NCBI RefSeq assembly: GCF_026241205.1
Contig: NZ_JAPFQM010000001.1
Coordinates: 1,488,001-1,552,000, forward strand
DNA length: 64,000 bases
Reading direction: 5' to 3'
Origin: Thermomicrobium sp. 4228-Ro
Lineage (GTDB): Bacteria > Chloroflexota > Chloroflexia > Thermomicrobiales > Thermomicrobiaceae
Of this stretch, positions 1 to 64,000 are shown one piece after another. Under the pieces are notes generated by a model. The model was not told the origin of the DNA and did not search any database. It saw only the letters and a list, made by a program, of their open reading frames with translations. Numbering within the stretch: the first letter of the stretch is position 1; the number at the start of each line of letters is the position of its first letter. The translations under genes and the position numbers were made by a program.

Positions 1-930
1 CACGTCGTCCGGGAGGGCGACACGCTCGAATCGATCGCTGCCCGGTACGGCGTGACGCCGGACGTCATCACCGGGTACGAGCCCAACGGTGTGCAGCGAG
101 ACACTGACCTCGTGCCGAACCGGATGATCATGGTGCCCGGTGGCAAGATGCCGCAGCGCGACCGGGTGATCATGTACACGGTGCAAGAGGGTGATACGCT
201 CTGGAAGATCGCCGAACGTTTCGGCCTCAAGGTACAGACGATCACCTGGGCGAACTCGCTGCCTGATCCAGAGCTGATCTATCCAGGCCAGCAGCTTGCC
301 ATTCTGCCGACCGATGGAGTGATGGTGAAAGTCAAGGAAGGCGATACGATCGAGTCGCTGGCCGAGTACTGGGGGGTCGATCCGCAGGTCATCCGCGACT
401 ACCCGATGAACGGCATCGGCCCGAACGGCGTGTTGCGCGTCGGGCAGCTGGTCATGATTCCTGGTGGGGAGCCGCCACCACCGCCGCCACCGCCACCTCC
501 GGCGCCTGCCCCGGCGCAGAGCGCCCCGTCGGCGCCGAGCAACCCGCCGGCCCAGCGGCAGGCACCACGCGGCTCGTTCATCTGGCCGACGACGGGCGTG
601 ATTACGCAGTACTTCCACGCTGGGCACAACGGCTGGGACATCGCGAACAACATGTACACGCCGATCGTCGCGGCGGACAGTGGAACGGTGATCTTCAGCG
701 GGTGGAACAACTACGGTTTGGGCTATGCCGTCGCGATCGATCATGGCAACGGGTTCGTGACCTGGTACGGGCACATGGCCGAACCGCCACCGGTGCAAGT
801 CGGACAGTGGGTCAACCAGGGGCAGTACATCGGCCCGATGGGGAGCACAGGATACTCGACCGGCCCACACGTCCACTTCATCATCATGTACAACGGGGTC
901 TATCAAGATCCTGGTCTCTACCTCCGGTGA
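1..930 (+). CDS. LysM-repeat M23 family metallopeptidase (5' end missing)
   Basis: Secreted or surface peptidoglycan hydrolase, probably an endopeptidase. The reading frame is open from base 1, so the start and any signal peptide lie upstream of the window. In the visible part, three LysM glycan-binding modules follow one another; each carries an EGDT motif (VVREGDTLESIA at residue 2, VQEGDTLWKIA near 60, VKEGDTIESLA near 112). A run of ten prolines and an Ala/Pro/Ser linker (about residues 158-190) leads to a C-terminal LytM/M23 domain of about 110 residues. Its zinc and catalytic residues are visible: HNGWD (H-x3-D), WYGHM, and HVH near the end. The stop is 31 bases before mreB, so it may be cotranscribed with mreB, which would suit a role in wall turnover during elongation. 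Confidence 0.93.
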   Translation, partial: HVVREGDTLESIAARYGVTPDVITGYEPNGVQRDTDLVPNRMIMVPGGKMPQRDRVIMYTVQEGDTLWKIAERFGLKVQTITWANSLPDPELIYPGQQLAILPTDGVMVKVKEGDTIESLAEYWGVDPQVIRDYPMNGIGPNGVLRVGQLVMIPGGEPPPPPPPPPPAPAPAQSAPSAPSNPPAQRQAPRGSFIWPTTGVITQYFHAGHNGWDIANNMYTPIVAADSGTVIFSGWNNYGLGYAVAIDHGNGFVTWYGHMAEPPPVQVGQWVNQGQYIGPMGSTGYSTGPHVHFIIMYNGVYQDPGLYLR

Positions 931-961
931 CGGTGAGGCCGGTGGGAGGAAGGGCGCGACG

Positions 962-2038
962 ATGATTCGACCACTCAGCGCGCTGTTCGGGCTGTTCAGC
1001 CGCGATCTCGGTATCGACCTCGGGACGGCGAACACCCTCGTCTACGTGCGCGGTAAAGGGATCGTGATTTCCGAGCCTTCCGTCGTCGCTGTCGACAAGA
1101 AGACGCGCCGCGTGCTGGCCGTCGGTGTCGAAGCGAAGGCGATGGTCGGGAAGACGCCGGAATCGATCGTCGCGGTGCGACCGCTCAAGGACGGTGTCAT
1201 CGCCGATTTCGACACCGTCGAGGTGATGCTCCACTACTTCATCCGCAAGGTGCACGCGCAGCAGCTGCTGACGCCGCATCCCCGTGTGGTGATCGGTATC
1301 CCCTCGGGGGTGACCGAGGTCGAGAAGCGGGCAGCCAAGGATGCCGCCTTGAGTGCCGGTGCTCGCGAGGCCTATACGATCGAAGAGCCGATGGCGGCTG
1401 CCATCGGCGCGGGATTGCCGATCAATGAGCCAGTCGGAAGCATGATCGTCGATATCGGGGGTGGGACGACTGAAGTCGCGGTGATCTCGCTGGGCGGCAT
1501 CGTCGTGAACCGGTCGATCCGCGTCGCGGGTGACGAGATCGACGAAGCGATCGTCCAGTGGGCCCGACGCGACCATAACCTGATCATCGGTGAGCGGACC
1601 GCGGAGAACGCGAAGATCGCTGCTGGCTCAGCCTATCCGCTAGAGGAAGAGCGGCGCGTCATCTTGCGCGGGCGCGACGTCCTGACCGGGCTACCGAAGG
1701 CCGTCGAGGTCAGTTCCGTCGAAATCCGCGAAGCGATCGCTGGTCCGGTGAACCAGATCATCGAAGCGGTCCGATCCTGCGTCGAGGAAACACCACCGGA
1801 ACTCTTGGCCGACATCATGGAGCGGGGCATCGTGCTGGCTGGTGGCGGAGCGCTGCTCATGGGGCTGGACAAGCGTTTGCAGGCGGAGCTGCGAATCCCG
1901 GTCTATCTGGCTGACGATCCGTTGACCTGCGTCGCGCGTGGGACCGGGCGCGTCGCCGAGGCGCTCCATCTCTATCAGCGCGCGTTGCAGGGAACCCAAC
2001 AGCGACGCACGCCGGCCACGACGACGTCGACGAGCTGA
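962..2038 (+). CDS. mreB: Rod shape-determining protein MreB
   Basis: Bacterial actin that polymerises along the inner membrane and guides the elongation synthases. The 358 residues are the normal family length. The actin-fold nucleotide motifs are present: phosphate-1 DLGIDLGTANTLVYV near residue 15, phosphate-2 MIVDIGGGTTEVAVIS near 160, and the adenosine motif IVLAGGGALLMGL near 289. The ATG at 962 follows a good ribosome-binding site (GGGAGGAAGG). mreC follows after 20 bases. mreD is not next to mreC but lies 15 kb away, at 17745. Confidence 0.97.
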   Translation: MIRPLSALFGLFSRDLGIDLGTANTLVYVRGKGIVISEPSVVAVDKKTRRVLAVGVEAKAMVGKTPESIVAVRPLKDGVIADFDTVEVMLHYFIRKVHAQQLLTPHPRVVIGIPSGVTEVEKRAAKDAALSAGAREAYTIEEPMAAAIGAGLPINEPVGSMIVDIGGGTTEVAVISLGGIVVNRSIRVAGDEIDEAIVQWARRDHNLIIGERTAENAKIAAGSAYPLEEERRVILRGRDVLTGLPKAVEVSSVEIREAIAGPVNQIIEAVRSCVEETPPELLADIMERGIVLAGGGALLMGLDKRLQAELRIPVYLADDPLTCVARGTGRVAEALHLYQRALQGTQQRRTPATTTSTS

Positions 2039-2058
2039 AGACACCGATCAGGTGAGGC

Positions 2059-2883
2059 ATGCCGATCACCCTGCGGCGAACGGCGATCCTCGCACTCGGA
2101 CTCGTCGTCGCGAGTCTGCTCTTCATCGTCTCGGATCGCCAACAGCATCTGGCGCCGTTCCAAGCTCCGATCACGGGGCTGCTAGTCGATCTCGAGCGTG
2201 GTATCCGTTCGCTGACCGATGGCCTGCCGCTCCCATCGTTCTCGAGCCAGCAGGACTTGCAGCGCGAAATCGAGCGGCTCCGTGCTGAGCGTGATGCCTT
2301 GCTCGCTCAACTCGCGGAAGCACGGCGTGCCCAGCAGGAACTCGAGCAGCTTCGGGCGCAGCTGCAGTTCCAGCAGGCGCATCCTGGTCTCCAGCTCGTC
2401 GCAGCTCGCGTGATCGGCTACGATCCGGAGCAGCCACAACGTGTCCTGGTCATCGACCGGGGGAGCGATGACGGTGTTCGTGTCGGTATGGCGGTGCTCA
2501 ATCCGAACGTGTTAGTGGGTCTCGTGACTCGTGTAGAGAGCCATCGCGCACAGGTCACACTGTTGACCGACCCCTCGATCCAGCTCGGTGCACAACTGCT
2601 CGATTCCGGCGCGGAAGGTATCGTCTACGGGCGAGGGTGGCACGGGCGTGGTTTGCTCGAACTCCGCCATCTCCCGCCCGATACGCCGTTCCGGGAAGGT
2701 GAACTGGTGGTGACGAGTGGGCGAACTGTCGGTATCCCGGCTGGACTGGTGATCGGTGTCGCAGTTGGGGGAACCCGGCAGGCTGCGGAAGACGAATTGC
2801 GAGTCAGTGTGCGGCCGCTCGTCGATGTCCGCTCCCTCACCACGGTCAGTGTGCTGGTGGGCACGGCTGAAGGACACGAATGA
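2059..2883 (+). CDS. mreC: Rod shape-determining protein MreC
   Basis: Membrane-anchored scaffold that joins MreB filaments to periplasmic or extracytoplasmic wall synthases. The 274 residues show the family layout: one N-terminal membrane segment (about residues 7-25), a coiled coil rich in Glu, Gln and Arg (about 65-110), then the paired beta-barrel domain, with signature stretches such as VIGYDPEQPQRVLVIDRGSDDGV and VVTSGRTVGIPAGLVIGVA. The stop overlaps the murT start by four bases (ATGA), implying translational coupling. Confidence 0.94.
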   Translation: MPITLRRTAILALGLVVASLLFIVSDRQQHLAPFQAPITGLLVDLERGIRSLTDGLPLPSFSSQQDLQREIERLRAERDALLAQLAEARRAQQELEQLRAQLQFQQAHPGLQLVAARVIGYDPEQPQRVLVIDRGSDDGVRVGMAVLNPNVLVGLVTRVESHRAQVTLLTDPSIQLGAQLLDSGAEGIVYGRGWHGRGLLELRHLPPDTPFREGELVVTSGRTVGIPAGLVIGVAVGGTRQAAEDELRVSVRPLVDVRSLTTVSVLVGTAEGHE

Positions 2884-4265
2884 CCACGATGCGGCTTCGA
2901 GCGAGCGCCGCCACGACGGTGGGGCGTGTCGTCGCCTGGGCGACGCGTCGGCTCCAGCTCGGTGGTGGGACCGCAGTGCCCGGCTTCCTGGCGCTGCTCG
3001 TCTACCCGGGCCTGCTCGACGAACTCGCGCGCCAGCTTCCACACGGTACCGTCATCGTCGCCGGGACGAACGGGAAAACCACGACAGCCCGCGCTCTCGC
3101 TGCGCTGCTCCAGGCGAGCGGGCTGGCAGTCGTCCACAATCGCTCCGGTAGCAACCTCCCGCGCGGAATCGCATCGGCGTTCGTCGATGGCAGCAGTGTC
3201 ACCGGCCGCATCCGGGGGGAGATCGCTGTCGTCGAGGTCGACGAGTTCGCGCTACCGACCGCGGTTGGGGCGCTACGGCCGCGGCTTCTCGTGCTTCTCA
3301 ATCTGTTCCGCGATCAACTCGACCGATATGGGGAGCTGGAGACCGTCGCGCAGACCTGGCGCGGCGCGCTCGCCGCGCTGCCGCCCGATGCGCTCGTCGT
3401 CGTGAACGCTGACGATCCGGTACTCACTGCCCTGACCGAACCGCTCAGCGAGCGTCGCTGGACCTTCGGTCTCGACGATCCGACTGTGGCACTCCCTGCC
3501 CTTCCGCATGCGGCCGATTGGCGACTCTGCCCCCGCTGTGGGGAAGCCTTGACATACCGGCAGGTGTTTCTGGGGCACCTCGGGATCTATCAGTGCACGG
3601 GGTGCTCCTTTTCCCGGCCGCCTCTGACGGTTTCTGGGCGGTCGGTCGCCTCGGTCGTACCGCTCCGCATCGAGGCAGTGGCTGGAACCAGCACGATCAC
3701 GCTGGAGAGCCAGCTGGCCGGTGTCTACAATGCGTACAACGTTTTGGCCGCAGCAACGGCAGGGCTCGCGCTCGGCCTCGACCAGGCGGAGATCGTCCGT
3801 GTCCTGGGTAGCGTCGAGGCCGCTTTCGGTCGGCAGGAGCGGGTGACATGTGACGGACATGAGTTGACCCTCCTGCTCGTCAAGAATCCTACGGGGTTCA
3901 ACGAAGCGATTCGGCTGCTGGTTCTGGCGCAGCAGCGCTGTCCCGTCCTGATCTTGATCAACGATCTCGATGCTGATGGACGTGATGTCTCCTGGCTGTG
4001 GGACGTCGACGTCGAGAAGCTCCGGGCGCTCGATGTCCCGGTCAGCACTGGAGGTATCCGCGGTGGGGAAATGGCGCTGCGTCTCGAGTATGCTGGGATC
4101 GAACCAGTCGCGCAGCACCGGGGTGTCGTCGAGGCGTTCGATCGGTGGATCGCGTCGTTACCCCCTGCATCGTGCGGCTGGGTACTGGCGACCTACACGG
4201 CGATGCTGGAACTCCGTCGTGCACTCGCGCAGCGGGGGCTCCTGCCATCGTTCTGGGCGCAGTAG
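2880..4265 (+). CDS. murT: Lipid II isoglutaminyl synthase, Mur-ligase subunit MurT
   Basis: With GatD it amidates the alpha-carboxyl of D-Glu in the stem peptide of lipid II. The 461 residues contain a Mur-ligase P-loop (VAGTNGKTTTARAL near residue 60), an acidic VEVDEFALP motif (about 118), and a four-cysteine zinc ribbon inserted in the central domain (CPRCGEAL ... CTGCSF, about 218-245) that is typical of MurT. The C-terminal DUF1727 hallmark NDLDADGRDVSWLWDVD is near 360. The ATG overlaps the mreC stop, and gatD follows after 12 bases. Amidation is best known from Gram-positive groups; here the pair sits inside a rod-shape operon. Confidence 0.95.
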   Translation: MTTMRLRASAATTVGRVVAWATRRLQLGGGTAVPGFLALLVYPGLLDELARQLPHGTVIVAGTNGKTTTARALAALLQASGLAVVHNRSGSNLPRGIASAFVDGSSVTGRIRGEIAVVEVDEFALPTAVGALRPRLLVLLNLFRDQLDRYGELETVAQTWRGALAALPPDALVVVNADDPVLTALTEPLSERRWTFGLDDPTVALPALPHAADWRLCPRCGEALTYRQVFLGHLGIYQCTGCSFSRPPLTVSGRSVASVVPLRIEAVAGTSTITLESQLAGVYNAYNVLAAATAGLALGLDQAEIVRVLGSVEAAFGRQERVTCDGHELTLLLVKNPTGFNEAIRLLVLAQQRCPVLILINDLDADGRDVSWLWDVDVEKLRALDVPVSTGGIRGGEMALRLEYAGIEPVAQHRGVVEAFDRWIASLPPASCGWVLATYTAMLELRRALAQRGLLPSFWAQ

Positions 4266-4277
4266 CGAGGTTGGGCG

Positions 4278-5042
4278 ATGCGCCTTCGTATCGGTTGGCT
4301 CTACGCGCGGACGATGAATATCTATGGCGACCGCGGCAACGTGCTGGCCATCGTCGAGCGCTGTCGCCGGCGGGGAATCGATATCGAGGTCGTCGAGATC
4401 GGTATCGGCGAGCGGTTGGAGCCGGGCCGCTACGATCTGTTCTTTTGGGGCGGTGGTCAGGATCGGGAACAGATCGCTGCGGCCTACGACCTGCAAGGTG
4501 CCAAGGGCGAGGTTTTGCGGGCAGAAATCGAGCGAGGTGTCCCGCTTTTGGCTGTCTGCGGTGGGTATCAGCTCCTCGGGCGCTTCTACCGACCGCATGC
4601 CGGCCCGGAACTTCCTGGTCTGGGCATCTTCGACGCCTGGACGGTGGCTGGGAGGCGCCGCATGATCGGGAATGTCGTCATCGATTCGACCGAGTTCGGT
4701 GAAGTGGTCGGTTTCGAGAATCACAGCGGGCGGACGTACCTCGGCCCCACTGCTCAGCCGCTCGGCGTCGTGCGCATCGGCTACGGGAACAACGGCGAGG
4801 ATGGGACCGAGGGATGCCGGTACCGCAATGCGATCGGTACGTACCTGCATGGTCCCGTCTTGCCGAAGAATCCGCAACTCGCCGATTTCCTCATCACGTG
4901 TGCGCTTCGCCTCCATGGCTGGGAGGAGCCGCTCGCACCATTGAACGACGAGCGCGTGTTCCGGGCGCATGCCGAAGCGGTGGCGCGCGCACGGGCGCAA
5001 CGGCGTTCTTTCGCGTTCGCGCTGCCTTTCAGGCGGCCGTGA
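4278..5042 (+). CDS. gatD: Lipid II isoglutaminyl synthase, glutaminase subunit GatD
   Basis: Class I glutamine amidotransferase of the CobB/CobQ type that supplies ammonia to MurT. The 254 residues contain the nucleophile Cys in LLAVCGGYQLLG (about residue 94) and the catalytic His in GTYLHGPVLPKNP (about 190). A glycine-rich FFWGGGQDREQ loop near 55 is also typical. The last 14 bases overlap the 3' end of the GH57 gene on the opposite strand, so the two operons converge with no space for a separate terminator. Confidence 0.94.
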   Translation: MRLRIGWLYARTMNIYGDRGNVLAIVERCRRRGIDIEVVEIGIGERLEPGRYDLFFWGGGQDREQIAAAYDLQGAKGEVLRAEIERGVPLLAVCGGYQLLGRFYRPHAGPELPGLGIFDAWTVAGRRRMIGNVVIDSTEFGEVVGFENHSGRTYLGPTAQPLGVVRIGYGNNGEDGTEGCRYRNAIGTYLHGPVLPKNPQLADFLITCALRLHGWEEPLAPLNDERVFRAHAEAVARARAQRRSFAFALPFRRP

Positions 5043-7473
5043 GGCTCTTCTCGATCTCGTCGAGGGCGAGCCAGAACGCATCGCAGAGAGCGCGGAAGCG
5101 TTCGATCCACTCGTGGGCGGCCGGATCGCCGCGCTGTGCCTGCCACCGTTGCTTCGGAAGCTCGCGCTGGATCAGCTCGTAGGCGACGTTCTGGACGCGC
5201 CAGGTGTTCACTGGCTCGTGGAGATGGCTGGCCAGACGAACGAGTCCAGTGAGTATCTCGATCAGTTCCAGATCGTCCGGGCGGTCGTCCCATTCCTGCG
5301 CGAGGGACTCCATCGTCTCCTGTAATGCGTAGGCTAGCCCGGCGTGGTCGAGTTGCAGTTGCCACCGCTCGGCTTCCTCGAACAAGAGGGTGAGCGTCTC
5401 GAAAGGCGGCCGCGGCTCGCTCAACCGGCGACGCAGTTCGGCGTTCACCGTCACCTCGGCGGCGGTCAGGAACGCCCGGGGGATGGGGACGCCCAGATCG
5501 AGGAGGAAGCGCATCAGTGGCTGGCTGTCCTCGTAGAGATGACGATACAGGTCTTCTGCTTGGCTCAGTGTCGCGTTCAAGATGATCTCGAGCAGCTTCC
5601 GCTGCTCGTCCTTGAACAGCGAGCGTAGTGAATATTCCGCGCGCCCGAACGCTCGGTCGAAGGCCCGTACCGTTTCTGCGAGATCGGCGCGCGCGAACGG
5701 CTCGTTGAGGATGTCCCAGAGCTGCGCGAACCGCTCCGGTGTCCCGTCCGGTTCGACACCCCCGACCAGGTTGTGGTCACCGAGATGGAGGGCTGCACTG
5801 ATGAACGACTGGTTGCGGCCCGTCAGAGTGCAGGTTACGCGAACACGCGTGACGAAGAGGTGCGCGCGTCCGGCTCGTTGCGCTGTCCCTTCGAGCCGCT
5901 CGATTTCGAAGCAACCGATACTCGTTCGTTCCGGGTAGTCCTCGAAGAGCGCGCTCAAGCTGTAGTGCGCGGCCACGTTCGCGAGTTCGACGCGGGCCGG
6001 CCGGACGAGTCGCTCCCACACGCCGCGCCCATCGCGGTACTGCTGGATATTGCTCGGCGCCCGAGCGAGACGCTCGACGAACTCGTTCTCCAGCGAGGTT
6101 TCGGACAGCTCTTCGGCGATCTGGATGACTCGGGCAGCCGCCTGGAGTGCCTGGATCGTCTCGAGTCCAGAAAGTTCATCGAAGAACCAGGCGTCACTAC
6201 TGTACATGCGCAGGGCATACCGCTGCATTTCGAGCGCTTCGAGGACGCGTATCCGTTCCTCCGGCTCCAGTGCACGAGTTTGCCAGCGATCGAGGAAACG
6301 CCGCACGTTCTGCGGCGAGCGGTCGAGGATGACCTCGATGTAGTCGTCACGAGCAGCCCAAGGATCGCGGACGAGAGTGCTCAGCGCCCGCTCGTACAAG
6401 GCCGCGACGGCATCGCGGAGCCAATCGAGCGCTTCCCGCAATGGCCCACGCCACTCTTGCGTCCAACCAGGATGGGCTCCGGTGTTGCAGCCGCAGTTGC
6501 TCCGCCAGCGCTCGATACCGTGCGCGCAGCTCCAGGATGTCTGCTCGACGATCTGTGCCTCCCAGGTCGGCGGATGGGTCGCGAGGTACGAACCGTAGGT
6601 CACGACACGGGCGTCCGGCTCAGCCTGGAGCGCGGCGAGCGCGGCTGCGAGAGCCATATCGCCGAAGCGGTGGTGGTGGCCGTACGTTTCACCGTCGGTC
6701 GCGATATGCGCCAGCCGGTCAGTGGAGTCACTGGCTGCAGCGAGCAGGCGCGCGGCCAGAAGACGACCGTCGTTGAGGAGATCGCCGAAGGCGACGTCGC
6801 GAGACAACGGACCATCGTAGAAGAACACCACGATCGATCGACCGGACGGGAGTTGCACGCGGTAGGGTCGAGTCGGATCGACCCGTCCTCCCGAAACGTC
6901 CTGCCACCCACTGAATCCGGGGGCGCGCACGGCTGCAGCCTGGTGTGGCGCGAGGATAGTGAAGGCGATACCCATCTGCGCGATACGATCGAGCGTGGCC
7001 AGATCGACCGCGGTTTCCGGCAACCAGATGCCCTCTGGCCGGCGGCCGAAGCGGTACTCGAAATCGCGGATGCCCCACAAGAGTTCCGTGTGCCGGTCGC
7101 GCTCGTTGGCGAGCGGCAGAATGACATGGTGGTAGGGATGCGCGATAGCCGGGCCATGCCCGTCGAACCGTTCGCACCCTTCACGATCAGCGGCGAGGAT
7201 CGCGCGATAGACGTCAGGTGCTTCCTGCTCCAGCCAGCGGAGGAGCGTCGGGCCGAAATCGAAGCTGATCCAAGCATAGTTGTTCACGATCCGGATGATC
7301 CGGCCGCGCGCGTCGAGGATGCGCGACCAGGCATTCGGGCCGTAGCACTCCGCGGTGATCCGCTCGTTCCAGTCGTGGTACGGATAGGCGGAGTCTTCGA
7401 GTTCGACGACCTCCAGCCACGGGTTCTCCCGCGGCGGCTGGTAGAAGTGTCCGTGGATGCAGACATACTTCAC
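5029..7473 (-). CDS. Glycoside hydrolase family 57 protein (DUF3536 type)
   Basis: Predicted alpha-glucan-active enzyme (amylase or branching type) of about 814 residues. The GH57 N-terminal motif [13 protein letters not shown] is at residues 7-19, the predicted catalytic Glu (E153) lies in [10 protein letters not shown] and the predicted catalytic Asp (D259) in [11 protein letters not shown]. The rest is a long helical C-terminal region typical of the DUF3536 subgroup. I chose the GTG at 7473 because it begins the conserved domain and forms a GTGA overlap with the glgB stop. It is the last gene of the glucan operon. Exact specificity cannot be read from sequence; with glgB just upstream, trimming or remodelling of the polymer is the likely role. 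Confidence 0.9.
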
Positions 7474-9416
7474 GGTCGACTCCCGTCCGTGACTCTCTTG
7501 AAGATCACGATCGCGAGCGGTGGCAACGTCAAGGTCAACGACCAGGCTCGGCCGTGCCAGGGAACCGGTACGGCTTCCACGCCGCCGAGATTGCCCCAAC
7601 CACTTCCACCGTATTCGCGTGCATCGCTGTTCAGGAGTTCCCGCCAGAATCCCAGAGCGGGAACGCCGATGCGGTAGTTCTGTCTCGGTACCGGTGTGAA
7701 GTTGCAGACGACCAGAAGCTCCTCGCCAGGTCGGCGGCTCTTGCGGAGATACACCAGGACACTGTTTTCGGCGTCGTTGCAGTCGATCCACTCGAAACCT
7801 TCCGGGGAGCAATCGAGTTCGTACAGGGCTGGCTCGGAGCGAGCCAGGTGGTTGAGATCGGCCAGCCAGCGCCGCACGCCCTCGTGCGGAGGATACTGGA
7901 GCACGTGCCAGTCCAGGCTCCTATCGTGGTTCCATTCCCGCCATTGTGCGATTTCCGCACCCATGAAAAGGAGCTTCTTCCCAGGCTGCGTGTACTGGTA
8001 GCCGTAGAGAAGGCGAAGATTCGCGAATTTCTGCCAGTCGTCTCCGGGCATCTTGGCCAGGAGCGAGCCCTTCCCGTGGACGACCTCGTCGTGGGAGAGC
8101 GGCAACACGAAATTCTCGTTGAAGGCGTACAGAAGCCGGAAAGTCAGTTCGTTGTGATGGTACTTCCGATAGATCGGATCGCGGCTGAAGTAGCGCAACG
8201 TATCGTGCATCCAGCCCATGTCCCATTTGAGCCCGAAACCGAGGCCGCCCACGTAGGTGGGGCGCGAGACCATCGGCCAGGCGGTCGATTCCTCCGCGAT
8301 CGTCTGGACGTCGGGATGGTGCCGGTACACTTCCTCGTTCAGCCGCTGCAGGAAGGCGATCGCCTCCAGGTTCTCGCGACCGCCGTACTCGTTCGGGATC
8401 CACTCACCTGGTGCACGCGAGTAGTCGAGATAGAGCATGGAAGCGACCGCATCGACCCGAAGTCCGTCCGCGTGGTACCGGTCGAGCCAGAACATCGCGC
8501 TGGAGAGCAGGAAGGTACGGACTTCGTTCCGGCCGTAATTGAAAATCGCGGTGTGCCAGTCGGGATGGAAGCCTTTGCGCGGATCGGCATGCTCGTAGAG
8601 GTGCGTCCCGTCGAAGAAAACGAGACCATGCTCATCGGTCGGAAAGTGCGACGGAACCCAGTCCAAGATCACGCCGATCCCATGCTGGTGGAGCGTGTCG
8701 ATCAAGAACATGAAGTCCTGCGGGGCACCATAGCGTGCCGTCGGCGCGAAGTATCCCGTGACTTGGTAGCCCCAGGATCCGTAGAAGGGATGTTCCATGA
8801 CCGGCAGGAACTCGACGTGCGTGAACCCCATCCGTTGCACGTGCTCGGCCAGCTTGGGGGCGATTTCTCGATAGGTGAGCCAGCGGTTCCCCTCTTCCGG
8901 AACGCGCATCCAGGAACCGAGGTGCACTTCGTACAGCTGCATCGGTGCGTCCAGCGCGTTGGCACGGGCGCGCTGTCGCATCCAGTCGGCGTCTGCCCAC
9001 TCGTAGGTCAAGTTCCAGACGATAGAAGCCGTACCGGGTGGACATTCATGCCGGGCACCGTACGGGTCTGCCTTGAAAACTTGATATCCGTTCAAGCGTG
9101 ACACGATGTGGTACTTGTACCGGGCACCGACTCCGAGGCCCGGAACGAACCCTTCCCAGATCCCCGACGACCCGCGTGGTGCCAGCAGATGTTTACCGGG
9201 TGTCCAGTCGTTGAAGTCCCCGACCACCGAAACCCGCTCGGCGTTGGGAGCCCACACGGCGAAGTAGACGCCCTCCTCACCCTCGAGCACGCACGGATGA
9301 GCCCCCATCTTCTCGTACGCCCTGAGCCAGGTGCCTTCGTTGAAGAGATACACGTCGTGATCGGTGAGGAGCGATCGGTCATGACGAACCGGGCCGACTC
9401 GCCACGTCGTCGTCAC
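7470..9416 (-). CDS. glgB: 1,4-alpha-glucan branching enzyme GlgB
   Basis: Transfers glucan segments to create alpha-1,6 branches. About 648 residues, with a CBM48 domain ([21 protein letters not shown] near residue 50) followed by a GH13 catalytic barrel. The catalytic residues are seen in [12 protein letters not shown] (nucleophile Asp), [10 protein letters not shown] (acid/base Glu) and [15 protein letters not shown] (Asp), which is the GlgB pattern. The GTG at 9416 is chosen because it forms a GTGA overlap with the malQ stop. It lacks the extra N-terminal domain of some GlgB proteins. In the GlgE pathway it acts on the linear chains made by GlgE. Confidence 0.95.
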
Positions 9417-11431
9417 CGAGCACCTCCTTTCCGTGTGCGGTCGAGCGTTGCGAGCAACTCGCCGATGGTTCGATCGGCGGCCAAGTCGGCGAGCCCGCGT
9501 CGTGCGAGACGTCGCCAGTTGGGGCATTCCAATCCGGTACCCGGTCGGTTCTGCGGTTCTCGCTCGAGCCACAGATCCTCGAGGTTGACGAGGACGATCG
9601 CCGCGGGTCCGGAGCCGAGTAGGCGCAGCAATGCGCGCAGCAGCGTAGCGGGATCGTGCCCGCCTTCGCCCGGCTGGATGTATCCACGCTGCACGAGCCA
9701 GTCGCGCACGGCCTCTTGGCGCTCGGGCCCCCACTCCTCCCACAGTGCAGCGAACGGTGGCAGGTCGTGCGTCTCCAGGCTCGCGACCGCCAGTCCAGGC
9801 GGCTCGCGAAAGCTCCCGTTTTGCTGCTCGAACGGGAGGACCCAGAGCCGGAGGAGGCCATTGTCGACCATCGCGTGCCGCACGGCCTGCGGCACCGTGC
9901 CGAGATCCTCGCCGGCTACCGCGCAACCAGCTCGCTGGCTCTCGATCGCCAGTACGGCGTAGAACTCTTCCGGCCGGTACCGCACGTAGACTCCCTCGCG
10001 GCCACTCGCGCCGGACGGAACCCAGTAGAGTCGGTGGAATCCCATGACATGGTCGATCCGCAGCAGGCTGGCTGCACCGAGGTGATGAGCCAGGACGGCC
10101 CGCACGTACCGGTACCCGTCCTCGCGGATCCGTTCGGGATGGAGCGGCGGGAATCCCCAGACTTGCCCACCAGCGAAGAACGGATCGGGCGGCGCACCGG
10201 CACTCATGCCCGTCACGAAGAGTTCCGGCCACGACCAGACGTCGAAGCCCTCCGGGTGCACCCCGAGCGGGAGATCGAGATACAGTGCCGAGCCCTCGCT
10301 GGCACCGAGCTGGTGGGTCGCCAGCCACTGCCCGACCAGGTACATCCTGGCGCCTTCCTCGAGACCAGGGATCGCGAGCGTGCGATCGCGGCGGAGATCT
10401 CCTGGCCATCGACTCGGTGGGCCGTACTGATCGACCGCTGCGCGGAACCGCGCATACAGCTGGACATCAGGCCGTCCCTCGAGCCACTGTTGGATCTCGC
10501 TCCAGCGTTCCGGATCGGCCTGGAGTCGCTCGGCCAGCGTGGCCAGCGCGGTGCGGCGCTGTCGCCAGGTGGCAGCGTAGTCGACGAGGAGCGTTCCCCG
10601 TTCGCCGGCGACCGTCACGAGCGGCGCAGCGAGGTTACTCGCCTGGAGAGAACTCGCGACATCGCAGTAGAACTCGTTCCAGAAGAGGCGACTGATCGGC
10701 GCGTAGGGACTCGGATCGAACGGATCCTCGCCGAGGAAGACCGGGAGAAGCGGGAGCGTCCCGACGAGCTGGCCGCCATGCTGGCGCGTCCAGGCGACCA
10801 GTTCCTGGAGCCGGCTATAGGTCGCTCCGTCTCGCGGCTGATCGCGCCAGAGGGCATAGAGCGGGAGAAACGTCCCCCAGCTCCGATCGAGCCCGTTCGC
10901 CTCCGGAAGCACGACGGTCGGGGGCCGCACCATGAGGAGCGTGCGCGCTTCCGTGCCATCCGCGCTGTGCATCGTGACCTCGTGATACCCGAGCGGTAGG
11001 ATCCAGGGTAGCGGGAGCGAAACGACGAACCCGGCAACGGAGTCAACCCCGTTCACCGGAGAGGAAGCCGGAGCGACTGCAGCCCGTTCGGCCGGTATCG
11101 CGCTCTCCACCGTCGTGCCGTCCTCGTGTCGGACGTGCACCGTGTAGGTGCCAGTGGGGAGTCCGGTGGCCAGAAGGTGAATCGTCGGCTGGCCACGACC
11201 AGCGACCCAGACATGGACCGGCTCGCAGCCGCGCTGCAAACGCTGCCGCTGGTATGCGCGCAGAACCCGCGGCGCATCGTCCGGGCGCTCGATCGGGAGG
11301 CCGAGTGCCTGGAGAACCGCGATGAGTTGCTCGGTTCCGGCCACATGTCGTTGACCAGCGATGTCCCGGTAGGCGAGCTGGACGCCCATCGTGCGTGCGA
11401 GTGCATGCAGTGCCTGGAGTGTCTTCATCAT
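9413..11431 (-). CDS. malQ: 4-alpha-glucanotransferase (amylomaltase)
   Basis: Disproportionates maltodextrins, releasing glucose and moving glucan units between chains. The 672 residues have an N-terminal extension of about 200 residues, as in the longer bacterial MalQ forms, followed by a GH77 barrel. Catalytic signatures are [15 protein letters not shown] (Asp), [12 protein letters not shown] (Glu) and [14 protein letters not shown] (Asp). Two adjacent ATG codons (11431 and 11428) are possible; the first overlaps the treS stop as ATGA, matching the pattern of this operon, and AAGGGA lies just upstream. Confidence 0.94.
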
Positions 11432-14400
11432 GTCCCTTCCTGAGCCCGGAGAAGTTCGAGCACGCCGCGCAAGGGAATCGCGAGCCAGTCGGGGCGGTGC
11501 CCGAGTTCGTAGCGGATCTCGTAGATCGCTTTGTCCATGAGATACGCCTCGAGCAGAATGGCGAGCTGCGCCGGGTCGCTGGGCAGCAGCGGCGTGCCAG
11601 TGAGCTCGTGCAGGTATCCCTGCAGGAAGACCGCTGCGACCCAGCCGTACCAGAACCGGAGCCAACCCTCTGCCCGGGCGACGTCGGGGAGCAGGCCGCG
11701 TTCGTGCTGCTCGAGCAAGGTCGTCGAGGCAGCGTAGTGGAACGAGCGGAGCATTCCGGCCACGTCGAGGATGGGCGAACGCTTGAGTCGTCGCTCGCTG
11801 AGCGGTCGGGCTGGCTCCCCCTCGAAGTCGATGAGGACGAAGTCGCGGCCGGTATAGAGCACCTGCCCGAGATGGTAGTCACCGTGACAACGCGTGCGTT
11901 GGGCAGGGAGCAGCCCATGCAAGAGCCGCTGGTACACGTGTACGATTCCGCGCTCTCGCTCGAGCACTGCCTCGGCATCGCGACGAACGGCTTCCGGCAA
12001 CTGCTCGAGCTGATTACGGAGCTGGCCGAGCGTCTGGAGGAGCTGGCTGCGCATCGCCTGGTACAGCGAGCGTTGGTAGAGCATCGAGAACGGCTCGGGC
12101 GCGAACGCGGGATCATCCGTCAAGCTGGCGAGTGCCCGGTGCAACTGGGCCGTGCGCTGGCCGAGGAGATGCGCCGCTTCGACATACGTGTCGATCAGCT
12201 CGTAGGCCACCTCCGGTGGCGTCTCCTGGGCGCGTGCCAGCAGTGACGCGGCATCGAGGGCGAGGCGAGGTGGCTCCTCGCCGTGCGCGAGAGCACGTTC
12301 GAGGAAGCCGGTCAGTTCGTCGAGCGTGTACTGCCAGGTGTCGCCCTCGTTCGGCACGTAACCGACCAGCACTCCCAGGGTCATCGTCTCGCCCTGATGG
12401 GACTGATACTCGAGGCTGCCGGCCAGTGGTGGCACGTGTGGGAAGCCGAGCCGTTCGCTCAACGCCCGCTCCATCTCGAGTTCTGGGTTCGGTCCCGGCT
12501 CCACGCGCCGGTAGAGTTTGAACAGCACACGCTCCGGGAAGATTACCGAGGTATTGCTCTGCTCGGCGCGACCGAGTACCGGCTCGGGGAGCTGAGCCGC
12601 GGGCCCGAGCAGGCGTCTGTAGGCACTGGTCGGAGACGCGAGAATCGTTCCGCCTTGTCCCCGGAAGCGGCGCCGTCGACCGATCGCTTCGACGAGCCCA
12701 CGCACGAAATCGGGGACGGCGAGCGCATCGACGAGCAGCGCTTCCTCGCCACCCGGCATCCCGCGCGCGATCACCGCGTGCGGTGTCCGCTCGATGGTCT
12801 GTTCGGCTCGGTCACCACGAACGAGCGCGAGAGGCAGCACGTACAGGTCTGGATCGCCTTCGGTGTACTCGACCTGAACGAGCGTGAACAGTGCCGACTG
12901 GCCGTCGATTGCGATCGGTACCTGTTCGGTCACACGCACCTGCTTGACGCGGCGTGCTTTGCCAGCGAACCAGCGTCGTGCGCGCAGGTAACGTGGCAGG
13001 TGGCTTTCCAAGGCCCGCTGCGCGCTCCCGAGCTCGATCAGGCCGTCCCGCTCGCGAACGGGGACCATCGGCAACTCGCTGGTCGTGATGACGAGTGGCT
13101 CTTCACCGGCGCGCGGGCGCTCCAGGCTGAACCAGTAGAAGCTGTGTGGCCCGAGCGTGATACGATACGGCTCCTCGCCGATCATCGGGAACTCGACGCG
13201 ACCGAAGAGCTCGACTGGGATGAGTCCGCGGTAGGCGGCCAGGTCGAGTTCGGCCCACTGGACGAAGCGGGAGAGGTTGGCGACGACGAGAATCGTTTCC
13301 TGCTCGTAGCGCCGGACGTAGGCGAGCACTTTTCGGTTCTCGACCGGGATCAGCTCGAAACTGCCGCGCCCGAAGGCCTTGAACTGCTTGCGCAGTGCGA
13401 TGAGGCGCTTCATCCACCAGAGCAACGAGTGCGGGTTGGCTTGTTGCGCCTCGACGTTGACCGCCTCGTAGTGGTACTCGGCATCGACGATGACCGGGAG
13501 GTACAGGCGCTGCCGCGGAGCGGTCGAAAAGCCGGCGTTACGGTCAGCACTCCACTGCATCGGCGTGCGCACCCCGTTGCGGTCGCCGAGGTACACGTTG
13601 TCGCCCATCCCGATCTCGTCACCGTAATAGATCACGGGGGTACCGGGGAGCGAGAACAGCAACCCGTTCATCAGCTCGATCCGGCGCCGGTTGTTGCCGA
13701 GCAGTGGCGCCAGGCGCCGGCGAATGCCGAGGTTGATCCGGGCGACCGGGTCACGGGCGTAGACCCGGTACATGTAGTCGCGCTCTTCGTCGGTCACCAT
13801 TTCGAGCGTGAGCTCGTCGTGGTTGCGCAAGAAGAGGGCCCACTGGGCCGTTTCCGGAATCGGCGGTGTTTGCGAGAGGATATCGACGATCGGGAAGCGG
13901 TCTTCCATGCGGATGGCCATGAAGAGTCGCGGCATCAGCGGAAAGTGAAAGGCCATGTGGCACTCGTCACCGTCACCGAAGTAGGCGACGGCATCTTCCG
14001 GCCACTGATTCGCCTCGGCCAGCAGCATGCGGTTCCGGTAGCGGCTGTCGACGTAGCGGCGGAGTTCCTTGAGGAACGCGTGGGTTTCCGGCAGGTTCTC
14101 GCAGTTCGTCCCCTCTCGCTCGTAGAGATAGGGCACCGCATCCAACCTCATCCCGTCGACGCCCAGCCGCATCCAGAAGTCGACGACGCGGAGGATAGCG
14201 CGGCGGACGGCTGGGTTGTCGTAGTTGAGGTCCGGTTGATGCGAATAGAACCGGTGCCAGTAGTAGGCTTTGGCGATCGGATCCCAGGCCCAGTTCGACG
14301 TCTCGAAGTCCTTGAAGATGATGCGTGCTTCCTTGTACTTCTCTGGGGTGTCGCTCCAGACGTAAAAGTTCCGCCAGACGCTGCCCGGGGCGGCCCGACG

Positions 14401-14796
14401 AGCGCGCTGGAACCAGGGATGCTGGTCGGAGGTGTGGTTGAGGACCAGCTCGGTGATGACCCGGATCCCGCGTCGGCGCGCCTCCCGGATGAACTCCTTG
14501 ACGTCCTTCAGCGTCCCGTACGCCGGATGGACGTCGGTGTAATCAGCGATGTCGTAGCCATCGTCGCGCAAGGGTGAGGGATAGAAGGGCAGGAGCCAGA
14601 CGGCCGTGATGCCCAAATCCTCGAGATAGTCCAGTTTCTGCGTGAGCCCGGGGAAGTCACCGATACCGTCCCCGTTGCTATCGTAGAATGCCCGCACGTG
14701 CAGCTCGTAGATGATCGCGTCCTTGTACCACAGCGGATCATCGGGCAATTCCGGTGCCGGAGCAGTTCGTCTTCGCTCAGCGACCTTGACGGCCAT
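11428..14796 (-). CDS. treS: Trehalose synthase fused to maltokinase (TreS-Pep2)
   Basis: Bifunctional protein of about 1122 residues. The N-terminal half is a GH13 trehalose synthase (trehalose/maltose interconversion), with nucleophile Asp in [14 protein letters not shown], Glu in [13 protein letters not shown] and Asp in [13 protein letters not shown]. The C-terminal half, from about residue 590, is a maltokinase with a phosphotransferase-like active site ([12 protein letters not shown] and [13 protein letters not shown]), which makes maltose-1-phosphate from maltose and ATP. The product is the substrate of GlgE, encoded just upstream. ATG 14796 follows GAGGGG at a suitable distance; a GTG at 14808 that overlaps the glgE stop is an alternative. 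Confidence 0.95.
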
Positions 14797-14804
14797 CGTG
14801 CCCC

Positions 14805-16826
14805 TCACTCGTAGTACTCGAAATCATGTTCGGTGCGGACCCGTTGCCGGACCAGAAAGATGTGGGCCGGCATGACGTGCGGGTCGAGTTCGACGTAATT
14901 GTGCGTACCGTGCCAGATGTAGCGCTCGTCGGTCAGGAGGTCGTGCACCTGATAGGGCACATCCTGCGGGAGGCCGAGCGCAGCGAGATCGAGCGTCACC
15001 CACCCGGCATGGCGATGGTGCGGGTCGAGGTTCACGACGGTGATGATGACATCGCGCTTGTCGAGGCTCGTCTTCGAGTAGGCGATCAGTTGCTCGTTAT
15101 CGACCGGATGGAAGCGGAGTGTCCAGTCCTGCTGGAGCGCGGGATGCTCGCGCCGGATCCGGTTGACGCGCGCGATGACCGGTGCGATCGAGTGCGGTGC
15201 ATCGAGTTTCCAGTGCCGGATTTCGTATTTCTCGGAATTCAGGTATTCCTCGCTCCCCGGCGCGAGCGGTGTCGCTTCGCACAGTTCGTACGGTGGGCCG
15301 TAGATCCCGTAACTCGCTCCCAGGGTGGCGGCCAGGATCAGACGGATGAGGAAAGCCGGTCGACCACCGGTCTGGAGGTACTCGGTCAGGATATCGGGCG
15401 TATTCGGCCAGAGGTTGGGACGGAAGAACTCGCGGACTTCGGTCTGCGTCAGCTCGGTGAAGTACGACTCGAGCTCGTGCTTCGTGTTGCGCCAGGCGAA
15501 GTAGGTGTACGACTGGGTAAAGCCGAGCTTCGCGAGGTGGTACATCACCTTGGGGCGGGTGAACGCTTCCGAGAGGAAGATCACTTCCGGATAGTCGCGC
15601 TTGATCTCCCCGATCAACCACTCCCAGAAGGCGAACGGTTTGGTATGCGGGTTGTCGACGCGAAAGATGCGGATCCCCTGCTCGATCCAGAACCGAACGA
15701 TCCGCAAGAGTTCCAGCCAGAGTTCACGCCAGGCTGGTGATTCGAAGTCGAAGGGATAAATATCCTGGTACTTCTTCGGTGGGTTCTCGGCGTACTGGAT
15801 CGTCCCGTCTGGCCGCTTGCGGAACCATTCCGGATGCTCACGCACATAGGGGTGATCCGGCGAGCACTGGAAGGCCAGGTCCATCGCGATTTCGATCCCG
15901 TACTCACGTGCTCGCGCGACGAATGCCCGGAAATCCTGGAGCGTGCCGAGTTGTGGATGGATCGCGTCATGTCCGCCCTCTTCGCTGCCGATCGCCCAGG
16001 GGCTGCCCGGGTCGTCGGGCCCGGCCACGAGACTGTTGTTCTTCCCCTTCCGGTGCGTCTTCCCGATCGGATGGATCGGCGGAAGATACAGTACGTCGAA
16101 GCCGAGTTCAGCGATATGCGGGAGCCACTGCTCGCAGTCTCGGAATGTCCCGTGTCGGCCCGGCTCCGGAGAGCAAGAACGGGGGAAAAGCTCGTACCAG
16201 GTACTGAAGCGGGCGCGCTCGCGGTCGACGATGACACGCAGGACGCGCGGGTAGCTGACCGCGAAGGGGCGCGGATCGACTCGTCGCATCCGTTCGGTGA
16301 GATCGGGATGGAAAGCCAGCTCCGCCGCGTCGGGGCCGGTACGGAGTTGGCCTGCGATCGTGCGCAGCCAGTGCGCCTCCGCTTCCGGTGCGTGCTCGGC
16401 GTAGGCCTCGATGAGTTCGGCGCCAATCGACAGGTCGACGGTCACGTCCTGGCTGGCCTCGAGACGCTTGCGGAGGTCTCGTTGCCAGGTCGCGAAGCGA
16501 TCGATCCAGGCGACTGCCGTGTAGTGCCAGACGCCGAGTTCGCTCAGGACGAAACGAGCCTGCCAGCGGTCGTTGGTCAGGAACGTGAACGGCACTTCCT
16601 GCCACTCGGTCTGCCCCGGTCCCCGGTAGCGGAGTACTGCTGCGATCGCGTCGTGCCCATCGGCGAAGATATCCGCTTCGACAGTCATCTCGTCGCCGAC
16701 GATCCGCTTCACAGCGAAGCGCCCGCAATCGATCTCGGGTAGCAAGCGCGCGATGACGACGCGCTGCCGGCCTTCCTCCGGCAATCGTGCCTGCATTTCC
16801 AAGACGCTCGCTCTGGTTTCGGTCAC
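14805..16826 (-). CDS. glgE: Alpha-1,4-glucan:maltose-1-phosphate maltosyltransferase GlgE
   Basis: Extends alpha-1,4-glucan by two glucose units from maltose-1-phosphate. The 673 residues have an N-terminal beta/helical domain and a GH13_3 barrel with family signatures: [18 protein letters not shown] near residue 250, nucleophile D391 in [12 protein letters not shown] and acid/base E420 in [12 protein letters not shown] 16826 is preceded by GGGGGG at four bases. It is the first gene of the operon. The order glgE, treS-maltokinase, malQ, glgB puts all steps from trehalose to branched glucan in one transcript. No separate glgC/glgA is seen in the window. Confidence 0.96.
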
Positions 16827-16930
16827 ATGACCCCCCAGGATCGGTTCTCGACATTTTCGAGCCTACTCTACTCGACGCGGTACGCTTGGTGCCGAGAGAT
16901 GGTGGCAGAGAACGGAGGGATCGACAACCG
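16827..16930. promoter_or_regulatory. Divergent intergenic region between glgE and the phosphoesterase gene
   Basis: This 104-base gap must hold the start signals of the minus-strand glucan operon and may hold those of the plus-strand phosphoesterase/mreD operon. A short inverted repeat, CTCGA-5-TCGAG, lies at 16847-16861 and could be an operator. TAGAGT on the minus strand (near 16867-16872) is a possible -10 for glgE, but no convincing -35 is visible. Confidence 0.4.
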
Positions 16931-17689
16931 ATGCGTGTCGCAGTCATATCCGATACGCATGGGAACCTCCCGGCGCTCGAGGCTGTCCTAGCCGAACTCG
17001 ACCAACTCGGCCCCGAGCGGATCGTCATGGCTGGTGACTTCGCCTTCGGCGGTCCTTGGCCAGCCGAGTGTATCGAAGCGATCCGGCAGCGCGGCATCCC
17101 GGCTGTCCGCGGCAATACCGACGAGTTCCTGGTGGAGGTCGCGACCGGCGGAGCGCGGCCGGCCCAGGTCGATGATCCCCGCCTCCGGCATCTCGACAAC
17201 CCGGCGCTGGCCGAGCGCTATCGCTGGTGCGCGGCACGGCTGTCCGCCGATGCTGTCGCGTACCTGGCTGACCTGCCGCTGCGCTACACGGTGCCGGCAC
17301 CCACCGGTGCCGCGCTCACGGTCGTCCATGCCACGCCCTGGAGCGCCCATCCAGTCATCGCACCACCCTCCGCACCGCGCGAACAGATTCAGGAACTTCT
17401 TGACCGGGCCGGTGGTGCCGCGCTGGCCTACGGTCACATCCATCTCCAGGCACAGTGGCGACTCGACGGCCGGCTGGTCGTGGCAGTCGGGAGCGTGGGG
17501 CTCCCGTTCGATGGGGACCAGCGGGCCGCCTACGCGCTCCTGACCTGGGACGGGACACGGTGGGAAGTCGAGTTCCGTCGCGTGTCCTATCCGGTCGAGC
17601 GAACGATCGCTGCCTTGCGGACGAGCGACATGCCCGGTGCGGAGGTACAGGTGCGCGTCCTGGAAACCGCGCGGCCGCCGGGGACGTGA
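16931..17689 (+). CDS. Calcineurin-like metallophosphoesterase (YfcE/MJ0936 type)
   Basis: Predicted cytosolic phosphodiesterase or phosphatase of 252 residues. Metal-ligand motifs are seen in order: VAVISDTHGNLPAL (D-x-H, residues 4-17), MAGDFAFGGP (GD near 36), RGNTDEF (GN-D near 61), VVHATPW (H near 134) and YGHIHLQ (GH-x-H near 166). ATG 16931 starts exactly at the conserved beta strand. Substrate is unknown. It is followed after 55 bases by mreD and may be cotranscribed with it. Confidence 0.88.
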   Translation: MRVAVISDTHGNLPALEAVLAELDQLGPERIVMAGDFAFGGPWPAECIEAIRQRGIPAVRGNTDEFLVEVATGGARPAQVDDPRLRHLDNPALAERYRWCAARLSADAVAYLADLPLRYTVPAPTGAALTVVHATPWSAHPVIAPPSAPREQIQELLDRAGGAALAYGHIHLQAQWRLDGRLVVAVGSVGLPFDGDQRAAYALLTWDGTRWEVEFRRVSYPVERTIAALRTSDMPGAEVQVRVLETARPPGT

Positions 17690-17744
17690 GGTCGGGCGTG
17701 GTAGGATTGCCGCGAAGGCAGTCGCGGGGTTGGGGTGTGACCTG

Positions 17745-18239
17745 GTGCGGCAGCTGGTGATCGCGATCTTCTTGCTCAGCGCCGCTGCACTCGAGGTGCT
17801 GGTTCTGCCGCGCTCGGCACCGTACGGACTGTTCCCGGACCTCGTTCTGGGCGTCGTGCTCGTGGCGAGTGCTGTCGAAGGCCTGCGAACGGGTCTCCTG
17901 TGGGCGGCACTCGGCGGGCTCTCGCTCGACCTCCTCGCAGCGCACCCGTGGGGAGCACATGTCCTGGCATTGTTGCCAGCCGCGGCCGTGGGCGCCGCAG
18001 CGCGACGGGGCATGTACCGCAGCGCGGTCCTGCCGCTCATGGGTTTCGTCGGCCTCGTCACCGTGCTCTACCGTGTTCTCTTGACGCTCGTGCGCTGGCC
18101 AAGCGAGGCGGACGTCTGGGTCGATGCGGCGATCACGGCGATCCTCGTCGGTCTTCTCAACATGATGACGGTCCCACTCGTTTACGGCGTCATCGCGCTC
18201 TTCGGACGTGTGGGGGTTGGCCGTGCGCGCGCGAACTAA
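17745..18239 (+). CDS. mreD: Rod shape-determining membrane protein MreD
   Basis: Integral membrane protein of the elongation complex. The 164 residues are almost all hydrophobic, with about five membrane segments and the MreD-like stretch FPDLVLGVVLVASAVEGLRTG followed by GLSLDLLAAHPWG. GTG 17745 is used; TTG 17730 in the same frame is possible. It overlaps mrdA by 17 bases. Identification rests on topology, length and its place directly before PBP2, since MreD is poorly conserved. It is separated from mreBC by murT-gatD and the glucan operon. Confidence 0.85.
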   Translation: MRQLVIAIFLLSAAALEVLVLPRSAPYGLFPDLVLGVVLVASAVEGLRTGLLWAALGGLSLDLLAAHPWGAHVLALLPAAAVGAAARRGMYRSAVLPLMGFVGLVTVLYRVLLTLVRWPSEADVWVDAAITAILVGLLNMMTVPLVYGVIALFGRVGVGRARAN

Positions 18240-20478
18240 GCGACGCTGGCTCGATCTCCCAGCCCCCAAGTCGATCGCGCCGCCGGTCGAGCCGGAACCG
18301 GTGCGAGACGAGCTGCTCACCCGTCGCGTCTTTCTCCTGCGGAGTGCGATGGTACTCGGTTTCGGCGCAGTCCTGGCCAAGCTCGGTTTCATGCAACTCC
18401 GCGAGCGACCGCGCTACCAGCAGGCAGCGCAGGGAAGCATGGTGCGCTTCGAGCCGTTGCGCGCGCCGCGCGGCCTCATCCTCGATCGGAACGGCGAGGT
18501 GCTCGCGCGCAACCGGCGCAGCTGGACCGTCTGGCTGGTGCCGGCCGACCTTCCCGAGGACGAGGCAGAACGGCAACTCGTTCGCCAGCAACTCATCACC
18601 GCACTGGCACTGGATGACCTCGTGGTCGTGCACCGCCCAGCCCTGCCGCTCGGTCACGAGCGGGAGATCCTCGATCAGCTGGCGGCGTTGCTCGGTACCT
18701 CAGGCTCAGAGGTGGCGGGAACGGTTTTCGGCGCTCCGAAGGATCAGCAGTACGTCATCGTGCGCGAGAAGCTCCGTCCCGCGGAAGCCCGGGCGCTGGC
18801 CGAGGATGTCAAGCGACTGCCAGGTGTGCATGTGCTCAACCGCTTCGACTATGTCCTCCTGGCGGCTCCAGGCAGCGCCGTTCCGGTCGCACTGGCGGAA
18901 GACGTCCCGCGCGAGCTGGCTTTGACACTGGCAGCCAATCCGACGGCGCTGCCTGGCGTGCGGGTGACCGACGACACGCTGGTGCGCGAGTATCCGGCTG
19001 GCCCCGAGTTCTCGCATATCCTCGGGTACGTCGGCCCGATCACGGGCGAGGAGTACGAGGCAGCCGGTGGCGACAGCCCGGCGAATCCGTATCGCCCGGA
19101 CGACCGGGTGGGACGCGGTGGGGTCGAGCAGGCAATGGAGGAGGCGCTGCGTGGCCAGCACGGTGGCCGTTGGGTGCAAGTCGATGCCCGAAATGTCGTC
19201 GTCGGCGAGCTGCCGGAGCGGCGGCGCGACCCGGTGCCTGGCCTCACGGTCGTCCTGACGATCGACGCCACGCTTCAGCGTGCCGTGACGCAGGCGCTCG
19301 CCGAAGGAATCGCGGCGGCCGATCGAGCAGCACGCGAGCAGGGACGTGATCCGGTCGGCTCCGGTGTGGCGATCGTCCTCGACCCCCGCTCGGGCGAAGT
19401 GCTCGCCCTGGTCTCGCTGCCGACCTACGACAACCAGCGGTTCATCCGCGGGCTGAGTCAGGCCGAATACGACGCGCTCCTGAACGACCCGTTCCACCCC
19501 CTCGTCAACTTCGCGATCAGCGGCGAGTTCCCTCCCGGCTCCACCGTGAAGCCGCTGCTCGCTTGTGCTGGCCTCCAGGAAGGTGTGATCTCGACCGAGA
19601 CGACGTATACCTGCCGGGGATCGATCCGGGTGCCGACCGTCTGGGACGAGCAGGGTGGGAACACCTACGTCTGCTGGCTGGCGACTGGACACGGTGCCGT
19701 CAGCGTCCTGGACGGCATCGCGCAGTCGTGCAACGTGTTCTTCTACAACGTCGGGGCACCTGGGCAAGTGCCCGAGGGAGGAACCGAGCCCCTGCACTAT
19801 TACATCCCCGGTGATCCCGACAAGCACTATTTCGAGGGACTCGGGATCGAGCGGATCGAGCGCTACTTGCGCGACGTGTTCGGCTTCGGCCAGCCGACAG
19901 GGATCGAGCTGGCTGGCGAAGCCGATGGACTCGTGCCGAATCCGCGCTGGATGTTCCAGACGTTGCGGGAGTACTGGTCGGTCGGAGATACTATAAACGT
20001 CTCCATCGGCCAGGGGCACCTGGCCTGTACGCCGTTGCAGCTGGCCTGTGCATTGGCCGCGATCGCCAACCGGGGGGCGTATTATCGACCACGGATCGTC
20101 AGGGAACTCCGCGACGCGGCTGGGCAGCTAGTGCGACGGTTCGAACCTGAGCTGGTGCGCGAGCTCGCGATCGCACCCGAGCATCTGGAGACCGTACGTC
20201 GTGGCATGCGACGTACGGTGACCGACGGCACGGCGAAAGGGAAGTTCGTGCGGACGGGTGACGACATCCCGATCGCTGGAAAGACCGGTACCGCTGAGTA
20301 CGGGGAGGCGGAAAACGGCCGGTACAAGAAGTCACATGCCTGGTTCGCAGCCTTCGCACCGTACGATGACCCCGAAGTGCTTGTCCTCGTCCTGATCCGC
20401 GACGGCGGCGAGGGTGCGACGTTCGCCGTCCCGGTTGCCGATCGGATCCTCGCCACCTATTTCGGACGCGCGCCCTGA
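18223..20478 (+). CDS. mrdA: Penicillin-binding protein 2, elongation transpeptidase
   Basis: Class B PBP that crosslinks peptidoglycan during cylinder growth. About 751 residues: a short cytoplasmic tail, one membrane anchor (about residues 35-55), a dimerisation/pedestal domain, then the transpeptidase with S440 in PPGSTVKPLL (SxxK), S502 in IAQSCNVFFYN (SxN) and K687 in AGKTGTAEYG (KTG). GTG 18223 has GGGGG seven bases upstream and is preferred; GTG 18208 is in the same frame. Overlaps mreD and is followed 30 bases later by minC. No rodA lies next to it; the only SEDS protein in the window is in the dcw cluster. Confidence 0.94.
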   Translation: MRARTKRRWLDLPAPKSIAPPVEPEPVRDELLTRRVFLLRSAMVLGFGAVLAKLGFMQLRERPRYQQAAQGSMVRFEPLRAPRGLILDRNGEVLARNRRSWTVWLVPADLPEDEAERQLVRQQLITALALDDLVVVHRPALPLGHEREILDQLAALLGTSGSEVAGTVFGAPKDQQYVIVREKLRPAEARALAEDVKRLPGVHVLNRFDYVLLAAPGSAVPVALAEDVPRELALTLAANPTALPGVRVTDDTLVREYPAGPEFSHILGYVGPITGEEYEAAGGDSPANPYRPDDRVGRGGVEQAMEEALRGQHGGRWVQVDARNVVVGELPERRRDPVPGLTVVLTIDATLQRAVTQALAEGIAAADRAAREQGRDPVGSGVAIVLDPRSGEVLALVSLPTYDNQRFIRGLSQAEYDALLNDPFHPLVNFAISGEFPPGSTVKPLLACAGLQEGVISTETTYTCRGSIRVPTVWDEQGGNTYVCWLATGHGAVSVLDGIAQSCNVFFYNVGAPGQVPEGGTEPLHYYIPGDPDKHYFEGLGIERIERYLRDVFGFGQPTGIELAGEADGLVPNPRWMFQTLREYWSVGDTINVSIGQGHLACTPLQLACALAAIANRGAYYRPRIVRELRDAAGQLVRRFEPELVRELAIAPEHLETVRRGMRRTVTDGTAKGKFVRTGDDIPIAGKTGTAEYGEAENGRYKKSHAWFAAFAPYDDPEVLVLVLIRDGGEGATFAVPVADRILATYFGRAP

Positions 20479-20508
20479 TGGGTGAGGAACAGCGAGAGAG
20501 GGGCGGTC

Positions 20509-21216
20509 ATGCTGGATGGAGAACGACTGGAGGCAACCGTACGCGTCCGCGGTACGCAGGACGGCGTGCGACTCGTCTTGCCGCGTGGCGTCCCGTTCCC
20601 GTCGGTGCTGGCGCACGTTCACGACGTCCTGGATGCCCGGGCAGCGTTCTTCCGGGGGGCTGCGCTCGTCCTCGACTTTTCCGAGCGTGAGCCGGTACTG
20701 GAAGAGATCGTCGCGCTGCAGCACCTGCTCGACTCGCGTGGCGTGCGGATCCAGGCGGTCAGTGCGGAGACAGCCGAGTACCGGGAGCGGCTCGCCCGCT
20801 GGGGATTCCGCACCGAGCCAGGCGAGCCGTCGCGTCGCCTGCGGCTGGTCGAGCCGAGCGGTGAGGAGGGGCCGGACGGTGCAGCGACCTACGTCCGGCG
20901 CACCTTGCGCTCCGGCATGAGCGTGGAGGCACCAGGGCACCTCGTCCTCATCGGTGACGTCAACCCTGGGGCACTCGTCGTCGCCGGTGGTGACGTGCTG
21001 GTATGGGGAGTCGTCCGGGGAACCGTACACGCTGGGCGCAACGGGGACACCGAAGCGGTCATCGCGGCGTTGCGGCTGGCACCGATGCAGTTGCGAATCG
21101 CGCATCTGGTCGCGCGAGCACCCGATCGCGGTGCACAGCTCCTGGATGGGCCAGCGCTCGCGCACGTCGTCGATGGGCAGATCGTGATCGAACCGTGGCG
21201 GATCGAACGCCGGTAG
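20509..21216 (+). CDS. minC: Septum site-determining protein MinC
   Basis: Inhibitor of FtsZ assembly that is brought to the membrane by MinD. About 235 residues. The C-terminal half shows the right-handed beta-helix of MinC (RRTLRSGMSV, GHLVLIGDVNPGALVVAGGDVLVWG, RGTVHAG), and the N-terminal half matches the FtsZ-interacting domain in length. ATG 20509 has AGGGG six bases upstream and is preferred to GTG 20482. Lies between mrdA and minD in one operon. Confidence 0.93.
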   Translation: MLDGERLEATVRVRGTQDGVRLVLPRGVPFPSVLAHVHDVLDARAAFFRGAALVLDFSEREPVLEEIVALQHLLDSRGVRIQAVSAETAEYRERLARWGFRTEPGEPSRRLRLVEPSGEEGPDGAATYVRRTLRSGMSVEAPGHLVLIGDVNPGALVVAGGDVLVWGVVRGTVHAGRNGDTEAVIAALRLAPMQLRIAHLVARAPDRGAQLLDGPALAHVVDGQIVIEPWRIERR

Positions 21217-21240
21217 TCCATGGCCAGCAGGAGGGGTGCG

Positions 21241-22065
21241 GTGGAGGAGCAGCAGGATCGCAATGGTCGCGTCATCACCATCACTTCCGGTAAGGGGGGC
21301 GTTGGCAAAACCACCACGACGGCCAATGTCGGCGCGGCCCTAGCTGCCCGCGGCAAGTCGGTCGTGCTGGTCGATGCCGATATCGGGCTGCGCAATCTGG
21401 ATATCGTGCTCGGTCTAGAGAACCGCATCGTCTACGACATCGTGGACGTCGTCGAGGGACGCTGCCGCCTGCGGCAGGCGCTCATCCGTGACAAGCGGCT
21501 GGCTAACCTGGCTCTGATCCCAGCGGCGCAGACGCGGGACAAGGAAGCAGTCTCCCCCGAGCAGATGAAGGAGCTGTGCCGTGAGCTGCGGCAGCAGTTC
21601 GACTTCGTGCTGATCGATTCGCCGGCCGGGATCGAACGGGGATTCCGCAACGCGATCGCCGGTGCCGATGAGGTGCTGGTGGTGACGAATCCGGAGGTTT
21701 CAGCAGTGCGTGACGCCGACCGGATCGTCGGGTTGGTCGAAGCGGCTGAACTGCCGCCGCCGCGGCTCATCGTCAACCGGATCGATCCGGAACTCGTCCG
21801 GCGCGGCGACATGCTCTCGGTCGAGGACGTGCTCGAGATCCTGGCGATCCCGCTGATCGGTGTGGTGCCGGCTGACGAGTCGATCGTGACCGCGACCAAT
21901 CGTGGCGAGCCGGTCGCGCTCGATCCACAGTCGCGGGCCGGCCAAGCCTTCCGCGACATCGCGGCTCGCCTGCTTGGTGAAGACGTTCCCTTCCAACCGC
22001 TCGAGCTCCCGGACGGTGTCTGGCGACGCATGTTGCGGGCGCTCGGCTTCGGCGGTCGGTCCTAG
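21241..22065 (+). CDS. minD: Septum site-determining ATPase MinD
   Basis: Membrane-cycling ATPase that recruits MinC and is released by MinE. About 274 residues. The deviant Walker A motif SGKGGVGKTTTTANVGAAL, the DADIGLRNLDIVLGLENR motif and the DSPAGIERGF Walker B region are all present. The C-terminus WRRMLRALGF can form the amphipathic membrane-targeting helix. GTG 21241 follows AGGAGGGG at about five bases and is preferred to ATG 21220. Confidence 0.96.
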   Translation: MEEQQDRNGRVITITSGKGGVGKTTTTANVGAALAARGKSVVLVDADIGLRNLDIVLGLENRIVYDIVDVVEGRCRLRQALIRDKRLANLALIPAAQTRDKEAVSPEQMKELCRELRQQFDFVLIDSPAGIERGFRNAIAGADEVLVVTNPEVSAVRDADRIVGLVEAAELPPPRLIVNRIDPELVRRGDMLSVEDVLEILAIPLIGVVPADESIVTATNRGEPVALDPQSRAGQAFRDIAARLLGEDVPFQPLELPDGVWRRMLRALGFGGRS

Positions 22066-22086
22066 AAGACGGGGGAGGACGGAGGA

Positions 22087-22365
22087 ATGGGTTGGTTGGA
22101 CGCACTGTTCGGGCGCGGATCGAGCCGATCGTCGCGCGGGAGCGCACAGGTCGCCAAGCAGCGGCTGGTGGAAGTCTTGGTCTACGACCATGTCAAGCTG
22201 ACTCCTGATGTGCTGGAAGCGATCCGCAGCGAGATGTGCCAGATCCTCTCCCGTCACCTGGATATCGATGCTGACCGAATCGAGATCAGCATCGTCCGGG
22301 GTGACGGTGGCGATCGGCTGGTCGCCAACGTTCCCGTTCGGCGGGCTGGGACGGGGCGGCGGTGA
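22087..22365 (+). CDS. minE: Cell division topological specificity factor MinE
   Basis: Stimulates MinD ATPase and drives Min oscillation. The 92 residues start with a short amphipathic segment (MGWLDALFG), then the MinD-binding region AKQRLVEVLVYDH, then the dimerisation domain LRSEM-like LEAIRSEMCQILSRHLDIDADRIEI. A strong ribosome-binding site (GGAGGA) precedes the ATG. Its presence shows a MinCDE system of the E. coli type rather than a MinJ/DivIVA system. Confidence 0.93.
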   Translation: MGWLDALFGRGSSRSSRGSAQVAKQRLVEVLVYDHVKLTPDVLEAIRSEMCQILSRHLDIDADRIEISIVRGDGGDRLVANVPVRRAGTGRR

Positions 22366-22388
22366 GGCCGCGTGACGAAACAGTATAG

Positions 22389-22397
22389 TGCTATACT
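22389..22397 (+). promoter_or_regulatory. Extended -10 element TGCTATACT upstream of epimerase gene
   Basis: TGC followed by TATACT (22392-22397) is a good extended -10 sequence 50 bases before the epimerase start. No good -35 is visible. The neighbouring TATAGT at 22384-22389 forms a near-palindrome with it. The same nine bases occur before dnaJ. Confidence 0.55.
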
Positions 22398-22446
22398 CGG
22401 GATGTCGCAGGATACGTCACGGTCGAGAAGCGAAGGAGCGGAGTAC

Positions 22447-22863
22447 ATGGTACCGGTTCCGGTGGTCGGGATCCACCATATCGGGATCGTCGTCGAGAAC
22501 CTGGACGAGGCGATCGAGGCGTACCAGAAGCTCGGCCTCACCTTCGACGGTGTCAAGGATTTCCCGCATACGCGGGTGGCCCTGTTCCACGGTGGTGAGG
22601 GGCATGTCGAGCTGTTCGAGCCGAAGGATCCGGAATCGGATCTCGGGCGCTACCTGCGCGAGCGCGGTGGCATCCACCATGTCGCCTACGCGGTGCGGGA
22701 CATCCGCACCGCACTCGCCCAGCTCGAGCAGGAGGGATTCGAGTTGATCCACCGCGAACCGGTGATCGGCCTGCATGGTTTTCCGGTCGCGTTCATCCAT
22801 CCCCGCTCCTGCCACCGTGTGCTCACCGAACTCGTCGAGGTACCGGAAGGCGAGGGACACTAG
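22447..22863 (+). CDS. mce: Methylmalonyl-CoA epimerase
   Basis: Interconverts (2R)- and (2S)-methylmalonyl-CoA in propionyl-CoA metabolism. The 138-residue glyoxalase/VOC-fold protein contains the paired metal ligands expected of the family: His in GIHHIGIVV (residue 9), HVELFEP, His in GGIHHVAYAV and Glu in VLTELVEV. ATG 22447 has GAAGGAG eight bases upstream. The mutase catalytic subunit follows 200 bases later but a hairpin separates them. Confidence 0.93.
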   Translation: MVPVPVVGIHHIGIVVENLDEAIEAYQKLGLTFDGVKDFPHTRVALFHGGEGHVELFEPKDPESDLGRYLRERGGIHHVAYAVRDIRTALAQLEQEGFELIHREPVIGLHGFPVAFIHPRSCHRVLTELVEVPEGEGH

Positions 22864-22888
22864 TCTCGATCACATGTACTCCGGCTCG

Positions 22889-22916
22889 ACGACCCGCCCA
22901 CTGGTGGGTGGGTCGT
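22889..22916 (+). terminator. Hairpin terminator after epimerase gene
   Basis: A stem of about 12 pairs (ACGACCCGCCCA with TGGGTGGGTCGT, one G-U pair) closes a four-base loop 26 bases after the stop. There is no long T run afterwards, so termination strength is uncertain. Confidence 0.6.
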
Positions 22917-23062
22917 TACGCTTTCAGGCTCGCGCCTGCGCTGTGGTGACCGCATCATGTAGAGTAAACAGCATGTGAGCGGCCGTATCCGGCGTTGGAA
23001 CGGTGCTGGATTTGCGTGACCGCTCGGAGGCAGCGCACCGGAGACTGGCGAGGGGGCCGAGC

Positions 23063-24637
<1,575 letters not shown>

Positions 24638-25071
24638 GATTCGTGAACCGAACGGTTCCCACGGGGACGGCTCACGCAGCTGCGGGGTCTGTATCTTCTG
24701 TCGCCCGAACAGGAGGTCGACGGAGCCTGGTCGCCTGCGAGCAGCTTGGAGGGCTGCGAAGATCGGCTTGGTGATCAGCAAAACGGCCACGGGTGGCCTG
24801 GCCGGCTCGGCGCCCTTCTGCAGCAGCGTGAGGAGGGGCTGAAAAGCGCGTGGTGACGCGCATGTTCGGCTCGTCGAAGCCGTGCTGTGGGAGACGGTTG
24901 CAGCGTCGACTTCCGGTCGTGCAGGAACCCCGGGGGGGTCGACGGATTCCCGTTGTGTCACTGCCGTGTTGTCAGGGCCGCCGGAAGAGAATTCCCCAAG
25001 CGCTTGCGCTCGTGTGCTTCCTGCGGTATGCTGGTGATGAGAGAAGCGCGTTGCGACGCCGAGCTGCTTGG
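24638..25071 (+). other. CRISPR leader and intergenic region
   Basis: A 434-base region between the mutase gene and the first repeat with no supported gene. The last part should be the leader, because the opposite end of the array carries the degenerate repeat and the repeat ends in a CTTGAAAC handle on this strand. A perfect palindrome, CAAGCGCTTG, lies at 24997-25006 and overlaps the -35 of the predicted leader promoter. Confidence 0.7.
25004..25032 (+). promoter_or_regulatory. Predicted CRISPR leader promoter
   Basis: TTGCGC at 25004-25009 and TATGCT at 25027-25032 are 17 bases apart, placing transcription start near 25039, about 33 bases before the first repeat. The same two hexamers with the same spacing occur in front of mraZ (42409-42437), which supports it as a real promoter form in this genome. 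Confidence 0.55.
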
Positions 25072-28000
25072 GTTTTGGCAGTACCTATGAGGGCTTGAAA
25101 CTAACTGCGTCATCGAACCGTCTGATCGAATCCTGAGTGGTTTTGGCAGTACCTATGAGGGCTTGAAACCGGCCGTGAGCGACTGTCGCAATTACCAGGC
25201 GTACGTGGGTTTTGGCAGTACCTATGAGGGCTTGAAACCGCTCAGCCAGATGCCGAAACGATTAGACGACGGTGAGGTTTTGGCAGTACCTATGAGGGCT
25301 TGAAACTCGTGTCGCAGCTGCGTGACGCCGGTCGATCCGGCCTCGTTTTGGCAGTACCTATGAGGGCTTGAAACCTGACGTCTGAGTGCCTGCGGCCAGA
25401 CGCTGTTGCGTGTCGTTTTGGCAGTACCTATGAGGGCTTGAAACAGGAGAGGGGGTAGCGGTGCCCGTCCGACCGCTCGGTTTTGGCAGTACCTATGAGG
25501 GCTTGAAACAGGGGCGGTTCGATGAACGCGCGCTCTTCGGGCCGCGTTTTGGCAGTACCTATGAGGGCTTGAAACCTCGCAGTCTTGTCTCAATGTCGTA
25601 CACTGATCGACGTTTTGGCAGTACCTATGAGGGCTTGAAACAGGAAGGCGTGCTGTACATCGTGTCGACGATCGCGGGTTTTGGCAGTACCTATGAGGGC
25701 TTGAAACCGGCACGCTCGCCCGCTTCTGCCCGGGCTTGCCTGGTTTTGGCAGTACCTATGAGGGCTTGAAACGCACCTCCTCTTCCTCCTCTCTCTCGGC
25801 CAGCCGGGGTTTTGGCAGTACCTATGAGGGCTTGAAACCCTGGACCCGGCGCGACCTTCCGCGTCGTGGGCTGGGTTTTGGCAGTACCTATGAGGGCTTG
25901 AAACCACGCTCGTCAACGTGAGCCCCGAGACAGAGAACCACTGTTTTGGCAGTACCTATGAGGGCTTGAAACCCGCCTCCCCTGCGGGCGTCAGTACGCG
26001 AACACCTTGTTTTGGCAGTACCTATGAGGGCTTGAAACTATCATATTGACCATACCTAGAACAATATTCACAGTGTTTTGGCAGTACCTATGAGGGCTTG
26101 AAACTCCCCTCAACTCACCTTCGCTCTAGATTTCCTCATACGCGTTTTGGCAGTACCTATGAGGGCTTGAAACGAATCAGCCTCGTCGCCTCGAGTCGCG
26201 AGAAAACTGGTTTTGGCAGTACCTATGAGGGCTTGAAACGGAGACACGAGAAGCGGCCGCCCGGTGGGTGACCGGGTGTTTTGGCAGTACCTATGAGGGC
26301 TTGAAACGACGGTCGGTGCCTATCTCGAGCAGTGGTTCGACGCGTTTTGGCAGTACCTATGAGGGCTTGAAACTCAAGGGGGAAACGCCGAGTAGCCGGA
26401 GCACCGCGGTTTTGGCAGTACCTATGAGGGCTTGAAACGGATAGTGTCACCGGCGAGGGGGCGGGCCCCTCGCGGGTTTTGGCAGTACCTATGAGGGCTT
26501 GAAACTGGCGTCTGGTGGGGAGCAGTGGTGCGCAGGATGGCGTTTTGGCAGTACCTATGAGGGCTTGAAACCCGAGACCGGATCATGACGATCGGATACC
26601 CGATATGTTTTGGCAGTACCTATGAGGGCTTGAAACACGTCGTAGGCGTAGACGCCAGAGAAGATGCCGTTCGTTTTGGCAGTACCTATGAGGGCTTGAA
26701 ACTGCGCGAACACGGCCGGCGCGACGTCGACCGAAATCGTTTTGGCAGTACCTATGAGGGCTTGAAACGCCGAGTCGCGCGTCCGGTGTCGGCATCGTGA
26801 GCGCGCGTTTTGGCAGTACCTATGAGGGCTTGAAACATCGGTCGACCAAACGCTTGTGCGATCGGGCAACGGTTTTGGCAGTACCTATGAGGGCTTGAAA
26901 CGTCGACGCCTTCGGTGTCGACGGGCCAGTAGTCGGGCGTTTTGGCAGTACCTATGAGGGCTTGAAACTCTGCGTCCACGCGAGTATCGTGATACTGGCC
27001 TGCGCGTTTTGGCAGTACCTATGAGGGCTTGAAACAGTGGTAAGTGGAGGTGAGTGATGAACGTGAACGATGTTTTGGCAGTACCTATGAGGGCTTGAAA
27101 CCGTTCTCGTCAAGAGCAACGTCGCGTTTCCCGTCGGTTTTGGCAGTACCTATGAGGGCTTGAAACCTGCTGCCTGCCTCCGCGCGCGGGTAGTACTCAT
27201 GGGCGTTTTGGCAGTACCTATGAGGGCTTGAAACGCGGAGTTCCAGGGGCGAGAGTGCCACCAGGGGTCGTTTTGGCAGTACCTATGAGGGCTTGAAACT
27301 GTACCGCTTTCCGTGCCATCGTGATCCCTCCTTTCGTTTTGGCAGTACCTATGAGGGCTTGAAACTGATGACGGTCGGTTGTGGTTAGTGGCCGGAAGGG
27401 GTTTTGGCAGTACCTATGAGGGCTTGAAACATCGCGCTGCGACTCGGAGTACCTCGTCATCTACTGTTTTGGCAGTACCTATGAGGGCTTGAAACCCGGA
27501 CGGCGTGATCGTCGCCTTCGACGACGTCGTCCGTTTTGGCAGTACCTATGAGGGCTTGAAACTGTGGCCAACTATCGACTAAAACCTCGAGACCCTTCGT
27601 GTTTTGGCAGTACCTATGAGGGCTTGAAACCGCCGCAGCCAGCGGAAGAGCCAGCGCCGCACCACACGCGTTTTGGCAGTACCTATGAGGGCTTGAAACA
27701 TTGTCGCCTCGAATAACGGAATCGATTGACTCGCGTTTTGGCAGTACCTATGAGGGCTTGAAACCAGCCGTTCCCGGTCGGCGAGGGCGGCGAGGGCGGG
27801 TTTTGGCAGTACCTATGAGGGCTTGAAACTACGATCGTGTTGAGGACTTGCACCGTTCTCTCGAGTTTTGGCAGTACCTATGAGGGCTTGAAACTTCATC
27901 AACGAAGACTGTGGCGGGAATTGGTCTGAAGTTTTGGCAGTACCTATGAGGGCTTGAAACTGAGTCGCACTCGAACTCGCACTCGGAGTCGGACTCGTTT

Positions 28001-31000
28001 TGGCAGTACCTATGAGGGCTTGAAACCACCTGCACCTGCCCGGCCTTCCGCTACTACTCCCGGTTTTGGCAGTACCTATGAGGGCTTGAAACCATTTCCG
28101 AGTACGTAAAACCTGATATGAGCGGCAGAGTTTTGGCAGTACCTATGAGGGCTTGAAACTAGGATACGTTCTCTCGTTCGCGAAGATTTCCCTGTGTTTT
28201 GGCAGTACCTATGAGGGCTTGAAACCGGGCAGCTGGTGATCGAGCAGCTGGTCTGGACTATGGGTTTTGGCAGTACCTATGAGGGCTTGAAACGAATGTC
28301 GTACTGTCCGTTTCTATCACAGTATTCAGTTTTGGCAGTACCTATGAGGGCTTGAAACCATTCGTGCCTTCGAAATACCTCATCATATTCAACTCGTTTT
28401 GGCAGTACCTATGAGGGCTTGAAACTCGGTTCGCCTCCGGGCCAGTCGCCCCGGCGAGAGGTTTTGGCAGTACCTATGAGGGCTTGAAACGCATACTAAC
28501 ACAACTGTGTCCGTCACGCAACCACTGTTTTGGCAGTACCTATGAGGGCTTGAAACGCGCGTTACGGCGTCGACCCCTGGGTGCACTACGTCGTTTTGGC
28601 AGTACCTATGAGGGCTTGAAACATGCCACCGCGACGGCATCGGGATTCATGAGTGCAGGTTTTGGCAGTACCTATGAGGGCTTGAAACGCCGACGTCGAG
28701 CCGGAGGCGCTCTATCCGGACTGGCAGTTTTGGCAGTACCTATGAGGGCTTGAAACTCCACCACAAGGGACACTCCACCCAGTCGCAGGGTCGTTTTGGC
28801 AGTACCTATGAGGGCTTGAAACCGAGTCAACGCGTCAAGCTTACCCATCACGACCCCCGTTTTGGCAGTACCTATGAGGGCTTGAAACTCCGTTTCCTAA
28901 CACGATCATAACACGATAGCAACTGGTTTTGGCAGTACCTATGAGGGCTTGAAACTCCGGGAAAGTCGAAAAGGTCGAGCGGGCAGAGCCGGTTTTGGCA
29001 GTACCTATGAGGGCTTGAAACTTCGGCGTCGGCGACAGCCGGCCGATCACCTGGCAGTGTTTTGGCAGTACCTATGAGGGCTTGAAACGTGAGTCAGCAC
29101 ACGATATTCGCGACACTCACTACAGTGTTTTGGCAGTACCTATGAGGGCTTGAAACTCGCCGATCCCGGCACTGACTTTCCGGATCCGGAAGTTTTGGCA
29201 GTACCTATGAGGGCTTGAAACTCGCGTCCGTCACCGTCCTGATCGTCCTCCGCCAGACAGTTTTGGCAGTACCTATGAGGGCTTGAAACAGCAGCAACCG
29301 CTCCCGACCGAGGACGTCGAAGCGGTTTTGGCAGTACCTATGAGGGCTTGAAACCGTACTCCACGTGATCGCGTGCGACTGGCGACCGTCGCGTTTTGGC
29401 AGTACCTATGAGGGCTTGAAACCGTTCGGAAGTGTCAGAGACAGTGAGGGCAGCAGCGTCGTTTTGGCAGTACCTATGAGGGCTTGAAACTCTGGCTCCT
29501 GGCGATCTGAGGCGATCGAGTACGCCTCGGTTTTGGCAGTACCTATGAGGGCTTGAAACATCGACGCGTGACGGTAGCGGAAGGGGTTAGGCAACTGTTT
29601 TGGCAGTACCTATGAGGGCTTGAAACCTGCGATATGAATGTGTCCACCGCAGGCTACTGTGTGTTTTGGCAGTACCTATGAGGGCTTGAAACACTCCGTC
29701 TCGCGCACGTCCGCGGTCAGGCCGCCGCGGGTTTTGGCAGTACCTATGAGGGCTTGAAACTCCCCGTTGTCTCTGCTACTTCGAACCCATCACCCCGTTT
29801 TGGCAGTACCTATGAGGGCTTGAAACGTTCGTACGGCGAGTCTCGGACAGATGTGCGGAACGCGTTTTGGCAGTACCTATGAGGGCTTGAAACTCCGTCA
29901 CCTGGCTTCAAGCGCCCTCCAGAGTCTCCTCGTTTTGGCAGTACCTATGAGGGCTTGAAACCCGCGTCCGCTTCCGCGGTGGCCTGACCGTGGACGGTTT
30001 TGGCAGTACCTATGAGGGCTTGAAACCGGCGCATAACCGACCGGTATGACCGACGAGACACCGTTTTGGCAGTACCTATGAGGGCTTGAAACCCTCGCTC
30101 GCCAGGATAGCGACGCGCCACGAGAGCGGTTTTGGCAGTACCTATGAGGGCTTGAAACTACGGATAACCCCTCGACAACTATCACCACTACACCAAGAGT
30201 TTTGGCAGTACCTATGAGGGCTTGAAACTTCCGGTGGCGAGCGCTGCAGATGAGCCGCCTTCTCGTTTTGGCAGTACCTATGAGGGCTTGAAACTGTTTT
30301 TCGATTATGCCCCGAGTCCGGAAGCGAAGTGTTTTGGCAGTACCTATGAGGGCTTGAAACAAGCCCTCGCTCCTCTCGTTCTTGACGGTCACCGTGTTTT
30401 GGCAGTACCTATGAGGGCTTGAAACTCGTACTCGTGGTCTTCCTGGTGCAGACCATCGTCGGGTTTTGGCAGTACCTATGAGGGCTTGAAACGAAGATCA
30501 GGCGACTCATAGGATACCGCGCGTGACGTTTTGGCAGTACCTATGAGGGCTTGAAACCCGGCCGTTCGTTCGGCCAGCCAACCGAACAATAGGGTTTTGG
30601 CAGTACCTATGAGGGCTTGAAACCGCACAGTCGTTCGCAACGCGACACTCGCGCGCGGGTTTTGGCAGTACCTATGAGGGCTTGAAACCGCGACTCGTTC
30701 TTGCGAGTCGCGCCCGGCCTGCTCGTTTTGGCAGTACCTATGAGGGCTTGAAACAAAGTCCAGCGCCCGGTACAGCGCCCCGGCGCCAACGTTTTGGCAG
30801 TACCTATGAGGGCTTGAAACGATGTACAAGTGGAATAGGATCGATCTCGATCTGACTGTTTTGGCAGTACCTATGAGGGCTTGAAACAATGTGCCCCCAC
30901 AAGCAACCGACCAACCCGCTGCTGTTTTGGCAGTACCTATGAGGGCTTGAAACGGAGGTACCTCCGGACGAGGAGCGTGCCGATGCCGAGTTTTGGCAGT

Positions 31001-31546
31001 ACCTATGAGGGCTTGAAACCACGTCGCTCACGGTGCCAGCGAAGAGTGCTGGCGGGTTTTGGCAGTACCTATGAGGGCTTGAAACGGGCTCCGGTCCCTG
31101 GATGTGTGGAAACCCGTGCAAGGTTTTGGCAGTACCTATGAGGGCTTGAAACAAGGACAGCCTCCCGACCATTGTGCCGCTCCTGGTCAGTTTTGGCAGT
31201 ACCTATGAGGGCTTGAAACGTTTTGGCAGAGTGAGTCCGTTTATAGCTCGAACGAGTTTTGGCAGTACCTATGAGGGCTTGAAACATCCCGTCCCAGATA
31301 CTCGAGGCGAACGACTTGATCGTTTTGGCAGTACCTATGAGGGCTTGAAACTGATAGTGGTGTCGGACGGTACGGAGTAGTGGTGAGTTTTGGCAGTACC
31401 TATGAGGGCTTGAAACCAGGTTTCCGACGACGACGAGACGCAGCATCCTAGGTTTTGGCAGTACCTATGAGGGCTTGAAACGCAGCACGACGACGTCGAT
31501 GCAGCGGTCCGACGGTGTTTTGGCAGTACCAATGCGGTCCTGAAGC
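25072..31546 (+). CRISPR. CRISPR array, 98 repeats (97 identical plus one degenerate)
   Basis: A 30-base repeat beginning GTTTTGGCAGTACC and ending GGGCTTGAAAC recurs about every 65-70 bases. By my count there are 98 copies, from 25072-25101 to 31517-31546, with 97 spacers of about 35-40 bases. All copies look identical except the last, which has five changes (T15A, A19C, G22T, T24C, A29G). The degenerate end and the CTTGAAAC 3' end, which would give a type I/III-like 5' crRNA handle, both put the leader on the low-coordinate side and transcription on the plus strand. No cas gene is present in the 64 kb. Open frames within the array are artefacts of the repeat. Confidence 0.99.
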
Positions 31547-31864
31547 GGTTGTGTGCCTCTTGGGTCGGTACGCTCAGTGTGTTTCGCTGTCTCGCGTTCT
31601 GCGTGCGAATTTACACAGGGCTGATCAGGCTCGAAACGACGATGGACGAGAAGAAGGCACTGGCCGAGAACGATTCTCGGGAGCTCCTCTGACTCTCGAA
31701 ACGACCCTGTACCGTCTGTATACTGGCCCAGGCACGCCGACTCCTGCTGTGTCCGTGTCGCGCGATAAAACGAGGCGAAGACTGCGCTTGCCCGCTTGTC
31801 CTTGCGGCCAGCGTCCCGTATCGTTCGTTGGTGGCGCACCGGCGTGAAAGGTACGTGTAGACCT
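31547..31864 (+). other. Intergenic region between CRISPR array and PotD-like gene
   Basis: A 318-base stretch without a supported gene. TATACT at 31719-31724, preceded by CTG, is a likely -10 for the lipoprotein gene, although no -35 is clear and the leader would be about 130 bases. Two short matches to the repeat end (CTCGAAAC at 31630-31637 and 31695-31702) are 65 bases apart but the rest does not match. Confidence 0.45.
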
Positions 31865-33040
31865 ATGCGAACCACCTGGCTCACGCGACGCTCTTTCTTG
31901 GCCACACTGGCGCTCGCCGGGTCCGCATTGCTCCAGGCCTGTCGAGGCCGGGGATCGACGGCGCCCACGGTAACCTCCGCCGCTTCCCCGACGCCGGCTG
32001 CGGCGGGTCCCACGGTCGTGACCAGCACGCTCGAGCTGCCACCGTACATCGACCGCAGTCGGCTGGAGAGCGAGCTGTTCGTCTTCAACTGGGGCGACTA
32101 CATCGATCCCGATGTGCTCGCCGATTTCGAGCGCTTGACCAGCGTGAAGGTGACGATCGATACCTACGAGACGAACGAGCAGGCGATCGCCAAGCTCCAG
32201 CAAGGGGGCCTCGGCTACGATATCGTGGTGCCGACCGATTATGCGGTGCAGATCGCGATCGGACTCGGTCTGCTCCAGGAGCTCGACCGCTCGGTGATCC
32301 GCGCGATCGAGCATCTCGATCCGAACAACCTGAACGGCCCTTTCGATCCCGGGAACCGGTACAGCGTGCCGTACTTCTGGGGGACGTCCGGTTACGCGTA
32401 CGATACTGCGGTCCTCGGTGACGGTCTCACCAGCTGGCGGGCGCTCTTCGAGCCCGCCGAGGCTGCCCGGGGCAAGCTGGTCATGCACGGGTACTACCGG
32501 GAGACGATCGCTGCGGCCTTGCTCTGGCTCGGCTACCCGCTCAACGAGACGAGCGACGAGGCCCTGCAACGTGCGCTCGCGGTGCTGAAGGCGCAGAAGC
32601 CGTACGTCCTCTCCTACACCAGCGAGAACAACGACGAGCTTCTCGTCGCGGGCGAGGCGGTGATCGCGCACTGCTGGACCGGCCAAGCGATCCTGGCCAA
32701 GCGGGAGAAGCCGACGATCCGCTACGTCATTCCTGCGGAAGGGTGCGCCGTCTGGCAGGACAACCTCTGCGTCGTCAAGGACGCCCCGCATCCCTACGCG
32801 GCCATGGTGTTCATCGATTTCCTCTGCTGGCCGGAGATCGCGGCCCGCAACGCCACCTACGTCGGGTACGCGAGCCCCAACCGCACGGCTCGAGAACGCG
32901 GTCTGCTCGATCCTGACCTCGTCGATGATCCGGCGATCTACTTGGACGACACGACCTGGCGTCGGCTGCAGTGGTTCCGTGACCTCGGGCCGGACTACGT
33001 GAAGTACGACCGTATCTGGACGGAGCTGCAGGCGGGCTGA
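31865..33040 (+). CDS. PotD-like polyamine-type ABC transporter substrate-binding lipoprotein
   Basis: Extracytoplasmic binding protein of 391 residues, class of spermidine/putrescine receptors. The N-terminus has a twin-arginine pair ([14 protein letters not shown]) and a lipobox ending LLQAC, so it is probably exported by Tat and lipidated at the Cys. A Ser/Thr/Pro/Ala linker leads to the binding domain, with [46 protein letters not shown] and EDNLCV-like positions typical of the family. No permease or ATPase gene lies next to it; it stands alone between the CRISPR array and dnaJ. Polyamine binding is inferred from the family only. Confidence 0.88.
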
Positions 33041-33202
33041 CCGTGCTCGCCACCGGCTCGTCAACGGGACAGGAGACCCGGTCAGCGCTTGCCGGAACCG
33101 GTGCGCTTGGCCCCGTCGGCGGACCGTGCCGATCGATCGACCTCGCGGGGCCGAGGCTGGTCGCGTCCTCGCGCGTGACCCGGCGGGACGCGATCGGGAC
33201 CT

Positions 33203-33211
33203 TGCTATACT
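33203..33211 (+). promoter_or_regulatory. Extended -10 element TGCTATACT upstream of dnaJ
   Basis: TGC plus TATACT (33206-33211) lies 53 bases before the dnaJ start. It is identical to the element before the epimerase gene. No -35 and no CIRCE-type inverted repeat are visible, so HrcA control is not supported. Confidence 0.55.
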
Positions 33212-33263
33212 CCATATCAGACCTGGCGGGTGCGGGTGTCGCCCGATGAGCAGGGGTGCGCGG

Positions 33264-34400
33264 ATGAGCACGAAGCGCGACTACTACGAGGTGCTCGGTG
33301 TCAGCCGGACGGCGAGCCAAGAGGAAATCCGACGTGCCTATCGCCGGCTGGCTCGCCAGTATCACCCGGACGTCAACAAGTCGCCGGACGCTGAGGAGAA
33401 GTTCAAGGAGATCAACGAAGCCTACGAAGTCCTGAGCGATCCCGAGAAGCGGGCAGCCTACGATCGCTTCGGTCATGCGGGTGTCCAGGTCGGGGCTGGT
33501 GCCGGAGCGGGGCCGAGTGCCGATCCGTTCGGTTTCGGCTCGCTCTTCACCGACCTGTTCGACTCGTTTTTCGGCGACATGACCGGCACCGCCCGCCGCA
33601 GGCCAGCCCGTGGCGCCGACCTCGAAGTGACGCTCGAGCTCGAGTTCGAGGAGGCCCTGCGCGGCGTCGAGAAGGAGCTCGAGATCGAGCGGCTCGAGGT
33701 CTGCCCGGACTGCCGCGGCACGCGCGTGCGCCACGGTGCGAAGCCGACGACCTGCCCGGTCTGCGGAGGCACGGGCCAGATCCGGCGCTACCAGCAGACG
33801 ATCCTCGGTGCGATGATCACGGCGACGACCTGCAGTCACTGCGGCGGCGAGGGGCGCGTGGTCTCGGATCCCTGTCCCACCTGCCGGGGGCGCGGGCGCA
33901 CGGTGCGGCGCCGCACGGTGCGGCTGGAGATTCCGGCTGGGATCGAGGACGGCGCGACCTTGCGGCTGACCGGCGAGGGGGAGCACGGGGAGCCGGGCGC
34001 CCCGCCGGGGAACCTGTATGTCCACGTGCGCGTGCGCCCACACGAACTCTTCCGGCGGGAGGGCTCGACGCTCTATCTCGACGTACCAGTCAACGTGGCG
34101 CAGGCTGCGCTCGGTGCCGAGGTGGAAGTCCCGACGGTCGACGGGCCGGTCGTGCTGACGATCCCACCGGGTACGCAGCCCGGCCAGCGTTTCCGGCTGC
34201 GCGGGAAGGGGGCGCCGGAACTCGGCAGTGGCCGGCGCGGAGACCTCATCGTGACCGTGCGCGTGGTGGTGCCGACCGAGCTCACGCCGCGCCAGCGCGA
34301 GCTCTTCGAGGAACTGGCTGAGTCGCTCGAGCGGCCGGACGTGCGCGAAGCGCACCGCAAGGGGCTCTTCGAGCGGATCAAGGAAGTGCTCGGCGTCTGA
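33264..34400 (+). CDS. dnaJ: Chaperone protein DnaJ
   Basis: Hsp40 co-chaperone that stimulates DnaK ATPase. The 378 residues contain a J-domain with YHPDVNK (HPD near residue 33), a Gly/Phe region with [16 protein letters not shown], four zinc motifs ([32 protein letters not shown]) and two C-terminal substrate-binding domains. ATG 33264 has AGGGG eight bases upstream and starts just before the J-domain; ATG 33246 is an alternative. It is not next to dnaK or grpE, so it may be one of several DnaJ copies. Confidence 0.94.
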
Positions 34401-34420
34401 CCGTCCGGTGGCCGGTACAG

Positions 34421-34454
34421 GACGAGCGGCGGGTCTCGCGACCCACCGCTCGTC
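34421..34454 (+). terminator. Terminator hairpin after dnaJ
   Basis: A 14-pair stem with one mismatch (GACGAGCGGCGGGT against ACCCACCGCTCGTC) encloses the loop CTCGCG, 20 bases after the dnaJ stop. It is followed by a short TCGTTCGTCC tract. Confidence 0.8.
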
Positions 34455-34477
34455 GTTCGTCCGTAGTGCGTAACAGA

Positions 34478-34508
34478 ACGCCCCGCCCGGTTGCCCGGTA
34501 CGGGGCGT
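34478..34508 (-). terminator. Hairpin after the pilin genes
   Basis: ACGCCCCG at 34478-34485 pairs with CGGGGCGT at 34501-34508, around a 15-base loop that includes CCCGG. It lies just beyond the stop of the second pilin gene, so it probably ends the minus-strand transcript; it may also back up the dnaJ terminator. Confidence 0.55.
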
Positions 34509-34513
34509 CCCGT

Positions 34514-34678
34514 TCACGAGCCGGGAAAACTACCCACGACCGACTGGTAGAAGGTGTCGAGCGACCCACCGAGTGCGGTGAGCGCCGTGACGACGGCTAG
34601 AGCGATGAACAGGATGATCATCCCGTACTCGACGAGGCTTTGGGCGGGTAGGGCTCGGTGTACCGCATGTCGCAGCAT
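34514..34678 (-). CDS. Second Flp/Fap-type pilin
   Basis: A 54-residue protein with the Flp pilin core QSLVEYGMIILFIALAVVTA, including the invariant Glu five residues into the mature part. The residue before Gln is Ala (LPAQSLVEYG) rather than the usual Gly needed by prepilin peptidase. It starts 15 bases after the first pilin stop and continues with a short polar tail (LDTFYQSVVGSFPGS). It is probably a minor or divergent pilin. No tad secretion genes are in the window. Confidence 0.75.
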   Translation of the reverse strand: MLRHAVHRALPAQSLVEYGMIILFIALAVVTALTALGGSLDTFYQSVVGSFPGS

Positions 34679-34693
34679 TGCCCTGACGGTCCA

Positions 34694-34882
34694 TCAACCA
34701 CCGAGTTTCCCGGCGATGTTCGTCAGCAAGCCATTGATGTTCTGCCCGATCAGCGTCAGCGCACCGATGACCACGAGCGCTACCAGTGCCAGGATGAGCC
34801 CGTATTCCACCAGGCTCTGACCCTCCATCGCCCGCTGCTTCTGCACCTCGTACCACGCGAGGATGTCGTAGAGATACCGCAT
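34694..34882 (-). CDS. Flp/Fap-type pilin
   Basis: Small pilin of 62 residues for a Tad-type (type IVb) pilus. A 22-residue leader ends in Gly, followed by QSLVEYGLILALVALVVIG, with Glu at the fifth position of the hydrophobic helix and Tyr next to it, as in Flp. ATG 34882 has GGAGGGAG about nine bases upstream. It is followed by the second pilin gene, so the two are tandem duplicates. Assembly genes must lie elsewhere. Confidence 0.88.
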   Translation of the reverse strand: MRYLYDILAWYEVQKQRAMEGQSLVEYGLILALVALVVIGALTLIGQNINGLLTNIAGKLGG

Positions 34883-35162
34883 GGTCGTGACTCCCTCCGA
34901 TGACCTGCGCCGGCCGATGACGGCACGGCATCGACGACTCCAGCGAACCCCCGTCGTCCCGACCCCCTGGTGCCGCTCGTCCCGGTGGTCACCTCCCCTC
35001 TCGCTGGCGCAGCCAGGTGCGGTCGTATCGGGCGTCTACCCACACACTACGGCGTCGGAGCGGCCGGTCAGTAGATGCGCTCGTCTCGACTCGTCACGGG
35101 AACTTCGTCGTGAACCGATCGGGGGAGGACGAGTAGGAGGAGACGCCAGTTCCGAGCGGTGC
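34883..35162 (-). other. Long leader region upstream of the pilin genes
   Basis: A 280-base stretch with no supported gene between the DegS-like gene stop and the first pilin start. It contains the pilin ribosome-binding site. On the minus strand a small inverted repeat, CTGGC-TGC-GCCAG, is visible, but I see no convincing promoter. Confidence 0.4.
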
Positions 35163-36230
35163 TCAGGTCAGGGGAACGAGCAGGGTCTGGCGCAGCCGCT
35201 CGGGGGCGACCGCTTCCTCGGTCAGGGTCGCGTCCAGCTGGCGGAGCCGCTCGACGAGTGCCGGGTCGAGCGGCGGCAATGGGTCGAGCGGGGCCGGTCC
35301 GGCTGCCTCGAGGTGCGCCACCACCTGCGCCGGCTCGTAGTGGATGTCGATCCGCAGTACGGTCACGCCCGGTTGACGGGCCAGTCGCAGCGCGAGTTCC
35401 TGGAGCAGACGGTAGACGAGCAACGGGAAGGGCGGGGGAAGGGGCGTGTCCTGCTCGGGGCCCTGTACCTCGGCTTGCTCGAGACGAGCGAGGCGGGCCA
35501 GCTCGCGCACATAGCGGCGCAGCGTCTCGGTCAGTCCGAGTTCCTCGAGCACGCCGGGTGCGAGTTCGAGGAGCGTGCGACGTAGGCCGCGCACGGCTTC
35601 GCTCGCCAGCTCGCGGAGACGGAGGAGCTCGACCCGGAGGGCGGCCGAGCCCTGCCGCTCCAGCTGGAGACAGACCTCGATCTCGAGCGCGAGTGCGCTC
35701 AGGAGCTGGGCGAGCTCGTGCTCGAGGCTCCGGCGGACGAGGGCCCGCTCGCGTTCGGCTGCGAGCAGGACGTCCGTGGGCGGGATCGGCCCCACCGGTG
35801 CGGCGGACAGGAGCCGGGTGCGCCGGTCGCTCGCCCGCTCGCGCTGGCTGGTCACCTGCAGGTGCTCCTCGGCGAGCGCGAGGAGGTCGCGGAGCCGCTC
35901 CTGATACTGGAGCAGGCTCTGCCGGCGTTCCTCGAGCAACTCGAGCTGGTTCCGCAGCATGAAGAGCCGGAGCGTCGCCTCGTGGACGGTACGGTAGGCG
36001 TCGCGGATCTCGCTGCGCGGGTAGGCCTCGAGGTTCGTCTCGATCTCGCGCAGGCGGGCGCTGAGCTGGATCTCGCGCTGGCTGGCCCGTTCGACCTCGG
36101 CCGCCGTCTGGGCCAAGAGGACATCGATCTCCTCCAGCGAGCGACCGGTCTCGCCGAGTTCTGCCCGGCAAAGCTCGACGGTGCTGCGGAGTCGCTCGGT
36201 GATGGTGGCCGTGTCGCGCGTCTCGGCCAT
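35163..36230 (-). CDS. DegS-like coiled-coil protein with degenerate kinase domain
   Basis: Cytosolic protein of 355 residues that follows DegS sensor kinases from end to end. The N-terminal coiled coil includes EIRDAYRTVHEATLRL (residues 74-89) and LEERRQSLLQYQERLRDLL, matching the DegS sensor region (EIRNAYEKAHK...). The dimerisation region AAERERALVRRSLEHELAQLL aligns without gaps, but the phospho-His position is Glu170 (His171 is next to it). It continues with RTLLELAPGVLEELGLTETLRRYV. The ATP-binding part has lost the N-box Asn and both Gly boxes (AAGPAPLDPLPP). It is probably a pseudokinase. No response regulator is adjacent. ATG 36230 follows AGGGG. Confidence 0.8.
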   Translation of the reverse strand: MAETRDTATITERLRSTVELCRAELGETGRSLEEIDVLLAQTAAEVERASQREIQLSARLREIETNLEAYPRSEIRDAYRTVHEATLRLFMLRNQLELLEERRQSLLQYQERLRDLLALAEEHLQVTSQRERASDRRTRLLSAAPVGPIPPTDVLLAAERERALVRRSLEHELAQLLSALALEIEVCLQLERQGSAALRVELLRLRELASEAVRGLRRTLLELAPGVLEELGLTETLRRYVRELARLARLEQAEVQGPEQDTPLPPPFPLLVYRLLQELALRLARQPGVTVLRIDIHYEPAQVVAHLEAAGPAPLDPLPPLDPALVERLRQLDATLTEEAVAPERLRQTLLVPLT

Positions 36231-36246
36231 CGATACCCCTGACCGG

Positions 36247-36275
36247 AGTCTACGGGCGAGGACGAACGGTGACAA
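36247..36275 (-). promoter_or_regulatory. Promoter of the DegS-like gene
   Basis: On the minus strand TTGTCA (36275-36270) and TAGACT (36252-36247) are exactly 17 bases apart, close to the housekeeping consensus. Transcription would start near 36240, leaving an untranslated leader of only about 10 bases before ATG 36230. Confidence 0.6.
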
Positions 36276-36361
36276 GCTGGTCCGCGTAGGAAAGAAGTCC
36301 CACCAACGAGTGATCCGAGAGGCTGGAGCGGTGCGCTCCTCTGGGCAGCAAGGCTCCATCA

Positions 36362-36610
36362 TCACGGTTGTGGGATCACCACCGCGAGCGGTGTTGCCGG
36401 TGCGATATCGGCGTAGGGCACCGGGTCCACCCGACCCGTCAGCATGTGCTGGCAGAACACGTACTCGGTCGTGCCATACGCTGCGGGACGGTCGGACGCA
36501 GCAGCGTTTCGAGCCTGACGAGTGGACGGGGCGACCGCCCGAAACGTGCACGGGAGCATCGCTTCTCGGAGCAGGTCTCGCTGCTGGGCCAGCTGTGCGA
36601 GGGAGAGCAC
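36362..36610 (-). CDS. Possible small hypothetical protein
   Basis: An 82-residue frame from GTG 36610 in an otherwise empty 500-base gap. Third codon positions are GC-rich as in real genes here, and the sequence is not a simple shadow of a known gene. Features include LSLAQLAQQRDLLREAM near the start and a C-terminal YADIAPATPLAVVIPQP. I recognise no family. The ribosome-binding site is weak and the frame continues upstream through the antisense of the tRNA, so the start is uncertain. Confidence 0.3.
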   Translation of the reverse strand: MLSLAQLAQQRDLLREAMLPCTFRAVAPSTRQARNAAASDRPAAYGTTEYVFCQHMLTGRVDPVPYADIAPATPLAVVIPQP

Positions 36611-36690
36611 GATCCGTTGTCGGTCGTTGCCCGTGCCGACGACGCGACAGCGCGATCGCTCGGGGCGGGAGTGGCGTCGGCGCGCAGTGG

Positions 36691-36720
36691 TTGACAGGGA
36701 GCCGTCGCGACGTGTAGGCT
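36691..36720 (+). promoter_or_regulatory. Promoter of tRNA-Gln
   Basis: A perfect -35 TTGACA (36691-36696) is followed after 18 bases by TAGGCT (36715-36720). Start of transcription near 36727 fits a tRNA beginning at 36739. Confidence 0.65.
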
Positions 36721-36738
36721 TGCATAGGGCGACGACAT

Positions 36739-36809
36739 TGGCGGGTGGTGAAACGGTATCACAGGGGCCTTTGGAGTCCTTGTTCCAGGTTCGAATCCTG
36801 GCCCGCCAG
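36739..36809 (+). tRNA. tRNA-Gln (TTG anticodon)
   Basis: A full cloverleaf can be drawn: acceptor TGGCGGG with CCCGCCA, D-arm GTG/CAC, anticodon arm GGGGC-CTTTGGA-GTCCT giving anticodon TTG, and T-arm CCAGG-TTCGAAT-CCTGG. The discriminator is G at 36809. CCA is not encoded. The T-U1/A72-type first pair and anticodon both fit glutamine. Confidence 0.95.
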
Positions 36810-36815
36810 CCGGGT

Positions 36816-36848
36816 GGCATGCCCAGCCCTTCGACGACCGGGCATGCC
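36816..36848 (+). repeat. Inverted repeat between tRNA-Gln and glmU
   Basis: GGCATGCCC at 36816-36824 pairs with GGGCATGCC at 36840-36848 over a 15-base loop. It may act as the tRNA terminator. The likely glmU start ATG (36844) lies within the second arm, so the hairpin could also affect glmU translation in read-through transcripts. Confidence 0.5.
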
Positions 36849-38280
36849 CGTCCAGACGACGAACGTGGACGAGAAGCCTGACGCAACGCAAACGTCGAGT
36901 GGCGAGGCGCTCGCCGTGGTCGTCCTCGCGGGCGGTCTGGGAACCCGGATGCGTTCCCGCACGCCGAAGGAACTGCATCCGCTCGCCGGGCGGCCGCTCA
37001 TCAGCTACGTCCTCGACGCCGTGCAGGCGCTCCCCGCAGTGCAGCGCATCCTCGTCACGAGTCCCGCGAAGGTAGAGCTCGTCGCGTGTGTGCCGCCGGG
37101 TTGGGAGATCGTCTACCAGGCGGAGCCGCTGGGGACTGGCCATGCCCTCGCCCAGGCGCTGCCCCACCTTCGTCCCGAAGTCAGCTGGGTGCTGCTCGTC
37201 TTCGGCGACCATCCCTTGCTGACGGCGCCCGATCTGGAACGGCTCTGTGCAGCAGCCCAAGCGCAGCGACCGCTCGCTGCCGTGCTCACGACGGTGTTGT
37301 CCGACCCGGCCGCCTACGGGCGGATCCAGCGTGACGAGCAGGGCCGCGTCATCGGGGTGGTCGAAGCGCGCGAGGACACGACGGCCTACGCGGGGCCAGT
37401 CGAGGTGGTCAGCGGAGCGACGCTCTACCAGCGACAGTGGCTCGAAGAGGCTCTCCCGCAGGTGCCGCGCAGCCCCTCGGGTGAGTACTACCACACGTCC
37501 CTCGTCGGGCTTGCCGCCGCGACAGCACATCCCGGCGAGCCCGTCATCACGGTGGTCGCACCACCGGAGACCGCGCTCGGTGTCAACGACCGGATCGACC
37601 TGGCGCGGGCCGAGGCGGTCCTGCGCGACCGGATCGTGCAGGCGCACCAGCGGGCTGGGGTGACGGTGGTCGATCCGGCAACGACCTGGATCGAGCCGGA
37701 GGTCGAGATCGAGCCGGACGCTCGGATCGAGCCGTTCACGATCCTGCGTGGACGGACGCGCATTGCCAGCGGGGCCTGCGTCGGCCCGCACGCGGTCGTG
37801 CGCGACAGCGTGATCGGGCCGGAGAGCGTTGTGGTTGCCTCGGTGATCGAGGAATCGGTCGTCGGAGCACGCGTGCACGTCGGACCCTACAGCCACTTGC
37901 GGCCGGGTACGGTCGTGGAGGACGGCGTGCACATCGGGAACTTCGCCGAACTCAAGAACGCGCGGATCGGGCGCGAGACGCGCATCGGCCACGTGAGCTA
38001 TATCGGTGATGCCGATCTGGGCGAGCGCGTGAACATCGGTGCCGGGACAGTCACCTGCAATTTCGACGGCGTGGCCAAGCACCGCACGGTCGTCGAGGAC
38101 GAGGCCTTCATCGGAAGCGATACGATGCTGGTCGCACCGGTGCGGGTCGGCCGGGGGGCGCGGACCGGTGCCGGGAGCGTGGTGACGAAAGATGTCGCGC
38201 CTGGTGCGACGGTTGTCGGCGTGCCGGCGCGGCCGATCGAGTTGCGGCGAGCACGTCGCGACGGACGGACGGGGGCGTAG
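36844..38280 (+). CDS. glmU: Bifunctional UDP-GlcNAc pyrophosphorylase / GlcN-1-P acetyltransferase
   Basis: Makes UDP-GlcNAc for wall and envelope synthesis. The 478 residues start with a nucleotidyltransferase domain (VVVLAGGLGTRMRSRTPKELHPLAGRP near residue 25; LGTGHALAQALP; VFGDHPLLT) and end with a left-handed beta-helix of hexapeptide repeats (VGPYSHLRPGTVV, HIGNFAELKNARIG, YIGDADLGERVNIGAGTV), containing the acetyltransferase residues. ATG 36844 lacks a good ribosome-binding site; GTG 36865 in the same frame is possible. prs follows four bases after the stop. Confidence 0.95.
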   Translation: MPVQTTNVDEKPDATQTSSGEALAVVVLAGGLGTRMRSRTPKELHPLAGRPLISYVLDAVQALPAVQRILVTSPAKVELVACVPPGWEIVYQAEPLGTGHALAQALPHLRPEVSWVLLVFGDHPLLTAPDLERLCAAAQAQRPLAAVLTTVLSDPAAYGRIQRDEQGRVIGVVEAREDTTAYAGPVEVVSGATLYQRQWLEEALPQVPRSPSGEYYHTSLVGLAAATAHPGEPVITVVAPPETALGVNDRIDLARAEAVLRDRIVQAHQRAGVTVVDPATTWIEPEVEIEPDARIEPFTILRGRTRIASGACVGPHAVVRDSVIGPESVVVASVIEESVVGARVHVGPYSHLRPGTVVEDGVHIGNFAELKNARIGRETRIGHVSYIGDADLGERVNIGAGTVTCNFDGVAKHRTVVEDEAFIGSDTMLVAPVRVGRGARTGAGSVVTKDVAPGATVVGVPARPIELRRARRDGRTGA

Positions 38281-38284
38281 GACG

Positions 38285-39223
38285 GTGGACGGCCGGTTGC
38301 AGATCTTCGCCGGAAACGCGAACCCGCACCTGGCTCAAGCGATCGTGAGCGTTCTGGAAACACCGCTCGGCCGGGCGGAAGTCTCGAGCTGGAGCGACGG
38401 AGAGACACGGGTGCGCTTGGAAGAGAACGTGCGCGGTTCCGATGTGTTCGTGATCCAGTCGCTCTGCGCACCGGTGAACCAGAACATCATGGAACTCTTG
38501 ATCATGCTCGACGCGGTCAAGCGTGCCTCGGCAGCGCGTATCACGGCGGTCATCCCGTACTACGCCTACGCGCGCCAGGAAAAGAAGACAGCCGGCCGGG
38601 AGCCGATCAGCGCGAAGCTCCTGGCCAACCTGCTCACGACCGCCGGTGCCGACCGCGTCCTGACGATCGATCTCCATGCACCGGCGATCGAGGGGTTCTT
38701 CGACATTCCAGTCGATCACTTGCGGGCGACGCCGATCCTGGCGGCCCATTTCCGGCGGCTCGGCCTCACTGACTTCGTCGTGGTAGCACCCGATGCTGGG
38801 GCTGTCTTGCGCGCCGATGAATTCCGGCGCCGGTCCGGTGGCGGTCTGGCGATCATCTCCAAGCAGCGGCCCGGACCGGAACAAGCTGAGATTCTCGAAA
38901 TGGTCGGCGATGTCGAGGGGCGCGATGCGGTCATCGTCGACGACATCATCGCGACGGGGGGTACCCTGCTCAAGGCAGCAGAACTCCTGCGCGAGCGCGG
39001 TGCCCGGTGCATCTTCGCCGCGGCAGTGCATGGGGTGTTCGCTGGGAACGCCCTGGAACGCATCCAGGCATCGCCGATCGAGCGGGTCTTCGTGACCGAT
39101 ACGATTCCGTTACCGGAAGGGGTGCGCACGGACAAGGTGGAGGTGCTGACAGTCGCTCCGCTGTTGGCGGAAGCGATCATGCGGATCCATAAGGACCTGA
39201 GCATCAGTGCGCTCTTCACCTGA
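38285..39223 (+). CDS. prs: Ribose-phosphate pyrophosphokinase
   Basis: Makes PRPP from ribose-5-phosphate and ATP for nucleotide, His and Trp synthesis. The 312 residues include LQIFAGNANPHLAQ at the start, the flexible loop PYYAYARQEKKTAGREPIS, TIDLHAPAIEGFF, the catalytic APDAGAVLRADEF region and the PRPP-binding loop AVIVDDIIATGGTLLKAA. GTG 38285 follows AGGA. glmU-prs order is common in bacteria, so both are likely in one operon. Confidence 0.96.
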   Translation: MDGRLQIFAGNANPHLAQAIVSVLETPLGRAEVSSWSDGETRVRLEENVRGSDVFVIQSLCAPVNQNIMELLIMLDAVKRASAARITAVIPYYAYARQEKKTAGREPISAKLLANLLTTAGADRVLTIDLHAPAIEGFFDIPVDHLRATPILAAHFRRLGLTDFVVVAPDAGAVLRADEFRRRSGGGLAIISKQRPGPEQAEILEMVGDVEGRDAVIVDDIIATGGTLLKAAELLRERGARCIFAAAVHGVFAGNALERIQASPIERVFVTDTIPLPEGVRTDKVEVLTVAPLLAEAIMRIHKDLSISALFT

Positions 39224-39258
39224 CCGCTCGCCGCTTCCTGCGGGGCCACCCCGGGAGT

Positions 39259-40524
39259 GTGCACTTGAGTAGTCCCTGGAGAGAACTGATCCTCTTCGTT
39301 GTTGCAGCGGTGGTACTCGTCACCACTGCCCTGGTCGATCTGGCCAGCTGTCTACCGGCTCGCCGCTCGCTCCGTGAGTTCCTGGCTGAACTCAGCGAGG
39401 CGGCGAACGGTAACGGCGAGCGGACACTCGACGAGTTGCGCACGGCGCGCCCGGCAGTACGCCTGGTGCAAGGGGTCGCCTTTCTCGTCCTCGTGCTGCT
39501 GGCGGTGCGCTTGGGCCAGCTTTGGTGGCCCGCCCACTCACTGGCCTTCGCGGGGCTGCTGGCGACGGTCGCGCTGGTCGTCTTGGCCAGTGCGGTACCG
39601 CTCGCTGTGCTCGCCCGACGGCCATTGCCGAGTAGCCGGGCGCGCACGCTCGCTGTCACGCTCGGGCGCTTCGGTGCACCGTTGCGGGCAGCCAGCGACC
39701 TCGTCGAGCGTGTCGTCGCCCTGGCCATTCCGGCGGTGCCGGCCGCGCTTGCCCCGGCTGCGACCCCGGCCGCTGCTGGCGGGGAAGCGGTGGAAGAGGC
39801 CGAGGAGCTGATCGAGCGGGTGCTCCGGCTCGATCGGCTGACGGCGCGCGACATCATGGTGCCGCGCACCGATATCGTCGCGGTGCCGTTCGCGGCATCG
39901 GTGCGCGAGGCGATCGCGATCGCACGCGAGAGCAAGCACTCGCGGCTGCCGGTGTACCAGGGAACGATCGACCGGATCGTCGGTATCGTCCACGTGCGTG
40001 ACCTCTTGCGCTTCGCGCTCGAATCGGCCGAGGGGATCAAGGTCGGCGACGTGATGCGCGAGGCCTACTTCATTCCGGAGACGAAGCGGGTGGACGAGCT
40101 CTTGCGTGACCTGCAGCGCCAGCGCGTCCACATGGCGATCGTGGTCGACGAGTTCGGCGGGACAGCCGGCATCGTGACCATCGAGGACGTCCTCGAGGAG
40201 ATCGTCGGGGAGATCCAGGACGAGTACGATGTCGAAGCGCCGCTCGTCGAGCGGGTGAGCGCCGAGGAAGCGATCGTCGACGGGCGGATCTCGCTCGAGG
40301 AGATCGCCGATATCTTCGGCGTCTCGCTCGAGGACGAAGAGACCTCGACGATCGGTGGGCTCGTCCAAACGCACCTCGGGCGTATCCCGCAAGCGGGTGA
40401 GTCGGTAGCGGTCGACGGACTTGAGGTAACGGTGCTCGAGGTGGACGGGAACCGGGTGCGGAAGCTCCGCGTGCGTCGCATCCCGGCCCCGGTCCAGCGC
40501 AGTGACGACGAGGAACGCACCTGA
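39259..40524 (+). CDS. CBS-pair and CorC_HlyC domain membrane protein
   Basis: Membrane protein of the HlyC/CorC (CNNM-like) family, 421 residues. The N-terminal part has about three membrane segments (residues 10-30, 72-90 and 94-116), but it is not a standard full DUF21 domain. Two CBS domains follow (TARDIMVPRTDIVAV about 194 and KVGDVMREAYFIPE about 262), with the motif VVDEFGGTAGIVTIEDVLEEIVGEIQDEYD, then a CorC_HlyC domain to the C-terminus. Divalent cation transport or regulation is suggested by the family but not proven. GTG 39259 is weakly supported. It is followed eight bases later by birA. Confidence 0.85.
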   Translation: MHLSSPWRELILFVVAAVVLVTTALVDLASCLPARRSLREFLAELSEAANGNGERTLDELRTARPAVRLVQGVAFLVLVLLAVRLGQLWWPAHSLAFAGLLATVALVVLASAVPLAVLARRPLPSSRARTLAVTLGRFGAPLRAASDLVERVVALAIPAVPAALAPAATPAAAGGEAVEEAEELIERVLRLDRLTARDIMVPRTDIVAVPFAASVREAIAIARESKHSRLPVYQGTIDRIVGIVHVRDLLRFALESAEGIKVGDVMREAYFIPETKRVDELLRDLQRQRVHMAIVVDEFGGTAGIVTIEDVLEEIVGEIQDEYDVEAPLVERVSAEEAIVDGRISLEEIADIFGVSLEDEETSTIGGLVQTHLGRIPQAGESVAVDGLEVTVLEVDGNRVRKLRVRRIPAPVQRSDDEERT

Positions 40525-40532
40525 GCGGGGCG

Positions 40533-41150
40533 ATGGTCGTCTGGCAGATCCACCGCTACGAGCGGGTAACGACGACGATGGATATCGCCGCGGAGCTGGC
40601 TGCCCAGGGGGCACCAGCCGGGACGGTCGTGCTGGCCGAGGAACAGACCGAGGGCCGGGGACGCGAGGGACGGCGCTGGCTCGCCCCACCCGGTACGTCG
40701 CTGCTCTTCACCGTGATCGCGCGCCCACCCTTCGCGGTCGTGCAGGACGAGCGGCTCTCGGTGCGCGTGGCCGAGCGTGTCGCTGCGGCGATCGCCCGCA
40801 CCTGCGGTCTGCAGCCGACGATCAAGGAGCCGAACGACCTCCTGGTGGATGGACGCAAACTGGTTGGCATCCTGCTCCAGAGCCGCGTACGCGGCGAGAC
40901 GCTCGAGTATCTCCTCATCGGGATCGGCATCAACGTCAATATCCCGGCCGAGCAGCTCCCGCTCCCGACGGCGACCAGCCTCCTGGTCGAACTCGGCCGC
41001 CCGGTGGACCGCGAGGAGTTGCTCCGGGTGGTCCTGGAGGAGCTCGAGCGCGATCAGCAACTGTTCCCACTGGAGACGAAGGCGCTAACGCTCCAGAGCG
41101 TTGCGCACCCGACGGAGTGCCAGGAACGTCCAGAGCGCTGCCCCGGGTGA
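40533..41150 (+). CDS. birA: Biotin-[acetyl-CoA-carboxylase] ligase
   Basis: Attaches biotin to carboxylase carrier proteins. The 205 residues contain TTTMDIAAELAAQGAPAG, the biotinyl-AMP binding loop EEQTEGRGREGRRW (residues 36-49), NDLLVDGRKLVGILLQ and GIGINVNIP. The N-terminal DNA-binding domain is absent, and the C-terminal small domain appears missing or very short, so this is a minimal catalytic form. Its last 66 bases overlap the 3' end of the gene on the other strand; the tail from about residue 183 is thus constrained by both. Confidence 0.9.
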   Translation: MVVWQIHRYERVTTTMDIAAELAAQGAPAGTVVLAEEQTEGRGREGRRWLAPPGTSLLFTVIARPPFAVVQDERLSVRVAERVAAAIARTCGLQPTIKEPNDLLVDGRKLVGILLQSRVRGETLEYLLIGIGINVNIPAEQLPLPTATSLLVELGRPVDREELLRVVLEELERDQQLFPLETKALTLQSVAHPTECQERPERCPG

Positions 41151-42209
41151 GCGCAGTGCCGAGGCCGGCAAGACGGCGAGGAAACGGAGGCCAGCCTCCT
41201 GGTAGGCGCGCAGGCGCGCGATGACCTGCTCCGGTGTACCGGCGAGGACGCTGCGCGCGACGAGTTCCGGGGGCACAGCCCGGAGCGCGGCGCGCAACGT
41301 CTCGGGCGAGAGGCGCTCCGGTACGAAGTCGAGGTAGCCCCGGAAGCGCTCACCGAGCGGATGGACGAGCCCGAGTGCCTGCCAGTCGCTGGCCGGGCGG
41401 AGCAGCCCAGTGAGCCGGAGCGCCGGGTGGCGCAGCACCGACTCGACGGCCCGCTCGGTCGGCGCGAGGACGAGTGGCGCCTGCATCCCTGGCCGCAGTG
41501 CACTGGGATCGCGACCGGTTTCCACAGCGGCACGGCGGATCGTCGCGAGCTTGGCGGCGTACTCTTCTGGAGTGTCGATCCAGTTCGGGTACCAGCCATC
41601 GGCGAAGCGTCCAGTCAGGACGAGCATGCGCGGTCCGTGCGCACCGAGCCAGATTTCTGGTTTGCGGCCGGGTGGGGCACTCAGATCGAAGACACCGTCC
41701 GGAATTCGGTAGTAGCGACCGTCGAAGTGGATGGTGCCTGGCTGGTCGAGACAGGCGCGAAGAATAGCCAGCGCTTCCTCGATCCGGGAGACCGGGTGGT
41801 CGAAGGGAAAGCCGTACGGCTCTAGGTTCTCGGCCTCTCCTGCGCCGATCCCGAGGATCGGCGGTCGCCGTGCCAGATGTGCCAGCGTGAGCATCGCCTG
41901 GGCGAGCAGCACCGGATGGCGGCGGATCGGATCGGTCACACCGACGCCGAGGCGGAGCCGCCCGGCGTGGGCGCTGAGCCGACCGAGCAGGGTCGCGAAG
42001 TCGTAGTAGGGGTGGGGGCTCGAGCGGAGGCGTGCCATCCAGGTCGTGCGCGGTGACCAGAGCGCGCGGGGCACGAAGTCCTGGAGGTGGTCCCAGAGCA
42101 TGACCGCCTCGAAGCGGAGCAGCCGGGCGAGCCGGACGAGCCCGGTGACGCTGGTGACCGGTGGCTGGGCCGGAACGACGAGTCCGAAGGCAAACGATTG
42201 TTCGGCCAT
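41085..42209 (-). CDS. Luciferase-like (LLM class) flavin-dependent oxidoreductase
   Basis: Predicted FMN- or F420-dependent oxidoreductase with a TIM-barrel fold, 374 residues. Family features are FGLVVPAQPPV at the start, EAVMLWDHLQDFVP, RLRLGVGVTDPIRRHPVLLAQAMLTL, ILGIGAGEAENLEPYGFPF and PEIWLGAHGPRMLVLTGRFADGWYP. The bacterial methylene-tetrahydromethanopterin reductase-like group is the closest type, and the substrate is unknown. ATG 42209 has GGGAGGG eight bases upstream. Convergent with birA and divergent from the dcw cluster. Confidence 0.9.
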   Translation of the reverse strand: MAEQSFAFGLVVPAQPPVTSVTGLVRLARLLRFEAVMLWDHLQDFVPRALWSPRTTWMARLRSSPHPYYDFATLLGRLSAHAGRLRLGVGVTDPIRRHPVLLAQAMLTLAHLARRPPILGIGAGEAENLEPYGFPFDHPVSRIEEALAILRACLDQPGTIHFDGRYYRIPDGVFDLSAPPGRKPEIWLGAHGPRMLVLTGRFADGWYPNWIDTPEEYAAKLATIRRAAVETGRDPSALRPGMQAPLVLAPTERAVESVLRHPALRLTGLLRPASDWQALGLVHPLGERFRGYLDFVPERLSPETLRAALRAVPPELVARSVLAGTPEQVIARLRAYQEAGLRFLAVLPASALRSPGAALWTFLALRRVRNALER

Positions 42210-42225
42210 GGTGCCCTCCCCAGTC

Positions 42226-42231
42226 AGTATA
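42226..42231 (-). promoter_or_regulatory. Possible -10 of the luciferase-like gene
   Basis: TATACT on the minus strand lies about 17 bases before the ATG at 42209. No -35 of good quality is seen; the leader would be short. Confidence 0.4.
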
Positions 42232-42362
42232 GCGGGCATGCACGGTGCGTTCCGCGAGCGGTGCCTGGGCGGAAGGGTGAACCGGTCTCGCGGCAGCCTC
42301 GCGACCTGCGGTGTGGGCAGACGGCCCCGTACCCGACCTCCTATTGTGGGGCGATACGGGCG

Positions 42363-42384
42363 CGTACGGACGAGTGTCCGTACG
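42363..42384. repeat. Perfect 9-bp inverted repeat upstream of the dcw promoter
   Basis: CGTACGGAC and GTCCGTACG are separated by GAGT. It lies between divergent genes, so termination is unlikely. The position, about 25 bases before the predicted mraZ -35, fits a regulator-binding site. Confidence 0.6.
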
Positions 42385-42408
42385 ATCGCAGGAGTCGACA
42401 GAAGATGC

Positions 42409-42437
42409 TTGCGCGCGGGGGTGTCCGTGCATATGCT
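42409..42437 (+). promoter_or_regulatory. Predicted dcw cluster promoter
   Basis: TTGCGC (42409-42414), 17 bases, then TATGCT (42432-42437), giving a start near 42444. The same pair and spacing is found at the CRISPR leader. The MraZ boxes begin directly after the -10, a good place for repression. Confidence 0.65.
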
Positions 42438-42438
42438 T

Positions 42439-42475
42439 GTGGACAACTGTGGGGGAAGGTGGGGATAAGTGGGGG
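42439..42475 (+). promoter_or_regulatory. MraZ operator, four GTGG repeats at 10-base intervals
   Basis: GTGG starts at 42439, 42449, 42459 and 42469, the last three as GTGGGG. A further GTGG is at 42481, off by two bases. MraZ proteins are known to bind direct TGGG-type repeats spaced one helical turn apart in front of their own gene, so this is very likely the autoregulatory site. It covers the predicted start of transcription. Confidence 0.85.
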
Positions 42476-42535
42476 CACTTGTGGATAACTCCCACGTGAC
42501 CGCACCCTGCAGGATCGCTTAGCGAGGGTGGCGGC

Positions 42536-42964
42536 GTGTTTCTCGGGCGCTTTACCCACGCGATCGACGAGAAGGGGCGATTGGCGATCCCGGCTCGCTT
42601 CCGCGAGGCGTTCGATGGCCAGGGCGTACTCACCCGGGGGATCGACCGCTGTCTCACGCTCTATCCGATGGCATCCTGGCAACCGCTCGCCGAGAAGGTG
42701 TCAGCACTCTCGATCAGCGATCCGGACGCGCGTGCCTTCCGCCGCATGGTGTTCGCGGAGGCGACGGTCGTCGAGTTCGACCGCCAGGGGCGCATCCTCA
42801 TCCCACCCGAGCTCCGCGCCTACGCGGGGTTGGAGCGGGAGGCGATCGTCGTCGGCGTGCACTCCTACATCGAAATCTGGAGTCCGGAGGGCTGGGCAGC
42901 GCAGGCCGAGCTGCTCACTGCCGAAGGTGCATCGATCGCCCAGCGCCTGGCGAGCTTGATCTGA
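42536..42964 (+). CDS. mraZ: Transcriptional regulator MraZ
   Basis: DNA-binding regulator of the dcw cluster with a double AbrB-like fold. The 142 residues have the expected start FLGRFTHAIDEKGRLAIPARFRE and the matching second repeat VVEFDRQGRILIPPELRAYAGL. GTG 42536 has GAGGG upstream. Its binding sites lie 61-97 bases upstream. It is the first gene of the cluster, as in most bacteria. Confidence 0.96.
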   Translation: MFLGRFTHAIDEKGRLAIPARFREAFDGQGVLTRGIDRCLTLYPMASWQPLAEKVSALSISDPDARAFRRMVFAEATVVEFDRQGRILIPPELRAYAGLEREAIVVGVHSYIEIWSPEGWAAQAELLTAEGASIAQRLASLI

Positions 42965-42987
42965 TACAGGCAGGAGCGTCCGGAACC

Positions 42988-43956
42988 ATGGAGGAGCGCG
43001 AGCTGGGCACGATGGAGACACCCGCACCCACGACGGTGCACGAACCGGTGCTCCTCGCTGAGGTGCTGCACTATCTCGCACCGTGTCCCGGCGGACGCTA
43101 CGTCGATGCGACGTTCGGTGGGGGCGGGCACGCGCGAGCCATCCTGGAAGCCAGCGCACCGGACGGGCGGCTTCTGGCGATCGATGCTGACCCGGCCGCC
43201 GTTGCGCGCGCAGAAGCGCTGGCTGCTCGGTATCCTGGTCGGCTCGTGCCCTGCCACGGCAACTTCCGCGACCTAGCGAGTCTGGCCCGTCGGCACGGTT
43301 TCGATCCGGCCGATGGCATCCTCTTCGACCTCGGGCTCAGTTCCGATCAGCTGGCCGATCCAGCGCGGGGCTTTTCCTTCCAGCAGCCGGGACCGCTCGA
43401 TATGCGGTTCGATCCGACGCAGGGCGAGCCAGCCGCGGTCATCGTGAATACCTGGCCCGAGGAGCAGCTGACTGACCTGTTCTGGCGGTACGGCGAGGAG
43501 TCGCGGGCGCGCGCCATCGCCCGAGCCATCGTTGCCGAACGCGCACGGCGGCCGATCGAGACGACGACCCAGCTCGCCGAACTCGTCGAACGCGTGGTCG
43601 GTCGGCGTCGCGAGCGGATTCACCCAGCGACGCGGGTCTTCCAGGCCTTGCGGATCGCTGTCAATCGAGAACTCGATGTGCTCGAGCTCGCGCTCGAGCA
43701 AGCGGTCGCGCTGCTCCGTCCTGGCGGGCGGTTGGTGGTGATCGCGTTCCACTCGCTGGAGGATCGCATCGTCAAGCACTTTTTCCGGCGCGAGGCTGCG
43801 CGGTGTCTCTGCCCACCGGGAACGCCGGTCTGCGTGTGTGGGCACGTACCTCGGCTACGAGTATTGACGCCGCGTGCGGTACGGCCAGCAGCCGAGGAAA
43901 TCGCGCGGAATCCGCGGAGCCGCAGTGCGCGCTTGCGCGCCGCCGAGCGGGTGTGA
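42988..43956 (+). CDS. rsmH: 16S rRNA (cytosine-1402-N4) methyltransferase RsmH
   Basis: SAM-dependent methyltransferase of 322 residues. Signature motifs: HEPVLLAEVLHYL, the SAM loop YVDATFGGGGHARAIL, ILFDLGLSSDQLADPARGFSF, PLDMRFDP and AFHSLEDRIVKHFF, followed by the C-terminal ARNPRSRSARLRAAER-like end (RNPRSRSARLRA). ATG 42988 is used. ftsL starts four bases after the stop. Confidence 0.97.
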   Translation: MEERELGTMETPAPTTVHEPVLLAEVLHYLAPCPGGRYVDATFGGGGHARAILEASAPDGRLLAIDADPAAVARAEALAARYPGRLVPCHGNFRDLASLARRHGFDPADGILFDLGLSSDQLADPARGFSFQQPGPLDMRFDPTQGEPAAVIVNTWPEEQLTDLFWRYGEESRARAIARAIVAERARRPIETTTQLAELVERVVGRRRERIHPATRVFQALRIAVNRELDVLELALEQAVALLRPGGRLVVIAFHSLEDRIVKHFFRREAARCLCPPGTPVCVCGHVPRLRVLTPRAVRPAAEEIARNPRSRSARLRAAERV

Positions 43957-43960
43957 GGCG

Positions 43961-44419
43961 ATGGTCGCGGAGCGGACGAAACCGGTTGTCGCGACACCCA
44001 GTCTCACGCCGATCGGTCGGCAGAAGGTACGCCGGTCGGGACGGTCCTGGCTGCTCCTGACGCTGGTGCTCGTCGGCGGCCTGGCTGGGCTCTGCTTGCT
44101 CTATCTCGAGCAGACGAACCGCGTGGTCGAGTTGGGCTACGAGCTGACGCGCCTCCAGCGGGACCGCGAGCAGGTCTCGCTGGAGGTCGCAGCGCTCCGC
44201 TATCAGTTGGCTCAGCGCCAGTCACTGGCGCGGGTCGAGGAGCTGGCGCGACGCGAGTACGGTATGGTGCCGCTGCGGCGTGCCGAGGCGCTCGCGGTCG
44301 AACGCCCGGTGCCAGCACCGGATCCGACTCCGGCACCAGCCCCCCAGCGGCGCTGGTGGGAGCGGGTGCGTGATGCGTTGCTCGGTATCGGACATGCCGA
44401 AGCGAGCGGGATGCCATGA
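43961..44419 (+). CDS. ftsL: Cell division protein FtsL-like
   Basis: Bitopic division protein of 152 residues. A basic cytoplasmic tail of about 28 residues is followed by one membrane segment (LLLTLVLVGGLAGLCLLYL) and a coiled coil (about 55-95) with the RVEELARREYGMVPL pattern seen after the FtsL/DivIC helix. A proline-rich tail and WWERVRDALLG end the protein. Identification rests on topology and position between rsmH and ftsI. It overlaps ftsI by ATGA. Confidence 0.82.
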   Translation: MVAERTKPVVATPSLTPIGRQKVRRSGRSWLLLTLVLVGGLAGLCLLYLEQTNRVVELGYELTRLQRDREQVSLEVAALRYQLAQRQSLARVEELARREYGMVPLRRAEALAVERPVPAPDPTPAPAPQRRWWERVRDALLGIGHAEASGMP

Positions 44420-46143
44420 GCGGTCTCTCGGCACGTCGTCTGCGGTTGCTGTTCGCAGCGTTCCTGCTCTTCAGTGGTGCGGTCGGGTACCGCGTCGTCT
44501 CCTTCGCCGTCCTGCAAGGCCCGGTTCTGGCCCAGCGAGCTGAGGCATTCCGCTACCGTGCCGATGTCGTGCCGGCACATCGCGGCGAGATCCTCGACGC
44601 GCGCGGGCGTGTGCTGGCGACCGATGTACCGGCCGATCGTGTCTCGGCGATCGTCCGCGAGGTCGAGGATCCGCACCGGACTGCGCAGCTGCTCGCTCCG
44701 TTGATCGGGCGCTCGGTCGAGGAGATCGAAGCGGCCTTGACCCAGCCAGGACGCGAATGGGTGGTACTGCAGCGGCAGCTCGATCCGGATGTCTCGGCCC
44801 AGATTCGCGCGCTCGATCTCCCTGGCATCGTGCTCGACCCGGAACCGAAACGTGCGTACCCGATGGGCGACTTCGCCTCGCAGGTACTCGGCTTCGTCAA
44901 CTGGGAATACCGCGGTGCGTATGGAGTCGAGGCGCAGTACGACAACGTCGTGGGCGGCACGCCAGGGCAACTGGTCGGTGAGCGCGATCTCGCCGGCAAC
45001 GTGATCGCGCTGGCGCCGAGCTCCTGGAACCCCCCGAAGGATGGGGCGACGCTCGTCCTCACTATCGACAGTGCGGTGCAGTACCTGGCCGAATCGGTGC
45101 TCGACCGGACGATCGCGGAGCAGCAGGCGGCCGGTGGCACCATCATCGTCATGGACGTGCGGACTGGAGCGATCCTCGCCATGGCGAACCGGCCGTCGTT
45201 CGATCCCAATCGCTTCACCGAGGTGCCTGATCCAGCCGTCTTCGCCAACCCTGCGATCAACTCGGCGTACGAACCCGGGTCGACGTTCAAGGTGATCACG
45301 ATGGCCCTGGGGCTCGAGGCTGGTGTGGTGACGCCGCAGACGACGGTCGACGGCGGTGCCTACCGGGAATTGCCTGATGGGACGAGGATCTACAACGCGT
45401 TGCATCAGGAGTTCGGGCCGGAGACGATGACCGAGGTCCTCATCCATTCCAGTAACGTCGGCGCGATGGAAGTGGTCGACCGTCTCGGTCCGGACCGTTT
45501 CTACGAGGGAGTGCAGCGGTTCGGTTTCGGTCAGCCGACGGGTGTCGACCTCCCCGGCGAGGTCGGGGGTATCGTAAATCTGCCCGGGAGCCCGGGCTGG
45601 TCGTTGACGACCTTCTATACCAACGCCTTCGGTCAAGGTATCGCGGTGACGCCGCTGCAGCTCGTGACGGCGGTGTCCGCGATCGCGAACGGCGGTGTGC
45701 TGATGCGCCCGTATGTGGTCGAAGAGATCCGCGACGGTGAGCGCGTCGAGGTCATCGAACCGACCCCGGTTCGCCGGGTGATCGGCGAGGAGACGGCGCG
45801 GACGCTCAGCGAGATGCTGGCTGAGACGATGGAGAGCTACGCGACACGCTTCAGCGTGCCGGGATACCGGATCGCTGCCAAAACGGGAACGGCCGAGATA
45901 CCAGGGCCCAACGGATACGAGCACGGTGAGGGCGCGACGATCGCCTCGGTGATCGGCTATGGGCCAGTCGAGCATCCGCGATTTTGCGTCCTCGTCAAGA
46001 TCGACCGGCCGAAGGCCTCGCCGTGGGGTGAGCGCGCCGCTGGCCCAGCGTTCGCCGAGGTATTCCGGCAGCTCCTGCTCCTCTACGATATCCCGCCGTC
46101 GGAGCCGGTCACGACGACAGCTGCACGAGGGAGCGAACCATGA
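44416..46143 (+). CDS. ftsI: Septal transpeptidase FtsI (PBP2B/PBP3 type)
   Basis: Class B penicillin-binding protein for septal crosslinking, 575 residues. One N-terminal membrane anchor (about 8-30), the pedestal motif RGEILDARGRVLATD near 56, then the transpeptidase with S289 in EPGSTFKVIT, S345 in HSSNVGAME and K489 in AAKTGTAEIP. It lacks PASTA repeats. Start and stop overlap ftsL and murF by four bases, so translation is coupled. Confidence 0.95.
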   Translation: MSGLSARRLRLLFAAFLLFSGAVGYRVVSFAVLQGPVLAQRAEAFRYRADVVPAHRGEILDARGRVLATDVPADRVSAIVREVEDPHRTAQLLAPLIGRSVEEIEAALTQPGREWVVLQRQLDPDVSAQIRALDLPGIVLDPEPKRAYPMGDFASQVLGFVNWEYRGAYGVEAQYDNVVGGTPGQLVGERDLAGNVIALAPSSWNPPKDGATLVLTIDSAVQYLAESVLDRTIAEQQAAGGTIIVMDVRTGAILAMANRPSFDPNRFTEVPDPAVFANPAINSAYEPGSTFKVITMALGLEAGVVTPQTTVDGGAYRELPDGTRIYNALHQEFGPETMTEVLIHSSNVGAMEVVDRLGPDRFYEGVQRFGFGQPTGVDLPGEVGGIVNLPGSPGWSLTTFYTNAFGQGIAVTPLQLVTAVSAIANGGVLMRPYVVEEIRDGERVEVIEPTPVRRVIGEETARTLSEMLAETMESYATRFSVPGYRIAAKTGTAEIPGPNGYEHGEGATIASVIGYGPVEHPRFCVLVKIDRPKASPWGERAAGPAFAEVFRQLLLLYDIPPSEPVTTTAARGSEP

Positions 46144-47537
46144 TCAGCCTGCGCGACGTGCTCGAGGGAACCAAAGGAGAACTCCATGGCTCGGCGGCAC
46201 CCGATCTCTTGTTCCGTCGTGTCTGGCACGACTCCCGGTCGACCGAGCCTGGCGACCTGTTCGTCGCGCTGCGGGGCGAGCGGCACGATGGGCACGAGTT
46301 CGTTGCCGATGCGGTGCGTCGCGGTGCCAGCGGGGCGATCGTCGAAGCACGGCGCACCGAGGAGCTGGCGAGTCTCGGGATTCCGCTCATCGTCGTCGAC
46401 GATTCGCTCGCGGCACTCTTGCGCCTGGCGAGCTACTGGCGCCAGCTGTTCGATGTCCCGGTCGTTGCGGTGACCGGGAGCGTGGGCAAGACGAGCACCA
46501 AGGAGGCGATCGCCTCGGTGCTCGCCCAGCGCTTCCAGGTCGTGCGCAGTCGGGGCAGTTACAACACCGATGTGGGTGTCGCGATCGACTTGCTCTCGAT
46601 CGACCCTGACACCGATGTCGTCGTGCTCGAATTCGGTGAGGCGTACCGGCTGGGGGAAGTGCGGGAACTCTGCGCGCTGGCCCAGCCACGGATCGGTGTC
46701 GTGACCAACGTCTCGCACGCGCATCTCGCGCGCATGGGCACGCTGGAACGGATCGCCCAGAGCATCGCTGAGCTGCCGGAGTCGCTACCGGTGGATGGAG
46801 TGGCGATCCTCAACGGCGACGACTTTCGGGTGCGGCTCATGGCCGAACGGACGCACGCACGCGTGCTGTTCTACGGTCTCGCGCCCGACTGCCATATCCG
46901 GGCCGAGGAGATCGAGAGCCGCGGACTCGACGGTATCGCGTTCGACCTCATCGCTTATGGCGAGCGCAATCGTGTCCGCTTGCCGCTCCTCGGGCAGCAC
47001 AGCGTGCACCATGCGCTCGCTGCGATCGCGGTCGGCTACGAGTTCGGCTTGACGCTCGACGAGATGCTGCCGGGTTTCCACGATCCGCGCGTCCAGGTGC
47101 GGCTGCTGACAGTTCCTGGCGTCAACGGGTCGACGCTGCTCGACGATACCTATAACGCCAGTCCTGCATCCTGCATGGCCGCACTCTCGCTGCTGCAGGA
47201 AATCCCGGCCCAGCGACGCATCGCTGTCTTCGGCGATATGTACGAACTGGGCTGGTACGAAGAGGAAGGGCATCGCATGGTGGGCCGGCGTGCCGCTGCG
47301 GTCGTCGATCGGTTGTTCACGCTGGGGCCGCGGGCTCGCTGGATCGCCGAGGAGGTGATCGCAGCTGGGCTCGCGCCGGAACGCGTCTTCGCGACCGACG
47401 ATCGGCGCGAACTGATCGACGTCTTGCGCGAAACGCTGCGACGTGGTGACTTCGTCCTGATCAAGGGAGCACGGGGGATGCGGATGGAAGAGATCGTCGA
47501 GGCGCTGCGCGTGCCTGGTGAGGAGCGCGTCTCGTGA
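46140..47537 (+). CDS. murF: UDP-MurNAc-tripeptide:D-Ala-D-Ala ligase MurF
   Basis: Adds D-Ala-D-Ala to the UDP-linked precursor. The 465 residues contain WHDSRSTEPGDLFVALRGERHDGHEF, the P-loop VTGSVGKTSTKEAI (about 114), SRGSYNTDVGVAIDLL, LLDDTYNASPASCMAAL and FGDMYELG, the latter two separating MurF from MurE. murE, normally just before murF, is missing here. It overlaps ftsI and mraY. Confidence 0.94.
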   Translation: MISLRDVLEGTKGELHGSAAPDLLFRRVWHDSRSTEPGDLFVALRGERHDGHEFVADAVRRGASGAIVEARRTEELASLGIPLIVVDDSLAALLRLASYWRQLFDVPVVAVTGSVGKTSTKEAIASVLAQRFQVVRSRGSYNTDVGVAIDLLSIDPDTDVVVLEFGEAYRLGEVRELCALAQPRIGVVTNVSHAHLARMGTLERIAQSIAELPESLPVDGVAILNGDDFRVRLMAERTHARVLFYGLAPDCHIRAEEIESRGLDGIAFDLIAYGERNRVRLPLLGQHSVHHALAAIAVGYEFGLTLDEMLPGFHDPRVQVRLLTVPGVNGSTLLDDTYNASPASCMAALSLLQEIPAQRRIAVFGDMYELGWYEEEGHRMVGRRAAAVVDRLFTLGPRARWIAEEVIAAGLAPERVFATDDRRELIDVLRETLRRGDFVLIKGARGMRMEEIVEALRVPGEERVS

Positions 47538-48553
47538 TGGAGCTGTTCGAGTTGCTGCGGTCGCGCAGCGTGCTGCCGCGCGATCCTGGGGAAAACCTGG
47601 CGCTTTCGCTCGCGCTCTCTGGTGTCGCGTTCGTCATCACGGTGGGAATCGGGAAACCGTACATCGCATGGTTGCGACGACACAATATCGGCAAGCAGAT
47701 CAGGGTCGAGGGGCCGGAGGGACATCAGACCAAGCTCGGTACACCCACGATGGGTGGCTTCCTGTTCACCGTGCCGGTGATCGTGCTCACGGTTCTCTTC
47801 AACCTGGCCGGTCGGCTATCGATGTTGCTGCCGCTCGGTGTGCTGATGGGTACAGCAGTGCTGGGTGCCGTCGACGACCGCCTGACGCTCGTCACGACGC
47901 AACGCGGGGGACTGACGGCACGTTTCAAGATGGCCTGGCTCTTGCTCTTCTCCCTGGTCGCAGCCCTGGTCTTGCACTTCCTGCTCGGGCTGCGCAGTAT
48001 CTACATCCCCTTCCTGGGCAAGTACGAGATCGGTCTCTGGTACATCCCGATCGCGGTCATCGCGATCGCCGGGACGGCGAACGCGGTCAATCTGACCGAT
48101 GGACTCGATACGCTCGCTGGGGGGACGGCAGCAGTCGCCTTCACCGCGTACGGCATCATCGCGTTCTTGCAGGGGCAGATTCAGGTCGTCACGTTCTGTT
48201 TCACCATGGTCGGTGCAGTACTCGGTTTCCTCTGGTACAACGCGCATCCGGCACAGGTCTTCATGGGCGATACGGGTTCGCTCGCGCTCGGGGCTGCCCT
48301 GGCGACTGCGGCCTTCATGACTGGACAGTGGCTGCTCCTGCCCGTGATCGGAATCGTCTTCGTCGCCGAAGCGCTTTCCGTCATGTTGCAGGTGGCGTAC
48401 TTCAAGCTGACCGGTGGCAAGCGGCTGTTCCGGATGGCACCGCTCCATCACCATTTCGAACTCTTGGGGTGGTCGGAGACACAGATCACGATGCGCTTCT
48501 GGCTGGTCAGCATGATGGCCGGCCTTCTGGGCATCGCCCTGGCGCTCGTCTGA
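47534..48553 (+). CDS. mraY: Phospho-MurNAc-pentapeptide translocase MraY
   Basis: Transfers phospho-MurNAc-pentapeptide to undecaprenyl phosphate, making lipid I. The 339 residues have about ten membrane segments and the catalytic motifs HQTKLGTPTMGG, LGAVDDRLT (DD), NAVNLTDGLDTLAGG and FMGDTGSLALG, with PLHHHFELLGWSE near the end. GTG 47534 overlaps the murF stop; ATG 47537 is equally possible. Confidence 0.96.
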   Translation: MMELFELLRSRSVLPRDPGENLALSLALSGVAFVITVGIGKPYIAWLRRHNIGKQIRVEGPEGHQTKLGTPTMGGFLFTVPVIVLTVLFNLAGRLSMLLPLGVLMGTAVLGAVDDRLTLVTTQRGGLTARFKMAWLLLFSLVAALVLHFLLGLRSIYIPFLGKYEIGLWYIPIAVIAIAGTANAVNLTDGLDTLAGGTAAVAFTAYGIIAFLQGQIQVVTFCFTMVGAVLGFLWYNAHPAQVFMGDTGSLALGAALATAAFMTGQWLLLPVIGIVFVAEALSVMLQVAYFKLTGGKRLFRMAPLHHHFELLGWSETQITMRFWLVSMMAGLLGIALALV

Positions 48554-48563
48554 TGGAGGAAGC

Positions 48564-49976
48564 ATGACCGACACAGCACGGCTCGACCTGCGTGGGAAGC
48601 GTGTCCTGGTGATGGGGCTCGGTACCCGATCGGGTGGCCTGGGAGTGACGCGCTGGCTGGTCGAGCAGGGAGCCGAGGTGACCGTGACCGATCTCCGTTC
48701 AGCTGAGGAGCTGCGGCCGAGCCTGGAGGCGCTCCGCGGTCTCCCTGTCCGGTTCGTCCTCGGGGAGCACCGTCGGGAAGATTTCGCGCGTCACGAGATC
48801 GTCGTGCGGAATCCGGCCGTGCCGCGCGAGTCGCCCTGGCTCGCGATCGCGCGCGACGCTGGAGCCCGGATCGAGATGGAAATGACGTTGTTCTTCCGGG
48901 CCTGCCCGGCACCGATCATCGGCGTGACTGGAACGAAGGGAAAGACGACGACCGCGACGCTCTGCGCCGGCATCTTGCGCCAGTGGCGGCCCGATACCGT
49001 GTTGGCTGGGAACCTCGGGCGCTCGGCACTCGAAGCGTTACCAGCGATCCGCTCCGATACACCGGTCGTGCTGGAACTCTCGAGCTGGCAGCTGGAGGGG
49101 CTCGACGAGCACGGAATGAGTCCGCACATCGCAGTCTTGACCACCATCTCGCCGGATCATCTCGACCGGTACCCCTCGTTCGCGGCGTACGTCGAGGCCA
49201 AGCGGGCGATCGCTCGCCACCAGCGGCCGACCGACTGGTTCGTGGTCAACCGCGACGATCCGGTCGCCTGGTCGTGCCGTGCTGCTGGAGCAGCGCGAGT
49301 GGTGCCGTTCGGCCGGGACGATGGCGCGAGGGAGGGGGCGTTCTGGCAGGGCGACCGGTTGATCTGGCGCTTCGCTGGTGACGAGGTGGAACTCCTGCAC
49401 CGGTCCGAGTTCCCCCTGGCTGGGCTGCATGCGGTCTACGATGCGCTGGCAGCCGCCGCAGCAGCCCTGCTGCGCGGTGCTGCCCCACCCCATGCGCGCC
49501 TCGGCCTGGCGACGGCCCAGCCGGTGCCGCACCGGCTCGAGCGGGTCGCAACGCTCGCTGGCGTCGAGTTCATCAACGACACGGCCGCGACGGCTCCGGC
49601 GGCAGTCCTGGCGGCACTGGAGGCGTTCGCCGGCCGGCCGATCGTGTTGATCGGTGGTGGTGCAGCCAAAGGAGTGGCGCTGGACGAGCTGGCCCGGGTC
49701 GTGGCAGCGCGCACCGAGGCGGTCGTGCTGCTCGACGGGACGGCGACGGCGGGGTACGAGGCAGCGCTCCGCCAGCATGGGGCGCGGGTTTTCGGCCCGT
49801 ATCGCTCGATGGACGAAGCGGTGAGACAGGCCGCGACCCTCGCCCCACCTGGCGGTGTCGTGCTGCTCTCACCGGGATGCGCGAGTTTCGGCCTCTTCCG
49901 CGACGAGTTCCATCGTGGCGAGGCGTTCCGCGCGGCCGTGGCGCGGCTGGTCGAAGAACGAGGAGGAGCCCGGTGA
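48564..49976 (+). CDS. murD: UDP-MurNAc-L-Ala:D-Glu ligase MurD
   Basis: Adds D-Glu to UDP-MurNAc-L-Ala. The 470 residues include KRVLVMGLGTRSGGLGVTRWL at the start, P-loop VTGTKGKTTTATLC (about 118), LELSSWQLEG, TTISPDHLDRYPSFAAYVEAK, VEFINDTAATAPAAVLAAL and VLLSPGCASFGLFRDEFHRGE. The ATG has GGAGGAAGC upstream. It overlaps ftsW by GTGA. Confidence 0.95.
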   Translation: MTDTARLDLRGKRVLVMGLGTRSGGLGVTRWLVEQGAEVTVTDLRSAEELRPSLEALRGLPVRFVLGEHRREDFARHEIVVRNPAVPRESPWLAIARDAGARIEMEMTLFFRACPAPIIGVTGTKGKTTTATLCAGILRQWRPDTVLAGNLGRSALEALPAIRSDTPVVLELSSWQLEGLDEHGMSPHIAVLTTISPDHLDRYPSFAAYVEAKRAIARHQRPTDWFVVNRDDPVAWSCRAAGAARVVPFGRDDGAREGAFWQGDRLIWRFAGDEVELLHRSEFPLAGLHAVYDALAAAAAALLRGAAPPHARLGLATAQPVPHRLERVATLAGVEFINDTAATAPAAVLAALEAFAGRPIVLIGGGAAKGVALDELARVVAARTEAVVLLDGTATAGYEAALRQHGARVFGPYRSMDEAVRQAATLAPPGGVVLLSPGCASFGLFRDEFHRGEAFRAAVARLVEERGGAR

Positions 49977-51256
49977 GATCGCTCGCCCGCCGGATCACCC
50001 AGCTGCTGGCATTACCTGCCCCTCCGCGCACGCTCCACGAGCCTGACCTCGCGCTCCTGTTGACTCTTCTCGCGCTCGCAGCCTTCGGTCTGGTGATGGT
50101 CTTCAGTGCCAGCGTCGGGAGCGACACCAGCTACGCGATCCGCCACGCGATCTGGCTCACGCTCGGCGCAGTCGCCGCGGTGGTGACGACAGCGCTCGAT
50201 TACCGCGTATGGCGGCGGCTGGCCGTGCCGGCGTTGCTCGCCGCTGTCGCGCTCCTCCTGGTCGTGCTCGTACCGGGAATCGGCGATACGCGCCTAGGAG
50301 CCCAACGGTGGATCGACCTCGGACCGCTCTCGTTCCAGCCGTCGGAGGTCGCCAAGCTGGCGCTCGTCCTGTACCTGGCGAGCTGGCTCGCTTCCAAGGG
50401 TGACGGCATCCGGCGTTTCGGGCACGGGGTGGTTCCCTTCGTCGTCCTGCTCGGGGCGCTGGTCGGCCTGACGATCCTGCAGCCGGATCTGGGCACCTCG
50501 ATGATTCTCGTGTTCGTCGGTTTCGCGATGTTCTTCGCGGCGGGTGCAGCGGTCTCGCACTTCGCTCTGCTCGGTGCCAGCGGGATGGCAGCAGCGCTGG
50601 TGCTGGCGCTCGGAGCGTCGTACCGCCGCGAGCGACTCCTCGTCTTCCTGAGTTCCGACCAGGAGCTCTTCGATCCGAACGGTCTCTTCCGGACGCTCGG
50701 CTGGCAGATCGCGCAAGCACGTCTGGCGTTCGGGGGTGGAGGCTGGTTCGGTGTCGGACTCGGGGCCGGACGGCAGAAGTTCCAGTGGCTCCCGCACGCG
50801 CACAACGATGCGATTTTCGCGGTGATCGGCGAGGAGCTGGGGGTCATCGGCTGTTCGGTCGTCCTCCTGCTCTTTCTGCTCTTCGCCTGGCGCGGTCTCA
50901 GTGTTGCCCGGCGCGCACCCGATCGGTTCGGTGCGCTCCTAGCGGTCGGCATCACGAGCTGGATCGTCGGCCAGGCGCTGGTCAATGTGGGTGGCATCAC
51001 GTCGACCCTGCCGTTCACGGGGATTCCGTTGCCATTCGTGAGCTACGGTGGCTCTGCCCTGGTGAGTTCGCTCCTGGCGACCGGCATCTTGCTCAGCGTG
51101 TCGCGCGCGACGCTGCCGCGCGGTGCCGAGCAGCCGGTCGAACGGCCGGCCCGCGTGCCAGTGGGCCGCCATCCCTCGCTGACGCCGGCGCTCCGCTCGT
51201 TCGGTCGTGAGCGCCGGCGCCGGAGCACACCGCGCGGCGGGAGGTTGCCCCGATGA
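49973..51256 (+). CDS. ftsW: SEDS lipid II polymerase FtsW
   Basis: Membrane glycosyltransferase acting with FtsI at the septum, 427 residues, about ten membrane segments. Family motifs: MVFSASVG, GAQRWIDLGPLSFQPSEVAKLA, LQPDLGTSMIL, HAHNDAIFAVIGEELGVIG and FTGIPLPFVSYGGSALVSSLL. GTG 49973 has AGGAGGAG at four bases. The C-terminal tail is basic and cytoplasmic. murG, usually next, is absent and murC overlaps directly. Confidence 0.94.
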   Translation: MRSLARRITQLLALPAPPRTLHEPDLALLLTLLALAAFGLVMVFSASVGSDTSYAIRHAIWLTLGAVAAVVTTALDYRVWRRLAVPALLAAVALLLVVLVPGIGDTRLGAQRWIDLGPLSFQPSEVAKLALVLYLASWLASKGDGIRRFGHGVVPFVVLLGALVGLTILQPDLGTSMILVFVGFAMFFAAGAAVSHFALLGASGMAAALVLALGASYRRERLLVFLSSDQELFDPNGLFRTLGWQIAQARLAFGGGGWFGVGLGAGRQKFQWLPHAHNDAIFAVIGEELGVIGCSVVLLLFLLFAWRGLSVARRAPDRFGALLAVGITSWIVGQALVNVGGITSTLPFTGIPLPFVSYGGSALVSSLLATGILLSVSRATLPRGAEQPVERPARVPVGRHPSLTPALRSFGRERRRRSTPRGGRLPR

Positions 51257-52641
51257 GTCGAGTTCGCTTGCCAGCACAACTGGAGACGGTGCGGTCGCTG
51301 CACTTCCTCGGCATCGGTGGTGCGGGGATGAGCGGCCTGGCCGAGCTGGCGGTCGCAGCTGGCTTTCAGGTGTCCGGCTGCGATGCTGCTGAGACGCCTC
51401 TGCTGGAGCGGCTGCGCGAGCGAGGGATCGCGGTCTACAGCGGACACGATCCGCAACACGTCCAGCAGGCGGATCTACTGGTGGTGACGAGCGCGGTGCG
51501 AGCCGACCATCCCGAGGTGGCAGCGTTCGCGAGCCGGCGTCGCCCGATCGTCAAGCGAGCCGCTTTGCTCGGCTGGCTGGCGAGCGGGTACCGGACGATC
51601 GCGGTGGCCGGTACGCACGGCAAGAGTACGACGAGCGCGATGATCGCGCTAGTTCTCGAGGAGGCCGCTCGGTCACCCAGCTTCGCGATCGGTGCCGAGG
51701 TGCTCGATCTCGGTGGGAGCAATGCCCGGCTCGGGAGCGGGGAGGATTTCGTGGTCGAGGCGGACGAGTACGATTACAGTTTTCTCCTCCTCGAGCCGGA
51801 GGTGGCTGTCGTGCTCAATGTCGACCATGACCACCCTGACCTCTTTCCCGACCATGCGAGCGTGGTCCGTGCGTTCCGGAGTTTTCTCGCCCGCGTGCGT
51901 CCGCAGGGTACCGTCGTCCTTTCGGCCGACGATGCGGTGACGAGCGGGTTCGTTCGTGCGCTGCGGGCGAGCGCACAGCGTGTCGTCACCTTCGGAAGCG
52001 ATAGGCAGGCTGATTTCCGCGTCCTGCCGGACGGAACGCTCCGTGATCCAGAAGGTACCTGCTGGCGGCTCACGCTCGCTGTCCCGGGCTGGCACAATCG
52101 GCTCAACGCTGCGGCGGCCGTCGCCGCTGTCGGAGCGTTGGGGGTTCCGGTACCGCTCGCGCTAGAGGCCCTGGCCCGCTTCCACGGTGTCGGACGTCGC
52201 TTCCAGGAGGTAGGAATGACCTCTGGTGCCCGATTGATCGTCGACTACGCGCATCACCCGCGCGAGGTCGCTGCGACGCTGCAGGCAGCGCGCGAACGTT
52301 TTCCGACTGCGCGGGTCTGGGCCGTGTTCCAGCCGCACACCTACACGCGGACACTGCGTTTTCTCGACGAGTTCGCTCGTGCCCTGGAGAACGCTGATCT
52401 CGTGGTCGTCACGGATGTCTACGCAGCCCGCGAGCGACCGCTCCCGGGCGTCGATGCCGAAGCGCTCGCTCGCCGCATCGGGCGGGTCCCGGCGATCGCC
52501 GTACCCGATCCGAGCGCGGCTGCACAGGCAGTGGCAGCTGGAATCCAGGCTGGCGATGTGGTGTTGTTTCTCGGTGCAGGCGACATCTGGAAGGCTGCTC
52601 AGGCATTGCGAGAGGATAGCCGTGATGCCGGCACGCGCTGA
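51253..52641 (+). CDS. murC: UDP-MurNAc:L-Ala ligase MurC
   Basis: Adds L-Ala to UDP-MurNAc. The 462 residues contain the N-terminal loop FLGIGGAGMSGLAELA, P-loop VAGTHGKSTTSAMIAL (about 117), VVEADEYDYSFL, VVLNVDHDHPDLF, and IVDYAHHPREVAATL with VFQPHTYTRTLRFLDEF near the end. The start overlaps ftsW (ATGA) and the end overlaps murB by 17 bases. Confidence 0.96.
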   Translation: MSRVRLPAQLETVRSLHFLGIGGAGMSGLAELAVAAGFQVSGCDAAETPLLERLRERGIAVYSGHDPQHVQQADLLVVTSAVRADHPEVAAFASRRRPIVKRAALLGWLASGYRTIAVAGTHGKSTTSAMIALVLEEAARSPSFAIGAEVLDLGGSNARLGSGEDFVVEADEYDYSFLLLEPEVAVVLNVDHDHPDLFPDHASVVRAFRSFLARVRPQGTVVLSADDAVTSGFVRALRASAQRVVTFGSDRQADFRVLPDGTLRDPEGTCWRLTLAVPGWHNRLNAAAAVAAVGALGVPVPLALEALARFHGVGRRFQEVGMTSGARLIVDYAHHPREVAATLQAARERFPTARVWAVFQPHTYTRTLRFLDEFARALENADLVVVTDVYAARERPLPGVDAEALARRIGRVPAIAVPDPSAAAQAVAAGIQAGDVVLFLGAGDIWKAAQALREDSRDAGTR

Positions 52642-53578
52642 GCGCGATCGGACTGTCCGCGTCGGGAGCCATGAGCTGCGCGTCCGGGTGCAGGAACCGC
52701 TCGCTCGCTATACGACGTTCCGGATCGGTGGGCCGGCTGACTACTTGGTGCGGGCCAGTGACCGCCCGACGCTCGAGCTCGCACTCGAGTGGGCTGAGCA
52801 AGAGCGCTTGCCCGTGACCGTCATCGGGGGTGGCAGCAACCTACTGGTGCGCGATGGCGGAATCCGGGGTCTCGTCATCGTCTTTCGTGCCGCGGGCGAA
52901 GCGCTCGATGGAGCGATCCAGCTCGCAGCGGACGACGGTGCGACCATGTTGACCCTCCCGGCAACGGCTCCCCTGTCCTGGGTCGGTCATCGGACGAGCG
53001 AGCTCGGACTGGCTGGACTCGAGTGGGCTGCTGGCTTGCCCGGCGTGGTCGGCGGTGCCGTCGTCAACAACGCCGGGGCGCACGGAGGTGCGATCGGAGA
53101 CGTCCTCGCCGATGTCGAGCTGTACGATCTCGTCGACCGGCGTGTGCTGCACTGGACGCGGGACGCCTTGGCTCCGCGCTATCGCATGACCGAACTCAAG
53201 GCGCAACCGCGACCGCGCCGGTACGTCGTCCTGGGCGCTCGTGTGCGACTCGTTCCCGGTGATCCGGCGCGCTTGCTCCGGACAGCTGAGGAGAATGCGC
53301 GCTGGCGGCGACAACACCAGCCCACCGGGCCGTGTGCAGGTTCCGTCTTCACCAACCCGCCGGGAACGTACGCTGGATACCTCATCGAGCAGGCGGGGCT
53401 CAAGGGGTTCCAGATCGGCCGGATCCGGGTGTCGGAGCGGCATGCCAACTTTTTCCTCAACCTCGGTAGCGCGACAGCGGCCGAAGCGCTCGCGCTCCTC
53501 GAGGCGGTACAGCGTGCGGTGGCCGAGCAGTTCGGGATCGTCCTGCAACCGGAAATCGAGATCGTGGGGGAGCCGTGA
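52625..53578 (+). CDS. murB: UDP-N-acetylenolpyruvoylglucosamine reductase MurB
   Basis: FAD enzyme that makes UDP-MurNAc. The 317 residues have the FAD-binding stretch [59 protein letters not shown], then the catalytic region [21 protein letters not shown] (Ser) and [12 protein letters not shown]. The FTNPPG form with SER-HANF fits type II MurB. ATG 52625 has GAGGAT upstream. Confidence 0.95.
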
Positions 53579-53581
53579 GCG

Positions 53582-54682
53582 ATGAGCAGGAAGCTCCGCG
53601 TCGCTGTTGTCTTCGGAGGCCATTCGGGCGAGCACGACGTGTCGCTGCGCTCGGCGCAGGCCATCCTCCGGCATATCGACCGTGAGCGCTTCGAACCGGT
53701 TCCGATCGGTATCACCCGTGATGGACAGTGGCTCGTTGGGGGTGACCCGCTGCGGGAGCTCGCTGCCCAGAGCCGGCTGCCGCTCGAAGGCGCGGATGGT
53801 TCGGAGTCAGGGTGCGCGTCCGGCTCGACGGGGGCGCGCGTGCTCGCCGTTCCGGAGCCGTTCTGGTCGGGAGAAGTCGATGTCGTTTTCCCTGTCCTGC
53901 ACGGCCCCTATGGAGAAGACGGGACGATTCAGGGGATGCTGGAGCTCGCTGGTCTCCCGTACGTCGGTTGTGGCGTGCTCGCCTCCGCTGTCGCGATGGA
54001 CAAACCGACCGCCAAGCGGCTCTTCACCAGTGCTGGCCTCGACCAGGCACGTTGGCTCGTCTTCACCTGGCACGAGTGGGAGCGCGAGCGATCCGCCCTC
54101 ATCGAGCACATCGAGCGAGAACTCGGCTTTCCGTGCTTCGTCAAGCCAGCCAACCTGGGCTCGAGCGTCGGCGTGAGCAAGGTGCGCGACCGGCCAGAGC
54201 TGGTAGCAGCGGTCGAGCTGGCGAATCGGTATGACCGGCGCATCCTCGTCGAGGAAGGGATCGATGCGCGGGAGCTCGAGGTGAGCGTGCTCGGTAACGA
54301 GGAACCGGTGGCGTCGATCGTCGGCGAGATCGTGCCGAGTCGCGAGTTCTACGATTACGAGGCCAAGTACATCGATACTGGCTCGCAACTGCTCATACCG
54401 GCACCGATCAGCCCTGACCAAGCCGAAACGGTTCGGCGAATGGCGATCGAAGCCTTCCGGGTCATCGACGGAGCGGGGATGGCACGGGTCGACTTTTTCC
54501 TGGAGCGGCCGACCGGTCGCATCCTGATCAACGAGGTGAACACGATTCCGGGCTTCACGGCGATCTCCATGTATCCCAAGCTCTGGGAGGCGTCGGGGTT
54601 GTGTTTTCGGGATCTGATCACGCGACTGATCGAACTGGCACTGGAGCGACACCGGGAGCAGCGACGGCGACGGTCGGCGTGA
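53582..54682 (+). CDS. ddl: D-alanine--D-alanine ligase
   Basis: Makes D-Ala-D-Ala for MurF. The 366-residue ATP-grasp protein has VVFGGHSGEHDVSLRSAQ at the start, FPVLHGPYGEDGTIQGMLEL, YVGCGVLASAVAMDKPTAK, FVKPANLGSSVGVSKV, and the metal-binding NEVNTIPGFTAISMYPKLWEA. The Tyr/EDV features are consistent with D-Ala rather than D-Lac use. It overlaps ftsQ by GTGA. Confidence 0.96.
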   Translation: MSRKLRVAVVFGGHSGEHDVSLRSAQAILRHIDRERFEPVPIGITRDGQWLVGGDPLRELAAQSRLPLEGADGSESGCASGSTGARVLAVPEPFWSGEVDVVFPVLHGPYGEDGTIQGMLELAGLPYVGCGVLASAVAMDKPTAKRLFTSAGLDQARWLVFTWHEWERERSALIEHIERELGFPCFVKPANLGSSVGVSKVRDRPELVAAVELANRYDRRILVEEGIDARELEVSVLGNEEPVASIVGEIVPSREFYDYEAKYIDTGSQLLIPAPISPDQAETVRRMAIEAFRVIDGAGMARVDFFLERPTGRILINEVNTIPGFTAISMYPKLWEASGLCFRDLITRLIELALERHREQRRRRSA

Positions 54683-55416
54683 CGGGGGTACCGCCACGGC
54701 CGCGTCGCCGACGTGTCCGGCACGCGCTCGCGAGTGGCGTGCTCACGGGCCGCATCCTGGCACTGCTGCTGCTCATCGGGGGCGGAGTGCTCCTGGTCGG
54801 TTTCCTCGAGGGCGAGCAGTATCGCGTGCGTACCGTCGTCGTCAACGGAAATCGCCTTGCGTTCGCTGACACCGTCATCCGAGACAGCGGGGTATTGGGC
54901 CTCTCGGTGTTTCGAGTCGACACGCAGGCCGTGGCGCAGCGCCTGGTCCAGCATCCGGCGATCGCCCGGGCGACCGTGCGGGTCTACTATCCTGACACTG
55001 TCGCGATCGATCTCGTCGAGCGCGAACCAGCGAGCGTCTGGATGACGCGTGAGGGGAGCTGGCTCGTCGATCGGGAGGGGCTGGTGATCGGGAGCGGTGA
55101 CCAGGATGGTGTCCCGCACGTCGACGTCGAGGGCGGCCTCGCTTTGCAGCCCGGCGGACGTGTCCCCAGCACGGTCGCAAAGGCGTTACCGGTGGTCGTC
55201 GAGCGGTACGCTGACCGTCTGGCAAGACTCGAGTACCGCTCGGCCGATGGCTTCGTTCTCGTCTTCACCGGTGGCGAGCGCGTCGTACTGGGTGATGCTG
55301 AGCGCTTCGCTGAGCAGCTCGCCGTGCTCGACGCGATTCTGACGCGGAAGGACAGGTGGTTGCATCTGGATCTCCGTGACCCCGATCGGCCCGTACTGTG
55401 GACAGTGAGTCCGTGA
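54679..55416 (+). CDS. ftsQ: Cell division protein FtsQ
   Basis: Bitopic protein linking cytoplasmic and outer division factors, 245 residues. An Arg-rich tail (PPRPRRRRVRH) precedes one membrane segment (ILALLLLIGGGVLLVGFL). A POTRA domain follows (VRTVVVNGNRLAFADTVIRD ... HPAIARATVRVYYPDTVAIDLVEREP) and then the FtsQ beta domain. GTG 54679 gives a four-base overlap with ddl. Confidence 0.9.
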   Translation: MTGVPPRPRRRRVRHALASGVLTGRILALLLLIGGGVLLVGFLEGEQYRVRTVVVNGNRLAFADTVIRDSGVLGLSVFRVDTQAVAQRLVQHPAIARATVRVYYPDTVAIDLVEREPASVWMTREGSWLVDREGLVIGSGDQDGVPHVDVEGGLALQPGGRVPSTVAKALPVVVERYADRLARLEYRSADGFVLVFTGGERVVLGDAERFAEQLAVLDAILTRKDRWLHLDLRDPDRPVLWTVSP

Positions 55417-55430
55417 GCGGCGGCATGATA

Positions 55431-55439
55431 TGCTACACT
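55431..55439 (+). promoter_or_regulatory. Possible extended -10 (TGCTACACT) for ftsZ
   Basis: It lies about 140 bases before ftsZ, in the only sizable gap of the dcw cluster (55417-55579). It differs by one base from the elements before the epimerase gene and dnaJ. A small hairpin, CCCGCC-6-GGCGGG, follows at 55480-55497 in the leader. Confidence 0.4.
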
Positions 55440-55579
55440 CCGACCTTGACGACTGGTACAGCCAGCGGGTGGTCGCCTACCCGCCGGTAGAGGCGGGGTT
55501 GTCGGTATTGCGGTAGCGGTCACCTATCGATCGGAGACCGGACGGAGGGGCAGGGCGAGAGCGCAGGAGGATGAGCGCG

Positions 55580-56698
55580 ATGTCCAGCATGTTCGAAAAC
55601 CATCACGAGGACGAACTCATTCACTCCTTCGCCCGTATCAAGGTGATCGGTGTCGGGGGTGGTGGCGGGAACGCGGTCAACCGGATGATCGAGGCGGGCG
55701 TACAGGGTGTCGAGTTCATCGCCGTCAATACCGATGCCCAGGCTCTCCTCAAGTCGCTGGCCCCTATCACGGTACGGATCGGCGACAAGTTGACCAAGGG
55801 GCTGGGTGCCGGAGGGCGACCCGACATCGGTGAACGCGCCGCTGAGGAGAGCGTCGACGTCCTGGCCGAGATCGTCCGCGGTGCCGACATGGTCTTCATC
55901 GCTGCCGGGATGGGTGGCGGGACCGGTACGGGCGCATCACCAGTCATCGCCCGTCTGGCACGCGAGGCGGGAGCGCTCACCGTCGGCGTGGTGACGCGCC
56001 CGTTCGACTTCGAGGGGGCGAAGCGGCGCCGGATCGCCGATGAGGGAATCGCTGTCCTCAAGGAGCACGTCGATGCCCTGATCACGATCCCGAACCAGCG
56101 GTTGGTCTCGATGGTCGACCCCAAGACGCCGTTTTCCGAGGCATTCCGGATCGCTGACGACGTGCTTCGGCAAGGCATCCAGGGGATCTCCGATCTGATC
56201 ACGAGGCCTGGACTCATCAATCTCGATTTCGCCGACGTGAAGACGATTCTCCGCGATGCCGGTACGGCTCTGATGGCGATCGGTCGTGGGACGGGCGAAA
56301 ACCGTTGCGTCGATGCAGCGCGGGCAGCTGTGGAGAGCCCGCTGCTCGAGATGAGCATCGAGGGTGCGACGCGCGTGCTCTACAACATCGCTGGTGGGCC
56401 TGACCTTTCGATGGCGGAGGTGAACGAAGCGGCAGAACTCATCCGCTCGATGGTCGACGAGGAGGCCGAGATCATCTTCGGCACGACCGAGCCGGACGAG
56501 GCGATGGGCCGCGACGTCACGATCACCCTCATCGCTGCCGGCTTCACTGGCGCCGGTGCCCAGCGCCGCCCGCGCACGGCCGAGCGCCGCTTCCGGCCGG
56601 AACCGACGATACGGCCGAGTGCACCGCCGCGGACGCCGATCTTGGACGACGACGAGTGGGCGGAGCCGTCGATCCTGCGTTTCCTGCGCGAGCGCTGA
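55580..56698 (+). CDS. ftsZ: Cell division protein FtsZ
   Basis: Tubulin-like GTPase that forms the division ring. About 372 residues. GTP-binding signatures: [45 protein letters not shown] (T-loop), TRPFDFEG and NRFDP-equivalent [12 protein letters not shown] short linker ends in the conserved tail [17 protein letters not shown], which binds membrane tethers. ATG 55580 sits nine bases after AGGAGG and is preferred to ATG 55571, which abuts it. ftsA is not present next to it. Confidence 0.97.
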
Positions 56699-56716
56699 AT
56701 CAGCGAGGCGTGTGCG

Positions 56717-57202
56717 GTGAAGTGCCCGTATTGCGGTGCCCGTGACGCACGGGTGATCGATTCGCGCGAATTGAACGGTGGCGAAAGCATCCGGCGACGC
56801 CGGGAATGCAGTGCCTGTGGCCGTCGGTTCACGACCTATGAACGGGTCGAACCGGTCTGGCTGATGGTGGTCAAGCGGGACGGTCGTCGCGAGCCATTCG
56901 ACGTCGGCAAGTTGCGTGAGGGGCTGCGACTGGCGCTGAAGAAGCGCCCGGTTTCGCCGGATGCGATCGATCGGATCGTCGCGACGGTCGAGCGCGAGTT
57001 GCAGAGTCTCGGAACCACCGAGGTGACCAGCACGCAGATCGGTGAGATCGTGCTTCGCGAGCTGAAGCAGCTCGACGAGGTGGCGTACATTCGTTTCGCG
57101 TCGGTCTATCGGCGCTTCGCGGATCTCGAGGATCTGCGACGGGAAATGGAAGCGCTCGGATGGCGGCCTCAGCCGGTGCCCGTGACGGACGAAGCCCACT
57201 GA
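56717..57202 (+). CDS. nrdR: Transcriptional repressor NrdR
   Basis: Represses ribonucleotide reductase genes in response to ATP/dATP. The 161 residues have a zinc ribbon (C3, C6, C31, C34) with SIRRRRECSACGRRFTTYE and an ATP-cone (VVKRDGRREPFDVGKLREGL...). GTG 56717 is 18 bases after ftsZ; the 3' end overlaps the next gene by 43 bases. No reductase gene or NrdR box was noticed in the window. Confidence 0.95.
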   Translation: MKCPYCGARDARVIDSRELNGGESIRRRRECSACGRRFTTYERVEPVWLMVVKRDGRREPFDVGKLREGLRLALKKRPVSPDAIDRIVATVERELQSLGTTEVTSTQIGEIVLRELKQLDEVAYIRFASVYRRFADLEDLRREMEALGWRPQPVPVTDEAH

Positions 57203-58491
57203 GCATCGAGCTCTCGACCGTCGACGGCGCACCGCTCGACGAACTGCGCTTCACGAATGCCGGATCGGACACGTTCCGCTGGACCCCTGATCGCTTCCGC
57301 GTGACGGTTCGCGGAGGCGATCCGGACGATATGGCCGGTTCGCGCCTCCACCTCGTTCCACCGGCGAACTGGCGCGTGCTGCCGGGTGGCTCACGAGAAT
57401 GGCTGGTGTTTCCGGCCGGGATACCGTCGTTTCCGGTCGTGCTCCGCGTGGTTCGCCCGGAAGCTGGCCAGCAGACTGTCGTGGCCGAGTCACCCGTACC
57501 GGTCGTTTTCTGTGGGCGCAATCGCTTCGACCCCGGGCGTGATCGCCTACCCTGGGCCAACCGGTTGGACGACCTCGGTACCGTCGATCCGGACAGCCGG
57601 CACTTCCGCGCGACCTTTCGCTTCGCTCTCGCTCCGCGCCTGTTCTTCCGTGGCCTGTACAGCGAGGTAGTCGGTTTGCGGCGGCTGCCGGACGGCCGTG
57701 TCAGTGGCGGCTTGTGCACGGGACTCTCACGCGTCGCCCTGGCACGAGCGCTCGGCCAGCTCGAGGAACCGGAAGGGCTGCGTGACCTCGTGCTGGTCTT
57801 GCACGGGCGTCAGTTGAGCGACCGCGCCTTGCTCGCTGGCTTGCCTTGGTTTCTGTTCCCGAGTCCACGGCGGGCGTACCGGGCGTTCGTGAACGACCTC
57901 CTGGAGCGCGGCTGGAGCGAGCGGTGCTTCGACATCAACGTCCCACGGCCCTGGCGCCGCGACGTCATTCGCGCATTGCTCGGGCAGGGGCACACGGTCG
58001 TCCCGTACGCGTTCTGTCAGCGCGATGCCGACCAGGCCCAGGTCTGGGTCTATGATCCCAACATTCCTGACCAGGCCGATGCGAGTATCGTCACGTTCGA
58101 CCTTCGGCGGGACCGGTACCGCTATCCTCCGCTCGCGGTCGACGAACGGAGGACGACGGTCGTAGCGGTGCCGCTCGAGGCGTACCTCCGTGGTCGGACA
58201 GCGATCCTGGCGAGCCTCGGCAACCTCTTCCTGCTCGCCTACGAGCACGCGCGAAAATCGCGACGGGCGCGGCGGGTGGCGGCGATGGTTTTCCTCGCGA
58301 GCTGCGGTGCGATGCTCTGGAAATACATCGGCGGCCGACAGCGTGCCGGCCGCCTCTCGGAAACGCAACGTGCGCGTCGACTTACAAGTGCTTCTCGATC
58401 TGCTGCAGCAAGCGCTGCTTCGGCATCGCGCCGATCATACGCTCCACCGGCTTGCCATTCTTGTAGAGGATCAAGGTCGGGATGCTGCTGA
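57160..58491 (+). CDS. Unknown protein, possible papain-like fold
   Basis: I do not recognise a named family. The 443-residue frame has an N-terminal beta-rich part (1-115) and a second half with a possible papain-like catalytic set: C186 in [14 protein letters not shown]278 in [11 protein letters not shown] and D299-N301 in VWVYDPNIP. That Cys...GH...YDPN pattern is seen in C39/papain-like proteins, but this is inference. A hydrophobic stretch [20 protein letters not shown] (about 366-385) may be a membrane anchor. The last 110 bases overlap trxA on the other strand and encode a low-complexity Ser/Ala/Arg tail. ATG 57160 has GGAAG upstream and lies inside nrdR. Confidence 0.7.
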
Positions 58492-58705
58492 TACCGTGCT
58501 GCATCGCCACCTGCATGTTCTCGTCGACGTTTACCTTCGCCACCTTGAGCTTGCCGGTCTTCTCCTCGGCGATCTCCTCGAGGATGGGAGCGATCATCCG
58601 GCATGGGCCGCACCAGGGGGCCCAGAAGTCGACGAGAACCGGAACCGGCGAGCGTACGACTTCCTGTTCGAACGTCTCGTCACTGACCGTTACCGTCCTG
58701 GCCAT
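58382..58705 (-). CDS. trxA: Thioredoxin
   Basis: Small cytosolic dithiol reductant, 107 residues. The active site WCGPC is in [18 protein letters not shown] (residues 26-43), and the cis-Pro is in [14 protein letters not shown]. Length is normal. It has its own promoter (58759-58788) and is convergent with the upstream unknown gene, whose 3' end it overlaps by 110 bases. Confidence 0.97.
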
Positions 58706-58758
58706 CCTCTCGCTCCCTCTCGCTCCGTTCCCCCACGACCCGTGGGTCCTCGGTACCC

Positions 58759-58788
58759 ACTATACCGATGTCGTCGTCGCACCGGCAA
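58759..58788 (-). promoter_or_regulatory. Promoter of trxA
   Basis: On the minus strand TTGCCG (58788-58783) and TATAGT (58764-58759) are separated by 18 bases; the start would be near 58752, about 47 bases before the ATG. Confidence 0.55.
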
Positions 58789-58861
58789 CCGAACTCGGTG
58801 ACTCGACACCTCCACGGCCGGTGACAGGAAACCGTGCGCGCGCCCTGGTCGGGTACCGCAC

Positions 58862-58867
58862 TATACT
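58862..58867 (+). promoter_or_regulatory. Possible -10 (TATACT) of the glycosyltransferase operon
   Basis: TATACT lies 22-27 bases before the first glycosyltransferase start. No matching -35 is visible. The leader would be only about 15 bases. Confidence 0.45.
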
Positions 58868-58888
58868 CAGCGCCGGATCTGGGAGGGT

Positions 58889-60070
58889 GTGGGGCAGTTG
58901 TCGACACCGACGGTCGTTCTAGACGGTAGCTTCGTCAGCCAGCCGCGAACCGGGAGCGGACAGTACACGCTCGCGCTCTGGAACGAGTTCGCGACCTCGG
59001 ACGACTGCGCGGTGACGCTCGCGCTTCCTCATCCGATTCCAGCGACCCTGTCGCGCGGCGAGCGCGTCGTCGTCCAGGAACCACCGTTTCCCGCTCGCAG
59101 CAAGCTCGCCAAGGTCTGGTGGGAGCAACAGGGCTTGCCGGCGCTGGCTGCGCGGATGCGACCACACCTCGTGCATGTCCCGTATTTCGCTGCTCCCGTA
59201 CGGATCGCGGCGCCCCTGGTGGTGACTGTCCACGACGTGATCCCGCTCGTCCTCCCGGAGTACCGTGCCTCGCTCGCTATGCGCCTCTATACAGCGCTCG
59301 TGCGGAGGACGGTCCGTCGGGCGATACTGGTGCTCACCGACTCGGAGTGGTCACGGCGCGATATCGTCGACGTGTTGGGCTATCCGGCAGACCGGATCAG
59401 GGTGATACCGCTCGGTGTCGACGAGCGTTTCCGTCCTGCTACCGAGTCCGATCGCGTGTGGCAACTCGCTGCACGCTGGGGTATCCGAGGGCCAGTAGTT
59501 CTCAACCTCGGTGGGTTCGACGTACGGAAGAACCTGCCGCTCCTGGTGCGCGCATTCGCCCGTGCGCTACCCGATCTCCCGGAAGGGGCGGTTCTGGTCA
59601 TTCCGGGACAGCCGCACAGCGACAATCCCACCCTCTATCCACCACTCGAGCCGCTCATTCGTGCGCTCGGCTTGGAGCAACGTGTGCTGCTGCCCGGCCC
59701 GGTCGATGAGGACGAGAAGGTCCTGTGGTATCAGCTGGCGACCGTGTACGCATATCCTTCTTTGTACGAGGGTTTCGGCCTCTCGCCGCTCGAGGCGATG
59801 GCCTGCGGGACACCAGTCATCGCGGTACGGTGTACGAGCTTGCCGGAAGTCGTCGGCGATGCCGGACTCCTCGTCGAGCCCGACGAGCATGCCTTCGCGC
59901 GTGCACTGGTTCGAGTGCTCAACGACCCGGTGCTGCAACGGACGCTCCGCACCCGCGGCCTGGAGCGAGCTCACACCTTCACCTGGCGCCGCACAGCCGA
60001 GCGGACGCTGGCAGCGTATCGAGAGGCGATCGCCCTGGCACGGCAAGGAGCCGGTCGAGCGATGGGCTGA
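58889..60070 (+). CDS. Glycosyltransferase family 4 protein
   Basis: Predicted GT-B retaining glycosyltransferase of 393 residues. The N-terminal domain has GSGQYTLALWNEF and HDVIPLVLPEY. The C-terminal nucleotide-sugar site has RVIPLGVDERFRP, NLGGFDVRKNLPLLVRAF and the E-x7-E-like motif YEGFGLSPLEAMACGTPVIA. Acceptor and donor are unknown. GTG 58889 is used; TTG 58898 is better spaced from GGGAGGG and cannot be excluded. It pairs with the next glycosyltransferase. Confidence 0.9.
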   Translation: MGQLSTPTVVLDGSFVSQPRTGSGQYTLALWNEFATSDDCAVTLALPHPIPATLSRGERVVVQEPPFPARSKLAKVWWEQQGLPALAARMRPHLVHVPYFAAPVRIAAPLVVTVHDVIPLVLPEYRASLAMRLYTALVRRTVRRAILVLTDSEWSRRDIVDVLGYPADRIRVIPLGVDERFRPATESDRVWQLAARWGIRGPVVLNLGGFDVRKNLPLLVRAFARALPDLPEGAVLVIPGQPHSDNPTLYPPLEPLIRALGLEQRVLLPGPVDEDEKVLWYQLATVYAYPSLYEGFGLSPLEAMACGTPVIAVRCTSLPEVVGDAGLLVEPDEHAFARALVRVLNDPVLQRTLRTRGLERAHTFTWRRTAERTLAAYREAIALARQGAGRAMG

Positions 60071-61213
60071 GTGACCATGCGGATCCTGATCCTCTCCAAA
60101 GCACTGGTCAACGGCGTGTACCAGCGGAAGCTCGAGGAGCTGGCTCGTCTTCCGGAGGTCGAGCTCCTGGCGGTCGTGCCGCCAGCGTGGATCGAGAGTC
60201 GGGTCGGTGTCCTGCAATTGGAACGGCGGTTCGTCAATGGATACCAGCTCGTCGTCGAACCGATGTGGTTCAACGGGCACCATCATCTTCACTTCTATCC
60301 CGGACTCGGGAAGCACATCGCGCGTTTTCGCCCGGACATCCTGCACATCGACGAGGAGCCCTACAATCTGGTCACGGCGCACGCGGCGCTCGTCGGGAAG
60401 CGGTACGGTGCGCAGATCCTCTTCTTCACCTGGCAGAACCTGTACCGGCGGTATCCGCCACCGTTCTCTTGGTTCGAGCGGCTCAACTACCGTTTGGCGA
60501 GCGCAGCGGTGGCTGGGAATCACGAGGCAGCCGAGGTCTTGCGGCGCAAGGGATACCGCGGGCCGCTGGCGGTCATCCCGCAGTTTGGGGTCGATCCAGA
60601 GATCTTTCGCCCGCTGCCGGTGCCTCGCTCCGATACTCCGACCATCGGCTTCGTCGGGCGGCTGGTACCGGAAAAGGGGGCCGATCTGGTGATCCGGGCT
60701 CTGGCCCGGTTGCCTGGCCGTGTCCAACTCGAGATCGTCGGTGAGGGGGTGGAACGGACGCGCCTCGAGATGCTGGCAACCGAACTCGGTGTCCGCGATC
60801 GGGTCGTCTTTCGCGGTGGCGTGCCGCCGGCGCTCATGCCCGAAGTCTTGAACCGGTTCCATCTCCTCGTCGTCCCGTCGCGGACGCGACGCAATTGGAA
60901 AGAACAGTTCGGGCGCGTGATCATCGAAGCGCTGAGCTGCGGGGTGCCAGTCATCGGCTCGTCCTCAGGGGAGATCCCGCAGGTGATCGGCGATCCGGCA
61001 CTGGTTTTTCCGGAAGACGATGTCGATGCGCTCGTCCGGCTGCTGAGGGATCTTTTGGCTGATCTGGAGCGGCTTCGCCGCCTCGGTGAGGCAGGGCGAC
61101 GGCGCGTTTTGGCCCACTACACGCAGCGGCGGATCGCCGAGCAGTACTATGCTGTCTACCAGTCGATGCTCGCTGCCCGCCGTTTCGGATCCACCGCGAC
61201 GGAGAGGAGTTGA
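60071..61213 (+). CDS. Glycosyltransferase family 4 protein
   Basis: Second GT-B glycosyltransferase, 380 residues, directly after the first. Motifs are MRILILSKALVNGVYQRKLEEL at the start, VIPQFGVDPEIFRP, GFVGRLVPEKGADLVIRAL and EQFGRVIIEALSCGVPVIGS (E-x7-E). Probable roles are in exopolysaccharide, glycolipid or protein glycan synthesis; the sequence does not decide. ATG 60077 within the same frame is an alternative start. Confidence 0.9.
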   Translation: MTMRILILSKALVNGVYQRKLEELARLPEVELLAVVPPAWIESRVGVLQLERRFVNGYQLVVEPMWFNGHHHLHFYPGLGKHIARFRPDILHIDEEPYNLVTAHAALVGKRYGAQILFFTWQNLYRRYPPPFSWFERLNYRLASAAVAGNHEAAEVLRRKGYRGPLAVIPQFGVDPEIFRPLPVPRSDTPTIGFVGRLVPEKGADLVIRALARLPGRVQLEIVGEGVERTRLEMLATELGVRDRVVFRGGVPPALMPEVLNRFHLLVVPSRTRRNWKEQFGRVIIEALSCGVPVIGSSSGEIPQVIGDPALVFPEDDVDALVRLLRDLLADLERLRRLGEAGRRRVLAHYTQRRIAEQYYAVYQSMLAARRFGSTATERS

Positions 61214-61220
61214 GGCAGGC

Positions 61221-61823
61221 GTGGGGCGCAAAGAGGCGCGTGAACCGCGAATGGCTGCACGCTTGCTCGAACCTGGCCCCGTGGTCCTGGTCACCACGCA
61301 ACACCGTTCCCAGCCGAACGTAATGACGGCAGCCTGGGTCATGCCGCTCAGTCTGGATCCGCCGCGGATCGGTCTCGCGATCCATCCCAGTCGCTTCACG
61401 CACGAGCTGCTCGGGAAAGGTGAGTTCTTCGCCCTCAATATCCTGACGATCGAGTACCTACCAGCGATTCATCTCTGCGGGACACTCTCCGGCCGAGACC
61501 TGGACAAGTTCGCGCGTGCCGAGCTGCATGCGGTCGATGCCCTCGAAATCGACGTCCCCGTGATCGAGGAAGCTGTGGCGCAGATCGAATGTGGGCTCGT
61601 TGGGCGCCTCAGCCTCGGCGATCACGATCTCTTCATCGGCGATGTCCTCGCTGTCGCCGCGGACGCGGAACTCTTCGGCGAGCGCTGGCTGCAGCTCGAG
61701 GACGCACCGCTCGCGCACCATGTCGGTGCGGAGTGGTACGCTGCGCTCGCGCGAGTCTATCGTGCCCGTCTGCCTGGCACCGAAGAAGAGGAAGCGGAGC
61801 TTCAGGAGGAGAGCGAGCGATAG
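61221..61823 (+). CDS. Flavin reductase-like domain protein
   Basis: Predicted FMN-binding oxidoreductase (DIM6/NTAB family) of about 200 residues with a split-barrel fold. Family features: PGPVVLVTTQHRSQPNVMTAAWVMPLSLDPPRIGLAI, HELLGKGEFFALNIL and CGLVGRLSLGDHDLFIGDVLAV. The acidic tail (TEEEEAELQEESER) overlaps the convergent gene by 22 bases. The physiological partner is unknown. Confidence 0.87.
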   Translation: MGRKEAREPRMAARLLEPGPVVLVTTQHRSQPNVMTAAWVMPLSLDPPRIGLAIHPSRFTHELLGKGEFFALNILTIEYLPAIHLCGTLSGRDLDKFARAELHAVDALEIDVPVIEEAVAQIECGLVGRLSLGDHDLFIGDVLAVAADAELFGERWLQLEDAPLAHHVGAEWYAALARVYRARLPGTEEEEAELQEESER

Positions 61824-62590
61824 TGCTCTGCCTTCGGCGGCCGGAGAGCGCTCCGGCTGCGGCGCAGCAGCTCCTCGATCGCGCGACGAGCCGGTGGCGT
61901 CAGCACGTTCAGCGCTTCAGTGATGTAGGACAGCACGCGTCCAGCGTCGAGCGATCGTTCAGCAGCGAGGTCGCTCGCGATCTCGGCTGCCCGGTCACGC
62001 AGCTCGTCCGGAAGTCGCTGCGCCCAGCGCGCGAAGGTCTGCCGGGTTTCCGCTGCCACGTCAGCCGGGCAGACGAGCACGTGACTGACGAACGGAAGGC
62101 CAGTGAGGATGAACCAGGCTCGGCCGAGGTCGTGGTGGTGCTCGTCGAGCCGGACGAGGGCCGCTTCGTCCTCGACGACACGCAGCGCGGCACTGGTCTC
62201 GCTACCCGGTTCCTGCTGCCACTCGACGACGCGCAGTCCGAAGAACGGTTCGATCGTCGCACGCGCCAGCGCTGTACTCGCGGGACGGCACCCGGCGACG
62301 CTCACGGCAGCCCGGTCGATGCGGTCCGGCCGCTCGGGAGTCGAGAGCGCCACGGCACTGGTGTGCTGGGAGAAGACGGCGAGATCAGTGGCGATGAAGG
62401 CAGCTGGCAGGAGCGCGAGCGCTTCGAGTGTGTCGAGCAGCGCGATCCCTGGCTCGGCTCGAATGGCGGCTGCGGTCAGGTCAGGGCGAGTCCGGATCTC
62501 CCAACCGGCGTCCGTAGCGACGGGCTCGAGGAACGGTGCGAGCAGGCGTGCGATCAGGCTCCGATCGAGCCAGACGATCGGTCGGCTCAT
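61802..62590 (-). CDS. MqnA-like periplasmic-binding-fold protein
   Basis: A 262-residue protein that resembles the MqnA/MqnD family of the futalosine menaquinone pathway. Support comes from the central SQHTSAVALSTPERPDRID and STALARATIEPFFG and the hallmark DLGRAWFILTGLPFVSHVLV (MqnA has DLG-x-W-x3-TGLPFV). The C-terminal VLSYITEALNVLTPPARRAIEELL fits too. Whether it is chorismate dehydratase or a related protein cannot be decided. It starts 17 bases after the recG stop, so the two genes are likely cotranscribed. Confidence 0.65.
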   Translation of the reverse strand: MSRPIVWLDRSLIARLLAPFLEPVATDAGWEIRTRPDLTAAAIRAEPGIALLDTLEALALLPAAFIATDLAVFSQHTSAVALSTPERPDRIDRAAVSVAGCRPASTALARATIEPFFGLRVVEWQQEPGSETSAALRVVEDEAALVRLDEHHHDLGRAWFILTGLPFVSHVLVCPADVAAETRQTFARWAQRLPDELRDRAAEIASDLAAERSLDAGRVLSYITEALNVLTPPARRAIEELLRRSRSALRPPKAEHYRSLSS

Positions 62591-62607
62591 CGGTATCGTT
62601 TCCTTTC

Positions 62608-64000
62608 TCAGCTCACGTCAGCAACGCTCCGTGACCAGAGGTTCCGGACGAGTTCGGCCAGTGCGGCATGCTCGGGAGCTGACAGCGACGGGTCCCGTTG
62701 GAGGAGCTCTTCGGCAGCGCGCCGGGCAGCGTGCAGTGTCGGCATATCGGCGAGCGTCGCGAAGCGGAGATTGGGGAGGCCGCTTTGGCGCGTCCCGAGG
62801 AATTCTCCTGGCCCGCGCAATTGCAGGTCGATCTCGGCGAGGCGGAAACCGTCGGTCGTCGTGGCGACCGCCTCCAATCGTTGTCGCGCGCTTTCCGAGT
62901 CGGCATCGGAGACGAGCAAGCAGTACGACGGTGCCGTACCGCGTCCGACACGCCCGCGGAACTGGTGCAGCTGAGCCAGTCCGAACCGCTCGGCACCCTC
63001 GATCAGAATGACGGTCGCGTTGGGGACATCGATGCCGACTTCGACGACGGCGGTCGAGACGAGGATATCGATCTCACCGTCCCGGAAGCGGGTCATCACG
63101 TCGTCCTTTTCGCGGGCGCTCATCCGACCGTGCAGGAGACCGAGGCGCAGGTCGGGAAAGACCTCGCGGCTGAGGCGCTCGTACTCGGCAGTCGCCGCGC
63201 GTGCCTCGATCGCGTCCGACTCCTCGACGAGCGGGCAAATGACGAATGCCTGGTGTCCCTTCTCGATCTCGCGACGGACGAACTGGTAAGCCTGCCCGCG
63301 CTTGCGACCTGGCACCACGAACGTCTTCACCGGCTGGCGACCTGGTGGAAGCTCGTCGATGACCGAGAGATCGAGGTCGCCGTGCAGCACCAGCGCGAGA
63401 CTCCTCGGGATCGGTGTCGCCGTCATGACGAGGACATGTGGGTTGTTCCCTTTGCTGCGCAAGCTGTGTCGCTGAAGGACGCCGAAGCGATGCTGCTCGT
63501 CGATGACCGCAAAAGCGAGGTTGTGGAACTGCACGCGTTCTTCGAGCAGTGCATGCGTACCGACGACGATCGGGATCGCACCAGTCGCCAACCCTGCCAG
63601 GATCGGCCCACGGTCGCGTTCCGGCGTGCTACCGGTGAGCAGAGCGACGAGCGGTCGCTCGCTACTCGCGAGCCCACTGTACAGTTTCGTCAGGGTACGG
63701 AAGTGCTGCTCTGCGAGAATCTCTGTCGGCGCCAGCAGTGCCGACTGGTAGCCTGCCCGATGGACGAGCAGCGCCGCAGCGGCCGCGACTACCGTCTTGC
63801 CTGACCCGACGTCCCCCTGGAGCAAGCGGCTCATCGGGTGCGGCTGAGCGAGGTCAGCCAGGATCTCTTCGAGGGCACGTTGTTGGGCTCCCGTCAACTG
63901 GAACGGCAGGGATGCTAAGAATCGGTCGAGGAGCGCACGGTCGATCGGGATCGCCGTACCGGCCTGGGCGTGCCAGACCAGCCGTCGCTGGACGAGCCCG
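62608..64000 (-). CDS. recG: ATP-dependent DNA helicase RecG (5' end missing)
   Basis: Branch-migration helicase that remodels stalled forks and Holliday junctions. The frame is open to the window edge, so the N-terminal wedge domain is missing. Visible helicase motifs: LPFQLTGAQQRAL (Q-like), QGDVGSGKTVVAAAAALL (I), LAPTEILAEQHF (Ia), VIDEQHRFGVLQR (II, DEQH), MTATPIPRSLAL (III), then LLHGRMSAREKDDVM, VVEVGIDVPNAT and QFRGRVGRG. The C-terminal LRGPGEFLGTRQSGLPN is specific for RecG. Confidence 0.97.
   Translation of the reverse strand, partial: GLVQRRLVWHAQAGTAIPIDRALLDRFLASLPFQLTGAQQRALEEILADLAQPHPMSRLLQGDVGSGKTVVAAAAALLVHRAGYQSALLAPTEILAEQHFRTLTKLYSGLASSERPLVALLTGSTPERDRGPILAGLATGAIPIVVGTHALLEERVQFHNLAFAVIDEQHRFGVLQRHSLRSKGNNPHVLVMTATPIPRSLALVLHGDLDLSVIDELPPGRQPVKTFVVPGRKRGQAYQFVRREIEKGHQAFVICPLVEESDAIEARAATAEYERLSREVFPDLRLGLLHGRMSAREKDDVMTRFRDGEIDILVSTAVVEVGIDVPNATVILIEGAERFGLAQLHQFRGRVGRGTAPSYCLLVSDADSESARQRLEAVATTTDGFRLAEIDLQLRGPGEFLGTRQSGLPNLRFATLADMPTLHAARRAAEELLQRDPSLSAPEHAALAELVRNLWSRSVADVS

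What the first reader, a model, noticed from the sequence alone, without database searches (positions are those of the whole stretch)
25072..31546. Very long CRISPR array (98 repeats) with no cas genes in 64 kb
Counting repeat starts gives 98 copies and 97 spacers, with all but the last repeat apparently identical. Conservation across 6.5 kb suggests recent activity, yet no cas gene lies within 25 kb on the left or 32 kb on the right. The effector must act in trans from another locus or replicon. The repeat's CTTGAAAC end resembles the handle of type I-B/III systems.
Basis: partly seen in the sequence, partly recalled or inferred. Interest (0 to 1): 0.68.

Follow-up and report, generated by a model that had tools for sequence, protein, structure and literature searches.

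The report
Distant array of chromosomal type I-B CRISPR
This is a real, very long store of virus memories that lies about 104 kb from the immune genes that most likely use it; the missing genes are elsewhere on the same chromosome, so it is an unusually large but ordinary kind of CRISPR array.

Summary
The array is real: window 25072-31546, 98 repeats (97 identical, last with 5 changes), 97 unique spacers, no cas gene in 64 kb. It is not an orphan. The same contig carries a complete type I-B operon (cas6-cas8b-cas7-cas5-cas3-cas4/cas1-cas2), whose nearest end is 104 kb left of the array and 79 kb outside the window. Beside that operon lies a sister array whose repeat differs at 2 of 30 bases. 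Four lines tie the window array to it: near-identical repeats with the same 3' 23 bases; a shared leader (41-base palindrome-ended element plus a TTG-17-TATACT-type promoter) that in 8 Thermomicrobiaceae genomes occurs only upstream of these repeats; spacers drawn from the same viruses; and a common 5'-NTR flank (PAM) recovered from overlapping spacers. The only other cas locus found with Cas1 as marker, type III-A on a second large contig, has an unrelated repeat and its own Cas6, Cas1 and Cas2. Fragments from two related species show array junctions at the same chromosomal sites; three others have a different gene order in which these junctions are reshuffled. In all, the genome holds 573 repeats and at least 569 spacers. 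Known kind; notable for size and for the phased leader element.

The parts
24904..24944 (+). Leader-distal element, CGTCGACTTCCGGTCGTGCAGGAACCCCGGGGGGGTCGACG: 41 bases with inverted-repeat ends (CGTCGAC...GTCGACG), 127 bases upstream of the first repeat
   Evidence: Found by comparison with the leader of the cas-adjacent array (38/43 identical); 15 copies in 8 Thermomicrobiaceae genomes, all 15 upstream of repeats of this family at 137-142 nt from the 27-nt core; in this genome only 2 copies, at the two array leaders
25004..25009 (+). Putative -35 hexamer TTGCGC of the pre-crRNA promoter
   Evidence: TTG conserved in 15 of 15 leaders, always 17 bases from the -10; below the strict consensus threshold of the generic scan
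25027..25032 (+). Putative -10 hexamer TATGCT of the pre-crRNA promoter, ending 39 bases before the first repeat
   Evidence: TATACT or a variant in 15 of 15 leaders, ending 37-40 nt before the first repeat
25072..31546 (+). CRISPR array: 98 repeats of 30 bases, 97 spacers of 35-40 bases; leader on the left
31517..31546 (+). Degenerate last repeat (5 mismatches) marking the trailer end, so the leader is on the left

Best explanation
[quoted passage not shown] Shown: a complete I-B operon and a sister array with a 28/30-identical repeat lie on the same contig, about 104 kb to the left, and the two arrays share a phased leader. Inferred: transcription starts at the leader promoter about 30 nt before the first repeat and runs rightwards; the I-B Cas6 made in trans cuts the transcript inside each repeat, leaving the 8-nt CTTGAAAC 5' handle; Cascade (Cas8b-Cas7-Cas5) uses the crRNAs to find DNA next to a 5'-NTR PAM and recruits Cas3; and Cas4/Cas1-Cas2 adds new spacers at the left end, guided by the shared leader. 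Cas proteins diffuse, so 104 kb is no obstacle. In other species of the genus the gene order around the cas operon differs, and arrays lie at the edges of the rearranged blocks, so the distance to cas probably reflects chromosome rearrangement, not loss of cas genes.
For: Complete I-B operon at C1:1400338-1409388 by PADLOC and NCBIfam: Cas6b, Cas8b/Csh1, Cas7/Csh2, Cas5b, Cas3, Cas4-Cas1b fusion, Cas2b. Sister array at C1:1417701-1425934, repeat GTTTCGACAGTACCTATGAGGGCTTGAAAC, 2 differences, both in the first 7 bases. Shared leader element and promoter. Spacers of the window array match spacers of the other arrays with few or no changes, e.g. window spacers 49, 57 and 71 against contig C3, so all arrays sample the same viruses. 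The 5' flanks of protospacers rebuilt from overlapping spacers are NTR in 20 of 28 against 7.7% expected (binomial p about 1e-16, flanks not fully independent), and in 1 of 33 on the 3' side; the two usable window spacers both fit. Relative G014, with 281 such repeats, has a single Cas1 locus, next to its arrays. HRbin27 and SKW109 contigs show repeats of this family at the same chromosomal junctions.
Against: No expression, processing or interference was measured. No protospacer was found in phage or plasmid records or in four spacer-pattern scans of IMG/VR. The A and B repeats differ at two bases, so one Cas6 handling both is inferred; the predicted fold of the window repeat is weak (-3.4 kcal/mol, no better than shuffles). 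Only 2 window spacers contribute to the PAM test. Two contigs made entirely of this repeat family (C3, C4) are unplaced.
Confidence: 0.9

Rival explanations
1. The array is served mainly by the type III-A system on the 907-kb contig (probably the megaplasmid), or shared between I-B and III-A.
For: A complete III-A locus exists (Cas10, Csm2-5, two Csx1/Csm6-like proteins, Cas6, Cas2, Cas1) at C6:892281-906838. Sharing of I-B arrays with type III effectors is widespread (PMC8482600).
Against: The III-A locus has its own short array with an unrelated repeat (core CAATCCCCTTCAGGGGATTGCA) and its own Cas6, Cas1 and Cas2. The common NTR flank and the shared leader fit type I-B adaptation. Relative G014 keeps this repeat family with a single Cas1 locus, beside its arrays.
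Confidence: 0.1
2. The array is a silent relic: an archive cut off from its cas operon that is no longer transcribed or extended.
For: 104 kb from the nearest cas gene; in G014 and G016 the array next to the cas operon lies within a few kb of it; no matching virus found.
Against: 97 identical repeats with no decay, degeneration only at the trailer end, intact leader element and promoter spacing as in 14 other leaders, spacers from viruses also sampled by the other arrays, and array junctions at the same sites in fragments of two relatives.
Confidence: 0.07
3. A tandem-repeat or assembly artefact.
For: Two other contigs (C3, C4) consist only of this repeat family and end exactly at spacer/repeat boundaries, so assembly around these arrays is not perfect.
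Against: 97 distinct spacers with exact 30-base repeats in a 2.05-Mb contig; the right junction is also present in HRbin27 and the left junction in SKW109, which are independent assemblies.
Confidence: 0.02

Closest known systems
Distant (non-orphan) CRISPR arrays that share a repeat family with a remote cas locus (surveyed in PMC12814883)
   Same: Array over 10 kb from its cas locus, same repeat family as the cas-adjacent array, different spacers; [quoted passage not shown]
   Different: Long (97 spacers) and about 104 kb away; repeats of the two arrays differ at 2 bases rather than being identical
Type I-B CRISPR-Cas (Cas8b/Csh1, Cas7/Csh2) arrays
   Same: 30-nt repeat ending TTGAAAC, 35-40-nt spacers, full I-B operon in the genome, PAM on the 5' side; TTG and TTA are among listed I-B PAMs (PMC8482600)
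   Different: Cas4 and Cas1 are fused here; inferred PAM NTR (mostly CTG/CTA) is not among the I-B entries of that list
Csa3a-bound leader-distal motif of Sulfolobus islandicus type I-A (PMC9456107)
   Same: A leader-distal DNA motif at a fixed place well upstream of the first repeat (-143 to -94 there; -168 to -128 here), separate from the leader-repeat junction
   Different: Different domain of life, subtype and sequence; no Csa3-like protein was looked for and no binding partner is known here
Haliangium ochraceum CRISPR arrays (587, 189 and 36 spacers; PMC8047081, PMC7145573)
   Same: Very large total spacer load in a bacterium
   Different: There one array reached 587 spacers; here at least 569 spacers are spread over two located arrays and two unplaced contigs

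Membership tests
CRISPR array | Identical direct repeats separated by unique spacers of similar length | tested here: met
   97 identical 30-mers, 97 unique spacers of 35-40 nt
CRISPR array | Leader at one end, degenerate repeat at the other | tested here: met
   Conserved leader element and promoter on the left; 5-mismatch repeat on the right
Type I-B CRISPR-Cas | Complete I-B effector and adaptation genes in the genome | tested here: met
   Cas6, Cas8b, Cas7/Csh2, Cas5b, Cas3, Cas4-Cas1b, Cas2 at C1:1400338-1409388. NCBIfam Csh1 and Cas5b matches fall below curated cut-offs; Csh2 and Cas1b exceed theirs
Type I-B CRISPR-Cas | Repeat matches that of the array next to the I-B operon | tested here: met
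   28 of 30 bases identical, the last 23 all identical
Type I-B CRISPR-Cas | Leader shared with the cas-adjacent array | tested here: met
   38/43 identical block at the same distance; promoter spacing the same
Type I-B CRISPR-Cas | 5' protospacer-adjacent motif | tested here: met
   NTR in 20 of 28 rebuilt 5' flanks, 1 of 33 3' flanks, all arrays pooled; 2 of 2 for the window array. Inferred from spacer overlaps, not from virus genomes
Type I-B CRISPR-Cas | crRNAs with an 8-nt CTTGAAAC handle made by the I-B Cas6 | not testable with these tools
   Needs small-RNA sequencing
Orphan CRISPR array (no cas locus in the genome) | No cas genes anywhere in the genome | tested here: not met
   Two Cas1 loci in the genome
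Type III-A array | Repeat shared with the III-A locus | tested here: not met
   The array at the III-A locus has an unrelated repeat core, CAATCCCCTTCAGGGGATTGCA

The most novel reading that the evidence does not exclude
The 41-base palindrome-ended leader element is the docking site of a so far unknown DNA-binding factor that marks I-B arrays for spacer uptake or for transcription wherever they lie in the chromosome, a bacterial counterpart of the archaeal Csa3a leader-distal site, and it is what keeps a 97-spacer array active 104 kb from its cas genes.
Probability: 0.4. Interest if true: 0.5.

Novelty: new member of a known kind. Interest (0 to 1): 0.33.

Why it matters
It shows that a very long array far from cas genes need not be an orphan: repeat, leader and PAM place it in a named system. 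The genome is one of the heavier bacterial CRISPR loads (at least 569 spacers against 50 or fewer in most bacteria, PMC7145573), and two arrays of one system with distinguishable repeats make a natural test of whether distance from cas genes affects spacer uptake. The phased leader element, found in the genomes searched only upstream of these arrays, gives a concrete sequence to test for binding and for adaptation.

Tried and rejected
Blast of the whole array against phage and plasmid collections: only chance-level or repeat-driven matches. Four spacer-core scans and one repeat scan of IMG/VR: nothing. First idea that the distance to cas arose only in this lineage: rejected, because HRbin27 and SKW109 fragments share three of the four array junctions each, so the genus has two gene orders and the older one is not known. 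Idea that C3 and C4 are alternative versions of arrays A and B: not supported by shared blocks of spacers (one exact shared spacer between C3 and B); their place is open. Generic promoter scan found nothing at the leader; the promoter rests on conservation across 15 leaders. Repeat folding was uninformative.

Full report
Observation. The array is exactly as described: 98 repeats at 25072-31546, 97 of them identical, the last with 5 mismatches, and 97 unique spacers of 35-40 nt. No cas gene is in the window: 47 predicted proteins gave no Cas match in PADLOC and both Cas1 loci of the genome lie outside. The neighbours are a methylmalonyl-CoA mutase gene on the left (23003-24637) and a solute-binding protein gene (31796-33040) and dnaJ (33126-34400) on the right.

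Where the cas genes are. The window is C1:1488001-1552000 of a 3.07-Mb, 99.9% complete genome. Its two large contigs of 2.05 and 0.91 Mb resemble the 2.01-Mb chromosome and 0.92-Mb megaplasmid of Thermomicrobium roseum (PMC2615216), and repeats of this family occur in named Thermomicrobiaceae genomes; the genus name is therefore inferred. A complete type I-B operon lies at C1:1400338-1409388: cas6, cas8b, cas7, cas5, cas3, a cas4-cas1 fusion and cas2. Its cas2 end is 103.7 kb from the first repeat of the window array and 78.6 kb outside the window. The second Cas1 locus is a type III-A system near the end of the 907-kb contig, with Cas10, Csm2 to Csm5, two Csx1/Csm6-like proteins, Cas6, Cas2 and Cas1, and a short array with an unrelated repeat.

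One repeat family, four places. Array B, 8.3 kb right of the I-B operon (C1:1417701-1425934), has 125 repeats GTTTCGACAGTACCTATGAGGGCTTGAAAC, differing from the window repeat at positions 5 and 7. Contig C3 (15.5 kb, 234 repeats, nearly all of the B type) and contig C4 (7.7 kb, 116 repeats, nearly all of the window type) consist wholly of array and are unplaced. In total there are 573 repeats and 569 complete spacers, 558 of them different. For comparison, the longest single array listed in CRISPRCasdb had 587 spacers, and most bacterial genomes have 50 or fewer in all (PMC7145573).

Shared leader. Comparing the leaders of the window array and array B gave one conserved block of 43 nt (38 identical). 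Its core, allowing 2 mismatches, occurs 15 times in 8 of 21 genomes of the family, and all 15 lie 137-142 nt upstream of a repeat of this family; this genome has 2 copies, at arrays A and B. The block is CGTCGAC...GTCGACG-ended, with 9-11 of 12 arm positions complementary. Mean information over its first 28 nt is 1.64 bits per column against 0.32 in the 60 nt upstream. Downstream of it all 15 leaders have TTG, exactly 17 nt, and TATACT or a variant, ending 37-40 nt before the first repeat; I read this as the pre-crRNA promoter (inference). The element lies upstream of that promoter, so it should act as DNA, as an activator site or as an adaptation site; the archaeal Csa3a leader-distal motif is a working precedent for both (PMC9456107). 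Because C3 and C4 carry no leader and only two leaders were found, they may be inner parts of arrays A and B, or leaderless arrays in gaps; this is not settled.

Shared targets and PAM. 99 spacers fall into 45 groups of near-identical or overlapping sequences, many across arrays; 8 of these groups are an eight-spacer block copied within C3. Of 48 same-strand pairs, 32 have the same 5' start (this count includes copied pairs), as expected if the 5' end is set by a PAM. Overlaps reveal bases next to other spacers' protospacers: after removing low-complexity groups and taking one flank per spacer, the 5' flank is NTR in 20 of 28 (expected 7.7%), the 3' flank in 1 of 33; hits are spread over all four arrays, with 2 of 2 for the window array. 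Some flanks come in reciprocal pairs, so the p-value is indicative. TTG and TTA are listed I-B PAMs (PMC8482600). No real protospacer was found.

Gene order. In G014 (HRbin28), G016 and G019 the stretch right of the cas operon (up to our C1:1417199) is followed after about 0.9 kb by dnaJ (our C1:1521199); here array B, about 87 kb and array A lie between them. In G014 and G016 the long array next to the cas operon is on its other side, between cas6 and our C1:1444947, and G014 has a second array, of the window's repeat type, beyond our C1:1529012, 16 kb from cas2. HRbin27 contigs show repeats at B-left, B-right and A-right, and SKW109 contigs at B-left, B-right and A-left (the repeat positions are). 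So there are two gene orders in the genus, arrays lie at the edges of the rearranged blocks, and the direction of change is unknown. Recombination between arrays is a plausible cause but is not shown.

Verdict. Known kind: a distant array of a type I-B system in the same chromosome. Shown by sequence: operon, repeat family, leader, flank motif, junctions. Inferred: transcription, Cas6 processing, interference, spacer uptake.

Noticed in passing
L013 (contig C3), about 7397-7986 and 12873-13466: An eight-spacer block is present twice, with one differing spacer position inside it: a segmental duplication within an array.
   Followed up: partly
L013 at 2109, 10497, 10563, 10758; L024 at 1641: Single repeats of the other allele (and one hybrid, GTTTCGGCAG...) sit inside arrays of the opposite repeat type, as if A-type and B-type arrays had exchanged units.
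   Followed up: no
L013 and L024 (contigs C3 and C4): Two contigs made entirely of array, 15.5 and 7.7 kb, begin and end exactly at a spacer edge and have no leader or trailer; their place in the genome is unknown.
   Followed up: partly
L021 7281-19820 and L022 (C6:892281-906838): Complete type III-A locus at the end of the 907-kb contig with two adjacent Csx1/Csm6-like CARF-HEPN proteins.
   Followed up: partly
window 31220-31255: One spacer begins with GTTTTGGCAG, the first ten bases of the repeat, directly after a full repeat; chance or a partial repeat copy.
   Followed up: no
window 36739-36811: tRNA-Gln (TTG), the only RNA gene found in the window.
   Followed up: no
C1:1407472-1409055 and C6:905807-906649: The I-B Cas1 is fused to Cas4; the III-A Cas1 also lies in a 553-aa open frame, longer than Cas1 alone.
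   Followed up: partly
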